The notes beneath the pieces were generated by a model. The model was not told where the DNA came from and did no database searches. It worked only from the letters and a program-made list of their open reading frames with translations. Position numbers and translations under genes: made by a program. A stretch of 52,428 bases of DNA from Streptomyces pseudogriseolus (lineage in GTDB: Bacteria > Actinomycetota > Actinomycetes > Streptomycetales > Streptomycetaceae), in contig MUNG01000147.1 of assembly GCA_002154585.1 (NCBI GenBank), positions 1 through 52,428 on the forward strand. The letters are read 5' to 3'. This document shows positions 1-52,428 of the stretch, piece by piece (position 1 is the stretch's first letter; each line of letters begins with the position of its first letter).

Positions 1-1
1 G

Positions 2-661
2 CCGGACCGCCCGCCGCGCCGCGCCGCCCGCTCGCCCCTGGCCGAGGACGCCACCGGCCACTCCCTGGTGGTGCTCGCCCCGCGAGACGACGTCGCCGTG
101 CACGCGCCGGACCCGGTGTCCGCCGAGCCCCTCCTGGCGTCGGGCACCCCTCATCTCCATGCCGGGGTGGTGGAGGGCACGGGTGTGGTCGGTCCGCTGG
201 TCCTGCCGGGCGAGACGGCGTGCGCGGGCTGTCTCCAGGAGGACCGGATCGACCGGGACCCGGTGTGGCCGCGGCTGGTGGCCCAGTGGCGCTCGGGCCG
301 GCAGCGCAGGGTGGGCGCCTGCGATCTCGCGCTGGCCGCGACCGTGGCGGGGCTGGCCGCCGCGCACGCGCTGGCCTTCCTCGACGGACGGATTCCGTCC
401 AGCGCGGGCGCCCGCTGGGAGGTGACCCTGCCGCAGCTGCACTGGCAGCCGCGGCCCGTCGTGCCGCATCGCCGCTGCCCGTGCGGCGCCGCAGGCACTG
501 GTCCGGACGGGAATGACGGAGGCCCGGACAAAGGTAAGGGAGAACACACCTCCGCCGACGGGGGGTCGCACGAGACAATGGCCGGGCACGGGCCGTCGAA
601 GGGGTCACGCCGTCAGGCGGACGCGGAGCGGCCGGCAAGGACCTGGAGGGCGCATGTCTGA
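2..661 (+). CDS. ThiF-family adenylyltransferase-like protein, 3' part (5' end outside window)
   Basis: The reading frame is open from the left edge of the window, so the gene is truncated by the window and not broken. The visible part has a pair of cysteines (CAGC) after a GPLVLPG stretch, then a WPRLVAQW segment, an alanine-rich helix, and a C-terminal CPCG pair. This is the arrangement of the C-terminal half of the ThiF-like adenylyltransferases or leader-binding proteins found in Streptomyces, where the two Cys pairs bind zinc. The tail after CPCG is Gly/Asp/Lys-rich and probably disordered. The stop codon overlaps the start of the next gene by 8 nt, so the two are probably co-transcribed and coupled. 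The N-terminal nucleotide-binding part cannot be seen, so activity cannot be judged. Confidence 0.7.
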   Translation, partial: PDRPPRRAARSPLAEDATGHSLVVLAPRDDVAVHAPDPVSAEPLLASGTPHLHAGVVEGTGVVGPLVLPGETACAGCLQEDRIDRDPVWPRLVAQWRSGRQRRVGACDLALAATVAGLAAAHALAFLDGRIPSSAGARWEVTLPQLHWQPRPVVPHRRCPCGAAGTGPDGNDGGPDKGKGEHTSADGGSHETMAGHGPSKGSRRQADAERPARTWRAHV

Positions 662-2021
662 TCTTCCCCGCAAGGCGGTCACCCGCACCGCCAAGCTGGC
701 CGCGCTCCCGCTCGGCTTTGCCGGGCGGGCCACCTGGGGACTCGGCAAGCGGATCGTGGGCGAGTCCGCGGAGCTGGTCGGCCGGGAGCTTCAGCAGCGC
801 ACCGCCGACCAGCTGTTCAAGGTGCTGGGCGAGCTCAAGGGCGGCGCCATGAAGTTCGGGCAGGCCCTGTCGGTCTTCGAGTCGGCCTTGCCCGAAGAGG
901 TCGCCGGACCCTACCGCGCCGCCCTGACCAAGCTTCAGGAGGCCGCCCCGCCGATGCCGACCCGTACCGTGCACGGGGTGCTGAAGGAGCGGCTGGGCGA
1001 GGACTGGCAGAAGTTGTTCCAGTCGTTCGACGACAAGCCGGCCGCGGCGGCCTCTATCGGCCAGGTGCACCGGGCGGTGTGGCACGACGGCCGCGAGGTC
1101 GCGGTCAAGGTGCAGTACCCGGGCGCCGGTGAGGCCCTGCTGTCCGACCTCAACCAGCTCAGCCGGTTCGCGCGGCTGCTGGGCCCGCTGGTCCCCGGCA
1201 TGGACGTCAAGCCGCTCATCACGGAGCTCAAGGACCGGGTCTCCGAGGAGCTGGACTACGGCCTGGAGGCGCAGGCGCAGCGGGCGCACGCCGCGGAGTT
1301 CGCCGGCGACCCGGACGTGGTCGTGCCCGACGTGGTGCACCAGAGCGACCAGGTGCTGGTGACCGAGTGGATGGACGGCACGCCGCTGTCGGAGGTCATC
1401 GCGGACGGCACCGAGGCGCAGCGCGACCGTGCCGGGCAGCTGCTGGCCCGCTTCCTGTTCTCCGGCCCCGCCCGCACCGGCCTGCTGCACGCGGACCCGC
1501 ACCCGGGCAACTTCCGTCTGCTGCCGGGAGGTCCCGGCGGCGAGGACGACTGGCGCCTGGGCGTCCTGGACTTCGGCACGGTCGACCGGCTACCCGGCGG
1601 GCTGCCCGCCCCCATCGGCGAGGCGCTGCGGATGACGCTGGACGGCGAGGCGGAGGCCGTCTACGAGATGCTCTGCGCGGAGGGCTTCGTCAAGGAGTCC
1701 GTGGAGCTGGACCCCGACGCGGTGCTCGACTATCTCTCGCCGATCATCGAGCCGGCGCGGGCCGAGGCGTTCACCTTCACCCGCGGCTGGATGCGCGGCC
1801 AGGCCGCCCGGATAGCGGACGTGCGGTCGCCCGCCCACCAGTTGGCCAAGCAGCTCAACCTGCCGCCCGCCTATCTGCTGATCCACCGGGTCACGCTGAG
1901 CACCATCGGGGTGCTGTGCCAGCTCGGCGCGACGGTGCGGCTGCGGGAGGAACTGGAGGACTGGCTCCCCGGGTTCGTCCCCGGGGAGCCGGGCGAGGAG
2001 GAGGAAGCGGCGCAGGCCTGA
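654..2021 (+). CDS. ABC1/AarF (UbiB-like) atypical kinase
   Basis: A 455-residue protein of the ABC1/ADCK/UbiB atypical kinase family, known to have ATPase or kinase activity linked to isoprenoid-quinone metabolism. The family-defining KxGQ motif is at about residues 67-70 (KFGQ). It is followed by the Ala-rich loop ASIGQVHRA with the VAVKVQ lysine strand, then the HADPHPGNF catalytic loop and the DFG motif (LDFGTVD). I chose the ATG at 654 because a GGAGGG Shine-Dalgarno lies just upstream and the protein then starts MSDLPRKAV; the frame is open further upstream but has no better start. It overlaps the end of the ThiF-like gene. The substrate in this organism, probably a menaquinone precursor, is inference. 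Confidence 0.9.
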   Translation: MSDLPRKAVTRTAKLAALPLGFAGRATWGLGKRIVGESAELVGRELQQRTADQLFKVLGELKGGAMKFGQALSVFESALPEEVAGPYRAALTKLQEAAPPMPTRTVHGVLKERLGEDWQKLFQSFDDKPAAAASIGQVHRAVWHDGREVAVKVQYPGAGEALLSDLNQLSRFARLLGPLVPGMDVKPLITELKDRVSEELDYGLEAQAQRAHAAEFAGDPDVVVPDVVHQSDQVLVTEWMDGTPLSEVIADGTEAQRDRAGQLLARFLFSGPARTGLLHADPHPGNFRLLPGGPGGEDDWRLGVLDFGTVDRLPGGLPAPIGEALRMTLDGEAEAVYEMLCAEGFVKESVELDPDAVLDYLSPIIEPARAEAFTFTRGWMRGQAARIADVRSPAHQLAKQLNLPPAYLLIHRVTLSTIGVLCQLGATVRLREELEDWLPGFVPGEPGEEEEAAQA

Positions 2022-2063
2022 CCGCCGCCGGGGCGGCCGGGCGCGGGTGAGGCGCGGCGGAGT

Positions 2064-2273
2064 TCACCACCACTGCGAGTCGAGGCGCCCCTCGATCGCG
2101 CGCAGGTTCTCGCGGGAGCAGCGCTCGCAGTAGTGCAGGCGGACGCCGTTCTCCACGGAGAGGGTCCAGGTCGGCGGCGGGCCGTCGGCGCGGACACCGC
2201 AGCGGGCGCAGGCCGGAGGCTCGGGCTCGGTGGCGGAACCCTCGTCGCCGCCGCCGTCGTGAGGACTGGTCAC
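2064..2273 (-). CDS. small zinc-ribbon-like protein
   Basis: A 69-residue protein with two CxxC pairs (CARCG near residue 21 and YCERC about 25 residues later), an arrangement able to bind one zinc ion. Its C-terminus ends QWW. The GTG at 2273 was chosen because the protein then begins VTSPHDGGG; the upstream extension is Arg-rich and lacks a clear ribosome binding site. It converges with the ABC1 gene and lies downstream of the wblC cluster on the same strand. Function unknown; the Cys pairs suggest a structural zinc site. Confidence 0.65.
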   Translation of the reverse strand: MTSPHDGGGDEGSATEPEPPACARCGVRADGPPPTWTLSVENGVRLHYCERCSRENLRAIEGRLDSQWW

Positions 2274-2367
2274 GCGGCGACGATAACTCCGCGCCGGGAC
2301 CGCCGCGCCGTCAACGCACCGCGGGGACCGCACCGTTCACACGGTCCGGCCCCCGCGGGGAGATCGG

Positions 2368-2387
2368 GGCCTCCCGCCGGGGAGGCC
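2368..2387 (-). terminator. probable terminator of the wblC operon
   Basis: Inverted repeat GGCCTCC / GGAGGCC with a 6-nt loop, between the small ORF downstream of wblC and the zinc-ribbon gene. There is no U-tract, which is common in Streptomyces. Confidence 0.45.
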
Positions 2388-2407
2388 GTCGCTTCAGGCG
2401 GCGTGCC

Positions 2408-2731
2408 CTACTGCATGACCGCCATGGCGAGCGCCCGGCGGGCGCGCCGCGAGGCGCGCTCGGCCCGGCGCTGCATGCGGCGCGCGGTCAGCAGGCCGGT
2501 GGCCTGCCTCTCCCGCTGCGCCTCCAGCAGTCGGTCGTGCATATGCGCACGAGCCAGGGCTTCTGGGATGAGTTGCATCTCTCGGGTCCTGTTCTGGCGC
2601 GAGTCGTTCGCACCGCTGGTGGTGAAGTCTTCGGTCGCGGAGCCTGCGGGCTCGTGGGTGGACGGCGTCATCGGGGCCTGCTTCTGGGGGTCGTGCGTGA
2701 GGGGACGGTCGATCGTTCCGCGGGTGTTCAT
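2408..2731 (-). CDS. small basic protein translationally coupled to wblC
   Basis: The ATG at 2731 overlaps the wblC stop codon in an ATGA junction, so the ORF (107 codons) can be read by ribosomes finishing wblC. The first half is Thr/Pro/Asp-rich and the second half is a strongly basic Arg/Ala-rich helix (RRMQRRAERASRRARRA). Third-position GC is high throughout, which supports coding. A second good start lies at 2578 (MQLIPEALARAH, with AGGA 8 nt upstream) and would give a 56-residue protein. I cannot tell which is used. No known domain is recognised. The basic helix could bind nucleic acid, but that is inference. Confidence 0.55.
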   Translation of the reverse strand: MNTRGTIDRPLTHDPQKQAPMTPSTHEPAGSATEDFTTSGANDSRQNRTREMQLIPEALARAHMHDRLLEAQRERQATGLLTARRMQRRAERASRRARRALAMAVMQ

Positions 2732-3096
2732 GCCGAAACCGGGTTCTTGCGCGGGCGGCCACGCGGCCGCTTGCGGGCGACGACCACACCCTGGACGAAC
2801 AGCTCGCCACCCCAGACGCCCCAGGGCTCACGCCGCTCCTTGGCGCCGGCGAGGCAGGCCTCGACCAGCGGGCAGGTACGGCAGAGGGACTTGGCGTACT
2901 CGACGTCCGCGGGCGACTCGGCGAAGAAGACCTCCGGGTCGTAGGAGCGGCACGGGACGGGTACGCCGAGGTTCTCGATGGCGTCGTCGAGCGCGGTGAG
3001 CGCGGTGAGCGGAGTCAAGGTCGGGTCCTCCGTGGAGCCGGGCTTGGGGATCGTGTCGGAAGGCGGTACGGACGGGGCGTGCGCTTCGAGTTGCAC
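2728..3096 (-). CDS. wblC: WblC/WhiB7 antibiotic-response transcription factor
   Basis: A 122-residue WhiB-family iron-sulfur protein. The four cluster-binding cysteines are at 49, 72, 75 and 81 (C-x22-C-x2-C-x5-C). The WGVWGG turn is at 92-97 and binds the sigma factor in this family. The C-terminal basic segment contains an AT-hook (RGRPRK, 112-117). The AT-hook is the hallmark that separates WhiB7/WblC from other Wbl proteins. WhiB7/WblC activates intrinsic resistance genes after exposure to translation-inhibiting antibiotics, including its own gene (established knowledge). The leader is long and structured, with a uORF and an intrinsic terminator, and the promoter matches the WblC-dependent type; see separate entries. 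A coupled small ORF follows. Confidence 0.95.
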   Translation of the reverse strand: MQLEAHAPSVPPSDTIPKPGSTEDPTLTPLTALTALDDAIENLGVPVPCRSYDPEVFFAESPADVEYAKSLCRTCPLVEACLAGAKERREPWGVWGGELFVQGVVVARKRPRGRPRKNPVSA

Positions 3097-3204
3097 GGCT
3101 GGTCTTCCTCGTCTGGTCGTTTCCGGCCGGTCGGCCGGGTGTGCGGCTGGTACCGGGTTCTTTTCTTGTCCCGAGGCGCCTTGTCCTGTCTCCCCGTTCG
3201 GGGC

Positions 3205-3246
3205 AAACAGAAGGGCCGCGGATCCCGGATGGGGTTCCGCGGCCCT
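3205..3246 (-). terminator. intrinsic terminator (attenuator) in the wblC leader
   Basis: On the minus strand an 11-bp perfect stem (AGGGCCGCGGA / TCCGCGGCCCT) is followed directly by TCTGTTTG. It ends approx. 110 nt before the wblC start codon and 22 nt after the stop codon of the upstream ORF, so it would stop transcription before wblC. Terminators at this place are an established feature of whiB7/wblC leaders. Confidence 0.88.
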
Positions 3247-3267
3247 GAAGGCGCCGGCCTGATCTCA

Positions 3268-3582
3268 TCAGGCTGGATCACTCCAGGGTTCTGGCCCACG
3301 GAAGGCCCACATCTGGTGGTGCTGCGTCGTCTGCTTCCGGAATCCGGCACCGGCCGCCGCAAAGGCATAGGCCTGCGCCTGTGCCGCTACTGCTTCCAGT
3401 GCCTTGGTCGGTCGCTCATCGCGCTCACGGACGGCAATGCCCGCGGGAGCGAGGGAGGACGCCGGACGCACGGCACGAATGCCGGACAGACCGGTGCCCT
3501 GGTTCGAGGCGCCGAGAATGCACAGGGAGACGGCCGGGCGATCGGTCAGTTTGACGCTGGTGCTGGTGTTGATGCTGATCAC
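3268..3582 (-). CDS. wblC leader ORF (uORF), 104 codons
   Basis: Begins with GTG at 3582, preceded by an excellent AGGAGG 8 nt upstream, and ends with TGA 22 nt before the attenuator hairpin. Codon use over the first 75 codons is typical of real genes here (GC-rich third positions); it relaxes over the last 25 codons, where RNA structure may constrain the sequence. The product starts VISINTSTSVKLTD, is Ala-rich in the middle, and matches no family I recognise. Its 3' end contains a segment (3293-3303) complementary to the 5' arm of the attenuator. The position fits the uORF-controlled transcription attenuation known for whiB7/wblC: translation to the end would block the antiterminator, and early stalling would let it form. 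It could also make a functional small protein. Confidence 0.72.
   Translation of the reverse strand: MISINTSTSVKLTDRPAVSLCILGASNQGTGLSGIRAVRPASSLAPAGIAVRERDERPTKALEAVAAQAQAYAFAAAGAGFRKQTTQHHQMWAFRGPEPWSDPA
3293..3303 (-). promoter_or_regulatory. candidate antiterminator of the wblC leader
   Basis: Minus-strand TTCCGTGGGCC can pair with the 5' arm of the attenuator (AGGGCCGCGGAA, 3235-3246): eight consecutive pairs including one G-U, then one mismatch and two more G-C pairs. It lies inside the last codons of the uORF, so an elongating ribosome would hide it. Confidence 0.65.
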
Positions 3583-3691
3583 TGGACTCGCCTCCTCTCG
3601 GCGTCTGGGGGACCGGGCGAACCGGTCCGCGGATATGCAAGTACAACACGGAATCAGGGCCTCCGAGAAGGCCGCTGTCCCCGTGGCTAAG

Positions 3692-3730
3692 AACCTATGG
3701 GGATTCCCGGGGCATGCGCAAACTATTTTT
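3692..3730 (-). promoter_or_regulatory. WblC-type promoter of wblC
   Basis: Minus strand: -35 TTGCGC (3716-3721), 18-nt spacer, -10 TAGGTT (3692-3697). An AT-rich block (GAAAAATAGT) sits directly upstream of the -35, rare in this GC-rich DNA. AT-rich DNA next to the -35 is the recognised signature of WhiB7/WblC-activated promoters, where the AT-hook binds. Predicted transcription start near 3685. Confidence 0.75.
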
Positions 3731-3744
3731 CCGACGAGTTCGCG

Positions 3745-5955
3745 TCAGTCCTGATCTTGTCCGTCGGCGGGGTCCCGGCCCGCGCAGAGGGCCAGCACAT
3801 CGGACCCGTAGCGGCGCAGCTTGCGCATGCCCACCCCGGGGATGCGGGCCAGTTCGTGCTCGTCGTCGGGGACCGCCTCGGCGATGGCGATCAGCGTCTT
3901 GTCGGTGAAGACGCAGAAGGCCGGCTGACCGCTGCGCCGCGCCTGCTCACCGCGCCAGTCACGCAGCCTCTCGTACAGCCCCTCGTCCATGTCGGAGGGG
4001 CAGTCCTCGCAGCGCATCAGCTTCATCTCGCCGCCGTCGGTCAGCGTGCGGCCGCAGACGCGGCAGCGGGCGGGCGTGCGCTGCCGGCGGCGCGGCGCCT
4101 GCTCGGGGACCGCCGGGGCCGCCGCCGTCCATGAGCCGCGCTCGACTCCTCCCGCGCCGGCCGCGCCCGCGCGCCCCGCGCCGGCCTGCGAGCCGGGGCG
4201 CAGTCCCGTCAGGAAGCGGCTGGGGCGCCGGTTGGGACGGCCGCCCGGTGAGCGGGAGAGCGCCCAGGAGAGGTGGAGGTGCTCGCGGGCGCGGGTGACC
4301 CCGACGTAGAGGAGGCGGCGTTCCTCCTCGATCTGCTCGTCCGTCTTCGCGTAGGTGATCGGCATCATGCCCTCGGCGACGCCGACCAGGAAGACGACGT
4401 CCCACTCGAGGCCCTTGGCGGCGTGCAGCGAGGCGAGCGTGACGCCCTGGACGGTGGGGGCGTGCTGGGCGCCGGCCCGCTCGTCGAGTTCGACGACGAG
4501 GTCGGCGAGCGTGGCGCCGGCCCGGGCGGCGGCGAAGTCCTGGGCGAGGTGCACCAGGGCGGCCAGGGATTCCCAGCTTTCCCGGACCGCGCCCGACCCG
4601 GCGGGCGGCTGGGGCGTCCAGCCCTTGCCGGAGAGCACGGCGCGCACCTGGGAGGGCAGGTCGGGGGCGTCGTCGAGGAGGGAGTCGTTGCCGCCGAAGC
4701 GGGCCGCGGCGCGCAGGGCGTTGATCGCGTTGCGCACCTCGGGGCGGTCGAAGAACCGCTCGGCCCCGCGCAGCTGGTAGGGCACGCCGGCGTCGGCGAG
4801 GGCCTGCTCGTAGGTCTCGGACTGGGAGTTGGTGCGGAACAGGACGGCGATCTCGCTCGCCGGGACGCCCGAGGCGATCAGCTCGCGGATGCGGCGGGCG
4901 GCGCCCTCGGCCTCGGCGGGCTCGTCGGTGTACTCGGTGAAGACCGGCTCGGGTCCGGCGGGGCGCTGGGAGACCAGCTCGAGGCGGTGGTCGGCGGCGC
5001 GGCCCTTCGCCTGGGCGAGCAGCCCGTTGGCCAGGCGGACCACCTGAGGGGTCGAGCGGTAGTCACGGACGAGCTTGACGACGGTGGCGCCCGGGTGGCG
5101 GACGCGGAAGTCGAGCAGGTGGTCCGGGGTCGCGCCGGTGAAGGAGTAGATGGTCTGGCTGGCGTCGCCGACCACGCACAGGTTCTCCCGGTCGCCGAGC
5201 CACAGCTCCAGCAGGCGCTGCTGGAGGGGGCTGACGTCCTGGTACTCGTCGACGACGAAGTGCTGGTACTGGGCCCTCACCTGCTCGGCGATGTCGTGCC
5301 GGTCCTGGAGGACGGCGACCGTGAGCAGCAGGACGTCCTCGAAGTCGATGACGGACCGCTCGCGCTTGAGGTCCTCGTAGGCGGCGTACAGCTGGGCGAT
5401 CTCCGCGGGGTCGCGGGGCGCCTCCCGGCCGGACTTGGCGGCCGCGGCCGTGTAGTCGGCGGGGACGGTCTGGGTGACCTTGGACCACTCGATCTCGGCG
5501 GTGACGTCCCGCAGCTCCCCCCGGTCGAGGCGGATCCGGCAGGCGGCGGCCGCGTCGGCGACCAGCTGGATCTTGCGGTCCACCAGCCGGGGCAGGGACC
5601 CGCCGACCGCCTTGGGCCAGAAGTACTGGAGCTGGCGCAGGGCCGCGGAGTGGAACGTCCGCGCCTGGACGCCCACCGCGCCGAGCTGGCGCAGCCGGCC
5701 GCGCATCTCCCCCGCCGCGCGGTTGGTGAACGTGACGGCGAGGACGCTGGAGGGCTGGAGGATGCCGGCGCGCACCCCGTAGGCGATGCGGTGGGTGATG
5801 GCCCTGGTCTTGCCGGTGCCGGCGCCCGCCAGCACGCACACCGGTCCGTGCAGCGCGGTGGCGACGGCGCGCTGCTCGGGGTCGAGACCTTCGAGCACCG
5901 CGTCGGCCGAGTCCGGTACCCGCGGGAAGAGGGTGGAGTGCGTTGCTGCTGTCAC
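3745..5955 (-). CDS. uvrD2: UvrD2-type ATP-dependent DNA helicase with HRDC domain
   Basis: A 736-residue superfamily 1 helicase. The Q-like motif is LDPEQRAVA and Walker A is GAGTGKT at about 44-50. TFTNRAAGEM, the Walker B VDEYQDVS and QTIYSFTGA follow in order, then VVKLVRDYRST and the C-terminal helicase motif LHAAKGLEWDVVFLVG. After a Pro/Arg linker come four cysteines (CRVCG and CEDC) and a C-terminal HRDC domain (FCVFTDKTLIAIAEAVP). The tetracysteine plus HRDC tail is specific to actinobacterial UvrD2. The GTG at 5955 was chosen because family members begin close to TAATHSTLF; the frame runs open to 6054 without a better start. It is divergent from the mycoredoxin gene. Confidence 0.92.
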   Translation of the reverse strand: MTAATHSTLFPRVPDSADAVLEGLDPEQRAVATALHGPVCVLAGAGTGKTRAITHRIAYGVRAGILQPSSVLAVTFTNRAAGEMRGRLRQLGAVGVQARTFHSAALRQLQYFWPKAVGGSLPRLVDRKIQLVADAAAACRIRLDRGELRDVTAEIEWSKVTQTVPADYTAAAAKSGREAPRDPAEIAQLYAAYEDLKRERSVIDFEDVLLLTVAVLQDRHDIAEQVRAQYQHFVVDEYQDVSPLQQRLLELWLGDRENLCVVGDASQTIYSFTGATPDHLLDFRVRHPGATVVKLVRDYRSTPQVVRLANGLLAQAKGRAADHRLELVSQRPAGPEPVFTEYTDEPAEAEGAARRIRELIASGVPASEIAVLFRTNSQSETYEQALADAGVPYQLRGAERFFDRPEVRNAINALRAAARFGGNDSLLDDAPDLPSQVRAVLSGKGWTPQPPAGSGAVRESWESLAALVHLAQDFAAARAGATLADLVVELDERAGAQHAPTVQGVTLASLHAAKGLEWDVVFLVGVAEGMMPITYAKTDEQIEEERRLLYVGVTRAREHLHLSWALSRSPGGRPNRRPSRFLTGLRPGSQAGAGRAGAAGAGGVERGSWTAAAPAVPEQAPRRRQRTPARCRVCGRTLTDGGEMKLMRCEDCPSDMDEGLYERLRDWRGEQARRSGQPAFCVFTDKTLIAIAEAVPDDEHELARIPGVGMRKLRRYGSDVLALCAGRDPADGQDQD

Positions 5956-6072
5956 ACCGCCATGCTGCCAGGTCGCCCGGGACAGGTGAGCCGGTTGTCC
6001 ACAGGGAAGGGCCTGCGGTCGTACGAATGCGACAAGCGTCACGGGACCGGTCATGGGGCCGGGGCGGCGGCG

Positions 6073-6098
6073 GGAATGCCTGCGCTTTCAAGTACGTT
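6073..6098 (+). promoter_or_regulatory. SigR-type promoter of the mycoredoxin gene
   Basis: GGAAT (6073-6077), exactly 18 nt, then GTT (6096-6098): a perfect match to the SigR consensus GGAAT-N18-GTT known from S. coelicolor thiol-stress genes. The predicted start of transcription is about 40 nt before the mycoredoxin ATG. Confidence 0.82.
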
Positions 6099-6147
6099 CC
6101 CCGGGAGACCGAGGAGTTCCCCGAGCCGCCGAAGGAGCGCGAGAGGC

Positions 6148-6405
6148 ATGCAGGGCACTGTGACGATGTACAGCACCACGTGGTGCGGCTACTGCCGCCG
6201 GCTGAAGAGCCAGCTGGACCGTGAGGGCATCGCGTACACCGAGATCAACATCGAGCAGGACCCCGAGTCGGCGGCCTTCGTGGAGAAGGCGAACGGCGGC
6301 AACCAGACGGTGCCCACTGTTCAGGTAGTTCCCTCCAGTGGCGGCACCGAGGTCGTGATGACGAACCCGAGCCTTGCCCAGGTGAAGCAGGCACTCGGCG
6401 TCTGA
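6148..6405 (+). CDS. mrx1: mycoredoxin (glutaredoxin-like), hybrid gene with element-supplied 3' end
   Basis: An 85-residue thioredoxin-fold protein with the redox pair in WCGYC (Cys13, Cys16), the cis-proline TVP (55-56) and the C-terminal TNPSLAQVK helix. Mycoredoxins reduce mixed disulfides with mycothiol. The ATG at 6148 follows a GAAGGAG/GAGAGG region. Residues 1 to about 56 are host sequence. From about 6312 on, the DNA belongs to an inserted element, which continues the reading frame and replaces the original tail: VQVVPSSGGTEVVM before TNPSLAQVKQALGV, instead of LFPDGSTL before TNPSLAQVKQKIGV. The hybrid is five residues longer than the reconstructed native protein (85 versus 80) and ends at its own terminator. 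Catalytic residues are intact, so it is probably functional. Confidence 0.9.
   Translation: MQGTVTMYSTTWCGYCRRLKSQLDREGIAYTEINIEQDPESAAFVEKANGGNQTVPTVQVVPSSGGTEVVMTNPSLAQVKQALGV
6304..6320 (+). repeat. attL of the integrated element
   Basis: A 17-bp segment inside the mycoredoxin gene that recurs at 11408-11424 with three mismatches; the shared central block is GTGCC (6310-6314). It marks the left host-element junction, because sequence to its right diverges from the expected mycoredoxin 3' end found at the other junction. Confidence 0.8.
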
Positions 6406-6421
6406 CCCTTGCGAGACGCAG

Positions 6422-6454
6422 CCCCCGACCGGCCTGACGCTGATCGGGGGTTTT
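6422..6454 (+). terminator. element-borne terminator behind hybrid mycoredoxin gene
   Basis: CCCCCGA / TCGGGGG stem followed by TTTTG. It lies inside the element and gives the rebuilt mycoredoxin gene a transcription end 17 nt after its stop. Confidence 0.82.
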
Positions 6455-6626
6455 GTGTGCCCCGGGGAGACCGCAGCGGCAGGACCAAGGCCCGCCCCCG
6501 GCAACCACCGCTGTAGATGCGAGGCCCTCCTGAACGCGCCCTGCACAGGGCGCAGAGAGACTGAGCGCTCCACCTGGTGGCCGTCACCGACAGAACCTCT
6601 GAGCGCGTGGTAGCAATGCCGCAGGT

Positions 6627-7424
6627 TCAGAGCGCGAGCACAGGCCGAGTAGAGAAGTCCTCGCAAAGGTCCTCACCATCCGGGCCATACACGAACTCGA
6701 CCATGGATGGGTTGCGATTGGCGGTGGCCAGGGGCAGCCATGCCAGCATGTGGCCGTAGCCGCCGCACACCGACTCGCCACCGTCTCCGCCGTGGACCGC
6801 TGTAACGTCGCTCGTCAACTCCGTGCGGTAGGTGTCGTAGGCGATGCGCAGGCCGAAGGCGTTCAGCTGGTTCTGCGGGCCCGTGCGGTCCCCGTAGGGG
6901 ATGCGGTCGAGGGGGCAGTCGTTCCCCCACCGAAACAGGGTTTCTGCCCCAGCTCCACAAGCGTGCTCCCACTCGTCGGGGCTCGGCATCCGCAGGCCAC
7001 GAGCCGCGAGAACAGCCGGCATGTCAGCAGGCAACTCGGTCAGGTTCTCGTCCTCCACAGCCATGAGCACAGTGGCCAAGACGACGCTCCGGCGGGGGCT
7101 GAGCACCTGCGCGAGGTGGGCCCGCAGGTCGGATCCGTAGCCGAAGCCCTGCTCCAGGCTCTCGGCGTAGTCGGCAGTCTGCTGCGGGGTCGGTTGCCAA
7201 CTGTTCAGGTCGAAGCCGAGGGACACCGGCCCTCCGGGTATCAGAGCGAATTCCTGTCCGTTCCGCTCGATCCGGATGCGATGAAGCGGAGCACCGAGGT
7301 GCTCTGTGGTCTCAACGAGTGTCACCCGACCGTCAACCAAGCCGGCGGCCTCCTCGGCGACGCGGCGTGCGGTAGGCAATTCGAAGGATCGCCACTGGTC
7401 GAAAGTGAGATCAGAGAGAGACAT
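6627..7424 (-). CDS. formylglycine-generating-enzyme/SUMF1-like protein (probably non-canonical)
   Basis: About 265 residues. After an N-terminal helical part comes a fold-typical series: FALIPGGPVSLGFD, a middle with SPRRSVVLATVL, then LRMPSPDEWEHACGAG, LFRWGNDCP and NAFGLRIAYDTY. These match the SUMF1/FGE (C-type lectin-like) superfamily order. The canonical enzyme's RGGSW segment and the paired active-site cysteines near the C-terminus are not visible; only one Cys (DLCEDF) remains near the end. Sulfatase activation is therefore unlikely, and a structural or ligand-binding role is more plausible. The ATG at 7424 gives MSLSDLTFDQW; an upstream GTG at 7454 is possible. Neither start has a strong SD. 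It is cargo of the integrated element. Confidence 0.7.
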   Translation of the reverse strand: MSLSDLTFDQWRSFELPTARRVAEEAAGLVDGRVTLVETTEHLGAPLHRIRIERNGQEFALIPGGPVSLGFDLNSWQPTPQQTADYAESLEQGFGYGSDLRAHLAQVLSPRRSVVLATVLMAVEDENLTELPADMPAVLAARGLRMPSPDEWEHACGAGAETLFRWGNDCPLDRIPYGDRTGPQNQLNAFGLRIAYDTYRTELTSDVTAVHGGDGGESVCGGYGHMLAWLPLATANRNPSMVEFVYGPDGEDLCEDFSTRPVLAL

Positions 7425-7580
7425 GGACCGCAGTGTTGCACGCAGGTCTGACACGGCTCGCGACCACTGCACTCCAGAACTGAGCTGCGGTCGCGAAAGC
7501 CTCCAAGGAAGTCCAAGCGGACACTGGCGGCGGACCGTGGCCACCTTTCCTGGTTCGGGACGCACCCGTGTACGCCTGTC

Positions 7581-8165
7581 TCAGGCGCCCTCGCCGAGGT
7601 GGCGGTAAAGAGTGGCGCGGGAGATCCCGAGAGCCTTGGCGATGGCGCTCACGCTCTCGCCCTTCGCCTTTCTGGCACGGGCCACGGTGAGCACGTCCCC
7701 ATCGACGACGGACGGCCGTCCGCCTGTACACCCCTGCGCCTTGGCTGCGTCGAGTCCTGCGCGGGTGCGCTCCTTGATGAGGCTGCGCTCGAACTCCGCC
7801 ATGGCTCCGACCACCTGAAGCATGAGACGGCCGTCAGCTGTACCGGGGTCGATGTTGGCCAGCGCGCCTGTGAGCACCTTGAACCCGATGCCCCGCTCTC
7901 GAAGGGTGTCGACCATGGTCACAAGGTCGATGAGGGACCGAGCGAAGCGGTCCAGCTTCCACACGCACAGGGTGTCGCCGGGTCTGGCGTAGTCCAGTGC
8001 GGCCCTGAGCTCTGGCCGGTTGGTGTTCTTCCCGCTGGCCTTGTCCTCGAAGATGCGGGCGCACCCTGCGGCCGTCAGTGCGTAGCGCTGCAACTGCGCT
8101 TCCTGGTCATCGGTCGAGACGCGGGCGTATCCGATGAGCTGACCGGTGATCGTGTTCGTCGTCAC
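7581..8165 (-). CDS. small serine recombinase (resolvase/invertase family)
   Basis: A 194-residue recombinase. The catalytic serine is in IGYARVST (Ser17); the conserved Arg region is KLDRFARS, with MAEFERSLIKERTRAG in the E helix. The C-terminal helix-turn-helix (SVSAIAKALGISRATLYRHL) has the full DNA-binding motif of Tn3 resolvases and Hin/Gin invertases. It starts with GTG at 8165. Directly upstream is a cluster of GAGACG motifs in both orientations, a good candidate for its own recombination or operator site. In this element it probably acts beside the large integrase, for example in multimer resolution or inversion. It could also act as an excision partner, though large serine integrases normally use a different directionality factor. 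Confidence 0.92.
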   Translation of the reverse strand: MTTNTITGQLIGYARVSTDDQEAQLQRYALTAAGCARIFEDKASGKNTNRPELRAALDYARPGDTLCVWKLDRFARSLIDLVTMVDTLRERGIGFKVLTGALANIDPGTADGRLMLQVVGAMAEFERSLIKERTRAGLDAAKAQGCTGGRPSVVDGDVLTVARARKAKGESVSAIAKALGISRATLYRHLGEGA

Positions 8166-8174
8166 GGCCGGGAC

Positions 8175-8298
8175 TGTCTCAGAACTCGTCTCAATACGTC
8201 AAGCCCGAGACGGAAGTTTCGAGACGGGTTTTGAACAGCGCTGCGCCCCCTTCCGGGGCGCCTGCCGTCTCGTCTCACAAACCTTGGTTTTCGAGACG
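8175..8298. repeat. cluster of GAGACG/CGTCTC motifs, candidate res/operator site
   Basis: TGTCTC 8175-8180; CGTCTC 8187-8192; CGAGACGG 8206-8213 and 8220-8227; CGTCTC 8266-8271 and 8271-8276; CGAGACG 8292-8298. Both orientations occur, with 12-14 bp spacing between neighbours in the left half. They lie immediately upstream of the small serine recombinase gene, where res sites usually lie. Confidence 0.65.
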
Positions 8299-8530
8299 CC
8301 CGTTACTCGTCACGCTGGGCCGCGGTCGGGCTGTGCTCTCTGCCGTGTGTTGGCCAGCGCTGCGCGTGTCCGCAACGGCAAGAGGCTGTGAGCCTGTCTG
8401 CCTGCCTGCCGCTGTGCTCTCGCCTGCCTGCCAGGGGCACAGCCTGTCAGCCGCTCACGCTGGCGCACAGCCGTTCGCTTGCCACGGGACACGGGCCGCT
8501 GGCCAGCCTCTCGACGGCGGAGGAGAGGCA

Positions 8531-8647
8531 ATGGCGAAGGGGGGTATGACCCGGGCCTTACCCGACCGCCGTGTCTTACCGGCTCAAATCCTGCCACGGT
8601 TTCAGGGCCTTTCAGGCTGGCCTGTACTCCAGCCGGCCGAGGCGTAA
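8531..8647 (+). CDS. possible small ORF, 38 codons
   Basis: ATG at 8531 is preceded by a strong GGAGGAGAGG Shine-Dalgarno, and the frame runs to TAA at 8645-8647. The product (MAKGGMTRALPDRRVLPAQ at its N-terminus) matches nothing I recognise. It is the only rightward candidate in the element interior, and the RBS is the main support. Confidence 0.3.
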   Translation: MAKGGMTRALPDRRVLPAQILPRFQGLSGWPVLQPAEA

Positions 8648-8812
8648 CGCCTGGTCAAAGGCCTGCGCTGCCTCCTTGGCGACGGCGAAGGAGTGCACAG
8701 AACGAAGCCTTACGTCCTTGCCTGTGGGGCGCGGCAGCGCCCCCCTTGGGCTTGCTCCTGTCGGCCCCTGCTGGGCCGCACTGTCGTAGAGGCTTCGGGC
8801 TGTGGCGGCCAT
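8612..8812 (-). CDS. possible small ORF, about 66 codons
   Basis: The C-terminal half reads like protein (VHSFAVAKEAAQAFDQAL, amphipathic helix). The N-terminal half is made by hairpin repeats (SPRGALPRPTG), and the start lacks a clear SD. Possibly a decayed gene end. Confidence 0.25.
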   Translation of the reverse strand: MAATARSLYDSAAQQGPTGASPRGALPRPTGKDVRLRSVHSFAVAKEAAQAFDQALRLGRLEYRPA

Positions 8813-8929
8813 CCGGCCGCCCATGCTGCCTACTACTTCGCCGATGCCTTCTCTTGGGGCGCTGCCGCGCCCCGCTCTGCTTGCCGGGGGCCGCGAAGCC
8901 GCTTTTTTCTGTCGGCCCCTGCGGGGCCG
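8726..8929. repeat. duplicated two-hairpin module
   Basis: Hairpins GGGGCGC-4-GCGCCCC at 8726-8743 and 8856-8873 each precede a hairpin of the form CGGCCC..GGGCCG (8762-8778 and 8913-8929). The sequence around the second hairpin of each pair is nearly identical (CTGTCGGCCCCTGC). A T6 run lies before the last hairpin. This could be an origin, a structured RNA or a repeat family; function unknown. Confidence 0.5.
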
Positions 8930-9033
8930 CAACTGCGAGGGGTAACAGAAGAGAGAGCGCGCGAACCTTTCCGCAGGTCACTGCCCCTGTAGCTACACGT
9001 ACGGCGTGTGCTGGCCACACCTGCGGTGTATGG

Positions 9034-9450
9034 TCACCGGTCTTGATGGACGCGGCACGGTACCGGTGCACCCTCCCCCTTCTGGAAGAGGTGAGAGGGC
9101 AGGACCAGGCAAGCGGCACCCGACCGGGGCGAGACGAGCCCAAACCTCTTGGCGCGGTTGACCGCGTTGGTCGTGCTCTGGTCGGACAGGGGCTTGCCCT
9201 CCTTGCCCAGCAGAGAGGCCAGCTTCCCAGGGTCGAAGGCTGCATGACCCTGGCGGTCAGCCCAGCCCAGCGCAGCGAAGTGCACTCGGTAGGCGAGCGG
9301 GTGCCAGGGTTCCTGCGCCATGCGCCGGTACTCGCGCTGGGAGACTCCGCCCCACGGGCGGTCATGACCGAAGCTGATGGCCACTGGCTGCGGCTCCTTC
9401 CTGTGAGGCGCACACGGGTGCGCCAGCGGCCCCGCCGGGCGGCGGGACAT
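9034..9450 (-). CDS. winged-helix-like protein of the integrated element
   Basis: A 138-residue protein. The ATG at 9450 has a very good AAGGGAG Shine-Dalgarno 6 nt upstream. The C-terminal half (FDPGKLASLLGKEG, then TNAVNRAKRFGLV and CLVLPSHLF) looks like a winged helix-turn-helix, as in small regulators or replication accessory proteins of Streptomyces plasmids and prophages. The N-terminal half contains FGHDRPWGGVSQREYRRM and WHPLAYRVHFAALGW. It lies downstream of the integrase on the same strand, separated by a terminator. A role in regulating integrase or excision is possible but not shown. Confidence 0.65.
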   Translation of the reverse strand: MSRRPAGPLAHPCAPHRKEPQPVAISFGHDRPWGGVSQREYRRMAQEPWHPLAYRVHFAALGWADRQGHAAFDPGKLASLLGKEGKPLSDQSTTNAVNRAKRFGLVSPRSGAACLVLPSHLFQKGEGAPVPCRVHQDR

Positions 9451-9596
9451 GTGTCTCCCTTCTTTGCGGGGGTGGCCGTGCAGAAGGCACAGCGCTTCAC
9501 AGGTGGGCGCCCAAAGCTTCGGGCCTGGACTCGGTCTCATGCAGTCGGGAGCGACGGCGGCGACCTGGCCCGGCATCGTACATCATGCTGAAACGG

Positions 9597-9623
9597 GGAA
9601 GGCCCCCATGGTCGGGGCCTTCC
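9597..9623 (-). terminator. terminator after the integrase gene
   Basis: 10-bp perfect stem GGAAGGCCCC / GGGGCCTTCC, loop 7 nt, starting 18 nt after the integrase stop codon (leftward). Confidence 0.8.
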
Positions 9624-9640
9624 TTGCTCGCTCGGCAGCA

Positions 9641-11344
9641 TCAGACGGGAGCCGTAACCTTCTCGGCCTCGCCTGCTCCCTTGGCTTCCTCTTCGGCTTT
9701 CGCTTGCTGCGCCGCGCGTTCAGCCTCGAAATCCTCCCAGCGGCTGACGATCTCCCACTCGGCGCCCGTAAGCGTCGTGGGCTTCTCGTACGGCTTTCCG
9801 GGCAGCGAGACCGGTGTGATTGGTGCGAGCACTTGAGAAGCCTTCACGGGGGTGACCCACCACGAGACACCCTGCTGCCGGATGTTCTCGATGAGGTCGC
9901 CGGGATCGATGGCAAGGGCATCGGGCCGGAAGTGCGCCTTCACCTTGTGCTTCTTCAGAAACTCCCGCCGCTCGTCGACGCTCGACCGCACCCACCACTC
10001 CGCGTAGCTCTCGCCCGTACCGGTCCACACGGTCACCGGCTTCGGTCCCTCCTGGCTCGTTACCTTCTCTCGGTCCTGGGCAAGGCTGGCGACTTGTGAG
10101 GCGTACGCGACGGCGCTGATCTCGTCCTGCTGGAGTTCCTTCAGGAGCTGGTTCATCTTGCCGTCGATGACGGCGAGCTTCGCCGCACGGCTGTCGTCGA
10201 TGGTCGTCTTCGACTCCATCCGTTCCAGGTGGCCGATCTCTCCCAACAGAGCCGACTCCAGCCAGGGGTACAAGTCCTCGGCCCAGAACCTCTGCTTCGG
10301 GCATGCCTGAATGCCCTTGCTCTTGTTTCCGTGGCAGCGGTACCGCTCCCGCTTGCCCTTGGCCGGGTCGCCCTTCACGAAGTACAGGGAGCTGCCACAC
10401 AGCATGCAGAACGTCACGCCCACCGTCGGCGACGTAGAGCCCTTCTGCTTCTTGTACTTGACCGAGGCGACGGCTTCCGACAGCTTCGCCCACTCCTCCT
10501 CGTTCAGCACCGGCTCAGACCGCATGACGGGAGTGCCGTCGTCATTGCGGACCACGGCGCCATTCGCGCGTACGTACTCCCCGAGCAGAGACCGGCTGAC
10601 CAGTACGGCTTGCACTGTGGTCGGCGTCCATCTGGCGCCCCGAGGCTTCGGGTCCGCCAGCCGAGTTGTGCTCTCGCCTGCCGCCGCGCGGATGCGAGCG
10701 ATGTCCTGAGCCGTGGGCACGCCTTGCTCGTTCAGCCAGTCGGCGACGGCCGAGAAACTCGGCTTCTCGATGAAGCGCCGGATCATCTCGATCAGCGTCG
10801 GGCCGTACTCGGGGTCGAGTTCGAGGGTGAAGCCTGCGTCGCCCTTCACCGCTCTGCGTCCGAACGGGACAAGGCCACCCGGCCAACGACCAGTCTTTCG
10901 CATGGTCTCCCGGGAAGCCTTGTTGCGGGCCTTGATGGCGTCCAACTCGGCCTCTGCGACCACGGCCAGGATCTTGGCGATGGTCTTGCCCCATGGCTTC
11001 GAGAGGTCGAATCCCTCCTCGCAGGAGATGAGGCCCTTACCGTTCGCCTCGCACCACTCAATGATGTCCGAGAGATGGCGGACCGACCGCGCGATGCGGT
11101 CGATCTTCAGGATGATGATGTGGTCGAACTGATCCTTCTTGTTGTTGAGCCAGTCCCCCAGGGACGGACGCACCCACGGCGAGATGGACGCCGACACGTC
11201 GATGTCGACCGCAAAGTCGACCAGCTCCATTTCCTCCGCGTCGGCCCGCTTACTGATGCGGGTCCGCTGCGTTTCCTCGCCGGTCTGGTTCTCGTTGCCT
11301 ACAGACAGACGGACCACGCCAAGCGCCCTGGGCTTGTCGCTCAC
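9641..11344 (-). CDS. large serine integrase
   Basis: A 567-residue large serine recombinase. The catalytic Ser14 lies in VVRLSVGNEN, the conserved Arg region is ILKIDRIARS, and the catalytic-domain end is AEAELDAIKARNKAS. The recombinase domain follows (RWPGGLVPFGRR, FSAVADWLNEQGVPT, WTPTTVQAVLVSRSLLGEY), then the zinc ribbon (CMLCGSSLYF and YRCHGNKSKGIQAC) and a coiled-coil region. GTG at 11344 has a GGGGAGG ribosome site. Size and domain order match phiC31/TG1-type integrases. It lies about 65 bp from the right attachment site, the usual place, and its target is evidently the mycoredoxin gene. The tail is Glu/Ala/Lys-rich. Confidence 0.95.
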   Translation of the reverse strand: MSDKPRALGVVRLSVGNENQTGEETQRTRISKRADAEEMELVDFAVDIDVSASISPWVRPSLGDWLNNKKDQFDHIIILKIDRIARSVRHLSDIIEWCEANGKGLISCEEGFDLSKPWGKTIAKILAVVAEAELDAIKARNKASRETMRKTGRWPGGLVPFGRRAVKGDAGFTLELDPEYGPTLIEMIRRFIEKPSFSAVADWLNEQGVPTAQDIARIRAAAGESTTRLADPKPRGARWTPTTVQAVLVSRSLLGEYVRANGAVVRNDDGTPVMRSEPVLNEEEWAKLSEAVASVKYKKQKGSTSPTVGVTFCMLCGSSLYFVKGDPAKGKRERYRCHGNKSKGIQACPKQRFWAEDLYPWLESALLGEIGHLERMESKTTIDDSRAAKLAVIDGKMNQLLKELQQDEISAVAYASQVASLAQDREKVTSQEGPKPVTVWTGTGESYAEWWVRSSVDERREFLKKHKVKAHFRPDALAIDPGDLIENIRQQGVSWWVTPVKASQVLAPITPVSLPGKPYEKPTTLTGAEWEIVSRWEDFEAERAAQQAKAEEEAKGAGEAEKVTAPV

Positions 11345-11407
11345 CCTTGCCCCTCCCCAAGACAGGGGCGGCCCTCCCTGGCCGCCACAAGTAAGGAGGG
11401 AAGTCTA

Positions 11408-11424
11408 CAGACCGTGCCGACCGT
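11408..11424 (+). repeat. attR of the integrated element
   Basis: The 17-bp partner of attL with three mismatches. To its right the DNA continues as the original mycoredoxin 3' end; to its left is element DNA. The shared block is GTGCC at 11414-11418. Confidence 0.8.
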
Positions 11425-11494
11425 GCTGTTCCCCGACGGCTCGACGCTCACCAACCCCTCGCTCGCGCAGGTGAAGCAGAAGATCGGCGTCTGA
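11408..11494 (+). pseudogene. stranded original 3' end of the mycoredoxin gene
   Basis: Twenty-eight codons and a stop, encoding QTVPTVLFPDGSTL followed by TNPSLAQVKQKIGV. This is the C-terminus expected for a Streptomyces mycoredoxin, in frame with the break at 6304-6320. It has no start codon or RBS of its own and should be silent unless the element excises, when it would restore the native 80-residue protein. Confidence 0.88.
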
Positions 11495-11524
11495 GCCTCC
11501 CGCTCTCACATCGCATTTCACGTC

Positions 11525-11567
11525 GAAGCGGGGCGGCCGTCCCTCACGGGACCGGCCGCCCCGCTTC
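11525..11567. terminator. bidirectional terminator, originally behind mycoredoxin
   Basis: 15-bp perfect stem GAAGCGGGGCGGCCG and its complement, with an inner TCCC/GGGA pair. It sits between the stranded mycoredoxin 3' end and the convergent nudC gene. Confidence 0.88.
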
Positions 11568-11588
11568 GTCGTGTGCGGGTCCCCCGGC

Positions 11589-12533
11589 TCAGAAGGTGCT
11601 GCGGGTGGGCAGGGCCTCGCCGTACCAGCGTTCGATCAGCCGGGCGGCGATCGAGATGCCGTAGGGCGGGAGGACCTCGCCGGAGTCGAAGGCGGCGCGC
11701 AGTTCGTCGCGGGAGAACCAGCGGGCCTCGTGGATCTCGTCGCCGTCCACGGTGATGTCGAAGGACGTGGCGTGGGCGACGAAGCCGAGCATGAGGCTGG
11801 AGGGGAACGGCCAGGGCTGGCTGGCGACGTACTCGACCTCGCCGACGGCGATGCCGACCTCCTCGTGCACCTCCCGGCGCACCGACTGCTCGATGGCCTC
11901 CCCCGGCTCGACGAACCCGGCGAGCGTGGAGAAGCGTCCCTCGGGCCAGTGGACCTGGCGGCCGAGCAGGATGCGGTCCTTGTCGTCGATCACCGCCATG
12001 ATCACGGCGGGGTCGGTGCGCGGGTAGTGCTCGGCACCGCAGGCGGGGCAGCGGCGGATGTGCCCGGCGGCGGCGATGACGGTGCGCTCGCCGCAGCGGG
12101 AACAGAAGCGGTGCAGCCGCTGCCAGTTCTCCAGGGCGACGGCGTGCACCATCAGGCCCGCCTCGCGGGGCGACAGCAGCAGCCCGGCCTCGCGCAGGCC
12201 CGCGGGGCGGGCGGAGTCGTCCATGCGGCCGGGCAGGGAGTCCTTCTGGAGGGCGAAGTAGCTGACGCCGTCCTCGTCGATGCCCAGGAAGTAGCGGTGG
12301 GCCTCGGTGAGCGGGGCCTCGAAGGACGGGGTCATGACGAGTTCGGTGCGCCCGTCCGGTGCCTCGTCGATGAGGACCTGGCCGCCGGAGACCACGAAGC
12401 AGCGGGTCGAGGGGTGGCTCCACGCCGCCGCGAGCCATGCCTCGTCGAGCCGGTGGTGGGCGGCGCGGTCGATGCCGCTCGGGGCGGTGAGCGAGATGGG
12501 CCGGTCGGCGGTGTGGTCGGTCCTGGTGGTCAC
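11589..12533 (-). CDS. nudC: NADH pyrophosphatase / NAD-capped RNA hydrolase NudC
   Basis: A 314-residue Nudix enzyme that cleaves NAD(H) and, in studied homologues, NAD-capped RNA. A zinc ribbon (CSRCG, then CPACG) precedes the Nudix domain. The Nudix box reads GFVEPGEAIEQSVRREVHEE. The NudC-specific SQPWPFPSSLM motif follows. GTG at 12533 was chosen because the TTG at 12545 abuts the GGGGGAG ribosome site too closely. It is convergent with the mycoredoxin locus. Confidence 0.93.
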   Translation of the reverse strand: MTTRTDHTADRPISLTAPSGIDRAAHHRLDEAWLAAAWSHPSTRCFVVSGGQVLIDEAPDGRTELVMTPSFEAPLTEAHRYFLGIDEDGVSYFALQKDSLPGRMDDSARPAGLREAGLLLSPREAGLMVHAVALENWQRLHRFCSRCGERTVIAAAGHIRRCPACGAEHYPRTDPAVIMAVIDDKDRILLGRQVHWPEGRFSTLAGFVEPGEAIEQSVRREVHEEVGIAVGEVEYVASQPWPFPSSLMLGFVAHATSFDITVDGDEIHEARWFSRDELRAAFDSGEVLPPYGISIAARLIERWYGEALPTRSTF

Positions 12534-12678
12534 GGGTGCTTCCAACTCCCCCGGTGGTACGGATCGGGTCGCGGGTGGTCTGGCGGACGAGGGCGGCAGG
12601 GACCGGGTCCGTGGGGCGCGGCGGCGCGGCTCTTCCAGTGTGCCGCGCGCGGGCGCCCGCTTCGGACGGCGTGGGTGG

Positions 12679-14091
12679 TCAGGGGGCGTGCCGCCAGTGC
12701 TCGGCGAGGTCGCCCCAGAGGTGGGCGCTGGTCTCGGCGCCCTTGAGCAGCAGGTCCAGCTCGACCTTCTCGTCGGGGGCGTGCCAGCCGTCGGACGGGA
12801 CGGAGATCCCGAGGAACAGCACCGGTGCGCCGAGGACGTCCTGGAGGTCGGCGGCCGGACCAGATCCTCCCTCGCGCGTGAACAGCACGGGTTTGTCGAA
12901 GGCGCGGCCCATCGCGCGGACCACCGACTGGAGGGCGGGGTGGTCGAGCGGGGTGAGGCAGGGGCGGGTGGCCGGGCTGAAGGTGATCTCGTGCCGGACG
13001 CCCTCGGGCAGCCGGCCGGGCACCCAGGCGGCGACCGCGTCCCGGACGCGCGCGGGGTCCTGGCCGGCGACCAGCCGGAAGGAGAGCTTCACCATCGCGG
13101 ACGACGGGATGACCGTCTTGCTGCCGGGGCCCTGGTAGCCGCCGCCGATGCCGTTGACCTCGGCGGTGGGGCGCGCCCAGACGCGTTCCAGGGTGCTGTA
13201 GCCGGCCTCGCCACCGGTGCCGTGCGACTTGGCGGTGCGCAGCCACCGCTCCTCGTCGAAGGGCAGCCGGGCGAAGAGCTCGCGTTCGCGGTCGGTGAGC
13301 TCGACCACGCCGTCGTAGAAGCCGGGGATCGCCACCCGGCCCCGCTCGTCGTGCAGCGCGGCGACCAGCCGGGCGGCGGCGGTGGCCGGGTTGGGCACCG
13401 CGCCGCCGAAGGAGCCGGAGTGGATGTCCTGGTCGGGGCCGTACAGGCGGATCTCGCACTCGGCGAGGCCGCGCATGCCGGTGCACACGGTCGGGGTGTC
13501 CTCGGACCACATGCCGGTGTCGGAGACGATCACGGCGTCGGCGGCGAGCCGGTCCGCGTGCCGTTCGACGAGCGCCCGGAAGTGCGGGGAGCCGGACTCC
13601 TCCTCGCCCTCGACCAGCAGCTTGAGGTGGACGGCGGGGCTGGTGCGGCCGGTGGCGGCGAGGTGGGCGCGCAGGCCCAGGGTGTGGAAGAAGACCTGGC
13701 CCTTGTCGTCGGCGGCGCCGCGCGCGTAGAGGCGGCCGTCCCGGACGACCGGCTCGAACGGGTCGCTGTTCCAGCCGTCCTCGCGCGCGGCGGGCTGCAC
13801 GTCGTGGTGGCCGTACACGAGGACGGTCGGCGCTCCGGGGTCCGCGCTGGGCCATTCGGCGTAGACCGCCGGGGCGCCCGGGGTGTCCCAGACCTCGGCG
13901 GCGGGGAAGCCGGTGTCCTTCAGGGCGGCGACGAGCCAGTCGGCGCTGCGGCGCACGTCGGGGGCGTGATCGGGCTGGGCCGAGACGGACGGGATGCGGA
14001 GCCACGCGGACAGGTCGTCGAGGAACGCCGTGCGGTGGTCTGCGATGTACGTCCGGACGGCGTCGACGGCATTGTCAACGTGCTGGCTCAT
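12679..14091 (-). CDS. M20-family metallopeptidase (dipeptidase)
   Basis: A 470-residue zinc peptidase. Metal and catalytic motifs appear in order: VLVYGHHDVQPA (His and Asp), YARGAADDKGQVF (bridging Asp), LLVEGEEESGSPHF (general base Glu and ligand Glu) and VSDTG. The dimerisation-domain motif DIHSGSFGGAVPNP follows, and GISVPSDGWHAPDE supplies the last His. This order fits the CNDP/DapE-like M20 dipeptidases. The ATG at 14091 is preceded by TAGGCT 7 nt upstream and no SD, the pattern of a leaderless transcript. Confidence 0.92.
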   Translation of the reverse strand: MSQHVDNAVDAVRTYIADHRTAFLDDLSAWLRIPSVSAQPDHAPDVRRSADWLVAALKDTGFPAAEVWDTPGAPAVYAEWPSADPGAPTVLVYGHHDVQPAAREDGWNSDPFEPVVRDGRLYARGAADDKGQVFFHTLGLRAHLAATGRTSPAVHLKLLVEGEEESGSPHFRALVERHADRLAADAVIVSDTGMWSEDTPTVCTGMRGLAECEIRLYGPDQDIHSGSFGGAVPNPATAAARLVAALHDERGRVAIPGFYDGVVELTDRERELFARLPFDEERWLRTAKSHGTGGEAGYSTLERVWARPTAEVNGIGGGYQGPGSKTVIPSSAMVKLSFRLVAGQDPARVRDAVAAWVPGRLPEGVRHEITFSPATRPCLTPLDHPALQSVVRAMGRAFDKPVLFTREGGSGPAADLQDVLGAPVLFLGISVPSDGWHAPDEKVELDLLLKGAETSAHLWGDLAEHWRHAP

Positions 14092-14128
14092 GGTGACGAG
14101 CCTATCCGCCCGCGGGGGTGTCCTCGGA

Positions 14129-14217
14129 GTGCGGTATCTCACCGTGCGGCGTGCGGTCTGTCACCGTCCGGCGTGCGGTGTCCTACCGTCCGGGGCACGC
14201 GGTGTCCCACCGTCCGG
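14129..14217. repeat. four tandem 21-24 bp repeats over the adnB 3' end
   Basis: Units start at 14129, 14151, 14173 and 14197, of the form GTGCGGTNTCNCACCGTCCGG. They cover the adnB stop codon (14161-14163) and encode its last residues. Confidence 0.8.
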
Positions 14218-17200
14218 ATCGTCCAGCAGCAGGCGCTCCAGCTCGGCCCGGCCGGGGAGCCGCTCGGGCCGGACCACCTCGCCGGTGCGGACGTACAGGA
14301 ACGCGGCGGTGACGGACTCCAGGGGGACGCCCTGCTGCTCGGCCCAGGCGAGCCGGTAGACGGCCAGCTGGAGCGGGTCGGCGGTGCGGCCCCGGCCGGT
14401 CTTCCAGTCGACGATCTCGTACGTGACCGCGTCGCCGTCCTCGCCGTCTTCGGCGTCCTCGTGCCGGTACACGGCGTCGATGCGGCCCCGGACGACACGG
14501 CCGGCGATCGACAGCTGGAACGGCGCCTCCACGCGGAAGGGCGTGCGCTGGGCGTACTCGGTGCGCTCGAACGCCTCCTTGAGCGACTCCAGATCCTGCT
14601 CGTCGGCGATCTCGGCGTCGCCGCCGGGCAGCTCGTCGGGGTCGAGCAGGGGCAGGGTGAGCTCCTCGAAGCGCGCCTCGACCCACGCGTGGAAGCGGGT
14701 GCCCCGACGCGCCGCGGGCTGGGGCGGACGCGGCATGGGGCGGGCCAGCTCCCGCGCGAAGCCGTCGGGGTCGGCGGCGAGCCTCAACAGCTGGGACGCG
14801 GTGAGGGAGGCGGGCAGCGGGACCTCGGTGACGGTGTCGCGGGCGCGCAGCAGCTCCCCGGTGAGGGCGTCCAGGTCGCGGTCCCAGGAGGCGACGGTGC
14901 GGGCCTCCTCAGGGGTGAGGCGCGCCTCGGCCGGCACGGGGCGGTCCGGGCGGGGGCGTGCGGGCTCGTCCGGGGCGGTCGCCTGGTGCGGAACGACGGG
15001 GCGCTCGGCGGGCAGCGCGTCCCAGTCGGTAGGGGCGATGTCCTCCGGGTACGGCTCGTCGTCGTCCGGCGGGGGCGGCCAGTCCGGGTCGTCGTGGACG
15101 TCCGGGTCGTGGACGGCCGCCGTGCCGTACGGGTCGGCGGCGATCCGGTCGAGGTGGGCGAGGACGGTCGCGGCGGCGGCGCGGCGCCGGGCGAGGGCCG
15201 CGTCGTCCAGGGGCAGCGGCCACGCCTGGACGTCGCCGGCCTGCCGCAGCGCCGGGTTCTCCTCGTCCTCGGCGGGCTCGTCCGCCCACGCCTCGATCTC
15301 GCCGTACCCGGCGGCGCAGTGGTCGTGGAGGGCGAACAGGAACTCGGAGGGGCCGCGCGGCTTCTTCTGGCTGGGACCCCACCAGTGGCCGGAGCCGAGC
15401 AGCAGGGACCTGGGGCGCGTGAAGGTGACGTAGCCGAGGCGTAGCTCCTCGGTGTGCTGGTGGTCCTTCATGGCCTCGTGGAAGGCCTTCAGGCCCCGGG
15501 AGTCCCAGGACGGCACGTCGGGAAGGGTGTCGGCGTCGCCGCGCAGCGCGTGCGGCAGCACCTTGCCCTGGGCGGTCCACTTCTCGCGGCCCCGGTCGCT
15601 CGGGAAGGCGCCGGTGACAAGGCCGGGGACGGCGACGACGTCCCACTCCAGGCCCTTGGACTTGTGGGCGGTGAGCACCTTGACGGTGTTCTCGCCGCCC
15701 GGCAGCGCGTTGTCCAGGCCCTTCTCGTACTGGGCGGCGGTGCGCAGGAAGCCGAGGAAGGCGAGCAGGGTGGCCTCGTTGTCGCCGGCGGCGAAGGACG
15801 CGGCGACGTCGAGGAAGTTGGACAGGGTCTCCCTGCGCCGGGCGGCCAGCGCGTGCGGGGAGGCGGACAGCTCGACCTCGAGGCCGGTGACGGCGAGCAC
15901 CCGGTGCAGTACGTCCATCAGCGGGTCGGCGAGGGAGCGGCGCAGGTCGCGCAGCTCGGCGGCGAGGCGCGCGAAGCGAACGCGCGCGTCGGGCGAGAAG
16001 GGCAGTCCGTCGTCGTCCCCGCCGCCCTCCAGGGGGCTCTCCAGGAACGTGTCGAGGGCGTCGGCGAGCGAGATCACCTCGGCGGGGTCGACGCCCTCGA
16101 CGGCCTCGGCGAGCCGCCGGTCGGGGTCGTCGTCGCCGTCCACGCGCGCGTGGGTCACCAGCCGGCGCGCGCGGCGGCCGAGCAGGGCGAGGTCGCGGGG
16201 GCCGATCCGCCAGCGCGGGCCGGTCAGCAGCCGGACGAGGGAGGCGTTGGCGCCGGGGTCCTGGAGGACCTCGCAGACGGCGACCAGGTCGGCGATCTCC
16301 GGCAGGTGCAGCAGCCCGGACAGGCCGACGACCTCGACGGGCACGTCACGGGCGACCAGGGCGGCCTGGATGTCCGCGAAGTCCGTGGCCGTGCGGCACA
16401 GGACGGCGATCTCGCCGGGGGCCTTGCCGGTGTTCACCAGGTGCGCGACCGAGTCGGCGAGCCAGTCGATCTCCTCGGCGTGGGTGCGCAGCAGGGCGCA
16501 GCGGACGACACCGTCGCGCTCGGCGCCGGGGGCCGGGCGGAGGGCCTCCACGCCCGCGTGCAGGGCGCGCAGCGGTTCGGCGAGGCCGTTGGCGAGGTCG
16601 AGCAGCCGGCCGCCGCTGCGGCGGTTCTCGCTGAGCGACTGGCGGGTGGCGGGGCGGCCGTCGGCGTGCGGGAAGTGCTCGGGGAAGTCGTCGAGGTTGG
16701 CGACGGAGGCGCCGCGCCAGCCGTAGATCGCCTGGCAGGGGTCGCCGACGGCGGTCACCGGGTGGCCCGTGCCGCCGCCGAAGAGGCCGGCGAGGAGGAC
16801 GCGCTGGGCGACCGAGGTGTCCTGGTACTCGTCGAGGAGCACCACCCGGAACTCGTCGCGCAGCAGGCGGCCGACCTCGGGCAGGGTGGCGAGCCGGGCG
16901 GACAGCGCGATCTGGTCGCCGAAGTCGAGCAGGTCGCGTTCGCGCTTGGCGGCCCGGTAGCGCAGCACCAGTTCGGCGAGTTCACGGCGGGCGGCGGCGG
17001 CCTCGGGGACCTTGCGCAGGTCGGCGTTGCTGAGCTTGGCGTTCTCCAGGGCGCGCAGCAGTCCGGCGTCGTGGGCGCGCAGGTCCTCGGGGCGCACCAG
17101 GTGCTCGGACAGCTCGGCGTCGAGGGCGAGGAGGTCGCCCACCAGGTCGGGGAAGGAGCGGGTGAGGGCCGGGTAGAGGCCGGGCGCCTCGCGCAGCACG

Positions 17201-17640
17201 CGCGCGGCGAGCTGGTAGCGGGTGGCGTCGGCGAGCAGCCGGGACGTCGGTTCGAGGCCGATGCGCAGCCCGTGGTCGGTGAGCAGCCGGCCCGCGAAGG
17301 CGTGGTACGTGGAGATGACCGGCTCGCCCGGGGGGTCGTCCGGGTCAAGGGGGTCGGGGTCGGTGACGCCGGCCTTGACCAGGGCCGCGCGGACGCGTTC
17401 GGCGAGTTCACCGGCGGCCTTGTTGGTGAAGGTGAGGCCGAGGACCTGCTCGGGGGCGACCTGGCCGGTGCCGACCAGCCAGACCACGCGGGCCGCCATC
17501 ACCGTCGTCTTGCCGGAGCCCGCTCCGGCCACGATCACCTGCGGGGCGGGCGGCGCGGTGATGCAGGCCGTCTGCTCCGGGGTGAACGGGATCCCGAGCA
17601 GCTCCTTGAGCTGGTTGGGATCGGTGATATGGGCGGGCAC
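14161..17640 (-). CDS. adnB: AdnB-type helicase-nuclease subunit
   Basis: A 1159-residue UvrD-like helicase fused to a RecB-type nuclease. Walker A is GAGSGKT (39-45). TFTNKAAGELAERVR, LLDEYQDTSVAQR, DPCQAIYGWRGA, the SENRRSG motif and TAHKSKGLEWDVVAVPG follow. The C-terminal PD-(D/E)XK core is YEIVDWKTGRGR, followed by LQLAVYRLAWA. Together with the next upstream gene this matches the AdnAB double-strand-break resection machine of actinobacteria (established for mycobacteria), with gene order adnA then adnB. GTG at 17640 follows TAGATT by 6 nt without an SD, suggesting a leaderless transcript independent of adnA. A Pro/Asp-rich linker precedes the nuclease domain. The extreme C-terminus is encoded by tandem repeats. 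Confidence 0.9.
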   Translation of the reverse strand: MPAHITDPNQLKELLGIPFTPEQTACITAPPAPQVIVAGAGSGKTTVMAARVVWLVGTGQVAPEQVLGLTFTNKAAGELAERVRAALVKAGVTDPDPLDPDDPPGEPVISTYHAFAGRLLTDHGLRIGLEPTSRLLADATRYQLAARVLREAPGLYPALTRSFPDLVGDLLALDAELSEHLVRPEDLRAHDAGLLRALENAKLSNADLRKVPEAAAARRELAELVLRYRAAKRERDLLDFGDQIALSARLATLPEVGRLLRDEFRVVLLDEYQDTSVAQRVLLAGLFGGGTGHPVTAVGDPCQAIYGWRGASVANLDDFPEHFPHADGRPATRQSLSENRRSGGRLLDLANGLAEPLRALHAGVEALRPAPGAERDGVVRCALLRTHAEEIDWLADSVAHLVNTGKAPGEIAVLCRTATDFADIQAALVARDVPVEVVGLSGLLHLPEIADLVAVCEVLQDPGANASLVRLLTGPRWRIGPRDLALLGRRARRLVTHARVDGDDDPDRRLAEAVEGVDPAEVISLADALDTFLESPLEGGGDDDGLPFSPDARVRFARLAAELRDLRRSLADPLMDVLHRVLAVTGLEVELSASPHALAARRRETLSNFLDVAASFAAGDNEATLLAFLGFLRTAAQYEKGLDNALPGGENTVKVLTAHKSKGLEWDVVAVPGLVTGAFPSDRGREKWTAQGKVLPHALRGDADTLPDVPSWDSRGLKAFHEAMKDHQHTEELRLGYVTFTRPRSLLLGSGHWWGPSQKKPRGPSEFLFALHDHCAAGYGEIEAWADEPAEDEENPALRQAGDVQAWPLPLDDAALARRRAAAATVLAHLDRIAADPYGTAAVHDPDVHDDPDWPPPPDDDEPYPEDIAPTDWDALPAERPVVPHQATAPDEPARPRPDRPVPAEARLTPEEARTVASWDRDLDALTGELLRARDTVTEVPLPASLTASQLLRLAADPDGFARELARPMPRPPQPAARRGTRFHAWVEARFEELTLPLLDPDELPGGDAEIADEQDLESLKEAFERTEYAQRTPFRVEAPFQLSIAGRVVRGRIDAVYRHEDAEDGEDGDAVTYEIVDWKTGRGRTADPLQLAVYRLAWAEQQGVPLESVTAAFLYVRTGEVVRPERLPGRAELERLLLDDPDGGTPRAPDGRTPHAGR

Positions 17641-17724
17641 ACCGAGAATCTAGCGGCGACCGCTGACAACGCGGGCCCACCGAGCCCGTCGGCGGGGAAG
17701 AAGCGCAGGTCGGCGGGGGTGGTG

Positions 17725-17844
17725 CGATACGTCACGCGCGCTTGCGACACGTCACGCGAACTGCACCGGACGCACACCCGAGGCACTTCACCGGACGCAC
17801 GTCCCCCGAGGCACTTCACCCGACGCGCGCTTCACCCGACACGC
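17725..17844. repeat. degenerate tandem repeats between adnB and adnA
   Basis: CTTCACCGGACGCAC-like units at 17761, 17786, 17814 and 17830, preceded by two CGAyACGTCACGCG copies (17725 and 17745). They abut the adnA stop codon and fill most of the 204-bp gap. Confidence 0.7.
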
Positions 17845-20800
17845 TCACTCGACGACGTGGCGGCCCTCGGGGCGGGCGCTGCACGACGCGCGGAACGCGC
17901 AGTGCGCGCAGTGCTGGCCCGCGGTCGGGGTGAACCGCTCGTCGAGGACCTTGCCGGCGGCGGTGGCCAGCAGGTCGCCGACCCACTCGCCCTCCAGCGG
18001 CTCCTGCGCCTGAACCTTGGGCAGGGTCTCGCCGCCGTCCCGCTTGGCGGCCCCCTGCCGCAGCTGGACGAGCTCGGCGCCGCCCGGCTCGGGGCGCACG
18101 CCGTCGAAGACCTCGTCGACGGCGCCCTCGCGGACGGCGAGCTGGTACACGGCGAGCTGGGGGTGGCGTTCCACCTCCTTGGAGCTGGGCGCCTGCTTGC
18201 CGGTCTTGAAGTCGACGACGTAGGCGCGGCCCTCGCCGTCGGCCTCGACGCGGTCCATCTGACCCCGGATGCGGACCTGGTAGTCGCCGGACTCCAGGGT
18301 GACGTCGAAATCGTGCTCGCTGGCCACCGGGGTGCGTCCGGTGCGGTCCATGACGTGCCACTTCAGGAAGCGTTCGAGCGCCACGCGCGCGTTCTCCTTC
18401 TCCTGGACGGACTTCCAGGGCGCGTCGAAGGCGAGCGCGTTCCACACGGAGTCGAGGCGCTCCATGAGGACGTCGAGGTCGGCGGGGGTGTGCCCCGAGG
18501 CGACCTCGTCGGCGAGGACGTGGACGACGTTGCCGAAGCCCTGGGCCGCGGTGGCGGGCGCGTCGGCCTTCACCTCGCGGCCCAGGAACCACTGGAGGGC
18601 GCAGGTGTTGGCGAGCTGGTCGAGGGCGCTGCCGGAGAGCACCACGGGCTGGTCGCGGTCGCGCAGCGGCACCTTGCTGTGCGTCGGTTCGTACATGCCC
18701 CACCAGCGGTAGGGGTGCGCGGACGGCACCAGGGGGCGGCCGTCCTCGTCGGCGAGCGCGGCGAGCCGGGCCAGCCGCCGGGCGGCGGCCTCGCGCAGGG
18801 CGTCGGAGACGCGGGGGTCGACGGTGGTGGCACGCAGTTCGGCGACGAGCGCGGCGACGGACAGCGGGCGGCGCGGGCGTCCGGTGACGTCCCGGGGGTC
18901 GACGCCGAGTTCGGTGAGGAAGCGGGAGGGCTGGTCGCCGTCGTCGGACGGCGCCTTCACGGCCGTCACGACGAGGCGGTCACGCGCGCGCGTGGCGGCG
19001 ACGTAGAACAGGCGGCGCTCCTCGGAGAGCAGCGCGCCGGGGGTGAGGGGTTCGGCGAGTCCGTCGCGGCCGATGCGGTCGGCCTCCAGCAGGGAGCCGC
19101 GGCGGCGCAGGTCGGGCCACAGGCCCTCCTGGACGCCGGCCACGACGACGAGACCCCACTCCAGGCCCTTGGAGCGGTGCGCGGTCATCAGACGTACGGC
19201 GTCGGGGCGCGCGGCGCGGCGGGTGAGGGTGTCGGCGGCGATGTCCTCGGCCTCGATCTCCTCGAGGAAGTTCAGGGCGCCCCGGCCTCCGGTGCGCTCC
19301 TCGGCGCGGGCGGCGGTGGCGAACAGCGCGCACACGGCGTCGAGATCGCGGTCGGCGTTACGGCCGGCCGCGCCGCCACGACGGGCGGCCCGCTCCAGGC
19401 GCTGCGGCCACGGGGTGCCGTCCCACAGCTCCCAGAGGGCCTCCTCGGCCGTGCCGCCGCCGGCCAGGCGCTCGCGGGCCCGGCGCAGCAGGGCGCCGAG
19501 CCGTTGCGCACCACGCGCGTAGCCGGGGTCGTGCACGGCGAGCCGCTCGGGCTCGGCCAGCGCGCGGGCGAGCAGCTCGTCGGAGGGCGGCGGCAGGGGG
19601 TTGCCGGCCGCCCGCTCCTCCTCACGCAACGCCCGCCCGAGCCGCCGCAGATCGGCGGCGTCCATACCGGCGAGGGGGGAGGTGAGCAGGGTGAGAGCGG
19701 TCTCGGTGTCGAGCCAGCAGGGTTCGTCGCCGTCGGGCGCAGGCCCGCCCTGGCCGGAGTCCGGCCCGCTGTCGGTGCCCGCATGGCCGGGACCGGGGCC
19801 CGCCTCGCCGGTACTGGCCTCCGTCCCGCCCGCGCCGGCATCCACCGCGCCCCCGGCGCCCGCATCGCCCGCCGCGTCCCCGGCGACCGCCTCGCCCGAA
19901 GCGGGGGCCGCCTCATCCGAACCGGCGAGCGCCTCACCGGAACCGACGCCCGATTCGCCCGCGTCGGCATCCACCCCGCCCCCGGCGCCCTGCGCACCGC
20001 GCACGCCCCGCGCCTCCGTCGCGCCCGCGCGGTCGGCCTCCTCCGCCCTCGCCACCGCGCGCAGTGCGGTCAGGAGGGGGGCGACGGCCGGTTCGTGGCG
20101 CAGGGGCAGGTCGTCGCCGTCGACGTCGACGGGGACGCCCGCGGACGTGAGGGCGCGGCGGACCGTCGGCAGGGTGCGGGCGCCCGCGCGGACCAGGACC
20201 GCCATGTCGTTCCAGGGGACGCCGTCCTCCAGGTGGGCGCGGCGCAGGATGTCGGCGATGTTGTCCAGCTCGGTGCCGGCCGTCGGGTAGGTGTACACCT
20301 CGACCCGGCCCCCCTCGCGCACGGGCGTCGGCTCACGGTGCAGGCGGACCTTCTCGGCGGGCAGCCGGGGCAGCGGCATGCGCCGGGTGATCAGCCGGGT
20401 GGCCTCCAGCAGCGCGGCGCCGGAGCGCCGGGAGGTGCGCAGCACCTGGACGGGCGCGGGGCGGCCGTCCGCGCGCGGGAAGGCGTACGGGAACTCCAGT
20501 ATGCCGCCGACGTCGGCGCCCCGGAACGCGTAGATCGACTGGTCGGGGTCGCCGAAGGCGACGAGGGTGCGTCCGCCGGACGCCAGGGCGTGCAGCAGCC
20601 GCACCTGGGCGGGGTCGGTGTCCTGGTACTCGTCGACGTAGACGGCGTCGTAGCGGTCGGCGAGCTGCCCGGCGGTCTCGGGCCGCCGGGCGAGGAGCAC
20701 CGCGCGGTGGACGAGCTCGGCGTAGTCGACGACGCCCTGGAGGTCCAGGACGTCGAGGTACTCGGCGAGGAAGGCGGAGGCGGCCCGCCAGTCGGGGCGG

Positions 20801-21432
20801 CCGATGCGGCGGGCGAAGGCGTCCAGGGCGCCGGGGCCGAGCCCGAGCTCGCGGCTGCGGGCGAGCACGGCGCGGACCTCGTCGGCGAAGCCGCGGGTGG
20901 TCAGGCAGGCGCGCAGTTCGTCGGGCCAGCGCACGTGGGACAGTCCGTGCCGTTCCAGGTCCACCTGGCCGGCGAGCAGCTCGCGCACGGTGACGTCCTG
21001 CTCGGGTCCGGACAGCAGCCGCAGGGGTTCCACGAACAGGTCGCTGTCCTGGTGGGCGCGGACCAGGGCGTAACAGAAGGAGTGGAAGGTCGTCGCCTGC
21101 GGGGCGCGGGCGGCGCCGATGCGCAGCGCCAGGCGGTCGCGCAGCTCGACGGCGGCCTTGCGGCTGAAGGTGAGGACCAGGATGCGCTCGGGGTCGCCGC
21201 CGCGGGCGATGCGGGCGGCCACGGACTCGACGAGCGTGGTGGTCTTGCCGGTGCCCGGACCGGCGAGGACGAGCAGCGGTCCGAAGCCGTGGTCAACCAC
21301 GGAACGCTGGGCGGCGTCCAGTGAAGGGGGATCCACACGGGCCGGCGGGGTACGCACCAGTCGGTAGGCGCCACGGCTCCCCCGCCGCACCGGGGGGTGC
21401 GACAGGCCGCTGGTGGAGGAAGAGGAGCTCAC
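17845..21432 (-). CDS. adnA: AdnA-type helicase-nuclease subunit
   Basis: A 1195-residue protein. Walker A is LAGPGTGKTTT, then LTFSRKAAVELRDRL, YVDEYQDTDPAQ, DPDQSIYAFRG and TAHRSKGLEWGLVVV. The C-terminal nuclease has YVVDFKTGKQAPSS. Cysteines CAHCAFRASC at the end plus LANTCALQWF upstream make a C...C-x2-C-x5-C set like the iron-sulfur staple of AddB-type nuclease domains. A Gly/Ala/Glu-rich insertion of about 110 residues (DNA 19730-20045) interrupts the helicase part and looks disordered. GTG at 21432 was chosen (AGGA upstream; start VSSSSSTSG); open frame extends to 21513. It partners AdnB in end resection. Confidence 0.88.
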   Translation of the reverse strand: MSSSSSTSGLSHPPVRRGSRGAYRLVRTPPARVDPPSLDAAQRSVVDHGFGPLLVLAGPGTGKTTTLVESVAARIARGGDPERILVLTFSRKAAVELRDRLALRIGAARAPQATTFHSFCYALVRAHQDSDLFVEPLRLLSGPEQDVTVRELLAGQVDLERHGLSHVRWPDELRACLTTRGFADEVRAVLARSRELGLGPGALDAFARRIGRPDWRAASAFLAEYLDVLDLQGVVDYAELVHRAVLLARRPETAGQLADRYDAVYVDEYQDTDPAQVRLLHALASGGRTLVAFGDPDQSIYAFRGADVGGILEFPYAFPRADGRPAPVQVLRTSRRSGAALLEATRLITRRMPLPRLPAEKVRLHREPTPVREGGRVEVYTYPTAGTELDNIADILRRAHLEDGVPWNDMAVLVRAGARTLPTVRRALTSAGVPVDVDGDDLPLRHEPAVAPLLTALRAVARAEEADRAGATEARGVRGAQGAGGGVDADAGESGVGSGEALAGSDEAAPASGEAVAGDAAGDAGAGGAVDAGAGGTEASTGEAGPGPGHAGTDSGPDSGQGGPAPDGDEPCWLDTETALTLLTSPLAGMDAADLRRLGRALREEERAAGNPLPPPSDELLARALAEPERLAVHDPGYARGAQRLGALLRRARERLAGGGTAEEALWELWDGTPWPQRLERAARRGGAAGRNADRDLDAVCALFATAARAEERTGGRGALNFLEEIEAEDIAADTLTRRAARPDAVRLMTAHRSKGLEWGLVVVAGVQEGLWPDLRRRGSLLEADRIGRDGLAEPLTPGALLSEERRLFYVAATRARDRLVVTAVKAPSDDGDQPSRFLTELGVDPRDVTGRPRRPLSVAALVAELRATTVDPRVSDALREAAARRLARLAALADEDGRPLVPSAHPYRWWGMYEPTHSKVPLRDRDQPVVLSGSALDQLANTCALQWFLGREVKADAPATAAQGFGNVVHVLADEVASGHTPADLDVLMERLDSVWNALAFDAPWKSVQEKENARVALERFLKWHVMDRTGRTPVASEHDFDVTLESGDYQVRIRGQMDRVEADGEGRAYVVDFKTGKQAPSSKEVERHPQLAVYQLAVREGAVDEVFDGVRPEPGGAELVQLRQGAAKRDGGETLPKVQAQEPLEGEWVGDLLATAAGKVLDERFTPTAGQHCAHCAFRASCSARPEGRHVVE

Positions 21433-21689
21433 GTGGTTCGCCGGTCCTGGTGGGTGTGCTGTGGGGCGTCGCGCCGCGTGTGCGGGGCGGTGGTCGGGGG
21501 GTGAGGGGGCCACGCGCAGCCGACGCTACGCCGGGGGCCGGAGCGGAAGCAGGGTTTCCGCTTCTTCCCTCCCGTCACTCCTGGCACCCGCATCCCTCGA
21601 CTCACGAACGTACGTCATGCCGTGGATGTGCCTCATGTCCCCCTGAAGGATCACACGTCACACGGCGGCGGCGGGGATGGCGGAAGCTG

Positions 21690-22076
21690 TCAGGTGTGAC
21701 CCCCGGTGCCAGCGCCGCCGTCCCACCGCGCGCGTCTCATGTCGAGGCGTGGCACATGGCCCTGAGCCGCCCGGCCCGCCTCCCGCAGCGGTGTGCCCTC
21801 CGCGCGGTAGTGGCCGAGGGCGCGCAGCTCGTGGCCCGGCAGCAGCACGCCGTCCGCGCGGACCACGCGCCACCAGGGGACGGCCCCGCCGTAGAGCGCC
21901 ATCACACGCCCCACCTGACGGGGCCCGCCCTCCCCCAGCCACTCGGCCACGTCCCCGTACGTCATGACGCGGCCCGGCGGGATCAGCTCGGCCACCTCCA
22001 GGACCCGCTCGGCGTACTCGGGCAGGGCGTCCGGGGGCTCCGGACCGCCGTCGGACGGAAGACTCTCCTGGCTCAT
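21690..22076 (-). CDS. alkyltransferase-like (ATL) DNA-repair protein
   Basis: A 128-residue protein with the MGMT C-terminal fold: IPPGRVMTYGDVAEWLG, a QVGRVMALY helix, then PWWRVVRADG where true methyltransferases have PCHRV. Trp in place of the reactive Cys is the mark of ATL proteins, which bind O6-alkylguanine without transferring the group and pass it to nucleotide excision repair. The C-terminus contains HYRAEGTPL. The ATG at 22076 has AGGA 8 nt upstream. It is next to adnA on the same strand and divergent from the membrane-protein gene. Confidence 0.9.
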   Translation of the reverse strand: MSQESLPSDGGPEPPDALPEYAERVLEVAELIPPGRVMTYGDVAEWLGEGGPRQVGRVMALYGGAVPWWRVVRADGVLLPGHELRALGHYRAEGTPLREAGRAAQGHVPRLDMRRARWDGGAGTGGHT

Positions 22077-22264
22077 TTGGACCATCCTGCCCCACCCCAC
22101 CGACAACGCGGCGCGTCCGCGGACTCGCGCGGGCGACTCGCCCCGGAGCAGCGCTTCGGGCAGACTGTGCCGCCCCGCTTGTGGACCCTGATGCCCCCTT
22201 GTGGCGGTACGGCATGCCACCATCGTGCGGGCGGTGACCGGTGATACGAGATCGAGAAGAGACG

Positions 22265-25000
22265 ATGAAGCAGCAGGGTGCGCACCCCGAGGACACGGAG
22301 GGCACCCCTGACGCCTCGTCGCGCCCGGACACCGCTCACGAGCCGGGCACCGGGGAAGAGCCGGACGGCGCGGCAGGGCCCGGCGGCGCGCACCGGGACG
22401 TCGCTCACATCGACGAGGTGGAGGGCGACGAACCGCTGCTCCCCGCGCGCGTGCACCGCCCGTCCGACCTCATGCGGCTGGTGGGCGGCGTGCTGGCGGT
22501 CGTGGTGCTGCTGGCGATCGCCGCGTTCGCGCACGGCACGACCTCGGGGCTCGAACAGGACATCAACAAGGGCACCGGGCAGGCGCCCGACCTGCTCATC
22601 AAGATCGCGGGCCTGGCGTCCAGCATCGCCATCCTGCTGGTTCCGGTCGCCTTCGCGATCGAGCGTCTGATCAAACGGGACGGGCTGCGGATCGCCGACG
22701 GTGTGCTCGCCGCCGTGCTCGCGCACGGGGTGACCCTCGCCACCGACCTGTGGGTCGCGCGGGCCGCCCCCGACTCGATCCAGGACGCCCTCACCCAGCC
22801 CTCCCCGGGCGACATCCACGCCCTCACCGACCCGGTGCACGGCTACCTCGCCCCTGTCATCGCGTACATGACCGCCGTCGGCATGTCCCGCAGACCACGG
22901 TGGCGGGCGGTGCTGTGGGTGGTGCTGCTGCTCGACGCCTTCTCGATGCTGGTCACCGGGTACACCACCCCGTTCTCGATCATCCTCACCGTGCTGATCG
23001 GCTGGACCGTCGCCTACGGCACGCTGTACGCGGTCGGCTCGCCCAACGTCCGGCCCACCGGCCGCACGCTGATGGCAGGGCTCCGGACGGTCGGCTTCCG
23101 CCCGGTGACCGCGTCGCGCGAGGAGGCCGCCGACACCGCCGAGGGCGGCGACCGGGGGCGGCGCTACTTCGTCACCCTGGAGGACGGCGCGCCGCTGGAC
23201 GTCACCGTAGTCGACCGCGAGCAGCAGGCGCAGGGGTTCTTCTACCGCGCGTGGCGCAACCTGGCGCTGCGCGGCTTCGCCACCCGCAGGAGCCTCCAGT
23301 CGCTGCGCCAGGCGCTGGAGCAGGAGGCGCTGCTGGCCTACGCCGCGATCGCGGCCGGCGCCAACGCGCCCAAGCTGATCGCCACGTCGGAGCTGGGCCC
23401 CGACGCGGTGATGCTCGTCTACGAGCACACCGGCGGGCGCTCGCTGGACTCGCTGGCCGACGACGAGATCACCGACGAGCTGCTGCGGGACACCTGGCGC
23501 CAGGTGAAGGCGCTCCAGTCCCGCCGTATCGCGCACCGCAGGCTGGTGGGCGACGCCATCCTGGTGGATCGTTCCGGCACGGTGATCCTCACCGACCTGC
23601 GCGGAGGCGAGATCGCGGCCGGCGACCTGCTGCTGCGCATGGACGTCTCCCAGCTGCTGGTGACGCTGGGACTGCGGGTGGGCGCCGAACGCGCGGTGAC
23701 CTCCGCGCTGAACGTCCTCGGCCCCGACGCCGTGGCGGACTGCCTGCCGATGCTCCAGCCGATCGCGCTGAGCCGCTCCACGCGCGCTACGCTGCGCCGG
23801 CTCGCCCGCGAGCGGGCCGAGCGGGAACGCGAGGCGGTCCTGGAGGCCTCCCGCCAGTCCCGCCCGGCGCGCGCGCACGACGCCGACGACTCCGGCCCCG
23901 TCACGCTCGACAAGGCCGGCAAGAAGGCCGTGCGGGCGGAACAGCGGGCCGAGAAGCGGGCCATCGACGAGGCGCTCGACGAGGCCCGCGAGGAGGATCT
24001 GCTCAGCCAGATCCGGCAGGAGGTGCTGCGGATCAGGCCGCAGGCCCCGGTCGAGCCGGCCCGGCTGGAGCGGGTGCGTCCGCGCACCCTGATCAGCCTG
24101 ATCGCCGGCGCGATCGGCGCGTACTTCCTGCTGACGCAGCTCACCCACATCGAGTTCGGCCCGCTGATCTCCAACGCGGAGTGGGGCTGGGTGGCCGCGG
24201 CGGTGCTGTTCTCGGCGCTGAGCTACGTCGCGGCGGCGATGGCGCTGCTCGGGTTCGTGCCGGAGCGGGTGCCGTTCCCGCGCACCGTGGCGGCCCAGGT
24301 CGCGGGGTCCTTCGTGAAGATCGTCGCCCCGGCCGCGGTCGGCGGCGTCGCGCTGAACACCCGCTTCCTCCAGCGCGCGGGGGTGCGCCCGGGGCTCGCG
24401 GTGGCGAGCGTCGGCGCGTCGCAGCTGTTCGGGCTCGGCTGCCACATCCTGATGCTGCTGGCGTTCGGCTATCTGACAGGTACCGAGAAGACGCCCTCGC
24501 TGTCGCCGTCCCGCACGGTCATCGGCGGTCTGCTGACGGTCGCGGTGCTGGTGCTCGTGGTGACCTCGGTGCCGTTCCTGCGGAAGTTCGTCGTGACGCG
24601 CGTGCGGTCGCTGTTCGCGGGCGTCGTGCCGCGCATGCTCGACGTGCTCCAGCGCCCTCAGAAGCTGATCACCGGCATCGGCGGCATGCTGCTGCTGACC
24701 GCCTGCTTCGTGATGTGCCTGGACGCCTCGATCCGGGCGTTCGGCGACGAGTCGACCTCGGTCAGCCTCGCCAGCGTCGCCGTCGTCTTCCTCGCGGGCA
24801 ACGCCCTCGGGTCCGCCGCGCCGACGCCGGGCGGTGTGGGCGCCGTGGAGGCCACGCTGACCGTCGGTCTGATCGCGGTCGGCCTGCCCAAGGAGGTCGC
24901 CGCGCCCGCCGTGCTGCTCTTCCGGCTGCTGACGCTGTGGCTTCCGGTGCTGCCGGGCTGGCTCGCCTTCAACCACCTCACGCGCAAAGCGGCGCTGTGA
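22265..25000 (+). CDS. LPG-synthase-type multispanning membrane protein with kinase-like domain
   Basis: A 911-residue protein. An acidic N-terminal tail is followed by several membrane helices (LMRLVGGVLAVVVLLAIAAF, AVLWVVLLLDAF and others). A soluble region resembling a kinase or phosphotransferase follows: FYRAWRNLALRG, VMLVYEHTGGRSL, HRRLVGDAILVD and ILTDLRGGE. A charged Glu/Arg coiled segment (LDKAGKKAVRAEQRAEKR) leads to a C-terminal UPF0104/LPG-synthase-TM domain of about eight helices, with APAAVGGVALNTR and GSAAPTPGGVGAVEA. The second part is the flippase-like domain of MprF-family proteins, but no aminoacyl-transferase domain is present, so lysyl-PG synthesis is unlikely; lipid or polyprenyl transport is a guess. 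The ATG at 22265 follows GAGAAGAG. Confidence 0.85.
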   Translation: MKQQGAHPEDTEGTPDASSRPDTAHEPGTGEEPDGAAGPGGAHRDVAHIDEVEGDEPLLPARVHRPSDLMRLVGGVLAVVVLLAIAAFAHGTTSGLEQDINKGTGQAPDLLIKIAGLASSIAILLVPVAFAIERLIKRDGLRIADGVLAAVLAHGVTLATDLWVARAAPDSIQDALTQPSPGDIHALTDPVHGYLAPVIAYMTAVGMSRRPRWRAVLWVVLLLDAFSMLVTGYTTPFSIILTVLIGWTVAYGTLYAVGSPNVRPTGRTLMAGLRTVGFRPVTASREEAADTAEGGDRGRRYFVTLEDGAPLDVTVVDREQQAQGFFYRAWRNLALRGFATRRSLQSLRQALEQEALLAYAAIAAGANAPKLIATSELGPDAVMLVYEHTGGRSLDSLADDEITDELLRDTWRQVKALQSRRIAHRRLVGDAILVDRSGTVILTDLRGGEIAAGDLLLRMDVSQLLVTLGLRVGAERAVTSALNVLGPDAVADCLPMLQPIALSRSTRATLRRLARERAEREREAVLEASRQSRPARAHDADDSGPVTLDKAGKKAVRAEQRAEKRAIDEALDEAREEDLLSQIRQEVLRIRPQAPVEPARLERVRPRTLISLIAGAIGAYFLLTQLTHIEFGPLISNAEWGWVAAAVLFSALSYVAAAMALLGFVPERVPFPRTVAAQVAGSFVKIVAPAAVGGVALNTRFLQRAGVRPGLAVASVGASQLFGLGCHILMLLAFGYLTGTEKTPSLSPSRTVIGGLLTVAVLVLVVTSVPFLRKFVVTRVRSLFAGVVPRMLDVLQRPQKLITGIGGMLLLTACFVMCLDASIRAFGDESTSVSLASVAVVFLAGNALGSAAPTPGGVGAVEATLTVGLIAVGLPKEVAAPAVLLFRLLTLWLPVLPGWLAFNHLTRKAAL

Positions 25001-25086
25001 CCGGCTGAGACGCCGGCCGACCGCGGGTTTCCCTCGGACGGCCCGCGCCTCGCGCGCCCCGCGGCGGGCGACCGCAGGATGGGGAC

Positions 25087-26637
25087 ATGCCCCGTCCCCT
25101 CCGGCTGCGCGCCGCCGCCCTGTCCTCCTGTGCCCTCCTGCTGCCCGCGCTGCTGGCGGGTTGTGCCGAGGAGGACGGCCCGGGCCAGGACCTGACGCGG
25201 CAGCAGCTGGACTGGACGGCCTGCCCCGCACCCGACGAGGCCCAGGGCGGCGGTGCGCCGCCCTCGCCGTTGCCGGGCGCCCGGGGCCAATGGGAGTGCG
25301 CCACGCTGAAGGCGCCGCTCGACTGGGACGACCCGGACGGCGACACCATCGGCCTGGCCCTGATCCGCGTCCGGTCGAGCGGCCCGGGGAGCGAGCGGAT
25401 CGGCTCGCTCATCTTCAACTTCGGCGGTCCCGGCGGCTCCGGCGTCACCACGCTGCCCGCGTTCGGCCAGGAGTACGCCACCCTGCGCACCCGGTACGAC
25501 CTGGTCAGCTTCGACCCGCGCGGGGTGGGCCGCAGCGCGCCCGTGACGTGCGAGGACGACCAGCAGCTCGACGAGCACTTCCAGCAGGACGGCACCCCCG
25601 ACGACAGCGCCGAGCGCACGGAGCTGGTGGAGGGCACCGAGGAGTTCAACGCGGCCTGCAAGGACAATTCCGGGCGGATCCTGCCGCACGTGCGCACCAC
25701 CGACGCGGCCCGCGACCTGGACCTGATGCGCCAGGTCCTCGGCGACGACAAGCTCTCCTACTTCGGCATCTCCTACGGCACCGAACTCGGCGGCGTCTAC
25801 GCCCACCTCTTCCCCGACCGGGTGGGCCGCGCGGTGTTCGACGCGGTCGTCGACCCGGCGCAGAACTACGAGCAGGCCTCGCTCGGACAGGCGCGGGGCT
25901 TCCAGCGCGCCCTCGACAACTACGCCGAGGACTGCGTCTCCCAGGCCGAGGAGTGCCCGGTCGGCGACAGCGCGCAGGACGTGAAGGACCGGATCACCCG
26001 GCTGCTGCGGGACCTGGACCGCCGGCCCATCCCCGGGATCCTCCCCCGCCAGCTCACCGAGACGATGGCGACCAGCGGCATCGCGCAGGCCCTGTACTCG
26101 AAGGACTTCTGGCAGTTCCTCACCGACGGCCTCGAGCAGGCGTACGACGGTGACGGCACGATCCTGATGGTGCTGGCCGACTCGATGAACGGGCGCGGCG
26201 AGAACGGCGAGTACAGCAACCTCGTGCCCGCCAACGTAGCCATCAACTGCGCCGACGCCAAGCCCCGCTACACCCCGGCGGACGTGGAGCGCCTGCTGCC
26301 CGAGTTCAGGAAGGCGTCCCCGGTCTTCGGTGACTTCATGGCCTGGGGCCTGATCACCTGCACCGACTGGGCGGTACAGGGCGCCGCCGACCATCCGGAC
26401 GTCGCCGCTCCGGCCGCGGCCCCGATCCTGGTGATCGGCAACACCGGCGACCCGGCCACCCCCTACGAGGGGGCGCGCAGCATGGCGAAGGCGCTCGGTG
26501 AGGGGGTCGGGGTGGAGCTCACGTACGACGGGCAGGGGCACGGCGCCTACAACAGCGAGGACCGCTGCGTGCGGAACGCGGTCCACGGCTATCTGCTGGA
26601 CGGTGAGGTGCCGGAGGCCGGAACGGTCTGCCCCTGA
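25087..26637 (+). CDS. secreted tripeptidyl aminopeptidase-like lipoprotein (alpha/beta hydrolase)
   Basis: A 516-residue S33-type peptidase. The lipoprotein signal peptide ends in the lipobox LLAGC. The oxyanion region is FNFGGPGGSG, the nucleophile elbow GISYGTELGG (Ser), the acid GNTGDPATPY (Asp) and the base GQGHGAYN (His). The arrangement matches the Streptomyces Tap family, which cleaves N-terminal tripeptides outside the cell. The next gene is a close paralogue with the same motifs. Confidence 0.92.
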   Translation: MPRPLRLRAAALSSCALLLPALLAGCAEEDGPGQDLTRQQLDWTACPAPDEAQGGGAPPSPLPGARGQWECATLKAPLDWDDPDGDTIGLALIRVRSSGPGSERIGSLIFNFGGPGGSGVTTLPAFGQEYATLRTRYDLVSFDPRGVGRSAPVTCEDDQQLDEHFQQDGTPDDSAERTELVEGTEEFNAACKDNSGRILPHVRTTDAARDLDLMRQVLGDDKLSYFGISYGTELGGVYAHLFPDRVGRAVFDAVVDPAQNYEQASLGQARGFQRALDNYAEDCVSQAEECPVGDSAQDVKDRITRLLRDLDRRPIPGILPRQLTETMATSGIAQALYSKDFWQFLTDGLEQAYDGDGTILMVLADSMNGRGENGEYSNLVPANVAINCADAKPRYTPADVERLLPEFRKASPVFGDFMAWGLITCTDWAVQGAADHPDVAAPAAAPILVIGNTGDPATPYEGARSMAKALGEGVGVELTYDGQGHGAYNSEDRCVRNAVHGYLLDGEVPEAGTVCP

Positions 26638-26802
26638 CCGGCCCGGCCGTGCGACGGCGGCGGGGTACGGCGGGACCGCCGGACGAAAGCCCAGCTCAGA
26701 GGGTTTTCCACAGGCCTCCCCGGCCGGCGTCGGACCTGCCTACGATGTCGGGACAGCCGTTCGCCGCACGACGTGGACGGCCCGCGAGGGGGGATGTGGC
26801 AG

Positions 26803-28314
26803 ATGACCCGGTTCACACGGTGGGCGGCCCTGACGGCCGCTGCCGCGCTTCTGACGGCCGGCTGCGGCGGCGGGAGCGGCGGACCGTCCAAGGACGACTC
26901 CGCCGGTAAGGACGACAAGAGGGGCGGTGACAGCGCGCTCGACTGGGGGCGCTGCGAGGCGACCGCGGACGGGCCGGCGCCCGGCGACGAGTGGCAGTGC
27001 GCCACGCTCGAGGTGCCGCTGGACTGGTCGAAGCCGGACGGCGAGACGATCGGCCTGGCCCTCATCCGCGCCGAGGCGACGGGCGACGACCGCATCGGCT
27101 CCCTGCTGTTCAACTTCGGCGGGCCGGGCGGCTCGGGCGTCTCCACCCTGCCCGCCTACGCCGAGACGGCCGCCGACCTGCGCGAGCGGTACGACCTGGT
27201 GAGCTGGGACCCGCGCGGGACCGGCGGGAGCGGCGGCGTGCGCTGCCGGGACGACAAGGCCATCGAGGCCGCCGAGTCCTCCGTGGACGGGACCCCGGAC
27301 ACCCCGGCGGAGGAGCGGGTCTACCTCGCGGACGCGGCCGACTTCGGCAAGGGGTGCCAGAAGGCCGCCGGGAAGCTGATGGCGCATGTCTCGACCACCG
27401 ACACCGCCCGTGACATGGACCGCATCCGGCAGGCCCTCGGCGACGAGAAGATGCACTACCTCGGCATCTCCTACGGCACCGAGCTCGGCGGGGTCTACGC
27501 CCACCTCTTCCCGGACAAGGTGGGCCGGATGACGCTGGACGCGGTGGTCGACCCGACCGCCGACGCGATCGGCCACGCCAAGAACCAGACCCGCGGCTTC
27601 CAGACCGCCCTCGACAACTACCTGCGCTCCACCGGGCAGGACTCGGAAGAGGGCTCGCGGGAGATCGCGGACCTGCTGGACCGGATCGACGCCGAGCCGC
27701 TGCCGACGTCCTCCTCCGGCCGGGAGCTGACGCAGTCCCTGGCGATCATCGGCATCGTGCTGCCCCTCTACAGCGAGGCCAGCTGGCCGGCGCTGACCAG
27801 CGCGCTGGACGCGGCCCAGGACGGGGACGGCACGGAACTGCTGGCGCTCGCCGACGGGTACAACGAGCGGGACGCCTCGGGCGGCTACGGCACCACGACC
27901 CACGCCCAGCGGGTCATATCGTGCCTGGACGACAAGCAGCGGCCGACGGTCGAGGAGACGAAGAAGCTGCTGCCCGAGTTCGAGGAGCTCTCCTCCGTCT
28001 TCGGTCCGTTCCTGGGCTGGGACACGGCGGGCTGGTGCCACGACTGGCCGGTGCCGGGCCAGTTCGAGACGCCGGAGGTGAGCGCGCCGGGCGCGGCGCC
28101 GATCCTGGTCGTGGGCAACACGGGCGACCCGGCCACCCCGTACGAGGGGGCACGGCGGATGGCGGACGAGCTGGGCAAGGGCGTCGGGGTGATGCTCACC
28201 TGGAAGGGGGAGGGCCACGGCGCCTACGGCAGCGGCAGCGACTGCGTGGACTCGACGGTGAACGCCTACCTGCTGGACGGCACGGTGCCCCAGGACGGCA
28301 AGGTGTGCTCGTAA
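26803..28314 (+). CDS. second tripeptidyl aminopeptidase-like lipoprotein
   Basis: A 503-residue paralogue of the preceding gene: lipobox LLTAGC, FNFGGPGGSG, GISYGTELGGVYAHLFPDK, GNTGDPATPYEGARRM and GEGHGAYGSG. The catalytic Ser, Asp and His are all kept. The ATG at 26803 was chosen since the in-frame ATG at 26794 abuts the GGGGGG ribosome site. A TACGAT element (26741-26746) in the 165-bp gap suggests a separate promoter, so the pair may not be a strict operon. It ends at a strong terminator. Confidence 0.92.
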   Translation: MTRFTRWAALTAAAALLTAGCGGGSGGPSKDDSAGKDDKRGGDSALDWGRCEATADGPAPGDEWQCATLEVPLDWSKPDGETIGLALIRAEATGDDRIGSLLFNFGGPGGSGVSTLPAYAETAADLRERYDLVSWDPRGTGGSGGVRCRDDKAIEAAESSVDGTPDTPAEERVYLADAADFGKGCQKAAGKLMAHVSTTDTARDMDRIRQALGDEKMHYLGISYGTELGGVYAHLFPDKVGRMTLDAVVDPTADAIGHAKNQTRGFQTALDNYLRSTGQDSEEGSREIADLLDRIDAEPLPTSSSGRELTQSLAIIGIVLPLYSEASWPALTSALDAAQDGDGTELLALADGYNERDASGGYGTTTHAQRVISCLDDKQRPTVEETKKLLPEFEELSSVFGPFLGWDTAGWCHDWPVPGQFETPEVSAPGAAPILVVGNTGDPATPYEGARRMADELGKGVGVMLTWKGEGHGAYGSGSDCVDSTVNAYLLDGTVPQDGKVCS

Positions 28315-28318
28315 CGGC

Positions 28319-28362
28319 GTCGGGGGCTCCGGGCGCCTGGGACGGCGCCCGGAGCCCCCGAC
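28319..28362. terminator. bidirectional terminator
   Basis: Perfect 19-bp stem starting GTCGGGGGCTCCGG with a 6-nt loop, between the convergent peptidase gene and moeZ. Confidence 0.9.
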
Positions 28363-28415
28363 GGGGACCCGGTGACGGCCGGCGCGGTCCTCAGGACCGG
28401 TCCGGCCGGTGCGGT

Positions 28416-29594
28416 CTAGTAGACCGGCTTCTCCGGCTCGATCTGGTTGACCCAGCCGATGACGCCGCCGCCGAGGTGGACGGCGTCGGCGAAGCCCGCG
28501 GACTTCAGCACCGCGAGGACTTCCGCACTGCGGACACCCGTCTTGCAGTTCAAGACGATCTTCTTGTCCTGCGGCAGGCCCTCGAGGGCGTTGCCCATGA
28601 GGAACTCGTTCTTGGGGATCAGCCGGGCGCCCGGGATGGAGACGATCTCGAACTCGTTCGGCTCGCGGACGTCGATGAGCTCGATGTTCTCGCCGTCGTC
28701 AATCCACTCCTTGAGCTGCTTGGGAGTGATCGTGGAGTCGGCGGCCGCCGCCTGGGCCTCCTCGGACACGACGCCGCAGAAGGCCTCGTAGTCGATGAGC
28801 TCGGTGACGGTCGGGTTCTCGCCGCAGACCGCGCAGTCGGGGTCCTTGCGGACCTTGACCTGGCGGTACTGCATCTCCAGGGCGTCGTAGATCATCAGGC
28901 GGCCGACCAGCGGCTCACCGATGCCGGCCAGCAGCTTGATCGCCTCGTTGACCTGGATGGAGCCGACGGACGCGCACAGCACGCCCAGGACGCCGCCCTC
29001 GGCGCAGGAGGGGACCATGCCGGGGGGCGGGGGCTCCGGGTAGAGGCAGCGGTAGCAGGGGCCGTGCTCCGACCAGAACACCGAGGCCTGGCCGTCGAAG
29101 CGGTAGATGGAACCCCAGACGTACGGCTTGCCCAGCAGCACGCAGGCGTCGTTGACCAGGTAGCGGGTCGCGAAGTTGTCCGTGCCGTCGACGATCAGGT
29201 CGTACTGGCTGAAGATGTCCATCACGTTGTCGGCCTCGAGCCGCTCTTCGTGCAGGACGACGTTCACGTAAGGGTTGATGCCCTTGACCGAGTCGCGCGC
29301 GGACTCGGCCTTGGGACGGCCGATGTCGGCCTGGCTGTGGATGATCTGGCGCTGCAGGTTCGACTCGTCGACCTCGTCGAACTCCACGATGCCGAGCGTG
29401 CCCACGCCCGCGGCGGCCAGGTACATCAGCGCCGGCGAGCCCAGGCCGCCGGCGCCCACACACAGCACCTTGGCGTTCTTCAGCCGCTTCTGCCCGTCCA
29501 TGCCCACGTCGGGGATGATCAGGTGGCGGGAGTACCTGCGGACCTCGTCTACGGTGAGCTCGGGGGCCGGCTCGACCAGGGGTGGCAGCGACAC
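28416..29594 (-). CDS. moeZ: MoeZ/MoeB-like adenylyltransferase-sulfurtransferase
   Basis: A 392-residue E1-like enzyme fused to a rhodanese domain. The ATP-binding VGAGGLGSPALMYLAAAGVG, the RQIIH loop, DGTDNFATRYLVND and zinc cysteines (CYRCL and CAVCG) define the ThiF/MoeB half. The C-terminal rhodanese half has DVREPNEF and the active-site loop NCKTGVRS with its persulfide Cys. MoeZ activates ubiquitin-like sulfur carriers (ThiS, MoaD, CysO types) in molybdopterin, thiamine and cysteine pathways. GTG at 29594 follows GGAG. It has a SigR-type promoter, consistent with a sulfur/thiol role. Confidence 0.94.
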   Translation of the reverse strand: MSLPPLVEPAPELTVDEVRRYSRHLIIPDVGMDGQKRLKNAKVLCVGAGGLGSPALMYLAAAGVGTLGIVEFDEVDESNLQRQIIHSQADIGRPKAESARDSVKGINPYVNVVLHEERLEADNVMDIFSQYDLIVDGTDNFATRYLVNDACVLLGKPYVWGSIYRFDGQASVFWSEHGPCYRCLYPEPPPPGMVPSCAEGGVLGVLCASVGSIQVNEAIKLLAGIGEPLVGRLMIYDALEMQYRQVKVRKDPDCAVCGENPTVTELIDYEAFCGVVSEEAQAAAADSTITPKQLKEWIDDGENIELIDVREPNEFEIVSIPGARLIPKNEFLMGNALEGLPQDKKIVLNCKTGVRSAEVLAVLKSAGFADAVHLGGGVIGWVNQIEPEKPVY

Positions 29595-29638
29595 AAGGAC
29601 TCCGTTGGTCGGTCGATCACTACGGTTGTTCTCGCCTC

Positions 29639-29664
29639 AACACTGCCATGCCCTTTTTCATTCC
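29639..29664 (-). promoter_or_regulatory. SigR-type promoter of moeZ
   Basis: Minus strand GGAAT (29660-29664), 18 nt, GTT (29639-29641). A perfect match to the SigR consensus; moeB/moeZ is, to my knowledge, among the known SigR targets in S. coelicolor. The -35 touches the 3' end of the neighbouring spherulin gene. Confidence 0.82.
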
Positions 29665-30419
29665 GAGACACCTGTTCCGACCCGCGAGACGATGTCGTCC
29701 CAGTAGCCGGGCAGCGGCCCCCACGGATCCGCCGGTCCCGCGCGTCCGGGGACGCGGTCGGAGTGGTCGGTGAAGTAGATGGTCCCGGCGCCTTGCCAGC
29801 GGGCGATCCGCAGCGCCTCCTCCAGATGCGGCCGGGGCACGCCGTGCACGAAGTGGCAGAAGAGCTCGGGCGGATGGTCGGCGGTCCACTCGGCCGCCTG
29901 GGACCAGCGGTAGTCGCTCCAGGGGCCGGAGTAGGTGACGAGCTGGTCGGCGTGCTCGGCGTAGCCGGGGTACGGAGGGGTGCCGTGGCCGAGGACGACG
30001 TGGACGTCCTCGTGGATCACCCGGAGGGTGGCGACGGTGCGCCGCACCTCGGGCAGGTCCTCGCGTCCCGCGGGGCAGCGGTCCAGGAGGAAGCCGTCGA
30101 CCCGGTACCAGTCGAGGAAGCGGTGGGCGTCCGAGACGATCTCCCCGAAGCCGCGCAGTCCGTAGGCGGTGTCGATGTGCCCGAGGACGCGTACGCCCGC
30201 GTTGCGCAGCCGGCCCGCCGCTTCCAGGCAGTGCGGGTCGGGCTGGACGCCGGGGCCGTCGGCCACGTCGAGCACGACCCAGTGCAGGGGCGTGCCGGGG
30301 CGGTTGAGCCGGTTCCACTCGTCGAGGGCGAGAAGCGGGTGGGCGACGCCGGGGACGCCGAGGCCGGTGCCGAGGCCGGTGGCCGTGGGGCCCTGTCTGG
30401 TGCGCGTCAGATACGGCAT
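29658..30419 (-). CDS. spherulin-4 family protein (candidate glycoside hydrolase, GH135-like)
   Basis: A 253-residue predicted TIM-barrel protein. Family-like signatures are GVPGVAHPLLALDEWN, VVLDVADGPGVQPDP, VRVLGHIDTAYGLRGF, WYRVDGFLLDRCP and VVLGHGTPPYPGY. In fungi, spherulin-4/Sph3 hydrolyses galactosaminogalactan and is needed for its synthesis (established for GH135); the acidic residue in DGFLLD is the candidate catalytic position. There is no signal peptide, which is unusual for a polysaccharide hydrolase. The ATG at 30419 overlaps the end of the epimerase gene by 13 nt, so it is translationally coupled and is the last gene of the operon. Confidence 0.75.
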   Translation of the reverse strand: MPYLTRTRQGPTATGLGTGLGVPGVAHPLLALDEWNRLNRPGTPLHWVVLDVADGPGVQPDPHCLEAAGRLRNAGVRVLGHIDTAYGLRGFGEIVSDAHRFLDWYRVDGFLLDRCPAGREDLPEVRRTVATLRVIHEDVHVVLGHGTPPYPGYAEHADQLVTYSGPWSDYRWSQAAEWTADHPPELFCHFVHGVPRPHLEEALRIARWQGAGTIYFTDHSDRVPGRAGPADPWGPLPGYWDDIVSRVGTGVSE

Positions 30420-31411
30420 GCCGCCTCCATCCAGATGTCCGCCAGCGACTCCTCCAGGTTGATGCGGGGGCGCCAGCCGAGGCGGTCGCGGGCGGTGCGC
30501 ACGTCGGCCTGCTGCCAGGCGCCGCACCCGTCGGGGTACGGGAACGCGGCGGGCGAGGCGGCCGCGGCGGGGTGGTGGTCCGTTTCGGCGCGCGGGTGTC
30601 CGATGGTCGCCCGCAGGTGGGTCGCGTGGGCGGCGTGGACGGGGCCGGGGTGCGGCAGGCCGTCGAGCTCGTTGAGGGCGCCGCCGTACCCGGCCACGCG
30701 GGCGAGGATTCCGGCGGCGTCGCGGAGGCGGACGGCGCGGCCGGAGCCGATGTTGATGACGCCCTGCGCGGCGGAGAGCGAGGCGGCGTGCACGGCGCGG
30801 GCCACGTCGCGGACGTCGACGAAGTCGCGCTGGGCGCCGAGCCCGCCGAGCTTCAGTTCGCCGTCGCCGGACTGCATGGCGCGGCGCATGGCCTCGGCGA
30901 GCCGGCCGAGCGGGGAGCCGGCGGGGGTGCCGGGGCCGACGGGCGAGAAGACGCGCAGCACCACGGCGTCCAGGCCGGAGCCGAGGACGAGTTCGGTGGC
31001 GGCGAGCTTGCTGACGCCGTACGGGCCGCCGGGGCGGGGGACGGCGTCCTCGGCCGTGGAGGAGCCCGGCTGGCTGGGGCCGTACTCGGAGCCGCAGCCG
31101 ATCTGGACGAGGCGTGCCCCGCAGCCGCTGCGGCGCAGGGCCTCGCAGACGGTGGCGACGGCGACCGTGTTGTGCCGGGTGAGCTCGCGGGCCCCGCCCC
31201 GGGTGGCGCCCGCGCAGTTGATGACGACGCCCGGGTGGACGGCGTCGAGGAAGCGGGTGAGGGCGCCGGGGCTGCCGGTGGCGAGGTCGAAGCGGACGTC
31301 GGCGTCGTCACCGCGACCGAGGGCGGTGAGCTGGACGGCGGGGTCGGCGAGCAGGCGGTCGGCCACGAAGCGGCCGATGTAGCCGTTGGCTCCGATCAGC
31401 AGGACCCTCAT
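30407..31411 (-). CDS. NAD-dependent sugar epimerase/dehydratase (SDR family)
   Basis: A 334-residue extended short-chain dehydrogenase. The Rossmann motif is GANGYIG (8-14), INCAG precedes the nucleotide loop, and the catalytic YGVSK (Tyr-x3-Lys) is preceded by a Ser-rich strand (GCGSEYGP). The family includes UDP-glucose/GlcNAc 4-epimerases and related nucleotide-sugar enzymes. The ATG at 31411 has AAGGAG 7 nt upstream. A 15-codon mini-ORF ends in its start codon (ATGA overlap). Context suggests it makes the sugar nucleotide used by the glycosyltransferase two genes upstream. Confidence 0.85.
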   Translation of the reverse strand: MRVLLIGANGYIGRFVADRLLADPAVQLTALGRGDDADVRFDLATGSPGALTRFLDAVHPGVVINCAGATRGGARELTRHNTVAVATVCEALRRSGCGARLVQIGCGSEYGPSQPGSSTAEDAVPRPGGPYGVSKLAATELVLGSGLDAVVLRVFSPVGPGTPAGSPLGRLAEAMRRAMQSGDGELKLGGLGAQRDFVDVRDVARAVHAASLSAAQGVINIGSGRAVRLRDAAGILARVAGYGGALNELDGLPHPGPVHAAHATHLRATIGHPRAETDHHPAAAASPAAFPYPDGCGAWQQADVRTARDRLGWRPRINLEESLADIWMEAACRI

Positions 31412-31455
31412 CGGTCGGCTCCTTCGCGGCGGTCGGTGGCGGGACGGCAGGTCAT
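31408..31455 (-). CDS. possible 15-codon ORF coupled to the epimerase gene
   Basis: ATG at 31455 has a strong AAGGAG 8 nt upstream. The product would be MTCRPATDRREGADR, and its TGA overlaps the epimerase ATG. Either a leader ORF or a chance product of the two ribosome sites. Confidence 0.35.
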   Translation of the reverse strand: MTCRPATDRREGADR

Positions 31456-31525
31456 GCGAGGTTCTCCTTCAGGGGGGTCGGGTGCTCCGCGACCGCCGTC
31501 CGGGTCGCACGGCGGTCGCGGCCGG

Positions 31526-32674
31526 TCACCGCGGCTGCTCCGGCCGCAGGTGCGCCGAGGCGCGGGTAAGGGTGCGGGAGGCGTGGACCAGCAGGGTCAG
31601 GGCGCCCGCTCCGCAGGTCAGGACGGGTACGGCGGCGGGGCCCCAGGCGGTGGCGAGTGCCTCCACCGGGGCGCCCAGGGCGGTGCAGCCGGGCAGCCGG
31701 GCCGCGAAGACGGTGGCGGGCGCGAGCAGCTGGCCGACCGCGGTGAGCACGAGGATCACGCGCGGGGCGTGGGTGAAGCCGTGCACGGTGAGCAGGCGGG
31801 CGACGAAGAGCAGTGCGCCCAGGGCGAGGACCGCCGGGGAGACGGGCTCCGTGTCCAGCACCGGCGCGCACAGGGCGACCAGGGCGGCCAGTGCCCCGAG
31901 GAACAGGGCGACGGCACCCAGCAGCACGGGCCGGACCGAGGCGGCGAAGTCCTCCAGGCCGCGGCTGGTGGCGAGCTTGCGGCCCGCGCGGGTGAGGTAG
32001 AGACCGGCCGTCCAGGTGGCGGGCGCGACGGCGAGGGTGAGGGCCAGGAGTGGCGCGAGGGTCAGCGGCCAGTCGCCGTCCGCGGTGCCGTCGGGCAGTC
32101 CGTCGGGGCCTCCGGTGATCGCGGTGCGCAGCAGGCCGTCGCCGAGCACGGCGTAGGCGAGGAGCAAGCAGGTCCAGGAGCCGGTGGCCTGCCGGGGGGC
32201 GGGCCCGTCCGGGACGGCGAGCGGTCCGCGGCGCAGCACGGCGCGCAGGGCGAGCGCGACGGAGAGCACGCCGGCGGCCGCCGCGTACAGCCGCATCTGG
32301 CCGTGGGTGCGGGTCAGGGCGGCCAGCGAGGCGGCACACAGCGTGCCGGGCAGCAGCGGGAGCAGGAGCGCGGTCACGGACCGTCGGCGGTCTCCCCCGC
32401 CGGCCGGGGCGTCCGGTGCGGCGGCGGGGCCGTCGGTGGCGGCGTCGGCGTCGCGCGGGACGCGCGCGTAGAGCTCCTCGGCGAGGGAGAAGACGTCGCG
32501 GTGGCGGAAGCGGGCGGCGGTCCGGTCGGTGATGCCGTGGGCCTCCAGGCCGGCCGCGATCTCCAGCGGGTCCACCGCGCGTTCGCACAGTGCGCGGTGG
32601 CGGTGCATCAGCACCTTGACGGGGTCGGCCGCGCCGGGCGCGGCGCCGCGGTCGAGTTCGCTCAGGTCGGTCAT
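31526..32674 (-). CDS. polytopic membrane protein of the polysaccharide operon
   Basis: A 382-residue protein. A soluble N-terminal part (LSELDRGAAP, then HGITDRTAARFRHRDVFSLA) precedes 8-10 predicted membrane helices rich in Leu, Ala and Val (ALLLPLLPGTLCAASLAAL, VLALGALLFVARLLTV and others). Its ATG overlaps the glycosyltransferase stop (ATGA), so the two are coupled. By position it could play the part of PelG, the membrane partner of PelF, but I see no sequence motif proving that. Confidence 0.8.
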   Translation of the reverse strand: MTDLSELDRGAAPGAADPVKVLMHRHRALCERAVDPLEIAAGLEAHGITDRTAARFRHRDVFSLAEELYARVPRDADAATDGPAAAPDAPAGGGDRRRSVTALLLPLLPGTLCAASLAALTRTHGQMRLYAAAAGVLSVALALRAVLRRGPLAVPDGPAPRQATGSWTCLLLAYAVLGDGLLRTAITGGPDGLPDGTADGDWPLTLAPLLALTLAVAPATWTAGLYLTRAGRKLATSRGLEDFAASVRPVLLGAVALFLGALAALVALCAPVLDTEPVSPAVLALGALLFVARLLTVHGFTHAPRVILVLTAVGQLLAPATVFAARLPGCTALGAPVEALATAWGPAAVPVLTCGAGALTLLVHASRTLTRASAHLRPEQPR

Positions 32675-34377
32675 CGGACGGTCTCCGTGACGGGCTCCAT
32701 GAGGGGCTCCGGGGTCTCCGCGGCCCAGGCGGGGACGGCGCGGGGGGTGGGTTCGGTCCAGTGGCCGGGGACGTGTGCCTCGGCGGGCGCGGCGAAGGGC
32801 AGCGGGTCCCCGGCCCCGCCGAGGACGGGCCGGCGTACCGGGGTGCGCGCGACGGTCTCCAGGTAGAGGCCGTGGAACGCGGTGACGTTCTGTTCGACGC
32901 TGAACAGTTCCAGCGCCCGGGCGCGTGCGGCCGCTCCGAGGCGTGCACGGCGCTCGGGGTCGCGCAGCAGCGAGACGCACGCCTCGGCGAGCGCCCGCGG
33001 ATTGCGCGGCGGTACGACGAGACCGGTGCCGCCGATCACCTCGACGACCGCGCCGACGTCCGTGGAGACCGTCGCACGGCCGCAGAACATCGCCTCGATC
33101 AGCCCGGCCGGGAACCCCTCGACGACGCTGGAGAGGACGGTGACGGTCGCGCCGGCGTGGACGTCGGCGGTGGTCTCCGCGCCGGGGCCGCCGAGCTGTT
33201 CGAAGGAGACCGGGTTCTGTCCGACGGCGTGCGGGCCGTCGGCCTCGTCCGGGAAGAGCTGTGCGGCGAGGGCCCGGCAGTGGCCGAGATAGGCCTCGCC
33301 CTCCGGGCCGGAAGCTCGGCCGACGATGCGCAGCCGGGTCCCGGGCTCGGCCGCGCGGACCTCGGCGAAGGCGTGCAGCAGGGACACCAGGTCCTTGGCG
33401 GGCTCCACCCGGCCGATCCAGACGAGGGTGTGCGGGCCGGGCTGCTCGGGCTCGCCCCGGAACTCGCCCGTGTCCTCCCCTACGCGGGCGAAGGGCGCGG
33501 CGTCCATGCCCGGGTGGATGGTGCGCAGCTTGGCCCGGTCGGCGCCGCAGCGCTCCTGCCAGCGGCGGGCGTGGACGTTGCCGGGGACGAGGAAGGAGGC
33601 GGCGCGGTAGGTCTCGGCGGTCAGCAGCCCGTGGAAGGCGGCGAGCAGGGACCGTACGGGGGGCGAGGCGTCGGGGCGCGTGAGGTAGTGCGTGCGCAGA
33701 CGCACGCCGTACTCGGTGACCAGGAGCGGGACGCCGAAGAAGTGGTGGGCGAGCAGGCCCGGGAGCGCGGTGACGCCGCCGGACGCGGCGTGGCAGAGGT
33801 CCACGGCGCCGAGGCCGTCCTCCTCGTACCAGTCGAGCGAGAGGGGGCGCAGGGCGCGCTCCAGGTGGTCGGCGACGGTCAGCAGGTCGGCGACGCGGGC
33901 GTCGCGCGCGGTGCGGCGGGCTCCGGGCGCACGACAGGCGCGTTCCAGGGCGCGCACGGCCCGCTCGGAGCGCAGCGCGGCGACCAGTCCGCCCTCGTCG
34001 CGGGCGAGCTCGGCCAGCCCGTGGAGCGCGGTGGCGAAACGGTCCGCCTCGGCGGTACGGGGCCCCGCGGCGGTACCGGGCTCCGCCGCGGCGCAGAGGG
34101 CGGCGGCCAGGTCGCCGTAGTGCTCGGTGAAGCGCCGGCGTGCGCGGCGGCCGTGGACCACGCCGTCCTCCTCGGCGGTCCACAGCGGCGCCGTGCGCAC
34201 CCGCGCGACCTGGGGCGGCAGCTCCACCCAGCCGGCGTCCTCCTGAGCCTGGCCGGTGCTGAACGCGTAGACGTCGAACTCGTGTATGTCGAGTCCGCGC
34301 ACCAGGCGGTCGCACCACACCCCGCCTTCACCGCCCACATACGGATAGCCACCCTCCGTAAGCAGTCCGATGCGCAC
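32671..34377 (-). CDS. PelF-like family 4 glycosyltransferase
   Basis: A 568-residue GT-B enzyme. The N-terminus LLTEGGYPYVGGEGGVWCD with a long DUF3492-like insert is typical of PelF. VWIGRVEPAKDLVSLLHAF starts the donor domain. The EX7E-type motif is SSVVEGFPAGLIEAMFCG, followed by VSTDVGAVVEVIGGTGLVVPP. PelF uses UDP-sugars to polymerise the Pel exopolysaccharide in other bacteria (established). GTG at 34377 is preceded by GGGGG. It is the first gene of the leftward operon; a perfect 16-bp inverted repeat lies about 80 nt upstream. Confidence 0.85.
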   Translation of the reverse strand: MRIGLLTEGGYPYVGGEGGVWCDRLVRGLDIHEFDVYAFSTGQAQEDAGWVELPPQVARVRTAPLWTAEEDGVVHGRRARRRFTEHYGDLAAALCAAAEPGTAAGPRTAEADRFATALHGLAELARDEGGLVAALRSERAVRALERACRAPGARRTARDARVADLLTVADHLERALRPLSLDWYEEDGLGAVDLCHAASGGVTALPGLLAHHFFGVPLLVTEYGVRLRTHYLTRPDASPPVRSLLAAFHGLLTAETYRAASFLVPGNVHARRWQERCGADRAKLRTIHPGMDAAPFARVGEDTGEFRGEPEQPGPHTLVWIGRVEPAKDLVSLLHAFAEVRAAEPGTRLRIVGRASGPEGEAYLGHCRALAAQLFPDEADGPHAVGQNPVSFEQLGGPGAETTADVHAGATVTVLSSVVEGFPAGLIEAMFCGRATVSTDVGAVVEVIGGTGLVVPPRNPRALAEACVSLLRDPERRARLGAAARARALELFSVEQNVTAFHGLYLETVARTPVRRPVLGGAGDPLPFAAPAEAHVPGHWTEPTPRAVPAWAAETPEPLMEPVTETVR

Positions 34378-34454
34378 GTGTGCACCCCCGTTCTCCCGTC
34401 GGAAGCCGCCGTTGGTCCGGCGGCTCGCAGCGGGACGAACGTATGCGGACAGGA

Positions 34455-34490
34455 CGGTGGCGTGATGGACGGTTGTCCATCACGCCACCG
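34455..34490. repeat. perfect 16-bp inverted repeat upstream of the polysaccharide operon
   Basis: CGGTGGCGTGATGGAC, a 4-nt loop, then the exact complement. No U-tract follows on either strand. It could be the terminator of the DUF3152 gene or an operator of the glycosyltransferase operon. Confidence 0.75.
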
Positions 34491-34609
34491 AAAGGGGTGA
34501 ACGGGCGTAACTTTCCCGCGCGGATCGCGTTCGCCGTGCTGAGACCGGCGCACGACGGGCGCGCGCCGGTCCGGGACACCACCCGGCGCGCGCCCCGGCG
34601 GCCTGGGCT

Positions 34610-36268
34610 CTACCCCTTGGGGTAGGGCCAGGGGTTGGGCCGGCAGCTGATCCCGTCGTACTCGAGGAACTTGGTCTGCTGCTGCATCACCGGGGCGAGG
34701 TCGCCGTCCTTGTCACAGGTGACGTGGTTGTGGCCGAGGCGGTGGCCGATCTCGTGGTTGATCAGCATCTGGCGGTAGGCGAACATCTTGTCGCCGTACG
34801 TCTCGGCGCCCTGCGCCCACCGGTAGGCGTTGATCAGCACTCGCTCGGTGGCGGCGGAGTCGCAGGAGACGTTGTCCTCGGTGGTGTCGAGGCCGGACTT
34901 GGCGCACCAGTCGGCCGTCGTCTCCGGGCCTGCCAGGGTGATCACGAAGTCCGCCTTGCCGGACTCGATCCGCTCGAAGGTCATGCCGTCGTGCGCCCAG
35001 CTCCGCCGGTCGTTGAGCGTCCGGTGCACGGCCTCGGCGAACAGCGCGCCGTCCAGGGCGAGCCCGTGCTCCACATCCACCCGGTAGGTGACCTTCCGTC
35101 CCTTGCCGGGCGCCTTGTCGATGCCCGTGACGGCGTAGAACGTGCCCGTGCCCCCGCGTGTGGCGGCAAGCGGGAACTTCCGGTCCATCTGCTGCTCGTA
35201 CGTGAGCGGCCGTGCCGGGGGAGCCTCGGGGGTCGCCCGGTCGTCCCCGCGCGAGGCGGAGTCGCGTACGTCACGCGCCTGCTGACCGGCGGACTGCGCC
35301 TGGACGCCGGGGCTGTCGTGCTCGTCGGTGACCTGCCCGGCGACGACGACGGCCAGCACGGTGGTGACGGCGGCGGCCGCTATCCCGGTGAAGGCGCGCC
35401 CCTTGCCGCCCCGGGTCTGCGCGGGGACGCCCGTCGGCGGCTCGTCGTCGGCGTCGGTGTCGGAGGGGACGCCGGTGGCCGGTGTGCTGTCCCAGTCCGT
35501 GACGGCGCTGTAGGGGTCCGTCTGGCTTCGGGTCGCGGGCCTGCGCGGGGTGAAGAGGTCGTCGGTCTCGTCGAACGCCTCGACGTAGTCGCGGCGCGGC
35601 CCGTCCGCGGGCGCCTGACGCTGCCTCGGCAGGGGCACGCCCTGCCCGGCGGCCGGCGCGCCGTACCCGGCGCCGGCGGCGGTACGTCCGTGCAGCGTCC
35701 CCCAGCCGCCCCCGGCCTCCGGCTGCTCGGGGTGCCCGCCCCGGACGCGGGGGGTGCCGTGCGCGGGGGTGCCGTCCGCGTACCGCGGCACACCGTGCGG
35801 AGGAGTCCCGTCCGCGTACCTGGGGACACCGCGTGCGGGGGCCGCGTCGCCCCGGCGAGGCGCAGCCTGCGCGGGATCGCCGTACCGGGGGACGCCATGC
35901 GCCGGGGTCCCGTCGCCGTAGCGAGGCGTGCCCTGCGCGGGGGTGCCGTCCGCGTACCGCGGGAAGCCGTGGGCGGGAGTCCCCTCGCCGTACTGCGGCA
36001 CCCCGCGCGGAGGGGTGCCGTCGCCGTGCACGGGAACGCCCTGCGCCGGCCTGCCACGCCCCGGCGCGCCGTATCCGTGCACCGGCGTGCCGTGCGGCGG
36101 TGTGCCCTGCGGCTGCTGCTGTGGCGGCACCGCGCCCCGGCCGGTGTCCCGGCGGTCGCCGTACCGCGTCTGCGTCTGCGCCTCCGGCGCGTCGCGCGTA
36201 CCGCGTGTGCCGGCGGTGTCCGGGGTGTCGCCCTTGGGGGCCGACCCCCGACGGCTGTGGCGTCCCAC
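34610..36268 (-). CDS. DUF3152 metalloprotease-like membrane-anchored protein with Pro/Gly repeats
   Basis: A 552-residue protein. The N-terminal 190 residues are built of Pro/Gly repeats of the form DGTPAHGVPRYG (at least eight copies). A single membrane helix (AFTGIAAAAVTTVLAVVVAG) follows at about 285-305. The extracellular C-terminal domain carries the zinc-binding HEIGHRLGHNH (HExxHxxGHxH, metzincin-like) and pairs of cysteines (WCAKSG, NVSCDS, HVTCDK and ISCRPN). The family is DUF3152, of unknown substrate. The GTG start lies 8 nt after the hydrolase stop, so they form an operon. The repeats would act as a flexible cytoplasmic tail. Confidence 0.85.
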   Translation of the reverse strand: MGRHSRRGSAPKGDTPDTAGTRGTRDAPEAQTQTRYGDRRDTGRGAVPPQQQPQGTPPHGTPVHGYGAPGRGRPAQGVPVHGDGTPPRGVPQYGEGTPAHGFPRYADGTPAQGTPRYGDGTPAHGVPRYGDPAQAAPRRGDAAPARGVPRYADGTPPHGVPRYADGTPAHGTPRVRGGHPEQPEAGGGWGTLHGRTAAGAGYGAPAAGQGVPLPRQRQAPADGPRRDYVEAFDETDDLFTPRRPATRSQTDPYSAVTDWDSTPATGVPSDTDADDEPPTGVPAQTRGGKGRAFTGIAAAAVTTVLAVVVAGQVTDEHDSPGVQAQSAGQQARDVRDSASRGDDRATPEAPPARPLTYEQQMDRKFPLAATRGGTGTFYAVTGIDKAPGKGRKVTYRVDVEHGLALDGALFAEAVHRTLNDRRSWAHDGMTFERIESGKADFVITLAGPETTADWCAKSGLDTTEDNVSCDSAATERVLINAYRWAQGAETYGDKMFAYRQMLINHEIGHRLGHNHVTCDKDGDLAPVMQQQTKFLEYDGISCRPNPWPYPKG

Positions 36269-36276
36269 GTCGCGCC

Positions 36277-37335
36277 TCAGCCCCTCGTCGTCTCGGTCGT
36301 GGCGGTCGGGCCGCCGATGTCGGCGGACGGACCCGGATCGCCCTGTGCGTCCGGCTGCACAGTACCGCCCTCGTCCGAGGGATCCGTCGCATCCCTCAGG
36401 AGTTCACGGAACGCCGACGCCACGGTCTCCGGATACTCCATCATCGCCACGTGCCCCGCGTCCGGGAGTGTCACGAGGCGGGAACCCCGGAAGGCGCGGG
36501 CGGCGCGCTGTGCCATGCGGAAGCCGACGAGCTGGTCCCGGCCGCCGTACACGAGCAGGGTCGGGGCGAGCACCCGCTCGGCCTGACGCCACAGTCCGTG
36601 CTGGCCACCGAGCATGTAGGCGCTGACGAGCCCCCGCGCGGAGCGTGCCATCGCGTCCCAGAAGTACGGCAGCCGCTGCCGCCGCTCCATCTCCTGCACG
36701 GCGTGCCGGAAGCCCTCGCGCGACACCCGCGAGGGGTCGCCGTAGCAGAGGTGCAGGACGCCGCGGACCCGCTGCTCGGCGGTCCACTCACGGGTGAGGC
36801 GGGTGAACAGCGGTGCGACGCCGGGCACGGCGAGCAGTCCGGTGGGGACGGCGCTGCGCTGCACGCGCAGTTCCGGCAGGGCCGGGGAGACGAGCGTGAG
36901 GGTGCGGACGAGGTCGGGGCGCACGGCGGCGACGCGCGTGACGACCGCGCCGCCGAGGGAGTTGCCGAAGAGGTGCACCGGTCCGCGGCCGGACGCCTCC
37001 AGACAGCGGATCACCGCGCGGGCGTGCGCGGTGATCGAGTAGTCGCCGTCGTCCGGCGGCGGGGAGTCGCCGAACCCGGGGAGGTCCACGGCCTCGCTGT
37101 CGACGGCGCCGTCCAGCAGCGCCATCAGGGGCGACCAGTTGAGTGACGAGCCGCCGAGTCCGTGGACGAAGAGGGCGGGCGGGAGTCCTTCGCGGGCCGG
37201 CGGCCGGGATCTGACCGTGAGCGTGGCGCCGGGCACCCGCACCGACCTCAGCCGCTCCCCCTCGGCCACCCTGACCGCCACCGGCTCGGGCAGCACGCTG
37301 GTGGGCGGCACGGACGGCAGCTCGGTCGAAGACAT
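36277..37335 (-). CDS. alpha/beta hydrolase
   Basis: A 352-residue hydrolase of the alpha/beta fold. The oxyanion region is LFVHGLGGSSLNW, the nucleophile elbow HLFGNSLGGAVVTR (Ser), the acid YGGRDQLVG (Asp) and the base PDAGHVAMMEYPE (His). The last 45 residues are Gly/Asp/Thr-rich and probably disordered. The substrate cannot be predicted. It is the first gene of a two-gene operon with DUF3152 and divergent from the acidic small protein. Confidence 0.88.
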   Translation of the reverse strand: MSSTELPSVPPTSVLPEPVAVRVAEGERLRSVRVPGATLTVRSRPPAREGLPPALFVHGLGGSSLNWSPLMALLDGAVDSEAVDLPGFGDSPPPDDGDYSITAHARAVIRCLEASGRGPVHLFGNSLGGAVVTRVAAVRPDLVRTLTLVSPALPELRVQRSAVPTGLLAVPGVAPLFTRLTREWTAEQRVRGVLHLCYGDPSRVSREGFRHAVQEMERRQRLPYFWDAMARSARGLVSAYMLGGQHGLWRQAERVLAPTLLVYGGRDQLVGFRMAQRAARAFRGSRLVTLPDAGHVAMMEYPETVASAFRELLRDATDPSDEGGTVQPDAQGDPGPSADIGGPTATTETTRG

Positions 37336-37489
37336 GCGGCAATGTTACGAGGTGATCACGCCGTGGTTCATGTGTTCGGCGTCACAGGATGGCATGGCGT
37401 CGAAATCGGGTGTCTCCTAGGCTCGTACAGAGGGCACCCGTACGTGGCCCCTGCGTGCGTCAGGGGCGTGACCAGGAAGGGAGCCCGTG

Positions 37490-37717
37490 ATGGCCGTGGA
37501 TCCGACCGACCCCGAGACGTTCGAGGAGGACGAGGACGTGCTGGAGGGCGTGGAGTACGACGTCGAGGCGCCGGAAGTCGACGCGGCCGAGCAGAAGACG
37601 GAGGTACGGCCCGAGGAGGACGACCCGCTGGAGGAGGTCGACCCCGGTCGCGCGAACGAGGCGGATCTGGTGGAACAGGCGCGTGTCGTCTCGCTCGACG
37701 AGGACGACTACCGGTGA
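37490..37717 (+). CDS. small acidic protein
   Basis: A 75-residue protein, more than a third Asp and Glu (EDEDVLEGVEYDVEAPEVD), ending LDEDDYR. The ATG at 37490 is preceded by GGAAGGGAG; the GTG directly before it is an alternative. No domain recognised. Likely a disordered, conserved Streptomyces protein. Confidence 0.7.
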   Translation: MAVDPTDPETFEEDEDVLEGVEYDVEAPEVDAAEQKTEVRPEEDDPLEEVDPGRANEADLVEQARVVSLDEDDYR

Positions 37718-37914
37718 GGAGCGCTCCGGCCGGGGCGTCAGCCATCCGGAAGGGGACAGATTTTGCCCGCTGTGACAGCTTTTGAAACCGTCCGTCCTGC
37801 TTCTTCCGCTGTCCGGTCCGTGAAATTCTGCACGTGCGCCGCGCACATCAGGATTACCGAAAAGTACGATGGCCGCGCGGCTGATCCCGCATGTGGACGA
37901 CAATGGGAGGCGGC

Positions 37915-38559
37915 GTGACAGCCATCGAGCAGACGGACGCGGTACGCCCGAGGGGTACACGCCTTCCGCGCCGTGCCCGGCGGAACCAGTTGCTGGGCGC
38001 CGCCCAGGAGGTCTTCGTCGCGCAGGGTTACCACGCGGCGGCGATGGACGACATCGCCGAGCGCGCGGGGGTCAGCAAGCCGGTGCTGTACCAGCACTTC
38101 CCCGGCAAGCTCGACCTCTATCTGGCGCTGCTGGACCAGCACTGCGAGGCGCTGATCCAGTCGGTGCGGCACGCGCTGGCGTCCACGTCGGACAACAAGC
38201 AGCGCGTGCGGGCGACCATGGACGCCTATTTCGCGTACGTCGAGGACGACGGCGGCGCGTTCCGTCTGGTCTTCGAGTCGGACCTGACGAACGAGCCCGC
38301 CGTGCGCGAGCGCGTCGACAAGGTCACCAACGAGTGCGCGGAGGCCATCTGCGACGTCATCGCGGAGGACACCGGCCTGTCGCGGGCGGAGTCGATGCTG
38401 CTGGCGTCCGGGCTCGGCGGGCTCGCCCAGGTGGTGGCGCGGTCCTGGCTGCACAGCGACCGCAGTGTGCCGCGCGACCAGGCGGTGCAGCTGCTGGCCT
38501 CGCTGGCCTGGCGGGGCATCGCCGGGTTCCCGCTGCACGGCACCGACCAGCAGCACTGA
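37915..38559 (+). CDS. TetR-family transcriptional regulator
   Basis: A 214-residue regulator. The N-terminal helix-turn-helix (MDDIAERAGVSKPVLYQHF) is followed by GKLDLYLALLDQH, the standard TetR start, and then a helical ligand-binding domain. GTG at 37915 has GGGAGG upstream. A TACGAT -10 box is at 37865-37870, and a GTGCGC/GCGCAC palindrome near 37830 could be the operator for autoregulation. Ligand unknown. Confidence 0.92.
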   Translation: MTAIEQTDAVRPRGTRLPRRARRNQLLGAAQEVFVAQGYHAAAMDDIAERAGVSKPVLYQHFPGKLDLYLALLDQHCEALIQSVRHALASTSDNKQRVRATMDAYFAYVEDDGGAFRLVFESDLTNEPAVRERVDKVTNECAEAICDVIAEDTGLSRAESMLLASGLGGLAQVVARSWLHSDRSVPRDQAVQLLASLAWRGIAGFPLHGTDQQH

Positions 38560-38705
38560 CGGGCGGGGCCGGCGGCCGTTTGTTCCCGTCGGCTGTTCGC
38601 TGTTGGCGTGGCCGGGCGGAGCGTGCGCGTCCCCTCACCGGGCTAATGTGTGCAGGTACGGCGCGGAAGGTCGCGCACTTCACCGACCGTCGGAGGGACA
38701 TAGCC

Positions 38706-38933
38706 GTGGAGGTCAAGATCGGCGTGCAGCACGCGCCCCGCGAGATCGTTCTGGAGAGCGGTCAGAGCGCCGAGGAGGTCGAGCGCCTGGTGGGCGAGGC
38801 GCTGGCCGGGAAGTCGCAGCTGCTGAGCCTCGTGGACGAGCACGGCCGCAAGATCCTGGTCCCGGCCGACCGTCTCGCCTACGTCGAGATCGGCGAGCCG
38901 GCCCCGCGCAAGGTGGGCTTCGGCGCGCTGTAG
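38706..38933 (+). CDS. DUF3107 family protein
   Basis: A 75-residue protein: VEVKIGVQHAPREIVLESG at the start, LLSLVDEHGRKILVPADRLAYVEIG in the second half. It matches the small actinobacterial DUF3107 family of unknown function. GTG at 38706 has GGAGG 9 nt upstream. The gene is followed by a very strong terminator. Confidence 0.88.
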   Translation: MEVKIGVQHAPREIVLESGQSAEEVERLVGEALAGKSQLLSLVDEHGRKILVPADRLAYVEIGEPAPRKVGFGAL

Positions 38934-38960
38934 GGCTCTCGCCGAGAGCGGTACGCGTAC

Positions 38961-38998
38961 GAGAGGGGCCCGGCGGTTCTCACCGCCGGGCCCCTCTC
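38961..38998 (+). terminator. terminator after DUF3107 gene
   Basis: Perfect 17-bp stem (GAGAGGGGCCCGGCGGT and complement), 4-nt loop, 28 nt after the stop codon. Confidence 0.9.
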
Positions 38999-39160
38999 CG
39001 TGTCCGGGGCGGCATCCCGGGGCATCGGTACGCGCGGAGAACCCCCGGACGGACCACAGGGGACACCGCGTGGGGAGGATTGGATTCCGCAGGTCAGGGG
39101 TAAACCGGGACAGGACCAAGACATGGACGAGCAGGCCGGCCGTGTGGGAGGGACCCCGAC

Positions 39161-39427
39161 ATGCTTCTGGAAGCGCTCAGCTCCGCGATTCTCGGCCTGG
39201 CCCTGGCCTGGGCGGCGTACCACCGCCTGTCCCACCGGCTCCCCCGGCGCGCCCTCGTCCTGGCGACCGGTGTGGCCGGGGCGCTGTTCGGCGCCTTCGT
39301 GATGAACACCGCGCTGGACGCGGGCAACCTGCTGACGATGCTGGTCGGCGCGGCGGTCGTCTCGGTCGCCTCCCTGTCCCTGCTGCTGCGCCCGGCGGGC
39401 AGACTCCACCACTCGGCAACGGCCTGA
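39161..39427 (+). CDS. small membrane protein
   Basis: An 88-residue protein with three predicted membrane segments: AILGLALAWAAY, ALVLATGVAGALFGAFVM and LLTMLVGAAVVSVASLSLLL. The ATG at 39161 has GGGAGGG upstream. No family recognised; probably a conserved hypothetical integral membrane protein. Confidence 0.7.
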   Translation: MLLEALSSAILGLALAWAAYHRLSHRLPRRALVLATGVAGALFGAFVMNTALDAGNLLTMLVGAAVVSVASLSLLLRPAGRLHHSATA

Positions 39428-39442
39428 CCGCCCGGAGGGCGG
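39428..39442 (+). terminator. short hairpin after the small membrane protein gene
   Basis: CCGCCC / GGGCGG stem with a 3-nt loop, directly after the stop codon. No U-tract. Confidence 0.4.
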
Positions 39443-39592
39443 CCGTCCCACGTTCTCGGCCGACACCGGGCCACACCTCCCGGCGCCCAAGGACGGCGTC
39501 CATGCCGGGCCGCGCCCTCGACGGGCGCCGCCCGTGCTGCCCTCCGCAGGGGGTCAGGCCGAAGCGGCCTGGAGAAGTGGCGCCGGTTGCCG

Positions 39593-40348
39593 TCAGGCGG
39601 CCAGGCCGAGGGCGGCCATGCGCTTCGTGTGCGCCTCCGTGATGCGGGAGAACATGCGGCCCACCTCGGCCAGGTCGAAGCCGTCCGCGACCCCGCCCAC
39701 GAGCATCGTCGACAGCGCGTCCCGGTCGGCGACCACCCGCTGGGACTGGGACAGCGCCTCGCCCATCAGGCGGCGCGCCCACAGCGCGAGCCGGCCGCCG
39801 ACGCGCGGGTCGGCGTCGATCGCCGCGCGCACCTTCTCCACGGCGAAGCCGCCGTGCCCCGTGTCGTCCAGGACGGCCAGGACCAGCGCGCGGGTGTCGG
39901 AGTCCAGGCGCGCGGCGACCTCACGGTAGAAGTCGCTGGCGATGGAGTCGCCCACGTACGCCTTGACCAGGCCCTCCAGCCAGTCGGACGGCGCCGTCTG
40001 CTTGTGGAAGCCGTCGTAGGCGGCCACGAACGGCTCCATGGCCTGCGTCGGCTCCTCGCCGATCTCGGCCAGCCGGTCGCGCAGCCGCTCGAAGTGGTGG
40101 AACTCGGCCGAGGCCATCTTCGCCAGCTCCGCCTTGTCCGCCATCGTGGGCGCCAGCTTGGCGTCCTCCGCGAGCCGCTCGAACGCCGCCAGCTCCCCGT
40201 ACGCGAGCGCGCCGAGCAGGTCCACGACAGCGGCACGGTACTGGGGGTCGGCGGAGGCGGCCGCCCAGTCCATGGCGGCGACGCCGGTGCGTGCGGCAGG
40301 GGTCTCGGGGGTTTCCGCGGCGTTGTCAGGGCTGTCAGAGCTCGTCAT
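39593..40348 (-). CDS. ferritin-like/MiaE-like diiron-fold protein
   Basis: A 251-residue helical protein. A four-helix bundle is suggested by LGALAYGELAAFERLAEDA, then MASAEFHHFERLRDRL, and DSIASDFYREVAARL. The ExxH-type motif in AEFHHFE and the Glu in YGELAAFE fit a diiron site like that of ferritin-like or tRNA hydroxylase (MiaE) proteins. The true reaction is unknown. The ATG at 40348 is preceded by TATTGT with a 7-nt gap and no SD, consistent with a leaderless transcript. Confidence 0.75.
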   Translation of the reverse strand: MTSSDSPDNAAETPETPAARTGVAAMDWAAASADPQYRAAVVDLLGALAYGELAAFERLAEDAKLAPTMADKAELAKMASAEFHHFERLRDRLAEIGEEPTQAMEPFVAAYDGFHKQTAPSDWLEGLVKAYVGDSIASDFYREVAARLDSDTRALVLAVLDDTGHGGFAVEKVRAAIDADPRVGGRLALWARRLMGEALSQSQRVVADRDALSTMLVGGVADGFDLAEVGRMFSRITEAHTKRMAALGLAA

Positions 40349-40744
40349 GCAGCGCACAATAGCCCGCTCGGCCTGCCCCGGAAGGTCCCGCCCGATCAGT
40401 GTGACGACGACTACGTGACCAAATCGGCCATGGCGTGTGCGCGAATCCGGGGTATGGTGGTAATGCGCCTGCTGGGCAGTCCGACGTATTCGGACGCGTT
40501 CGACGGGCCGCATGTATGAGGATGCCCGGTCGGTGGCCCGATCGGCTCCGACCCGACAGCCCTCTGTTCGTACGGCACATCGCGTACGGAACACGGAGGG
40601 ACACCTCAGCGGTACGAGCGCTCGAGCGTCGGCAGTGGTCCCGTGTCCTACGGCCCCGACCGTATGGCAGCCGTCGTCCCCGGCACGGTCCCTACACGAC
40701 CCCCGCGCTCGCCTCGCCACCGCGTACACAGAAGAGGCAGCACC
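40349..40744. other. 396-bp intergenic region, long 5' leader of the RNA helicase
   Basis: It holds the -10 of the divergent ferritin-like gene (minus strand TATTGT, 40356-40361) and a TATGGT box (40453-40458) that could start the helicase mRNA, giving a leader of about 280 nt. A GGAGG at about 40597 is not followed by a nearby start codon. No RNA family recognised. Confidence 0.45.
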
Positions 40745-43237
40745 CTGACTACGACGTTCCGAGAGCTCGGGATCCTTCCCGAGACAGCCGAAGCCCTTGA
40801 AGCCGTCGGCATCACCACCCCCTTCCCCATCCAGGAGATGACGCTCCCCGTGGCCCTCACGGGCACGGACGTCATCGGCCAGGCCAAGACCGGCACCGGC
40901 AAGACGCTCGGCTTCGGCCTCCCGCTCCTCGAGCGGGTCACCGTCCCCGCCGACGTCGAGGCAGGCCGCGCGAAGCCCGAGGACCTCACCGACACGCCGC
41001 AGGCGCTGGTCGTCGTCCCCACCCGCGAGCTGTGCACGCAGGTCACCAACGACCTGCTGACCGCCGGCAAGGTGCGCAACGTGCGCGTCACGGCGATCTA
41101 CGGCGGCCGGGCCTACGAGCCCCAGGTCGAGGCGCTGAAGAAGGGCGTCGACGTGGTCGTCGGCACCCCGGGCCGGCTGCTCGACCTCGCCGGCCAGAAG
41201 AAGCTCAACCTGTCGCACGTCAAGGCCCTCGTCCTGGACGAGGCCGACGAGATGCTCGACCTGGGCTTCCTGCCCGACGTCGAAAAGATCATCAATCTGC
41301 TTCCGGTGAGGCGGCAGACCATGCTGTTCTCGGCCACCATGCCGGGCGCGGTCATCGGTCTGGCCCGCCGCTACATGTCGCAGCCCACGCACATCCGCGC
41401 CACCGCGCCGGACGACGAGGGCGCGACGGTCGCGAACACCAAGCAGTTCGTCTACCGCGCGCACAACATGGACAAGCCCGAGATGGTCGCGCGGATACTG
41501 CAGGCCGACGGCCGTGGCCTCGCCATGATCTTCTGCCGCACCAAGCGCACCGCCGCCGACCTGGCCGACCAGCTCAAGCAGCGCGGCTTCGCCTCCGGCG
41601 CGGTCCACGGCGACCTCGGCCAGGGCGCCCGCGAGCAGGCGCTGCGCGCCTTCCGCAACGGCAAGGTGGACGTGCTCGTCTGCACCGACGTCGCCGCGCG
41701 CGGCATCGACGTCGAGGGCGTCACGCACGTCGTCAACTACCAGACGCCCGAGGACGAGAAGACGTACCTGCACCGCATCGGCCGCACCGGCCGCGCGGGC
41801 GCGAAGGGTACGGCGATCACGCTGGTCGACTGGGACGACATCCCCCGCTGGCAGCTGATCAACAAGGCGCTCGACCTGAATCTCGGCGACCCGGCCGAGA
41901 CCTACTCCACCTCCCCGCACCTGTACACGGACCTGAGCATTCCCGAGGGCACCAAGGGCGTCCTGCCCCGCTCGGAGCGCACCCGGGCCGGTCTGGACGC
42001 GGAGGAGATCGAGGACCTGGGCGAGGTCGGCGGGCGCGGACCGCGCGGACGCGGCGGCCGGGACGGCCGTGACGGACGCCGCGGTTCCCGTTCCGAGGAG
42101 CGGGAGGCGTCGACGCGTACGCCGCGCCGCCGTCGCCGTACCCGTGGCGGGACGCCGCTCGACGAGGCGGGCTCCCGGCCCGCCGCGCCGGCCGCAGTGG
42201 ACGCCGGTGAGGCGGAGGCCGGCGAGGCCCCGCGTACGCCGCGCCGCCGTCGCCGCACCCGCGGCGGGGCCACCGCCGCCGTGAGCACTGTGGAGCAGAC
42301 GGCCGCGGAGACCGCCGTCGACACGGCCGAGGGCCCGTCGGCGGAGACCGCGGAGACCACCGGGTCCGCCGAGACCTCCGCCACCGCGGAGAAGCCGCGC
42401 CGTCGCCGCACCCGCCGGTCGGCGGAGCAGGCCCCGGCCGTGACCGAGCAGCCGTCGGTTCCGGCGCCCGCCGCCGAACCCGTCGTGACCGAGCCCGTCC
42501 TGGCCGAACCCGTCGTGGCGGAGTCCGCTCCGGCGGAGGACGCCGCGCCGCGCCGTCGCCGTACCCGCAAGGCGGCCCAGCCCGCCGAGACGGCCGTCGC
42601 CACCGCCGAGGGCGCGACCGAGGCCGTCGACAGCACGACCGAGGCCGCGCCGAAGCGCACGCGCAAGGCCGCCGCGAAGGCGGAGGCCGCCGTCGACGCC
42701 GCCGAAGGCACGGTCGGGACGGCCACCGAGGCCAAGCCCCGCCGCACCCGCAAGAAGGCGGTCGCGGTCGAGGCGGACGCGGCGGCCGAGGCCGCCGTGG
42801 CCGAGGAGAAGCCGAAGCGCGTGCGGAAGACCGCCGCCAAGAAGGCGGAAGCCGCCGTGGACACCGCCGAGGGCGCCGAGGCCAAGCCGCGTCGCCGGAC
42901 CCGTAAGGCCGCCGAGGCCGTGGAGATTCCGGCGCAGTCCGCGCCGGAGTCCGCCCCGGAGGCCGAGGAGAAGCCGAAGCGCGTGCGGAAGACCGCCGCC
43001 AAGAAGGCCGAGGCCGCCGTGGACACGGCCGAGGGCGCCGAGGCCAAGCCGCGTCGCACCCGGAAGACGGTGCCGGCGCAGACCGCCCCGGAAGGGGAGG
43101 TCGCCGAGGCCGCCGCCACGCCGCGCCGCCGCACCCGTAAGGCCGCCTCGTCCGCGCCGGAGGCCACGGAGACGGCGGAGCCGAAGGCGCGCCGTACCCG
43201 TAAGGCCACGGCCTCCGCGGAGTCCGCGGAGAGCTGA
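40745..43237 (+). CDS. DEAD-box ATP-dependent RNA helicase with long repetitive basic tail
   Basis: About 830 residues. Q motif TFRELGILPETAEAL..PFPIQ, Walker A AKTGTGKT, PTRELCTQV, GTPGRLLD, DEAD, SATMPG, ARGID and HRIGRTGRAG are all present and in order. The last 400 residues are low-complexity: acidic Ala/Glu stretches alternate with RRRTRKAA-type basic patches, likely an RNA-binding disordered tail. The start is uncertain: conserved sequence begins at LTTTFREL, whose first codon is CTG (40745) with AGAAGAGG 7 nt upstream. In-frame GTG at 40643 or ATG at 40664 are alternatives without an SD. Probably a cold-shock or ribosome-assembly helicase. Confidence 0.88.
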   Translation: MTTTFRELGILPETAEALEAVGITTPFPIQEMTLPVALTGTDVIGQAKTGTGKTLGFGLPLLERVTVPADVEAGRAKPEDLTDTPQALVVVPTRELCTQVTNDLLTAGKVRNVRVTAIYGGRAYEPQVEALKKGVDVVVGTPGRLLDLAGQKKLNLSHVKALVLDEADEMLDLGFLPDVEKIINLLPVRRQTMLFSATMPGAVIGLARRYMSQPTHIRATAPDDEGATVANTKQFVYRAHNMDKPEMVARILQADGRGLAMIFCRTKRTAADLADQLKQRGFASGAVHGDLGQGAREQALRAFRNGKVDVLVCTDVAARGIDVEGVTHVVNYQTPEDEKTYLHRIGRTGRAGAKGTAITLVDWDDIPRWQLINKALDLNLGDPAETYSTSPHLYTDLSIPEGTKGVLPRSERTRAGLDAEEIEDLGEVGGRGPRGRGGRDGRDGRRGSRSEEREASTRTPRRRRRTRGGTPLDEAGSRPAAPAAVDAGEAEAGEAPRTPRRRRRTRGGATAAVSTVEQTAAETAVDTAEGPSAETAETTGSAETSATAEKPRRRRTRRSAEQAPAVTEQPSVPAPAAEPVVTEPVLAEPVVAESAPAEDAAPRRRRTRKAAQPAETAVATAEGATEAVDSTTEAAPKRTRKAAAKAEAAVDAAEGTVGTATEAKPRRTRKKAVAVEADAAAEAAVAEEKPKRVRKTAAKKAEAAVDTAEGAEAKPRRRTRKAAEAVEIPAQSAPESAPEAEEKPKRVRKTAAKKAEAAVDTAEGAEAKPRRTRKTVPAQTAPEGEVAEAAATPRRRTRKAASSAPEATETAEPKARRTRKATASAESAES
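42801..43059 (+). repeat. long near-identical direct repeat in the helicase tail
   Basis: A segment of about 97 nt starting CCGAGGAGAAGCCGAAGC occurs at 42801 and again at 42963, offset 162 nt (54 codons), almost base for base. Confidence 0.85.
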
Positions 43238-43249
43238 CACCGCGCTGAC

Positions 43250-43290
43250 GCCGACGGCCCGGTCCCCGCTCGTGGGGCCGGGCCGTCGGC
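43250..43290 (+). terminator. terminator of the RNA helicase gene
   Basis: 13-bp stem GCCGACGGCCCGG and complement, with an inner CCCC/GGGG stem, 13 nt after the stop. Confidence 0.88.
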
Positions 43291-43317
43291 ATGTCCGCAC
43301 CCGCTACCCTCACCCGG

Positions 43318-44187
43318 GTGATCACCACCGCCTCGCCCGTCCGGCTCCCCGAGCTCCTCCCCCGCCGACTCCCCACCACCCGGGGTGAGTTCGCCGTCCT
43401 GGACGTGCCGCCGGCCGCCGGCGTCCCGGTGCGGGGAACCGTGCTGCTGCTGCCCGGCTACACCGGCAGCAAGGAGGACTTCACTCTGGTCCTCGAACCG
43501 CTCGCCGCGCGCGGCTACCGTGCCGTCGCCGTGGACGGCCGTGGCCAGCACGCCTCGGACGGCCCCGCCGACGACGAATCCGCCTACGCGCAGGACGAGT
43601 TGGCAAAGGACGTGCTGGCGCAGGCGCGCGCGTTCGACGCGCCCGTGCATCTCGTCGGGCATTCGATGGGCGGCCAGATCGCCCGCGCGGCCGTCCTGCT
43701 GGACCACTCGCCGTTCCGCTCGCTGACGCTGGTCTCCTCGGGCGCCGCGCGCGTGTCCGCCTCGCAGGAGCAGCGGATCACGCTGCTGCGGGACGCGCTC
43801 GCGGTGATGTCGATGCAAGAGTGCTGGGAGGCGATCCTGGCGATGGGCCCGCCGGAGGAAGTGGGCGGCCCCGTACGGGGGATCGGAGGCCCGGAGCAGC
43901 TTCGGGAACGCTGGCTGAGCACCAAGCCCGCTCAACTTCTCGCCACCGGGCGTCAGTTGTGCGCGGAGCCGGACCGGGTCGCGGAACTGGCCGCCCTCCC
44001 GCTGCCGTTCCATGTGCTGTCCGGGTCGCACGACGACGCCTGGCCGGTCCCCGGCCTGGACGCGATGGCCCGCCGTCTGACGGCCCGTCGCACGGTGGTC
44101 GACGGCGCCGGCCACAGCCCCGCCGCGGACCGCCCCGCCCCCACGGCCCGGGCCCTCGCCGACTTCTTCGACACCGTCCCGGCGTGA
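43318..44187 (+). CDS. alpha/beta hydrolase
   Basis: A 289-residue hydrolase: LLLPGYTGSKEDF (oxyanion), VDGRGQHASDGP, HLVGHSMGGQIARA (nucleophile Ser), LSGSHDDAWPV (Asp) and VDGAGHSPAADRP (His). GTG at 43318 is preferred: TACCCT (43305-43310) is a good -10 exactly 7 nt upstream and there is no SD, the layout of a leaderless mRNA. The ATG at 43291 would lie in the terminator of the helicase gene. Substrate unknown. Confidence 0.88.
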   Translation: MITTASPVRLPELLPRRLPTTRGEFAVLDVPPAAGVPVRGTVLLLPGYTGSKEDFTLVLEPLAARGYRAVAVDGRGQHASDGPADDESAYAQDELAKDVLAQARAFDAPVHLVGHSMGGQIARAAVLLDHSPFRSLTLVSSGAARVSASQEQRITLLRDALAVMSMQECWEAILAMGPPEEVGGPVRGIGGPEQLRERWLSTKPAQLLATGRQLCAEPDRVAELAALPLPFHVLSGSHDDAWPVPGLDAMARRLTARRTVVDGAGHSPAADRPAPTARALADFFDTVPA

Positions 44188-44222
44188 CCGACCCGCTCCT
44201 CCCGGGGCGGTCCCGCTTCGTC

Positions 44223-44258
44223 CAGTACCGCTAGCACTGCCAGTACCGCTAGTACTGC
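44223..44258. repeat. 18-bp tandem duplication at the NYN gene 3' end
   Basis: Two adjacent 18-bp copies (CAGTACCGCTAGyACTGC) differing at one base; the stop codon of the NYN gene lies in one of them. Confidence 0.85.
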
Positions 44259-45142
44259 GCCTGAAGGTGGTCCCAGAAGCCGTCGCGCAGGGCGCGGCGC
44301 AGGTCGGCCTGGCCGCGCAGAGAGTACTGGAGAAGGCCCTCGGCCTCGACCAGGAGGTCCTGGTCGACGGAGCCGGGCAGGTAGGGGTGGCCGGGGAGCA
44401 GCTCCATCATGGTGTCGCGTCCGCGCGAGACCAGCCACTTCGCGGCGATCTGCGCGCCGACGAAGCGGACGTCCTCGCGGCTGGGCCGGCCGCCCGCCGG
44501 TTCGTACGCGGACGCGGTGCGCCGGGAGACGTACGGCTTGAAGAAGTCCAGGTCGAGGGTGCGCTGGCTGTCGACCTCCCAGAGCAGCGGCTCGGCCTGG
44601 TTGCGGCCCTCGGGCGCCTCGATGCCCCACAGGTGGACGCGGGCGCCGTAGCCCTGGGCGGCCTCGACGGCGGAGACCAGGTCCTCGTCGCCGCCGAGCA
44701 GCGCGGCGTCGCTGATGGCGCGGTGCCGGGCCAGTGACTCCAGGTCGGAGCGGATCAGGGAGTCGACGCCCTTCTGCTGGTTGTTGGCGTTGAGGTTGCC
44801 GAGGCGGACCTTGACGTCGGGCAGTTCGGCGATGGTCTGCTGCTCGGCGGTGTGGATGCGGCGCCGGGCGCCGTCGTACCAGTAGACGCGCAGCAGCCTG
44901 CTGTCGGCGAAGATGGTCCGGGCGCGGTCGATGAGGGCGTCGATCAGTCCCTCGGCGTCGAGGTCGAAGGCGCGGCGGTCCTCCGTGCCCGCGACGAGCC
45001 GCCCGGCGGCCGCGTAGAGGTAGCCGGCGTCCACGAAGATCGCGTGCGTCGACGGCGTCTTGGCCACCTCGGCGAGCATGCGCTGGAGCAGCTCGTTCGT
45101 GCGGTCGATACGGGTGTGCAGAGTCCCGAGGTCGTCGTTCAT
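44249..45142 (-). CDS. NYN-domain (PIN-like) ribonuclease candidate
   Basis: A 297-residue protein. The NYN fold is shown by AIFVDAGYLY (first catalytic Asp), VYWYDGARR, QKGVDSLIRSDLESLA (second Asp) and ALLGGDEDLVSAVEAAQ (third acidic cluster). This is the acidic triad of PIN/NYN nucleases. The C-terminal part (FVGAQIAAKWLVSR) resembles the extra domain found in actinobacterial NYN proteins. ATG at 45142 follows GAGAGG; the GTG just before it is an alternative. Likely an RNA-processing enzyme. Confidence 0.85.
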   Translation of the reverse strand: MNDDLGTLHTRIDRTNELLQRMLAEVAKTPSTHAIFVDAGYLYAAAGRLVAGTEDRRAFDLDAEGLIDALIDRARTIFADSRLLRVYWYDGARRRIHTAEQQTIAELPDVKVRLGNLNANNQQKGVDSLIRSDLESLARHRAISDAALLGGDEDLVSAVEAAQGYGARVHLWGIEAPEGRNQAEPLLWEVDSQRTLDLDFFKPYVSRRTASAYEPAGGRPSREDVRFVGAQIAAKWLVSRGRDTMMELLPGHPYLPGSVDQDLLVEAEGLLQYSLRGQADLRRALRDGFWDHLQAQY

Positions 45143-45252
45143 CACCTCTCATTGTTCCGCCGGTCACGCTACGAACACAACCGGTCCCGGTCGGTCCCGT
45201 TCGAAAACCTTACCGGTCAGTATTTAGACGATCGAAAAATTTCCTTAGCGTA

Positions 45253-45279
45253 GGGAATGTTTGCATCACACAGCTCGTT
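45253..45279 (+). promoter_or_regulatory. SigR-type promoter of the 50-aa protein gene
   Basis: GGGAAT (45253-45258), 18 nt, GTT (45277-45279). A perfect SigR-consensus match in an unusually AT-rich stretch; predicted start about 85 nt before the TTG start at 45371. Confidence 0.78.
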
Positions 45280-45370
45280 GGACACAGTGCTGCCCACGGG
45301 CCCGTCCGGTCCGTGAGCCTCCACCCAGTAGTTCTCCTCCAGGAGGATGACCAGACGAAGGGAGAAGCCC

Positions 45371-45523
45371 TTGCGCTTCGAAATCATGCGACTCGACGAC
45401 GTCGACGGCACGCCCGTGGACTCGACCGTCGTGGACGCCGCCTCCGTCAACCGCATCGTTCAGCAGGCCGCCGCCGTAGGGCAGCGCCTGTGGATCCGCC
45501 CGGCCGACACACCGGCCTCGTAA
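45371..45523 (+). CDS. 50-residue conserved small protein
   Basis: The product starts MRFEIMRLDDVDGTPVDST and ends RPADTPAS. TTG at 45371 has GGGAG 6 nt upstream, so the TTG start is well supported. No domain is recognised; the central VDAASVNRIVQQAAAVGQR looks like an amphipathic helix. The SigR-type promoter suggests thiol-stress induction. Confidence 0.72.
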   Translation: MRFEIMRLDDVDGTPVDSTVVDAASVNRIVQQAAAVGQRLWIRPADTPAS

Positions 45524-45585
45524 CTCCCGCTTCGCGGGCCGGCGGCCGTACGGGCCGCCTCCCGGTGCACTGCACGCATGCTTGA

Positions 45586-45618
45586 GGAGCCCCCGTACCA
45601 CTCGGGTACGGGGGCTCC
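45586..45618. terminator. bidirectional terminator
   Basis: Perfect 14-bp stem GGAGCCCCCGTACC and complement, between the 50-aa protein gene and the convergent marC-like gene. Confidence 0.88.
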
Positions 45619-45639
45619 GGTGTGCCCGGGAGCACCGGG

Positions 45640-46245
45640 TCAGGCGCCCTTGATCACCTGCGTGACGCCGTTGATGATCTGCTGCACGGCGATGGCGGAC
45701 AGCATCATGCCCGCGAGCCGCGTCACCAGGACCACGCCGCCGTCCTTGATGACCCGGATGATCAGCAGCGAGTAGCGCATCACCAGCCACAGCACGACAT
45801 GGATGGCGAGGATCGCCGACCACACGGAGACCTGCCCCGCCACGCTGTCCGCCTTCTCCACGGCGAGGATGACCGACACGATCGCGCCCGGCCCGGCCAG
45901 CAGCGGCATGCCCAGCGGGACCAGTGCGACGTTGACGTCCTTGGTCTGCTTGGGCTCGTCGGTCTTGCCGGTGAGCAGGTCCAGCGCGATGAGCAAGAGC
46001 AGCAGACCGCCCGCGATCATCAGCGCCGGTATGGAGACGTGCAGGTAGTCCAGGATCTGGTGGCCGAGCAGACCGAAGACGACGATCACACCGCCCGCCA
46101 CGCAGACGGCCTGGAACGCCATGCGCCGCTGCACCTTGGCCGGGCGGCCCGCGGTCAGCGCGAGGAAGATCGGGGTGATCCCAGGGGGATCCATGATGAC
46201 AAAAAGGGTGAGGAAGAGAGAGCCGAAGACGGCGACGTCGAACAT
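45640..46245 (-). CDS. MarC-family integral membrane protein
   Basis: A 201-residue protein with six predicted membrane helices and family signatures FVIMDPPGITPIFLALT near the N-terminus and VPLGMPLLAGPGAI in the middle. MarC proteins are of unknown transport function. The ATG at 46245 begins MFDVAVFGSLF. It is transcribed away from the PHP gene's end. Confidence 0.93.
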   Translation of the reverse strand: MFDVAVFGSLFLTLFVIMDPPGITPIFLALTAGRPAKVQRRMAFQAVCVAGGVIVVFGLLGHQILDYLHVSIPALMIAGGLLLLLIALDLLTGKTDEPKQTKDVNVALVPLGMPLLAGPGAIVSVILAVEKADSVAGQVSVWSAILAIHVVLWLVMRYSLLIIRVIKDGGVVLVTRLAGMMLSAIAVQQIINGVTQVIKGA

Positions 46246-46332
46246 GACTGCCTTGCGCGAGAACGAAAGTGAAGTGAAAGAAGAAGGGTGAAGAAGAGGG
46301 CGGGGCTCAGGACGTGACGGTCCCCGCGGGGA

Positions 46333-47193
46333 TCAGGCCGCTCCGCCGGTCCCCGGCACCGGGAACGCCCCGGTCGCGCGCCGCGTGATCTCGCCGTACA
46401 CCTCGGGGTCGGTGGAGAACTCGCCGAGGACGCAGGTCTTCCGGCTGCCGTGGTAGTCGCTCGATCCGGTCACCAGCAGGCCCAGCTCGCCCGCCAGGCC
46501 GCGCAGGCGCGCCCGGGTGTCGGGGTCGTGGTCCATGTGGTCGACCTCGATGCCGTCGAGACCGGCCTCGGCCAGCTCCGCGATCGCGGACTCCGGCACG
46601 GTCCTGCCCCGCTTGACCGCAGCCGGGTGCGCGAAGACGGCGACGCCGCCCGCGTTCCTCACCAGCCGCACCGCCTCGAAGGGGTCGGTCTCGTGCTTCG
46701 GCATGTACGCCCGGCCGCCGTCGGCCAGCCATTCGGGCGTGAAGGCGTCGTTCACGCTGTCCACCACGCCGAGTTCGACCAGCGCGCTGGCCACGTGCGG
46801 GCGGCCCACCGAGCCGTCGCCGGCGATCCGCGCGACCTGGTCCCAGGTGACGGGCACGCCCAGCTCGTTCAGCTTGGCGATCATGCCCTGGGCGCGCGGC
46901 ACCCGGTCGTCCCGGACCAGCTCGCGCTCGGCGAGCAGGGCGGGCTCCTCGGGGTCGAAGAGGTAGGCCAGCAGATGCATGCTGACGCCGTCGAGACGGC
47001 AGGAGAGTTCGGCGCCGGTCACCAGGGTGAGCCCCTGCGGCAGCGCCGCCAGCGCGTCGGCGTGGCCGCGCGTGGTGTCGTGGTCGGTGAGGGCGACGAC
47101 GTCGAGTCCGGCCGCGGCGGCCTTGCGGACCAGCTCGGCCGGGGTGTCCGTGCCGTCGGACGCGGTGGAGTGGGTGTGCAGGTCGATACGCAC
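46333..47193 (-). CDS. PHP-domain metal-dependent phosphoesterase
   Basis: A 286-residue protein. Metal-binding motifs: RIDLHTHSTASDGT, ALTDHDTTRGHADAL, TGAELSC, VFAHPAAVKRG, IEVDHMDHD and TGSSDYHGSRK. These fit a PHP-fold enzyme like 3',5'-nucleoside bisphosphate phosphatases (RNase AM/YciV type). GTG at 47193 has GGAG 10 nt upstream and is preferred over the TTG at 47208. Confidence 0.92.
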   Translation of the reverse strand: MRIDLHTHSTASDGTDTPAELVRKAAAAGLDVVALTDHDTTRGHADALAALPQGLTLVTGAELSCRLDGVSMHLLAYLFDPEEPALLAERELVRDDRVPRAQGMIAKLNELGVPVTWDQVARIAGDGSVGRPHVASALVELGVVDSVNDAFTPEWLADGGRAYMPKHETDPFEAVRLVRNAGGVAVFAHPAAVKRGRTVPESAIAELAEAGLDGIEVDHMDHDPDTRARLRGLAGELGLLVTGSSDYHGSRKTCVLGEFSTDPEVYGEITRRATGAFPVPGTGGAA

Positions 47194-47319
47194 GACGCGG
47201 TACTCCAAGCGGGACGGACGGATGGGGACGCTCCAGGATAACCGGATTTTCGGTCACCGCTGTCACACCCGAACCCGTTCGGCGCCCCCTACATCACCGG
47301 CCGGGCCGGCCGCGTCCTG

Positions 47320-47961
47320 CTACGTCTCCAGCAGGCGCGGCGACAGGGCGCCGCACGGGACCAGCTCCACCTCGGCGCCGGCGTCCCGCAGGTCGGCGAG
47401 CACCAGCTCGTCGTACATCAGCAGCCCCGACTGCTCGGGCCACACCACGGCCCACAGCCACAGGCCGAGCGCCTCGCCGGCGAACACGGCGCGGTCGTCG
47501 GGCGTGCGGGAGACGTGCCAGAGGGGGGTGGGGCGGCCCGCGGCCAGCACCTTGGCCTGGGGCGGCTTCTCGACGTTCATGTAGGGCCCGGGGTCGGGGC
47601 CGTCGATGCCCGCGTAGCGCGCGCCGAGTCCGACGCCGAGCTCCTCGGCGACCAGGATGAGCTCGCCCATCCCGCCGAGCGGCCCGGGGCCGGTGCACGC
47701 CACGGCCGTCGCCCGGCCCCCGCTGCGGTCGTCGCCCGCGGACGCGACGCCGGTGAACAGCCAGCCCACCGGCAGCGGCCACGGCATCCACACCGGCACC
47801 TTGGTGCGGTGCACGACGACTTCGAGGGCCTCGACGCTCGGCGGTATCACGGGCTGGAGCGGGTGCACGGTGCCGTGCACATCGCACTGCCAGGCATCCG
47901 AGAAGAGGCCGGGAGCCCTGACCCGGCCACCGCACTTCGGGCAACTGGGTTCGCCCCTCAT
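47320..47961 (-). CDS. conserved actinobacterial protein with CxxC zinc finger
   Basis: A 213-residue protein. CPKCGG near the N-terminus and WQCDVHG form a possible zinc site. The rest is globular with WMPWPLPVGWLFTGVA, a GMGELILVAEELGVGLGA segment and WLWAVVWPEQSGLLM. It looks like the DUF6758-type proteins of Streptomyces. No reaction known. Divergent from the MFS exporter. Confidence 0.78.
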   Translation of the reverse strand: MRGEPSCPKCGGRVRAPGLFSDAWQCDVHGTVHPLQPVIPPSVEALEVVVHRTKVPVWMPWPLPVGWLFTGVASAGDDRSGGRATAVACTGPGPLGGMGELILVAEELGVGLGARYAGIDGPDPGPYMNVEKPPQAKVLAAGRPTPLWHVSRTPDDRAVFAGEALGLWLWAVVWPEQSGLLMYDELVLADLRDAGAEVELVPCGALSPRLLET

Positions 47962-48053
47962 AGAGCCCCACGGTCCTAGGTCCGCAGCGCCACGTCAAGG
48001 ACGATCACCCGACCGGGCGGAACGCGCAGCTCACGGAACGAGATAGATGTAAC

Positions 48054-48084
48054 TTGCATTAATTAGCTTGGCTAATCTATTGTG
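48054..48084 (+). promoter_or_regulatory. AT-rich promoter/operator region of the MFS exporter
   Basis: TTGCAT (48054-48059) could be a -35, with TATTGT (48079-48084) as -10 (19-nt spacing). A perfect ATTAGC-3-GCTAAT palindrome (48062-48076) lies between them. Palindromes there often bind TetR or MarR repressors; none is encoded next door. Confidence 0.6.
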
Positions 48085-48170
48085 TGCATCTCGCATCTTT
48101 TCCCGTCGGCCGGCGGGCATCTCCCGCCCGGCGGCCGGCACTCCCCCCACATCCCGGGATTGGAGCACCC

Positions 48171-49394
48171 ATGGACCCCATCGACACGGGATCGGGCAGC
48201 ATCCTCAAGCAGCCGAAAGCCGTGTGGGCGACCGCCGGCGCGTCCGTCGTCGCCTTCATGGGCATCGGGCTCGTCGACCCGATCCTGCCGTCCATCGCCC
48301 AGGGCCTGGACGCGACCGCCGGGCAGGTCTCCCTGCTCTTCACCTCGTACTTCCTGATCACGGCGCTGGCCATGCTGGTGACCGGCTTCGTCTCCAGCCG
48401 CATCGGCGGGCGCCGGACGCTGCTGCTCGGGCTCGCGCTCGTCGTGGTCTTCGCCGGGCTCTCGGGCACCTCGGGCTCGGTCGGCGAACTGGTCGGCTTC
48501 CGCGCCGGCTGGGGACTGGGCAACGCCCTGTTCGTCTCCACCGCCCTCGCCGTCATCGTCGGCGCCGCGGCCGGCGGCAGCGCGGCCGCCATCCTGCTCT
48601 ACGAGTCCGCCCTGGGCCTCGGCATGGCCTGCGGCCCGCTGCTGGGCGCGCTGCTCGGCGACGCGAGCTGGCGTTACCCCTTCCTCGGCACGGCCGCCCT
48701 CATGGCGGTCGGCTTCCTGTGCATCACCGCGTTCCTCGGGGAACAGCCCAGGCCCGCCCGCAAGACCTCCCTGCTGGACCCGCTCAAGGCGCTCGGGCAC
48801 GGCGGACTGGCGTCCACCGCGATGTCGGCGTTCTTCTACAACTACACGTTCTTCACCGTGCTGGCCTTCACGCCGTTCGTGCTGGACATGTCGCCCTACC
48901 GCTCCGGCGCGGTGTTCTTCGCCTGGGGCGTGCTGCTCGCCGTGTTCTCGGTGATCGTGGCCCCCCGGCTGCAGAAGCGGTTCGGGTCGCTGACGGTGCT
49001 GGGCGGCTCGCTGGTGCTGCTGGCGGCCGACGTGCTGGTGCTCGGCCACGGGAGTCACACCACGGCGGTCGTGTGCACCGTGCTGTCCGGCGCGCTGATC
49101 GGCGTGAACAACACGGTCTACACGGAACTGGCGCTCGGGGTGTCGGACGCGCCGCGTCCGGTGGCGAGCGCCGGGTACAACTTCGTGCGCTGGTTCGCGG
49201 CCGCCGCCGCCCCGTACTTCGCGCCGAAGATCGCGGAGTGGAGCGACGCCCGCATGCCGTTCACGGTCGCCGCGGTGACCGCGGTGCTGGGCGCGCTGGT
49301 GGTGCTGGTGCGGCGCCGGGCGCTCACCGCCGAGGCGGAGGAGCTTCAGCCGAGCCACGCCACCGAGGACGGCGTGGGCGTGTTCGCCAACTGA
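48171..49394 (+). CDS. MFS efflux transporter
   Basis: A 407-residue transporter with 12 predicted helices. Between helices 2 and 3 is SSRIGGRRTLLLG, the major facilitator loop motif. The start VWATAGASVVAFMGIGLVDPILPSIA and the antiporter-like GLGMACGPLLGALLGD point to the drug/H+ antiporter group. The ATG at 48171 has GGAG upstream. Substrate unknown. Confidence 0.92.
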   Translation: MDPIDTGSGSILKQPKAVWATAGASVVAFMGIGLVDPILPSIAQGLDATAGQVSLLFTSYFLITALAMLVTGFVSSRIGGRRTLLLGLALVVVFAGLSGTSGSVGELVGFRAGWGLGNALFVSTALAVIVGAAAGGSAAAILLYESALGLGMACGPLLGALLGDASWRYPFLGTAALMAVGFLCITAFLGEQPRPARKTSLLDPLKALGHGGLASTAMSAFFYNYTFFTVLAFTPFVLDMSPYRSGAVFFAWGVLLAVFSVIVAPRLQKRFGSLTVLGGSLVLLAADVLVLGHGSHTTAVVCTVLSGALIGVNNTVYTELALGVSDAPRPVASAGYNFVRWFAAAAAPYFAPKIAEWSDARMPFTVAAVTAVLGALVVLVRRRALTAEAEELQPSHATEDGVGVFAN

Positions 49395-49414
49395 GCTGCA
49401 CGGGCGGGGCGTTG

Positions 49415-49447
49415 GTGAGGTTCCTCACTCCGGCGCTTGTGGCGCCG
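49415..49447. terminator. two hairpins between convergent genes
   Basis: GTGAGG-TT-CCTCAC (49415-49428) and CGGCGC-5-GCGCCG (49431-49447). The second one overlaps the very end of the gap; together they separate the MFS gene from the SseB-like gene. Confidence 0.55.
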
Positions 49448-49448
49448 C

Positions 49449-50033
49449 TCAGTCCAGCGGCACGGACCTCCGGGACGGGTCCCTGAGGTCCGTGCCGTGG
49501 TTCAGCCACCGCTCCTGGAGCGCCTGGGCGCCGTGCACGCGCTTCCAGGCGGCCTCGTTCGGCGTCATCGGCAGCAGCGGCAGGAAGCGGACGGGCTCCA
49601 GCGGCGCGTCCAGTTCCAGGTCCTCCACCAGGCCGCCCGGCTCGGCGACCAGCACCGAGGTGAACGGGGCGCCGGGCCACAGCGGCTCCCCCACGTCCAG
49701 CGAGGCGCCGGGGGCCACGACCAGCCCCTCGACCTGGGGGGACGCGGCGAGCACGGCGAGCGGGCGGAGCGCCTTGTCGGTGTCGGCGACGCCGCCGCGC
49801 ACCGACAGCACCAGCTCGGCGCGCGGTCCCGCGACCGGGTCCGCGATCACGGCCGTGGGGTCCGTCATGGGCTGCGCGGACATGCCGAGCGTCGCGTAGC
49901 GGACGATGTCCCCCTCGTGGAACCGCAGCACCTCGATGCGGTCCGTGCCCAGAAAGGTGACCGCCGCGCGCGCGTCCGGTTCGCCCAGCGCCGTACGCAG
50001 CCGGGCCTCGACCAGAGGAAGAACATCAGCCAT
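49449..50033 (-). CDS. SseB-like protein
   Basis: A 194-residue protein: VTFLGTDRIEVLRFHEGDIVRY, MSAQPMTDPTAVIADPVAGP, a VLAASPQVEGLVVAPGASLD stretch and FLPLLPMTPNEAAWKRVHG near the end. The layout fits the SseB/suppressor-of-fused-like proteins of Streptomyces, whose function is unknown. The ATG at 50033 follows TATGCT by 6 nt without an SD (leaderless pattern); TTGCCC lies 15 nt further upstream. Confidence 0.75.
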   Translation of the reverse strand: MADVLPLVEARLRTALGEPDARAAVTFLGTDRIEVLRFHEGDIVRYATLGMSAQPMTDPTAVIADPVAGPRAELVLSVRGGVADTDKALRPLAVLAASPQVEGLVVAPGASLDVGEPLWPGAPFTSVLVAEPGGLVEDLELDAPLEPVRFLPLLPMTPNEAAWKRVHGAQALQERWLNHGTDLRDPSRRSVPLD

Positions 50034-50530
50034 GCCGCGAGCATAGAACTCGTCAGTACCGGGCAAAGCAGAGCCTTGACACAGCAGTCGGCTGATACGC
50101 TTGGCCGGTGGTTCGGGCAGCACGCGTCAAGCGTTCCGACACTGCCTGAACGCCTTGTGACACTCCCCGCTCAAGGGGGAATCCCCCAGGGGATCGCGAT
50201 CGTCCCTCACGAGGGACCGGCCGGAGGAGGTGGGGCTGGCATGGACCGAAGTCGACCGTGCAGTATCACCCGCTCTTCCGCCCGCTGAGGTAGCTGTTCT
50301 TCTTTCGGCTCCCGTCTTTCGCTTCGCGCGTCTTCATCGGAAGAGCACTCGTTTCGTTCCGACTGATCTGCCCCAGTAGCTGTATCAGCGACGAAGCTCG
50401 CCACCGCGACGGTGCGGTGCTCCCCGCTTTGTGGACGTGCCAAACATGCGCAGTCCAGGACGTCCTCATTCCGGGTTGTTCCACCCGTCGCCCCGGCGCC
50501 TTTCGTTGCCCGTCCGCGAAGGAGCCCGCC
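50034..50530. other. 497-bp intergenic region with the corA leader
   Basis: Left part: promoter of the SseB-like gene (minus) and a rightward TTGACA (50076-50081) with TACGCT 14 nt later. Middle: a GGGGGAATCCCCC hairpin at about 50176-50188 and the 15-codon ORF at 50241. Right part: a T-rich segment (50290-50400) of unusual composition for this genome. No riboswitch class recognised. Confidence 0.5.
50241..50288 (+). CDS. 15-codon leader ORF upstream of corA
   Basis: ATG at 50241 preceded by GGAGGAGG, one of the strongest ribosome sites in the window; product MDRSRPCSITRSSAR, four Arg codons and a Pro codon. Leader peptides control magnesium-transport genes in enteric bacteria (mgtL, corL); a similar role here is inference. 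Confidence 0.5.
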   Translation: MDRSRPCSITRSSAR

Positions 50531-51649
50531 ATGTCGATGATCCGCGACCTGCGCGCCGTGGTCCGTCCCTCCCGTGTCTCGCTGCGCAAGGCAAGCGGCC
50601 CGTACGAGTCCACGCGTGAGCGCGCGGCGGCCACCGCCGTCGTCGACTGCGCCGTCTACCGGGACGGCCGCCGCCTGGACACCGAGGACGGCCCGCTCAC
50701 CCCCCAGGACGCCATGCGCCGCGTGCGCCGCGACGGAGGCTTCGTCTGGATCGGCCTGCACGAGCCCACGGAGGCCGAATTCGCCGGAATCGCCGCCGAG
50801 TTCGGGCTGCACCCGCTGGCCGTGGAGGACGCCGTCCAGGCTCACCAGCGGCCCAAGCTGGAGCGCTACGACGACTCCCTGTTCACGGTCTTCAAGACCG
50901 TCCACTACCTCGAGCACGACCGTGTCTCCTCCAGCAGCGAGATCGTGGAGACCGGCGAGGTGATGTGCTTCACCGGACGGGACTTCTTCATCACCGTCCG
51001 GCACGGCGGCCAGGGCTCCCTGCGCGCCCTGCGCCACCGTCTCCAGGACGACCCCGAGCTGCTGGCCAAGGGCCCCTCGGCCGTGCTGCACGCCATCGCC
51101 GACCATGTGGTGGACGGCTACATCGCGGTCGCCGACGCCCTGCAGGACGACATCGACGAGGTCGAGACCAAGGTCTTCTCCCCCGGCCGCAAAGGCGCCC
51201 CGCGCGGCACGGACGCCGGTGAGATCTACCAGCTCAAGCGCGAGGTGCTGGAGTTCAAGCGGGCCGTGGCGCCGCTGCTGCGGCCGATGCAGCTGCTCAG
51301 TGAGCGGCCGATGCGGCTGATCGACCCGGAGATCCAGAAGTACTTCCGGGACGTCGCCGACCACGTGGCCCGGGTGCAGGAGCAGGTCGTCGGCTTCGAC
51401 GAGCTGCTGAACTCCATCCTCCAGGCCAACCTCGCGCAGGCGTCCGTCGCGCAGAACGAGGACATGCGCAAGATCACCTCATGGGCCGCGATCATCGCCG
51501 TCCCGACCATGGTCTGCGGGGTGTACGGCATGAACTTCGACTACATGCCGGAGACCCACTGGAAGTACGGCTACCCGGTGGTCCTCGGCGTCACGGTCGC
51601 CCTCTGCCTCGGCATCCACCGCACGCTCAAGCGCAACGGCTGGCTCTGA
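50531..51649 (+). CDS. corA: CorA-family magnesium/cobalt transporter
   Basis: A 372-residue channel protein. A long cytoplasmic domain with coiled-coil (AVADALQDDIDEVETKVF, IYQLKREVLEFKRAVAPL) precedes two C-terminal helices. The pore motif YGMNFDYMPE (GMN) lies between them, and the tail is basic (HRTLKRNGWL). The ATG at 50531 has AAGGAG 6 nt upstream. It has a long leader with its own small ORF. Confidence 0.95.
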   Translation: MSMIRDLRAVVRPSRVSLRKASGPYESTRERAAATAVVDCAVYRDGRRLDTEDGPLTPQDAMRRVRRDGGFVWIGLHEPTEAEFAGIAAEFGLHPLAVEDAVQAHQRPKLERYDDSLFTVFKTVHYLEHDRVSSSSEIVETGEVMCFTGRDFFITVRHGGQGSLRALRHRLQDDPELLAKGPSAVLHAIADHVVDGYIAVADALQDDIDEVETKVFSPGRKGAPRGTDAGEIYQLKREVLEFKRAVAPLLRPMQLLSERPMRLIDPEIQKYFRDVADHVARVQEQVVGFDELLNSILQANLAQASVAQNEDMRKITSWAAIIAVPTMVCGVYGMNFDYMPETHWKYGYPVVLGVTVALCLGIHRTLKRNGWL

Positions 51650-51684
51650 GACCCCGCCGGACCCCGCCTGGATAGGCTGGGCGC

Positions 51685-52197
51685 ATGACTGGCGAGCTGC
51701 TCGACCGGGCCCTCATCGAGGAGGCCTCAAAGAAGTCCGGCCTCATCTGGGTCGAGGGACCCGGCGTCCCTGCCCGGCCCCTGTGGCACGTGTGGCACGA
51801 GGGCGCCGCCTGCGTGATCGGCGACGGCCCCGGCGAACAGCCCCTGACGGGACTCGCCGACGGGGCGCGGGCCGAGGTGACGGTGCGCAGCAAGGACAAG
51901 GGCGGCCGGCTGGTCACCTGGACCGCGGCGGTCCGCGAACTGGCCGCCGGCTCCGAGGAGTGGACGGCGGCCGTCGCCGACCTGAAGGGCAAGCGGCTCA
52001 ACGCGCCCGACGGCGAGGCGATGCCGGAGCGCTGGGCCCGCGAGTGCCGGGTACTGCGCCTCGAGCCGACCGGCGCGACCGGCGCGCTGCCCGACGGCGA
52101 CCTGGCCGCGGCCCCGCTGCCCACCCCGGCGACGACCCGCACGCCGGTCCCGGCCGGGCTGCCGCGCCTGCTGGCGAAGCGCAAGCGGCGCGGCTGA
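51685..52197 (+). CDS. conserved hypothetical protein
   Basis: A 170-residue protein: ALIEEASKKSGLIWVEGPG, WHVWHEGAACVIGDGPGEQ, VTVRSKDKGGRLVTWTAAV and WARECRVLRLEPTG. The split-barrel-like strand order resembles flavin/F420-binding proteins, but I see no clear cofactor site. The tail is Pro/Ala-rich then basic (LAKRKRRG). The ATG at 51685 follows TAGGCT by 6 nt with no SD, a leaderless pattern. Confidence 0.75.
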   Translation: MTGELLDRALIEEASKKSGLIWVEGPGVPARPLWHVWHEGAACVIGDGPGEQPLTGLADGARAEVTVRSKDKGGRLVTWTAAVRELAAGSEEWTAAVADLKGKRLNAPDGEAMPERWARECRVLRLEPTGATGALPDGDLAAAPLPTPATTRTPVPAGLPRLLAKRKRRG

Positions 52198-52216
52198 CCC
52201 GTACGCCCGGGGAGGG

Positions 52217-52428
52217 CTAGGACGTCGGGAGTTCCTTGCCGTAGTCGAGGGTGTCGTCCTTGGCCGGCTTCTGCAGCGGGAAGTCGGCGCCCCAGGAGGA
52301 GAAGGTGAGGGTGCCCGCCTCCCCGGCGCGCACCAGCCGCAGCGGGTACGGGGTGCCCTCGAGGGAGACGTCCAGGGTGCCGCCGGCCCCGTCGTCGCCG
52401 GTGACCCGGACGGTGCGGACGCCGTCCT
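52217..52428 (-). CDS. probable lipoprotein, C-terminal part (5' end outside window)
   Basis: The visible 69 codons run from the right window edge to TAG at 52217-52219. The sequence (VRTVRVTGDDGAGGTLDVS, then GTPYPLRLVRAGEAGTLTFS, FPLQKPAKDDTLDYG) looks like the C-terminal beta-rich half of Streptomyces LppX/LprG-like lipoproteins. The signal peptide cannot be seen, so this is a guess. Confidence 0.55.
   Translation of the reverse strand, partial: DGVRTVRVTGDDGAGGTLDVSLEGTPYPLRLVRAGEAGTLTFSSWGADFPLQKPAKDDTLDYGKELPTS

Follow-up and report, generated by a model that had tools for sequence, protein, structure and literature searches.

A serine-integrase element in a Streptomyces mycoredoxin gene rebuilds the 3′ end of its target, and similar gene ends recur across the genus

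In Streptomyces pseudogriseolus, a mycoredoxin gene has a complete reading frame, while a second 3′ end of the same kind of gene lies about 5 kb away. What separates the two ends, and does the separating DNA account for the two forms of this protein in the genus? We addressed these questions with a stretch of 52,428 nucleotides, here called the window (GCA_002154585.1, contig MUNG01000147.1, positions 1 to 52,428, forward strand). An initial annotation of its sequence had proposed that a mobile element uses the mycoredoxin gene as its attachment site and supplies it with a new end.

The mycoredoxin gene and its two tails

The gene, its two tails and its neighbors are as follows.

3745..6054, minus strand: left-flanking gene for a putative UvrD/PcrA-like helicase, an open reading frame (ORF) found beside mycoredoxin in related loci too
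6148..6405, plus strand: rebuilt mycoredoxin gene, 85 amino acids (TIGR02200 above cut-off; Glutaredoxin, PF00462)
6315..6405, plus strand: element-supplied tail of mycoredoxin, codons 57-85 and stop, in frame, departing from the host tail past the core
6433..6448, plus strand: terminator-like stem, element-supplied, in a stretch conserved in 4 aligned elements
11417..11494, plus strand: displaced native host tail, from junction alignment, with its reading frame visible from 11408
11589..12545, minus strand: right-flanking gene for a NudC-type NAD(+) diphosphatase (NF001299 above cut-off)

The 85-amino-acid product scored 95 bits against the NCBIfam mycoredoxin model TIGR02200 (cut-off 89.5). 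A full glutaredoxin fold was predicted for it (pLDDT 89.7), and the model's top match in PDB was 2LQO, Mrx1. The second tail, at 11408-11494, reads QTVPTVLFPDGSTLTNPSLAQVKQKIGV and has no start of its own. No direct repeat in the region is longer than the one formed by the two tails (49 nt, 76% identical, at a spacing of 5,089). Tails of the same type as 6315..6405 were present in 18 element-bearing loci, and these are constrained at the protein level (pN/pS of 0.14 over 13 codons in the 18 loci). The terminator-like stem alone is not significant, as a scan found 4 such sites in the region versus 3.0 expected.

The insertion and its attachment sites

The gene is occupied by a 5,104-bp serine-integrase element, which runs from the core CC at 6313 to the core CC at 11417. 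An empty site was found in a near relative, G132 (locus L111), the upstream flank of which is 96.3% identical over 1,417 nt. At the left junction, G132 matched the window through the core and diverged after it; at the right junction, the match ran from the core onward. This comparison with an element-free genome, which the initial annotation had called for, placed its limits of 6304..11424 right within about 10 bp and bore out its placement of the true 3′ end at 11,408-11,494, the tail there matching G132 from the core on.

6310..6314, plus strand: attL core GTGCC, central CC at 6313-6314, host DNA on the left (L111 junction alignment, center of the attP palindrome)
6329..6336, plus strand: right attP arm TTCCCTCC, lying within the codons of the element tail (sequence, attP comparison)
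11395..11402, plus strand: left attP arm GGAGGGAA (sequence, attP comparison)
11414..11418, plus strand: attR core GTGCC, central CC at 11417-11418, host DNA on the right (L111 junction alignment, attP palindrome)

Junction alignment and sequence together bracketed the crossover to GTGCC. In 17 reconstructed attP sites, the sequence was palindromic about CC, with a complementarity of 0.60 versus 0.12-0.36 at 12 other centers. The attB palindrome reached 0.41 at CC and 0.46 six bases away, so that attB does not fix the center. A rebuilt gene, a displaced fragment and an empty site in a relative, which define a gene-restoring integrative element, were all found.

The integrase and its cargo

The large serine integrase noted earlier at the right end has the full domain set (Resolvase, Recombinase and Zn_ribbon_recom) in a single protein of 567 amino acids, and the three other solid genes of the initial annotation correspond to the remaining ORFs below.

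6627..7424, minus strand: cargo gene orfB, with weak matches to FGE-sulfatase and phrog_18508 only
7581..8165, minus strand: small serine recombinase of the DNA-invertase type (PF00239, HTH_7, phrog_125)
9034..9450, minus strand: orfC, 138 amino acids, with no family, modelled as helix-turn-helix or winged helix
9641..11344, minus strand: large serine integrase, 567 amino acids (PF00239, PF07508 and PF13408 above cut-off; phrog_95 integrase; alignment)

R12, S14, Q20, D82, R83 and R86 were invariant across 7 aligned integrase relatives. They are the predicted catalytic serine and active-site residues, by comparison with the lists for the Bxb1 and PhiC31 integrases in PMC12884075.

Both orfB and orfC have relatives in sister elements but no clear family. 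Counterparts of orfB are 94% identical in L054 and 85% identical in L055, and a match to orfC was absent in some elements, for example L054. The orfC model was of medium quality (pLDDT 71) with no significant PDB match; its product is an unproven candidate for a directionality factor or regulator.

A PHROGs search of five window ORFs recognized no phage structural or packaging genes, whereas portal, terminase or tail genes are present in the relatives G109 and G030. Searches of the integrase, the small recombinase, orfB and orfC gave no FtsK/TraB-like transfer genes or replication genes, and PADLOC returned only weak HTH matches for defence genes. A cassette of the SCC type was rejected: the integrase scored 33.5 bits for CcrB (cut-off 900), 21.7 for CcrA (700) and 18.9 for CcrC (900), and the target is mycoredoxin, not rlmH. 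No free phage or plasmid form emerged: none of 1,006 matched phage records and none of 861 matched plasmid records carried an integrase of more than 60% identity, the phage collection gave no match to the element tail, and no circular form was seen.

Related elements at the same site

Including the window's own locus and one in Actinoplanes, 19 distinct loci were occupied in the mycoredoxin gene by elements that differ in cargo and size; they comprise loci of a named genome collection, G109 and the window. In 17 of the 19, both gene halves were on a single contig. Within the named collection, the integrase lay beside the displaced tail and nudC at 17 of 19 loci. At least six near-complete relatives with more than 50% identity were found in 392 genomes of the genus, a minimum, since three candidates were scored per genome; those listed adjoin the displaced tail and nudC, and five of the six come from the same assemblies as the collection. 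The search for the integrase family in other genomes, also proposed at the outset, found the same gene occupied repeatedly, and the empty site, the 19 occupied loci and the 17 attP reconstructions uphold the element in the mycoredoxin gene and the rebuilding of its 3′ end. The single case of the initial annotation is one instance of a wider pattern.

Viral contigs contributed 38 loci, the best of which, L273 (49% integrase identity), is at a different site. The L061 integrase (49% identity) is at another site too, so all observed fidelity to the site came from integrases above about 50% identity.

Comparison with known systems

Restoration of genes by mobile elements is already known. SCCmec inserts at the 3′ end of rlmH by large serine recombinases (Ccr) and preserves the host gene end; it differs from our element in gene, host and content, and our integrase falls far below the Ccr cut-offs. 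At E. coli icd, prophage e14 and phage 21 substitute their own version for the C-terminal coding sequence of a metabolic enzyme, but the integrase class, gene and host are different. We know of no genus-wide scars, like those described below, for e14 or phage 21 at icd. The remark in the initial annotation that gene rebuilding is unusual for a serine integrase was fair, but SCCmec makes it not unheard of. PMC12884075 states in general terms that islands reconstitute their target genes, and PMC9262239 describes this for tRNA genes.

Islands and prophages that reconstitute tRNA genes by tyrosine integrases (TIGER/Islander) have, as here, a replacement 3′ end and a displaced fragment. Our element instead has a serine integrase with a core of 5 bp and enters a protein-coding gene, and where those islands carry an identical block, its replacement tail is 76% identical DNA encoding another protein length. 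The Bxb1 prophage at Mycobacterium groEL1 shares with it a large serine integrase and a protein-coding actinobacterial attB. Bxb1 integration inactivates GroEL1 (PMC9262239), whereas the mycoredoxin gene is rebuilt. The described att-int systems of Streptomyces (PhiC31, R4, Samy and others) belong to phages that infect this genus and also use serine integrases, but at other attB genes. The main text of PMC12924846 does not contain the string "redoxin", and neither a mycoredoxin attachment site nor genus-wide tail scars were found in the literature searched. The site would add a conserved actinobacterial gene to the known serine-integrase attachment sites, and its many natural integrase variants could serve genome engineering.

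Foreign tails across the genus

The element-type tail, called foreign below, was present in 151 of 392 genus genomes, and a near-complete related integrase in at least seven. These 151 scored below 1e-17 in the tail search; 163 scored below 1e-12, and the 12 intermediate genomes were left out of the reading of loci. The initial annotation would have taken integrase-free relatives with an 85-residue mycoredoxin as evidence against it. Such relatives literally exist and are common, but the reading of the window stands, because here the displaced tail is present and those relatives part from their own native-tailed sisters at the same core.

Relics accompany part of the foreign tails. With loci picked by tail score rather than at random and relatedness ignored in the statistics, orphan tails were found at 6 of 81 foreign-tailed loci and 0 of 56 native-tailed ones. 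The gap to nudC is longer in the former (median 164 nt versus 104 nt), leaving more room for a chance relic; reverse-strand controls gave none. After the stop codon, a match to the element's terminator stretch occurred in 12 of 73 foreign-tailed loci without a known remnant, 5 of 16 with a remnant and 2 of 69 native-tailed loci. Element DNA was found in part of the element-free foreign-tailed genomes, with matches anchored in the tail, as the query included it. In 13 foreign-tailed loci where the gap measures 0.8-2.7 kb, no near-complete related integrase was recognized among the open frames.

GC3 of the tail was 0.78 where the integrase was present (n = 18), 0.85 with remnants (n = 10) and 0.92 in a third group (n = 17), and the attP-arm score was 7.44, 7.5 and 6.29 in the same order; in both comparisons the integrase-present group includes L062/G393, where the integrase match covers only residues 1-206. 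The largest group, 56 of the 90 foreign-tailed loci read, lacked known remnants and lay close to nudC; its values were 0.96, as high as the native 0.95, and 5.93 (native 5.26). These orphan tails, element fragments and graded losses of element features suggest that most element-free foreign tails are scars of lost elements.

Proposed mechanism and alternatives

We consider it very probable, for the account as a whole, that the integrase exchanges the tail and that the element then decays, leaving the swapped tail behind. The serine integrase would recombine attP of the element with attB on the QTVPTV codons (the cis-proline loop) of Streptomyces mycoredoxin, crossing over inside GTGCC; we infer both this catalysis and excision. 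DNA to the right of the attP core would provide an in-frame substitute C-terminus (the last two strands and the last helix), a stop and the terminator-like stem. Integration would thus swap the tail without breaking the gene and strand the native tail next to nudC, some 5 kb away. The right attP arm would have to work as integrase site and as VVPS codons at once, and this dual use could explain the five extra residues of the element tail relative to the native one. Decay or deletion of the element would retain the foreign tail and lose the orphan, giving species with a swapped C-terminus.

The tail at 11.4 kb could in general belong to another gene, or have arisen by chance or by tandem duplication next to an unrelated integrase, but we give this almost no credence: the same layout recurs in 19 loci with varied cargo and sizes, a site is empty in a relative, the displaced tail lacks a start, and no integrase-free tandem copy of the tail was seen; the data already contradict it. 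It is also improbable that the long tail goes back to an old, natural allele of Streptomyces that elements captured, and that element-free carriers never had one. Its frequency in the genus and the native-like GC3 of the 56 remnant-free loci would fit such an allele. Yet 268 genomes from other genera of the class did not show it (best E-value 2.5e-12), the tails read there had the native length, and relics, element DNA and intermediate GC3 occur in part of the genomes concerned. A tree of 149 loci required 45 changes of tail type, versus 49.0 ± 3.1 in 300 shuffles, so tail type does not follow the flanks.

Somewhat less unlikely, but still doubtful, is that most element-free foreign tails spread between strains by homologous recombination after a few original insertions. 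Streptomyces recombine, and L117 carries a native-type, hybrid-looking tail with orfB and element DNA behind it. Integration alone does not explain this, which points to homologous recombination, and in the lineage of L117 and its sister L121 the tail was probably changed back in this way. Recombination tracts, however, should often begin further upstream than the core, and the break is sharp. For 20 close pairs whose tails differ, identity was 0.951 in the 120 nt before the core and 0.327 in the 30 nt after it, and all 20 keep flank-level identity up to the core and then collapse; in 21 close pairs with the same tail it was 0.975 before and 0.911 after. The mixed pairs are all 16 mixed cherries and 4 further close pairs, including L169/L210 with a flank value of 0.53 (probably an alignment fault), and the same-tail pairs are 21 of 28 cherries.

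We therefore favor integrase-driven exchange followed by loss of the element, and think it likely, though less firmly than the account of the exchange itself, that Streptomyces has two C-terminal forms of mycoredoxin because elements repeatedly exchanged its last 29 codons and then vanished. If so, the tail is both attachment site and part of the enzyme, and a core redox protein has been edited repeatedly by passing mobile DNA. Intact element, remnant and scar form a dated-looking series in which a site-specific recombinase repeatedly replaces a protein end, and this series lets one ask whether mobile elements shape the evolution of housekeeping enzymes. For annotators, a divergent C-terminus may be a recombination scar rather than slow divergence. 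Some genes may have passed through repeated rounds: the element of L058 precedes a tail that was foreign-type already, and at L190 even the orphan tail belongs to the foreign type.

The element and its attachment site

The mycoredoxin gene is split by the element, which leaves one tail, or 3′ end, at each side.

6148-6405: rebuilt mycoredoxin gene, 85 codons, exceeding the NCBIfam mycoredoxin cut-off
9641-11344, minus strand: large serine integrase, between the two tails
11408-11494: second, native-looking mycoredoxin tail, before nudC

The other genes between the tails encode a small serine recombinase and, in two cases, proteins that family searches did not place clearly. No direct repeat in the region is longer than the one that the two tails themselves form (49 nt, 76% identity). 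The genome contained a single second mycoredoxin-like match, only 39% identical; the rebuilt gene is therefore the sole close copy found there. A second large serine integrase, 37% identical to that of the element, was present in the same genome (G000:C30:9940-11535).

In genome G132, a near relative without the element, the gene had a native tail with nudC 83 nt downstream, and the upstream flank was 96.3% identical to that of the window. When the junctions were aligned, the G132 gene matched the left junction of the window through the core, 5′-GTGCC, and the right junction from the core on. Substitutions on either side bracketed the crossover to this sequence, with GACGGTGCCC as attL and GACCGTGCCG as attR. 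The initial annotation had read the locus as a serine-integrase element within the mycoredoxin gene, and the split gene with two tails and the empty site in G132 uphold that reading.

We reconstructed attP for 17 loci by joining the half of attR and the half of attL that belong to the element. It was palindromic about the CC of 5′-GTGCC, with 0.60 of positions complementary versus 0.12-0.36 at twelve other centres. Its arms, GGAGGGAA and TTCCCTCC, are located 15-22 bases away from this centre. At the attB sites, the CC did not stand out as the centre (complementarity 0.41 there and 0.46 six bases away). The right attP arm has a second role as coding sequence for VVPS. In length, the element tail exceeds the native tail by five residues, and these extra residues fall within a strand-turn-strand coded by the right attP arm, which probably accounts for the added length.

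The 85-residue protein was modelled as a complete glutaredoxin fold (pLDDT 89.7, 12 sequences), in which the last two strands and the last helix are supplied by the element. The best solved-structure match of the model was Mrx1 (2LQO; TM-score 0.78, 48% identity). Over 13 tail codons in 18 element-bearing loci, pN was 0.066 and pS 0.463, as would be expected for the end of a functional protein.

Occupation of the same site in other genomes

A search of 392 genus genomes, with three candidates scored per genome, found at least six near-complete integrases of >50% identity besides that of the window; all six were in the mycoredoxin gene. A scan of the named genome collection gave 19 loci, of which 17 (15 in Streptomyces and 2 in Actinoplanes) had the integrase adjoining a displaced tail and nudC. 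Of the remaining two, L061 was at a different position and L064 was too short for a site call. With five collection loci from assemblies already in the genus set counted once, distinct occupied loci numbered 19 in all, 17 of them with both gene halves on a single contig.

The smallest element was the remnant L063, at about 0.9 kb; others spanned 2.5-14 kb, and the two largest, of about 31 and 34 kb, carried prophage genes such as portal, tail, primase or terminase genes. As the cargo varies while integrase, tail and site stay, these three form a constant module.

In L058 and L059 (genomes G392 and G368), the integrase was at the same element end in the opposite orientation, with its 3′ end towards the right junction. 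The integrases of L061 and L273 were each 49% identical and sited elsewhere; the L273 junction was likewise 5′-GTGCC, behind a GGGGGCAAA arm. Relatives of the element gene orfC (9034-9450 in the window) adjoined distantly related large serine integrases in L002, L009, L018, L019, L021, L023 and L030, a neighbourhood that would suit a candidate directionality factor or integrase regulator.

Relation to known systems

Islands often reconstitute the genes that they enter (PMC12884075). Mycobacteriophage serine integrases use cores as short as 3 bp and do not use tRNA genes (PMC9262239). Bxb1 inactivates GroEL1 (PMC9262239), whereas here mycoredoxin is rebuilt. The present element is a new member of the gene-restoring class; it uses a serine integrase, and its site is new. 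We found no description of a serine-integrase site in a mycoredoxin or glutaredoxin gene in the literature searched, which covered subscription journals sparsely; the word "redoxin" is absent from the main text of PMC12924846, on Streptomyces integration systems, and matches for mycoredoxin, Streptomyces and prophage concerned Corynebacterium. The element is set apart by a substitute tail that doubles as an attP arm and by an exchange, seen across the genus, of the C-terminus of a core redox protein.

Two tail types across the genus

When a profile built from 11 element tails was searched in the same 392 genomes, the scores fell into two classes: 151 genomes were below 1e-17 and 12 between 1e-17 and 1e-12, the others being weak or absent. 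Among 268 genomes from other genera of the class, no score was below 1e-12, and the 12 outgroup tails read were of native length. The 160 loci read, chosen by score and not at random, with the 12 intermediate genomes left out, comprised 90 with a foreign (element-type) tail, 69 with a native tail and 1 with a frameshift.

On a tree of 149 loci, for which the flanking genes and the initial 150 nt of mycoredoxin were used, 45 changes of tail type were needed, compared with a mean of 49.0 (sd 3.1, minimum 41) in 300 label shuffles. Tail type thus barely tracks the history of its own locus. Tails were unlike in 16 of 44 sister pairs.

Probable traces of past insertion

Twenty close pairs with unlike tails were compared (the 16 sister pairs and 4 others); their identity was 95.1% in the 120 nt before the core and 32.7% in the 30 nt after it. 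Over the same stretches, 21 of the 28 sister pairs with like tails gave 97.5% and 91.1%. The break fell at the core in every different-tail pair.

When L146 was compared with L233, both junctions of an insertion were visible, its body decayed to a few hundred bases. Orphan tails behind the gene (gap of at least 40 nt) were found in 6 of 81 foreign-tailed versus 0 of 56 native-tailed loci, and the reverse-strand control gave none; L159 has a further orphan tail, not among the six. L190, one of the six, had a foreign-type orphan tail, and in L058 an element lies ahead of a foreign-type tail. These two loci point to what may have been more than one round of insertion.

Tail GC3 was 0.78 where the integrase was present (18 loci), 0.85 with remnants (10 loci), 0.92 in a further 17 loci, 0.96 in 56 loci with no known remnant and a short gap, and 0.95 in native tails. 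The attP-arm score in the same order was 7.44, 7.5, 6.29 and 5.93, and 5.26 for native tails. Comparison of the first two groups with the short-gap group gave P values of 2.5e-11 and 6e-10, with relatedness ignored. A stretch resembling the element 3′ end followed the stop codon in 12 of 73 loci without a known remnant, 5 of 16 with one and 2 of 69 native loci. Of the foreign-tailed loci, 15 of 67 had alignments extending at least 45 nt beyond the stop or into element genes; of the native-tailed loci, 1 of 32 did. The shared breakpoint and these gradients lead us to infer that the element was probably lost at the foreign-tailed loci without a known remnant (56 of 90).

In genome G136 (L151, 3728-3987 in gene orientation), the integrase was reduced to a short stop-bearing fragment, and mycoredoxin had the element tail.

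A counter-case was L117 (G307), the single native-tailed locus with an alignment beyond the stop or into element genes; it has the element gene orfB and element DNA behind the tail, whose end uses element codons. Its sister L121 (G224) had the same tail end and no element. The tail of this pair looks like one changed back from the foreign type by homologous recombination, which would mean that recombination acts at the mycoredoxin locus.
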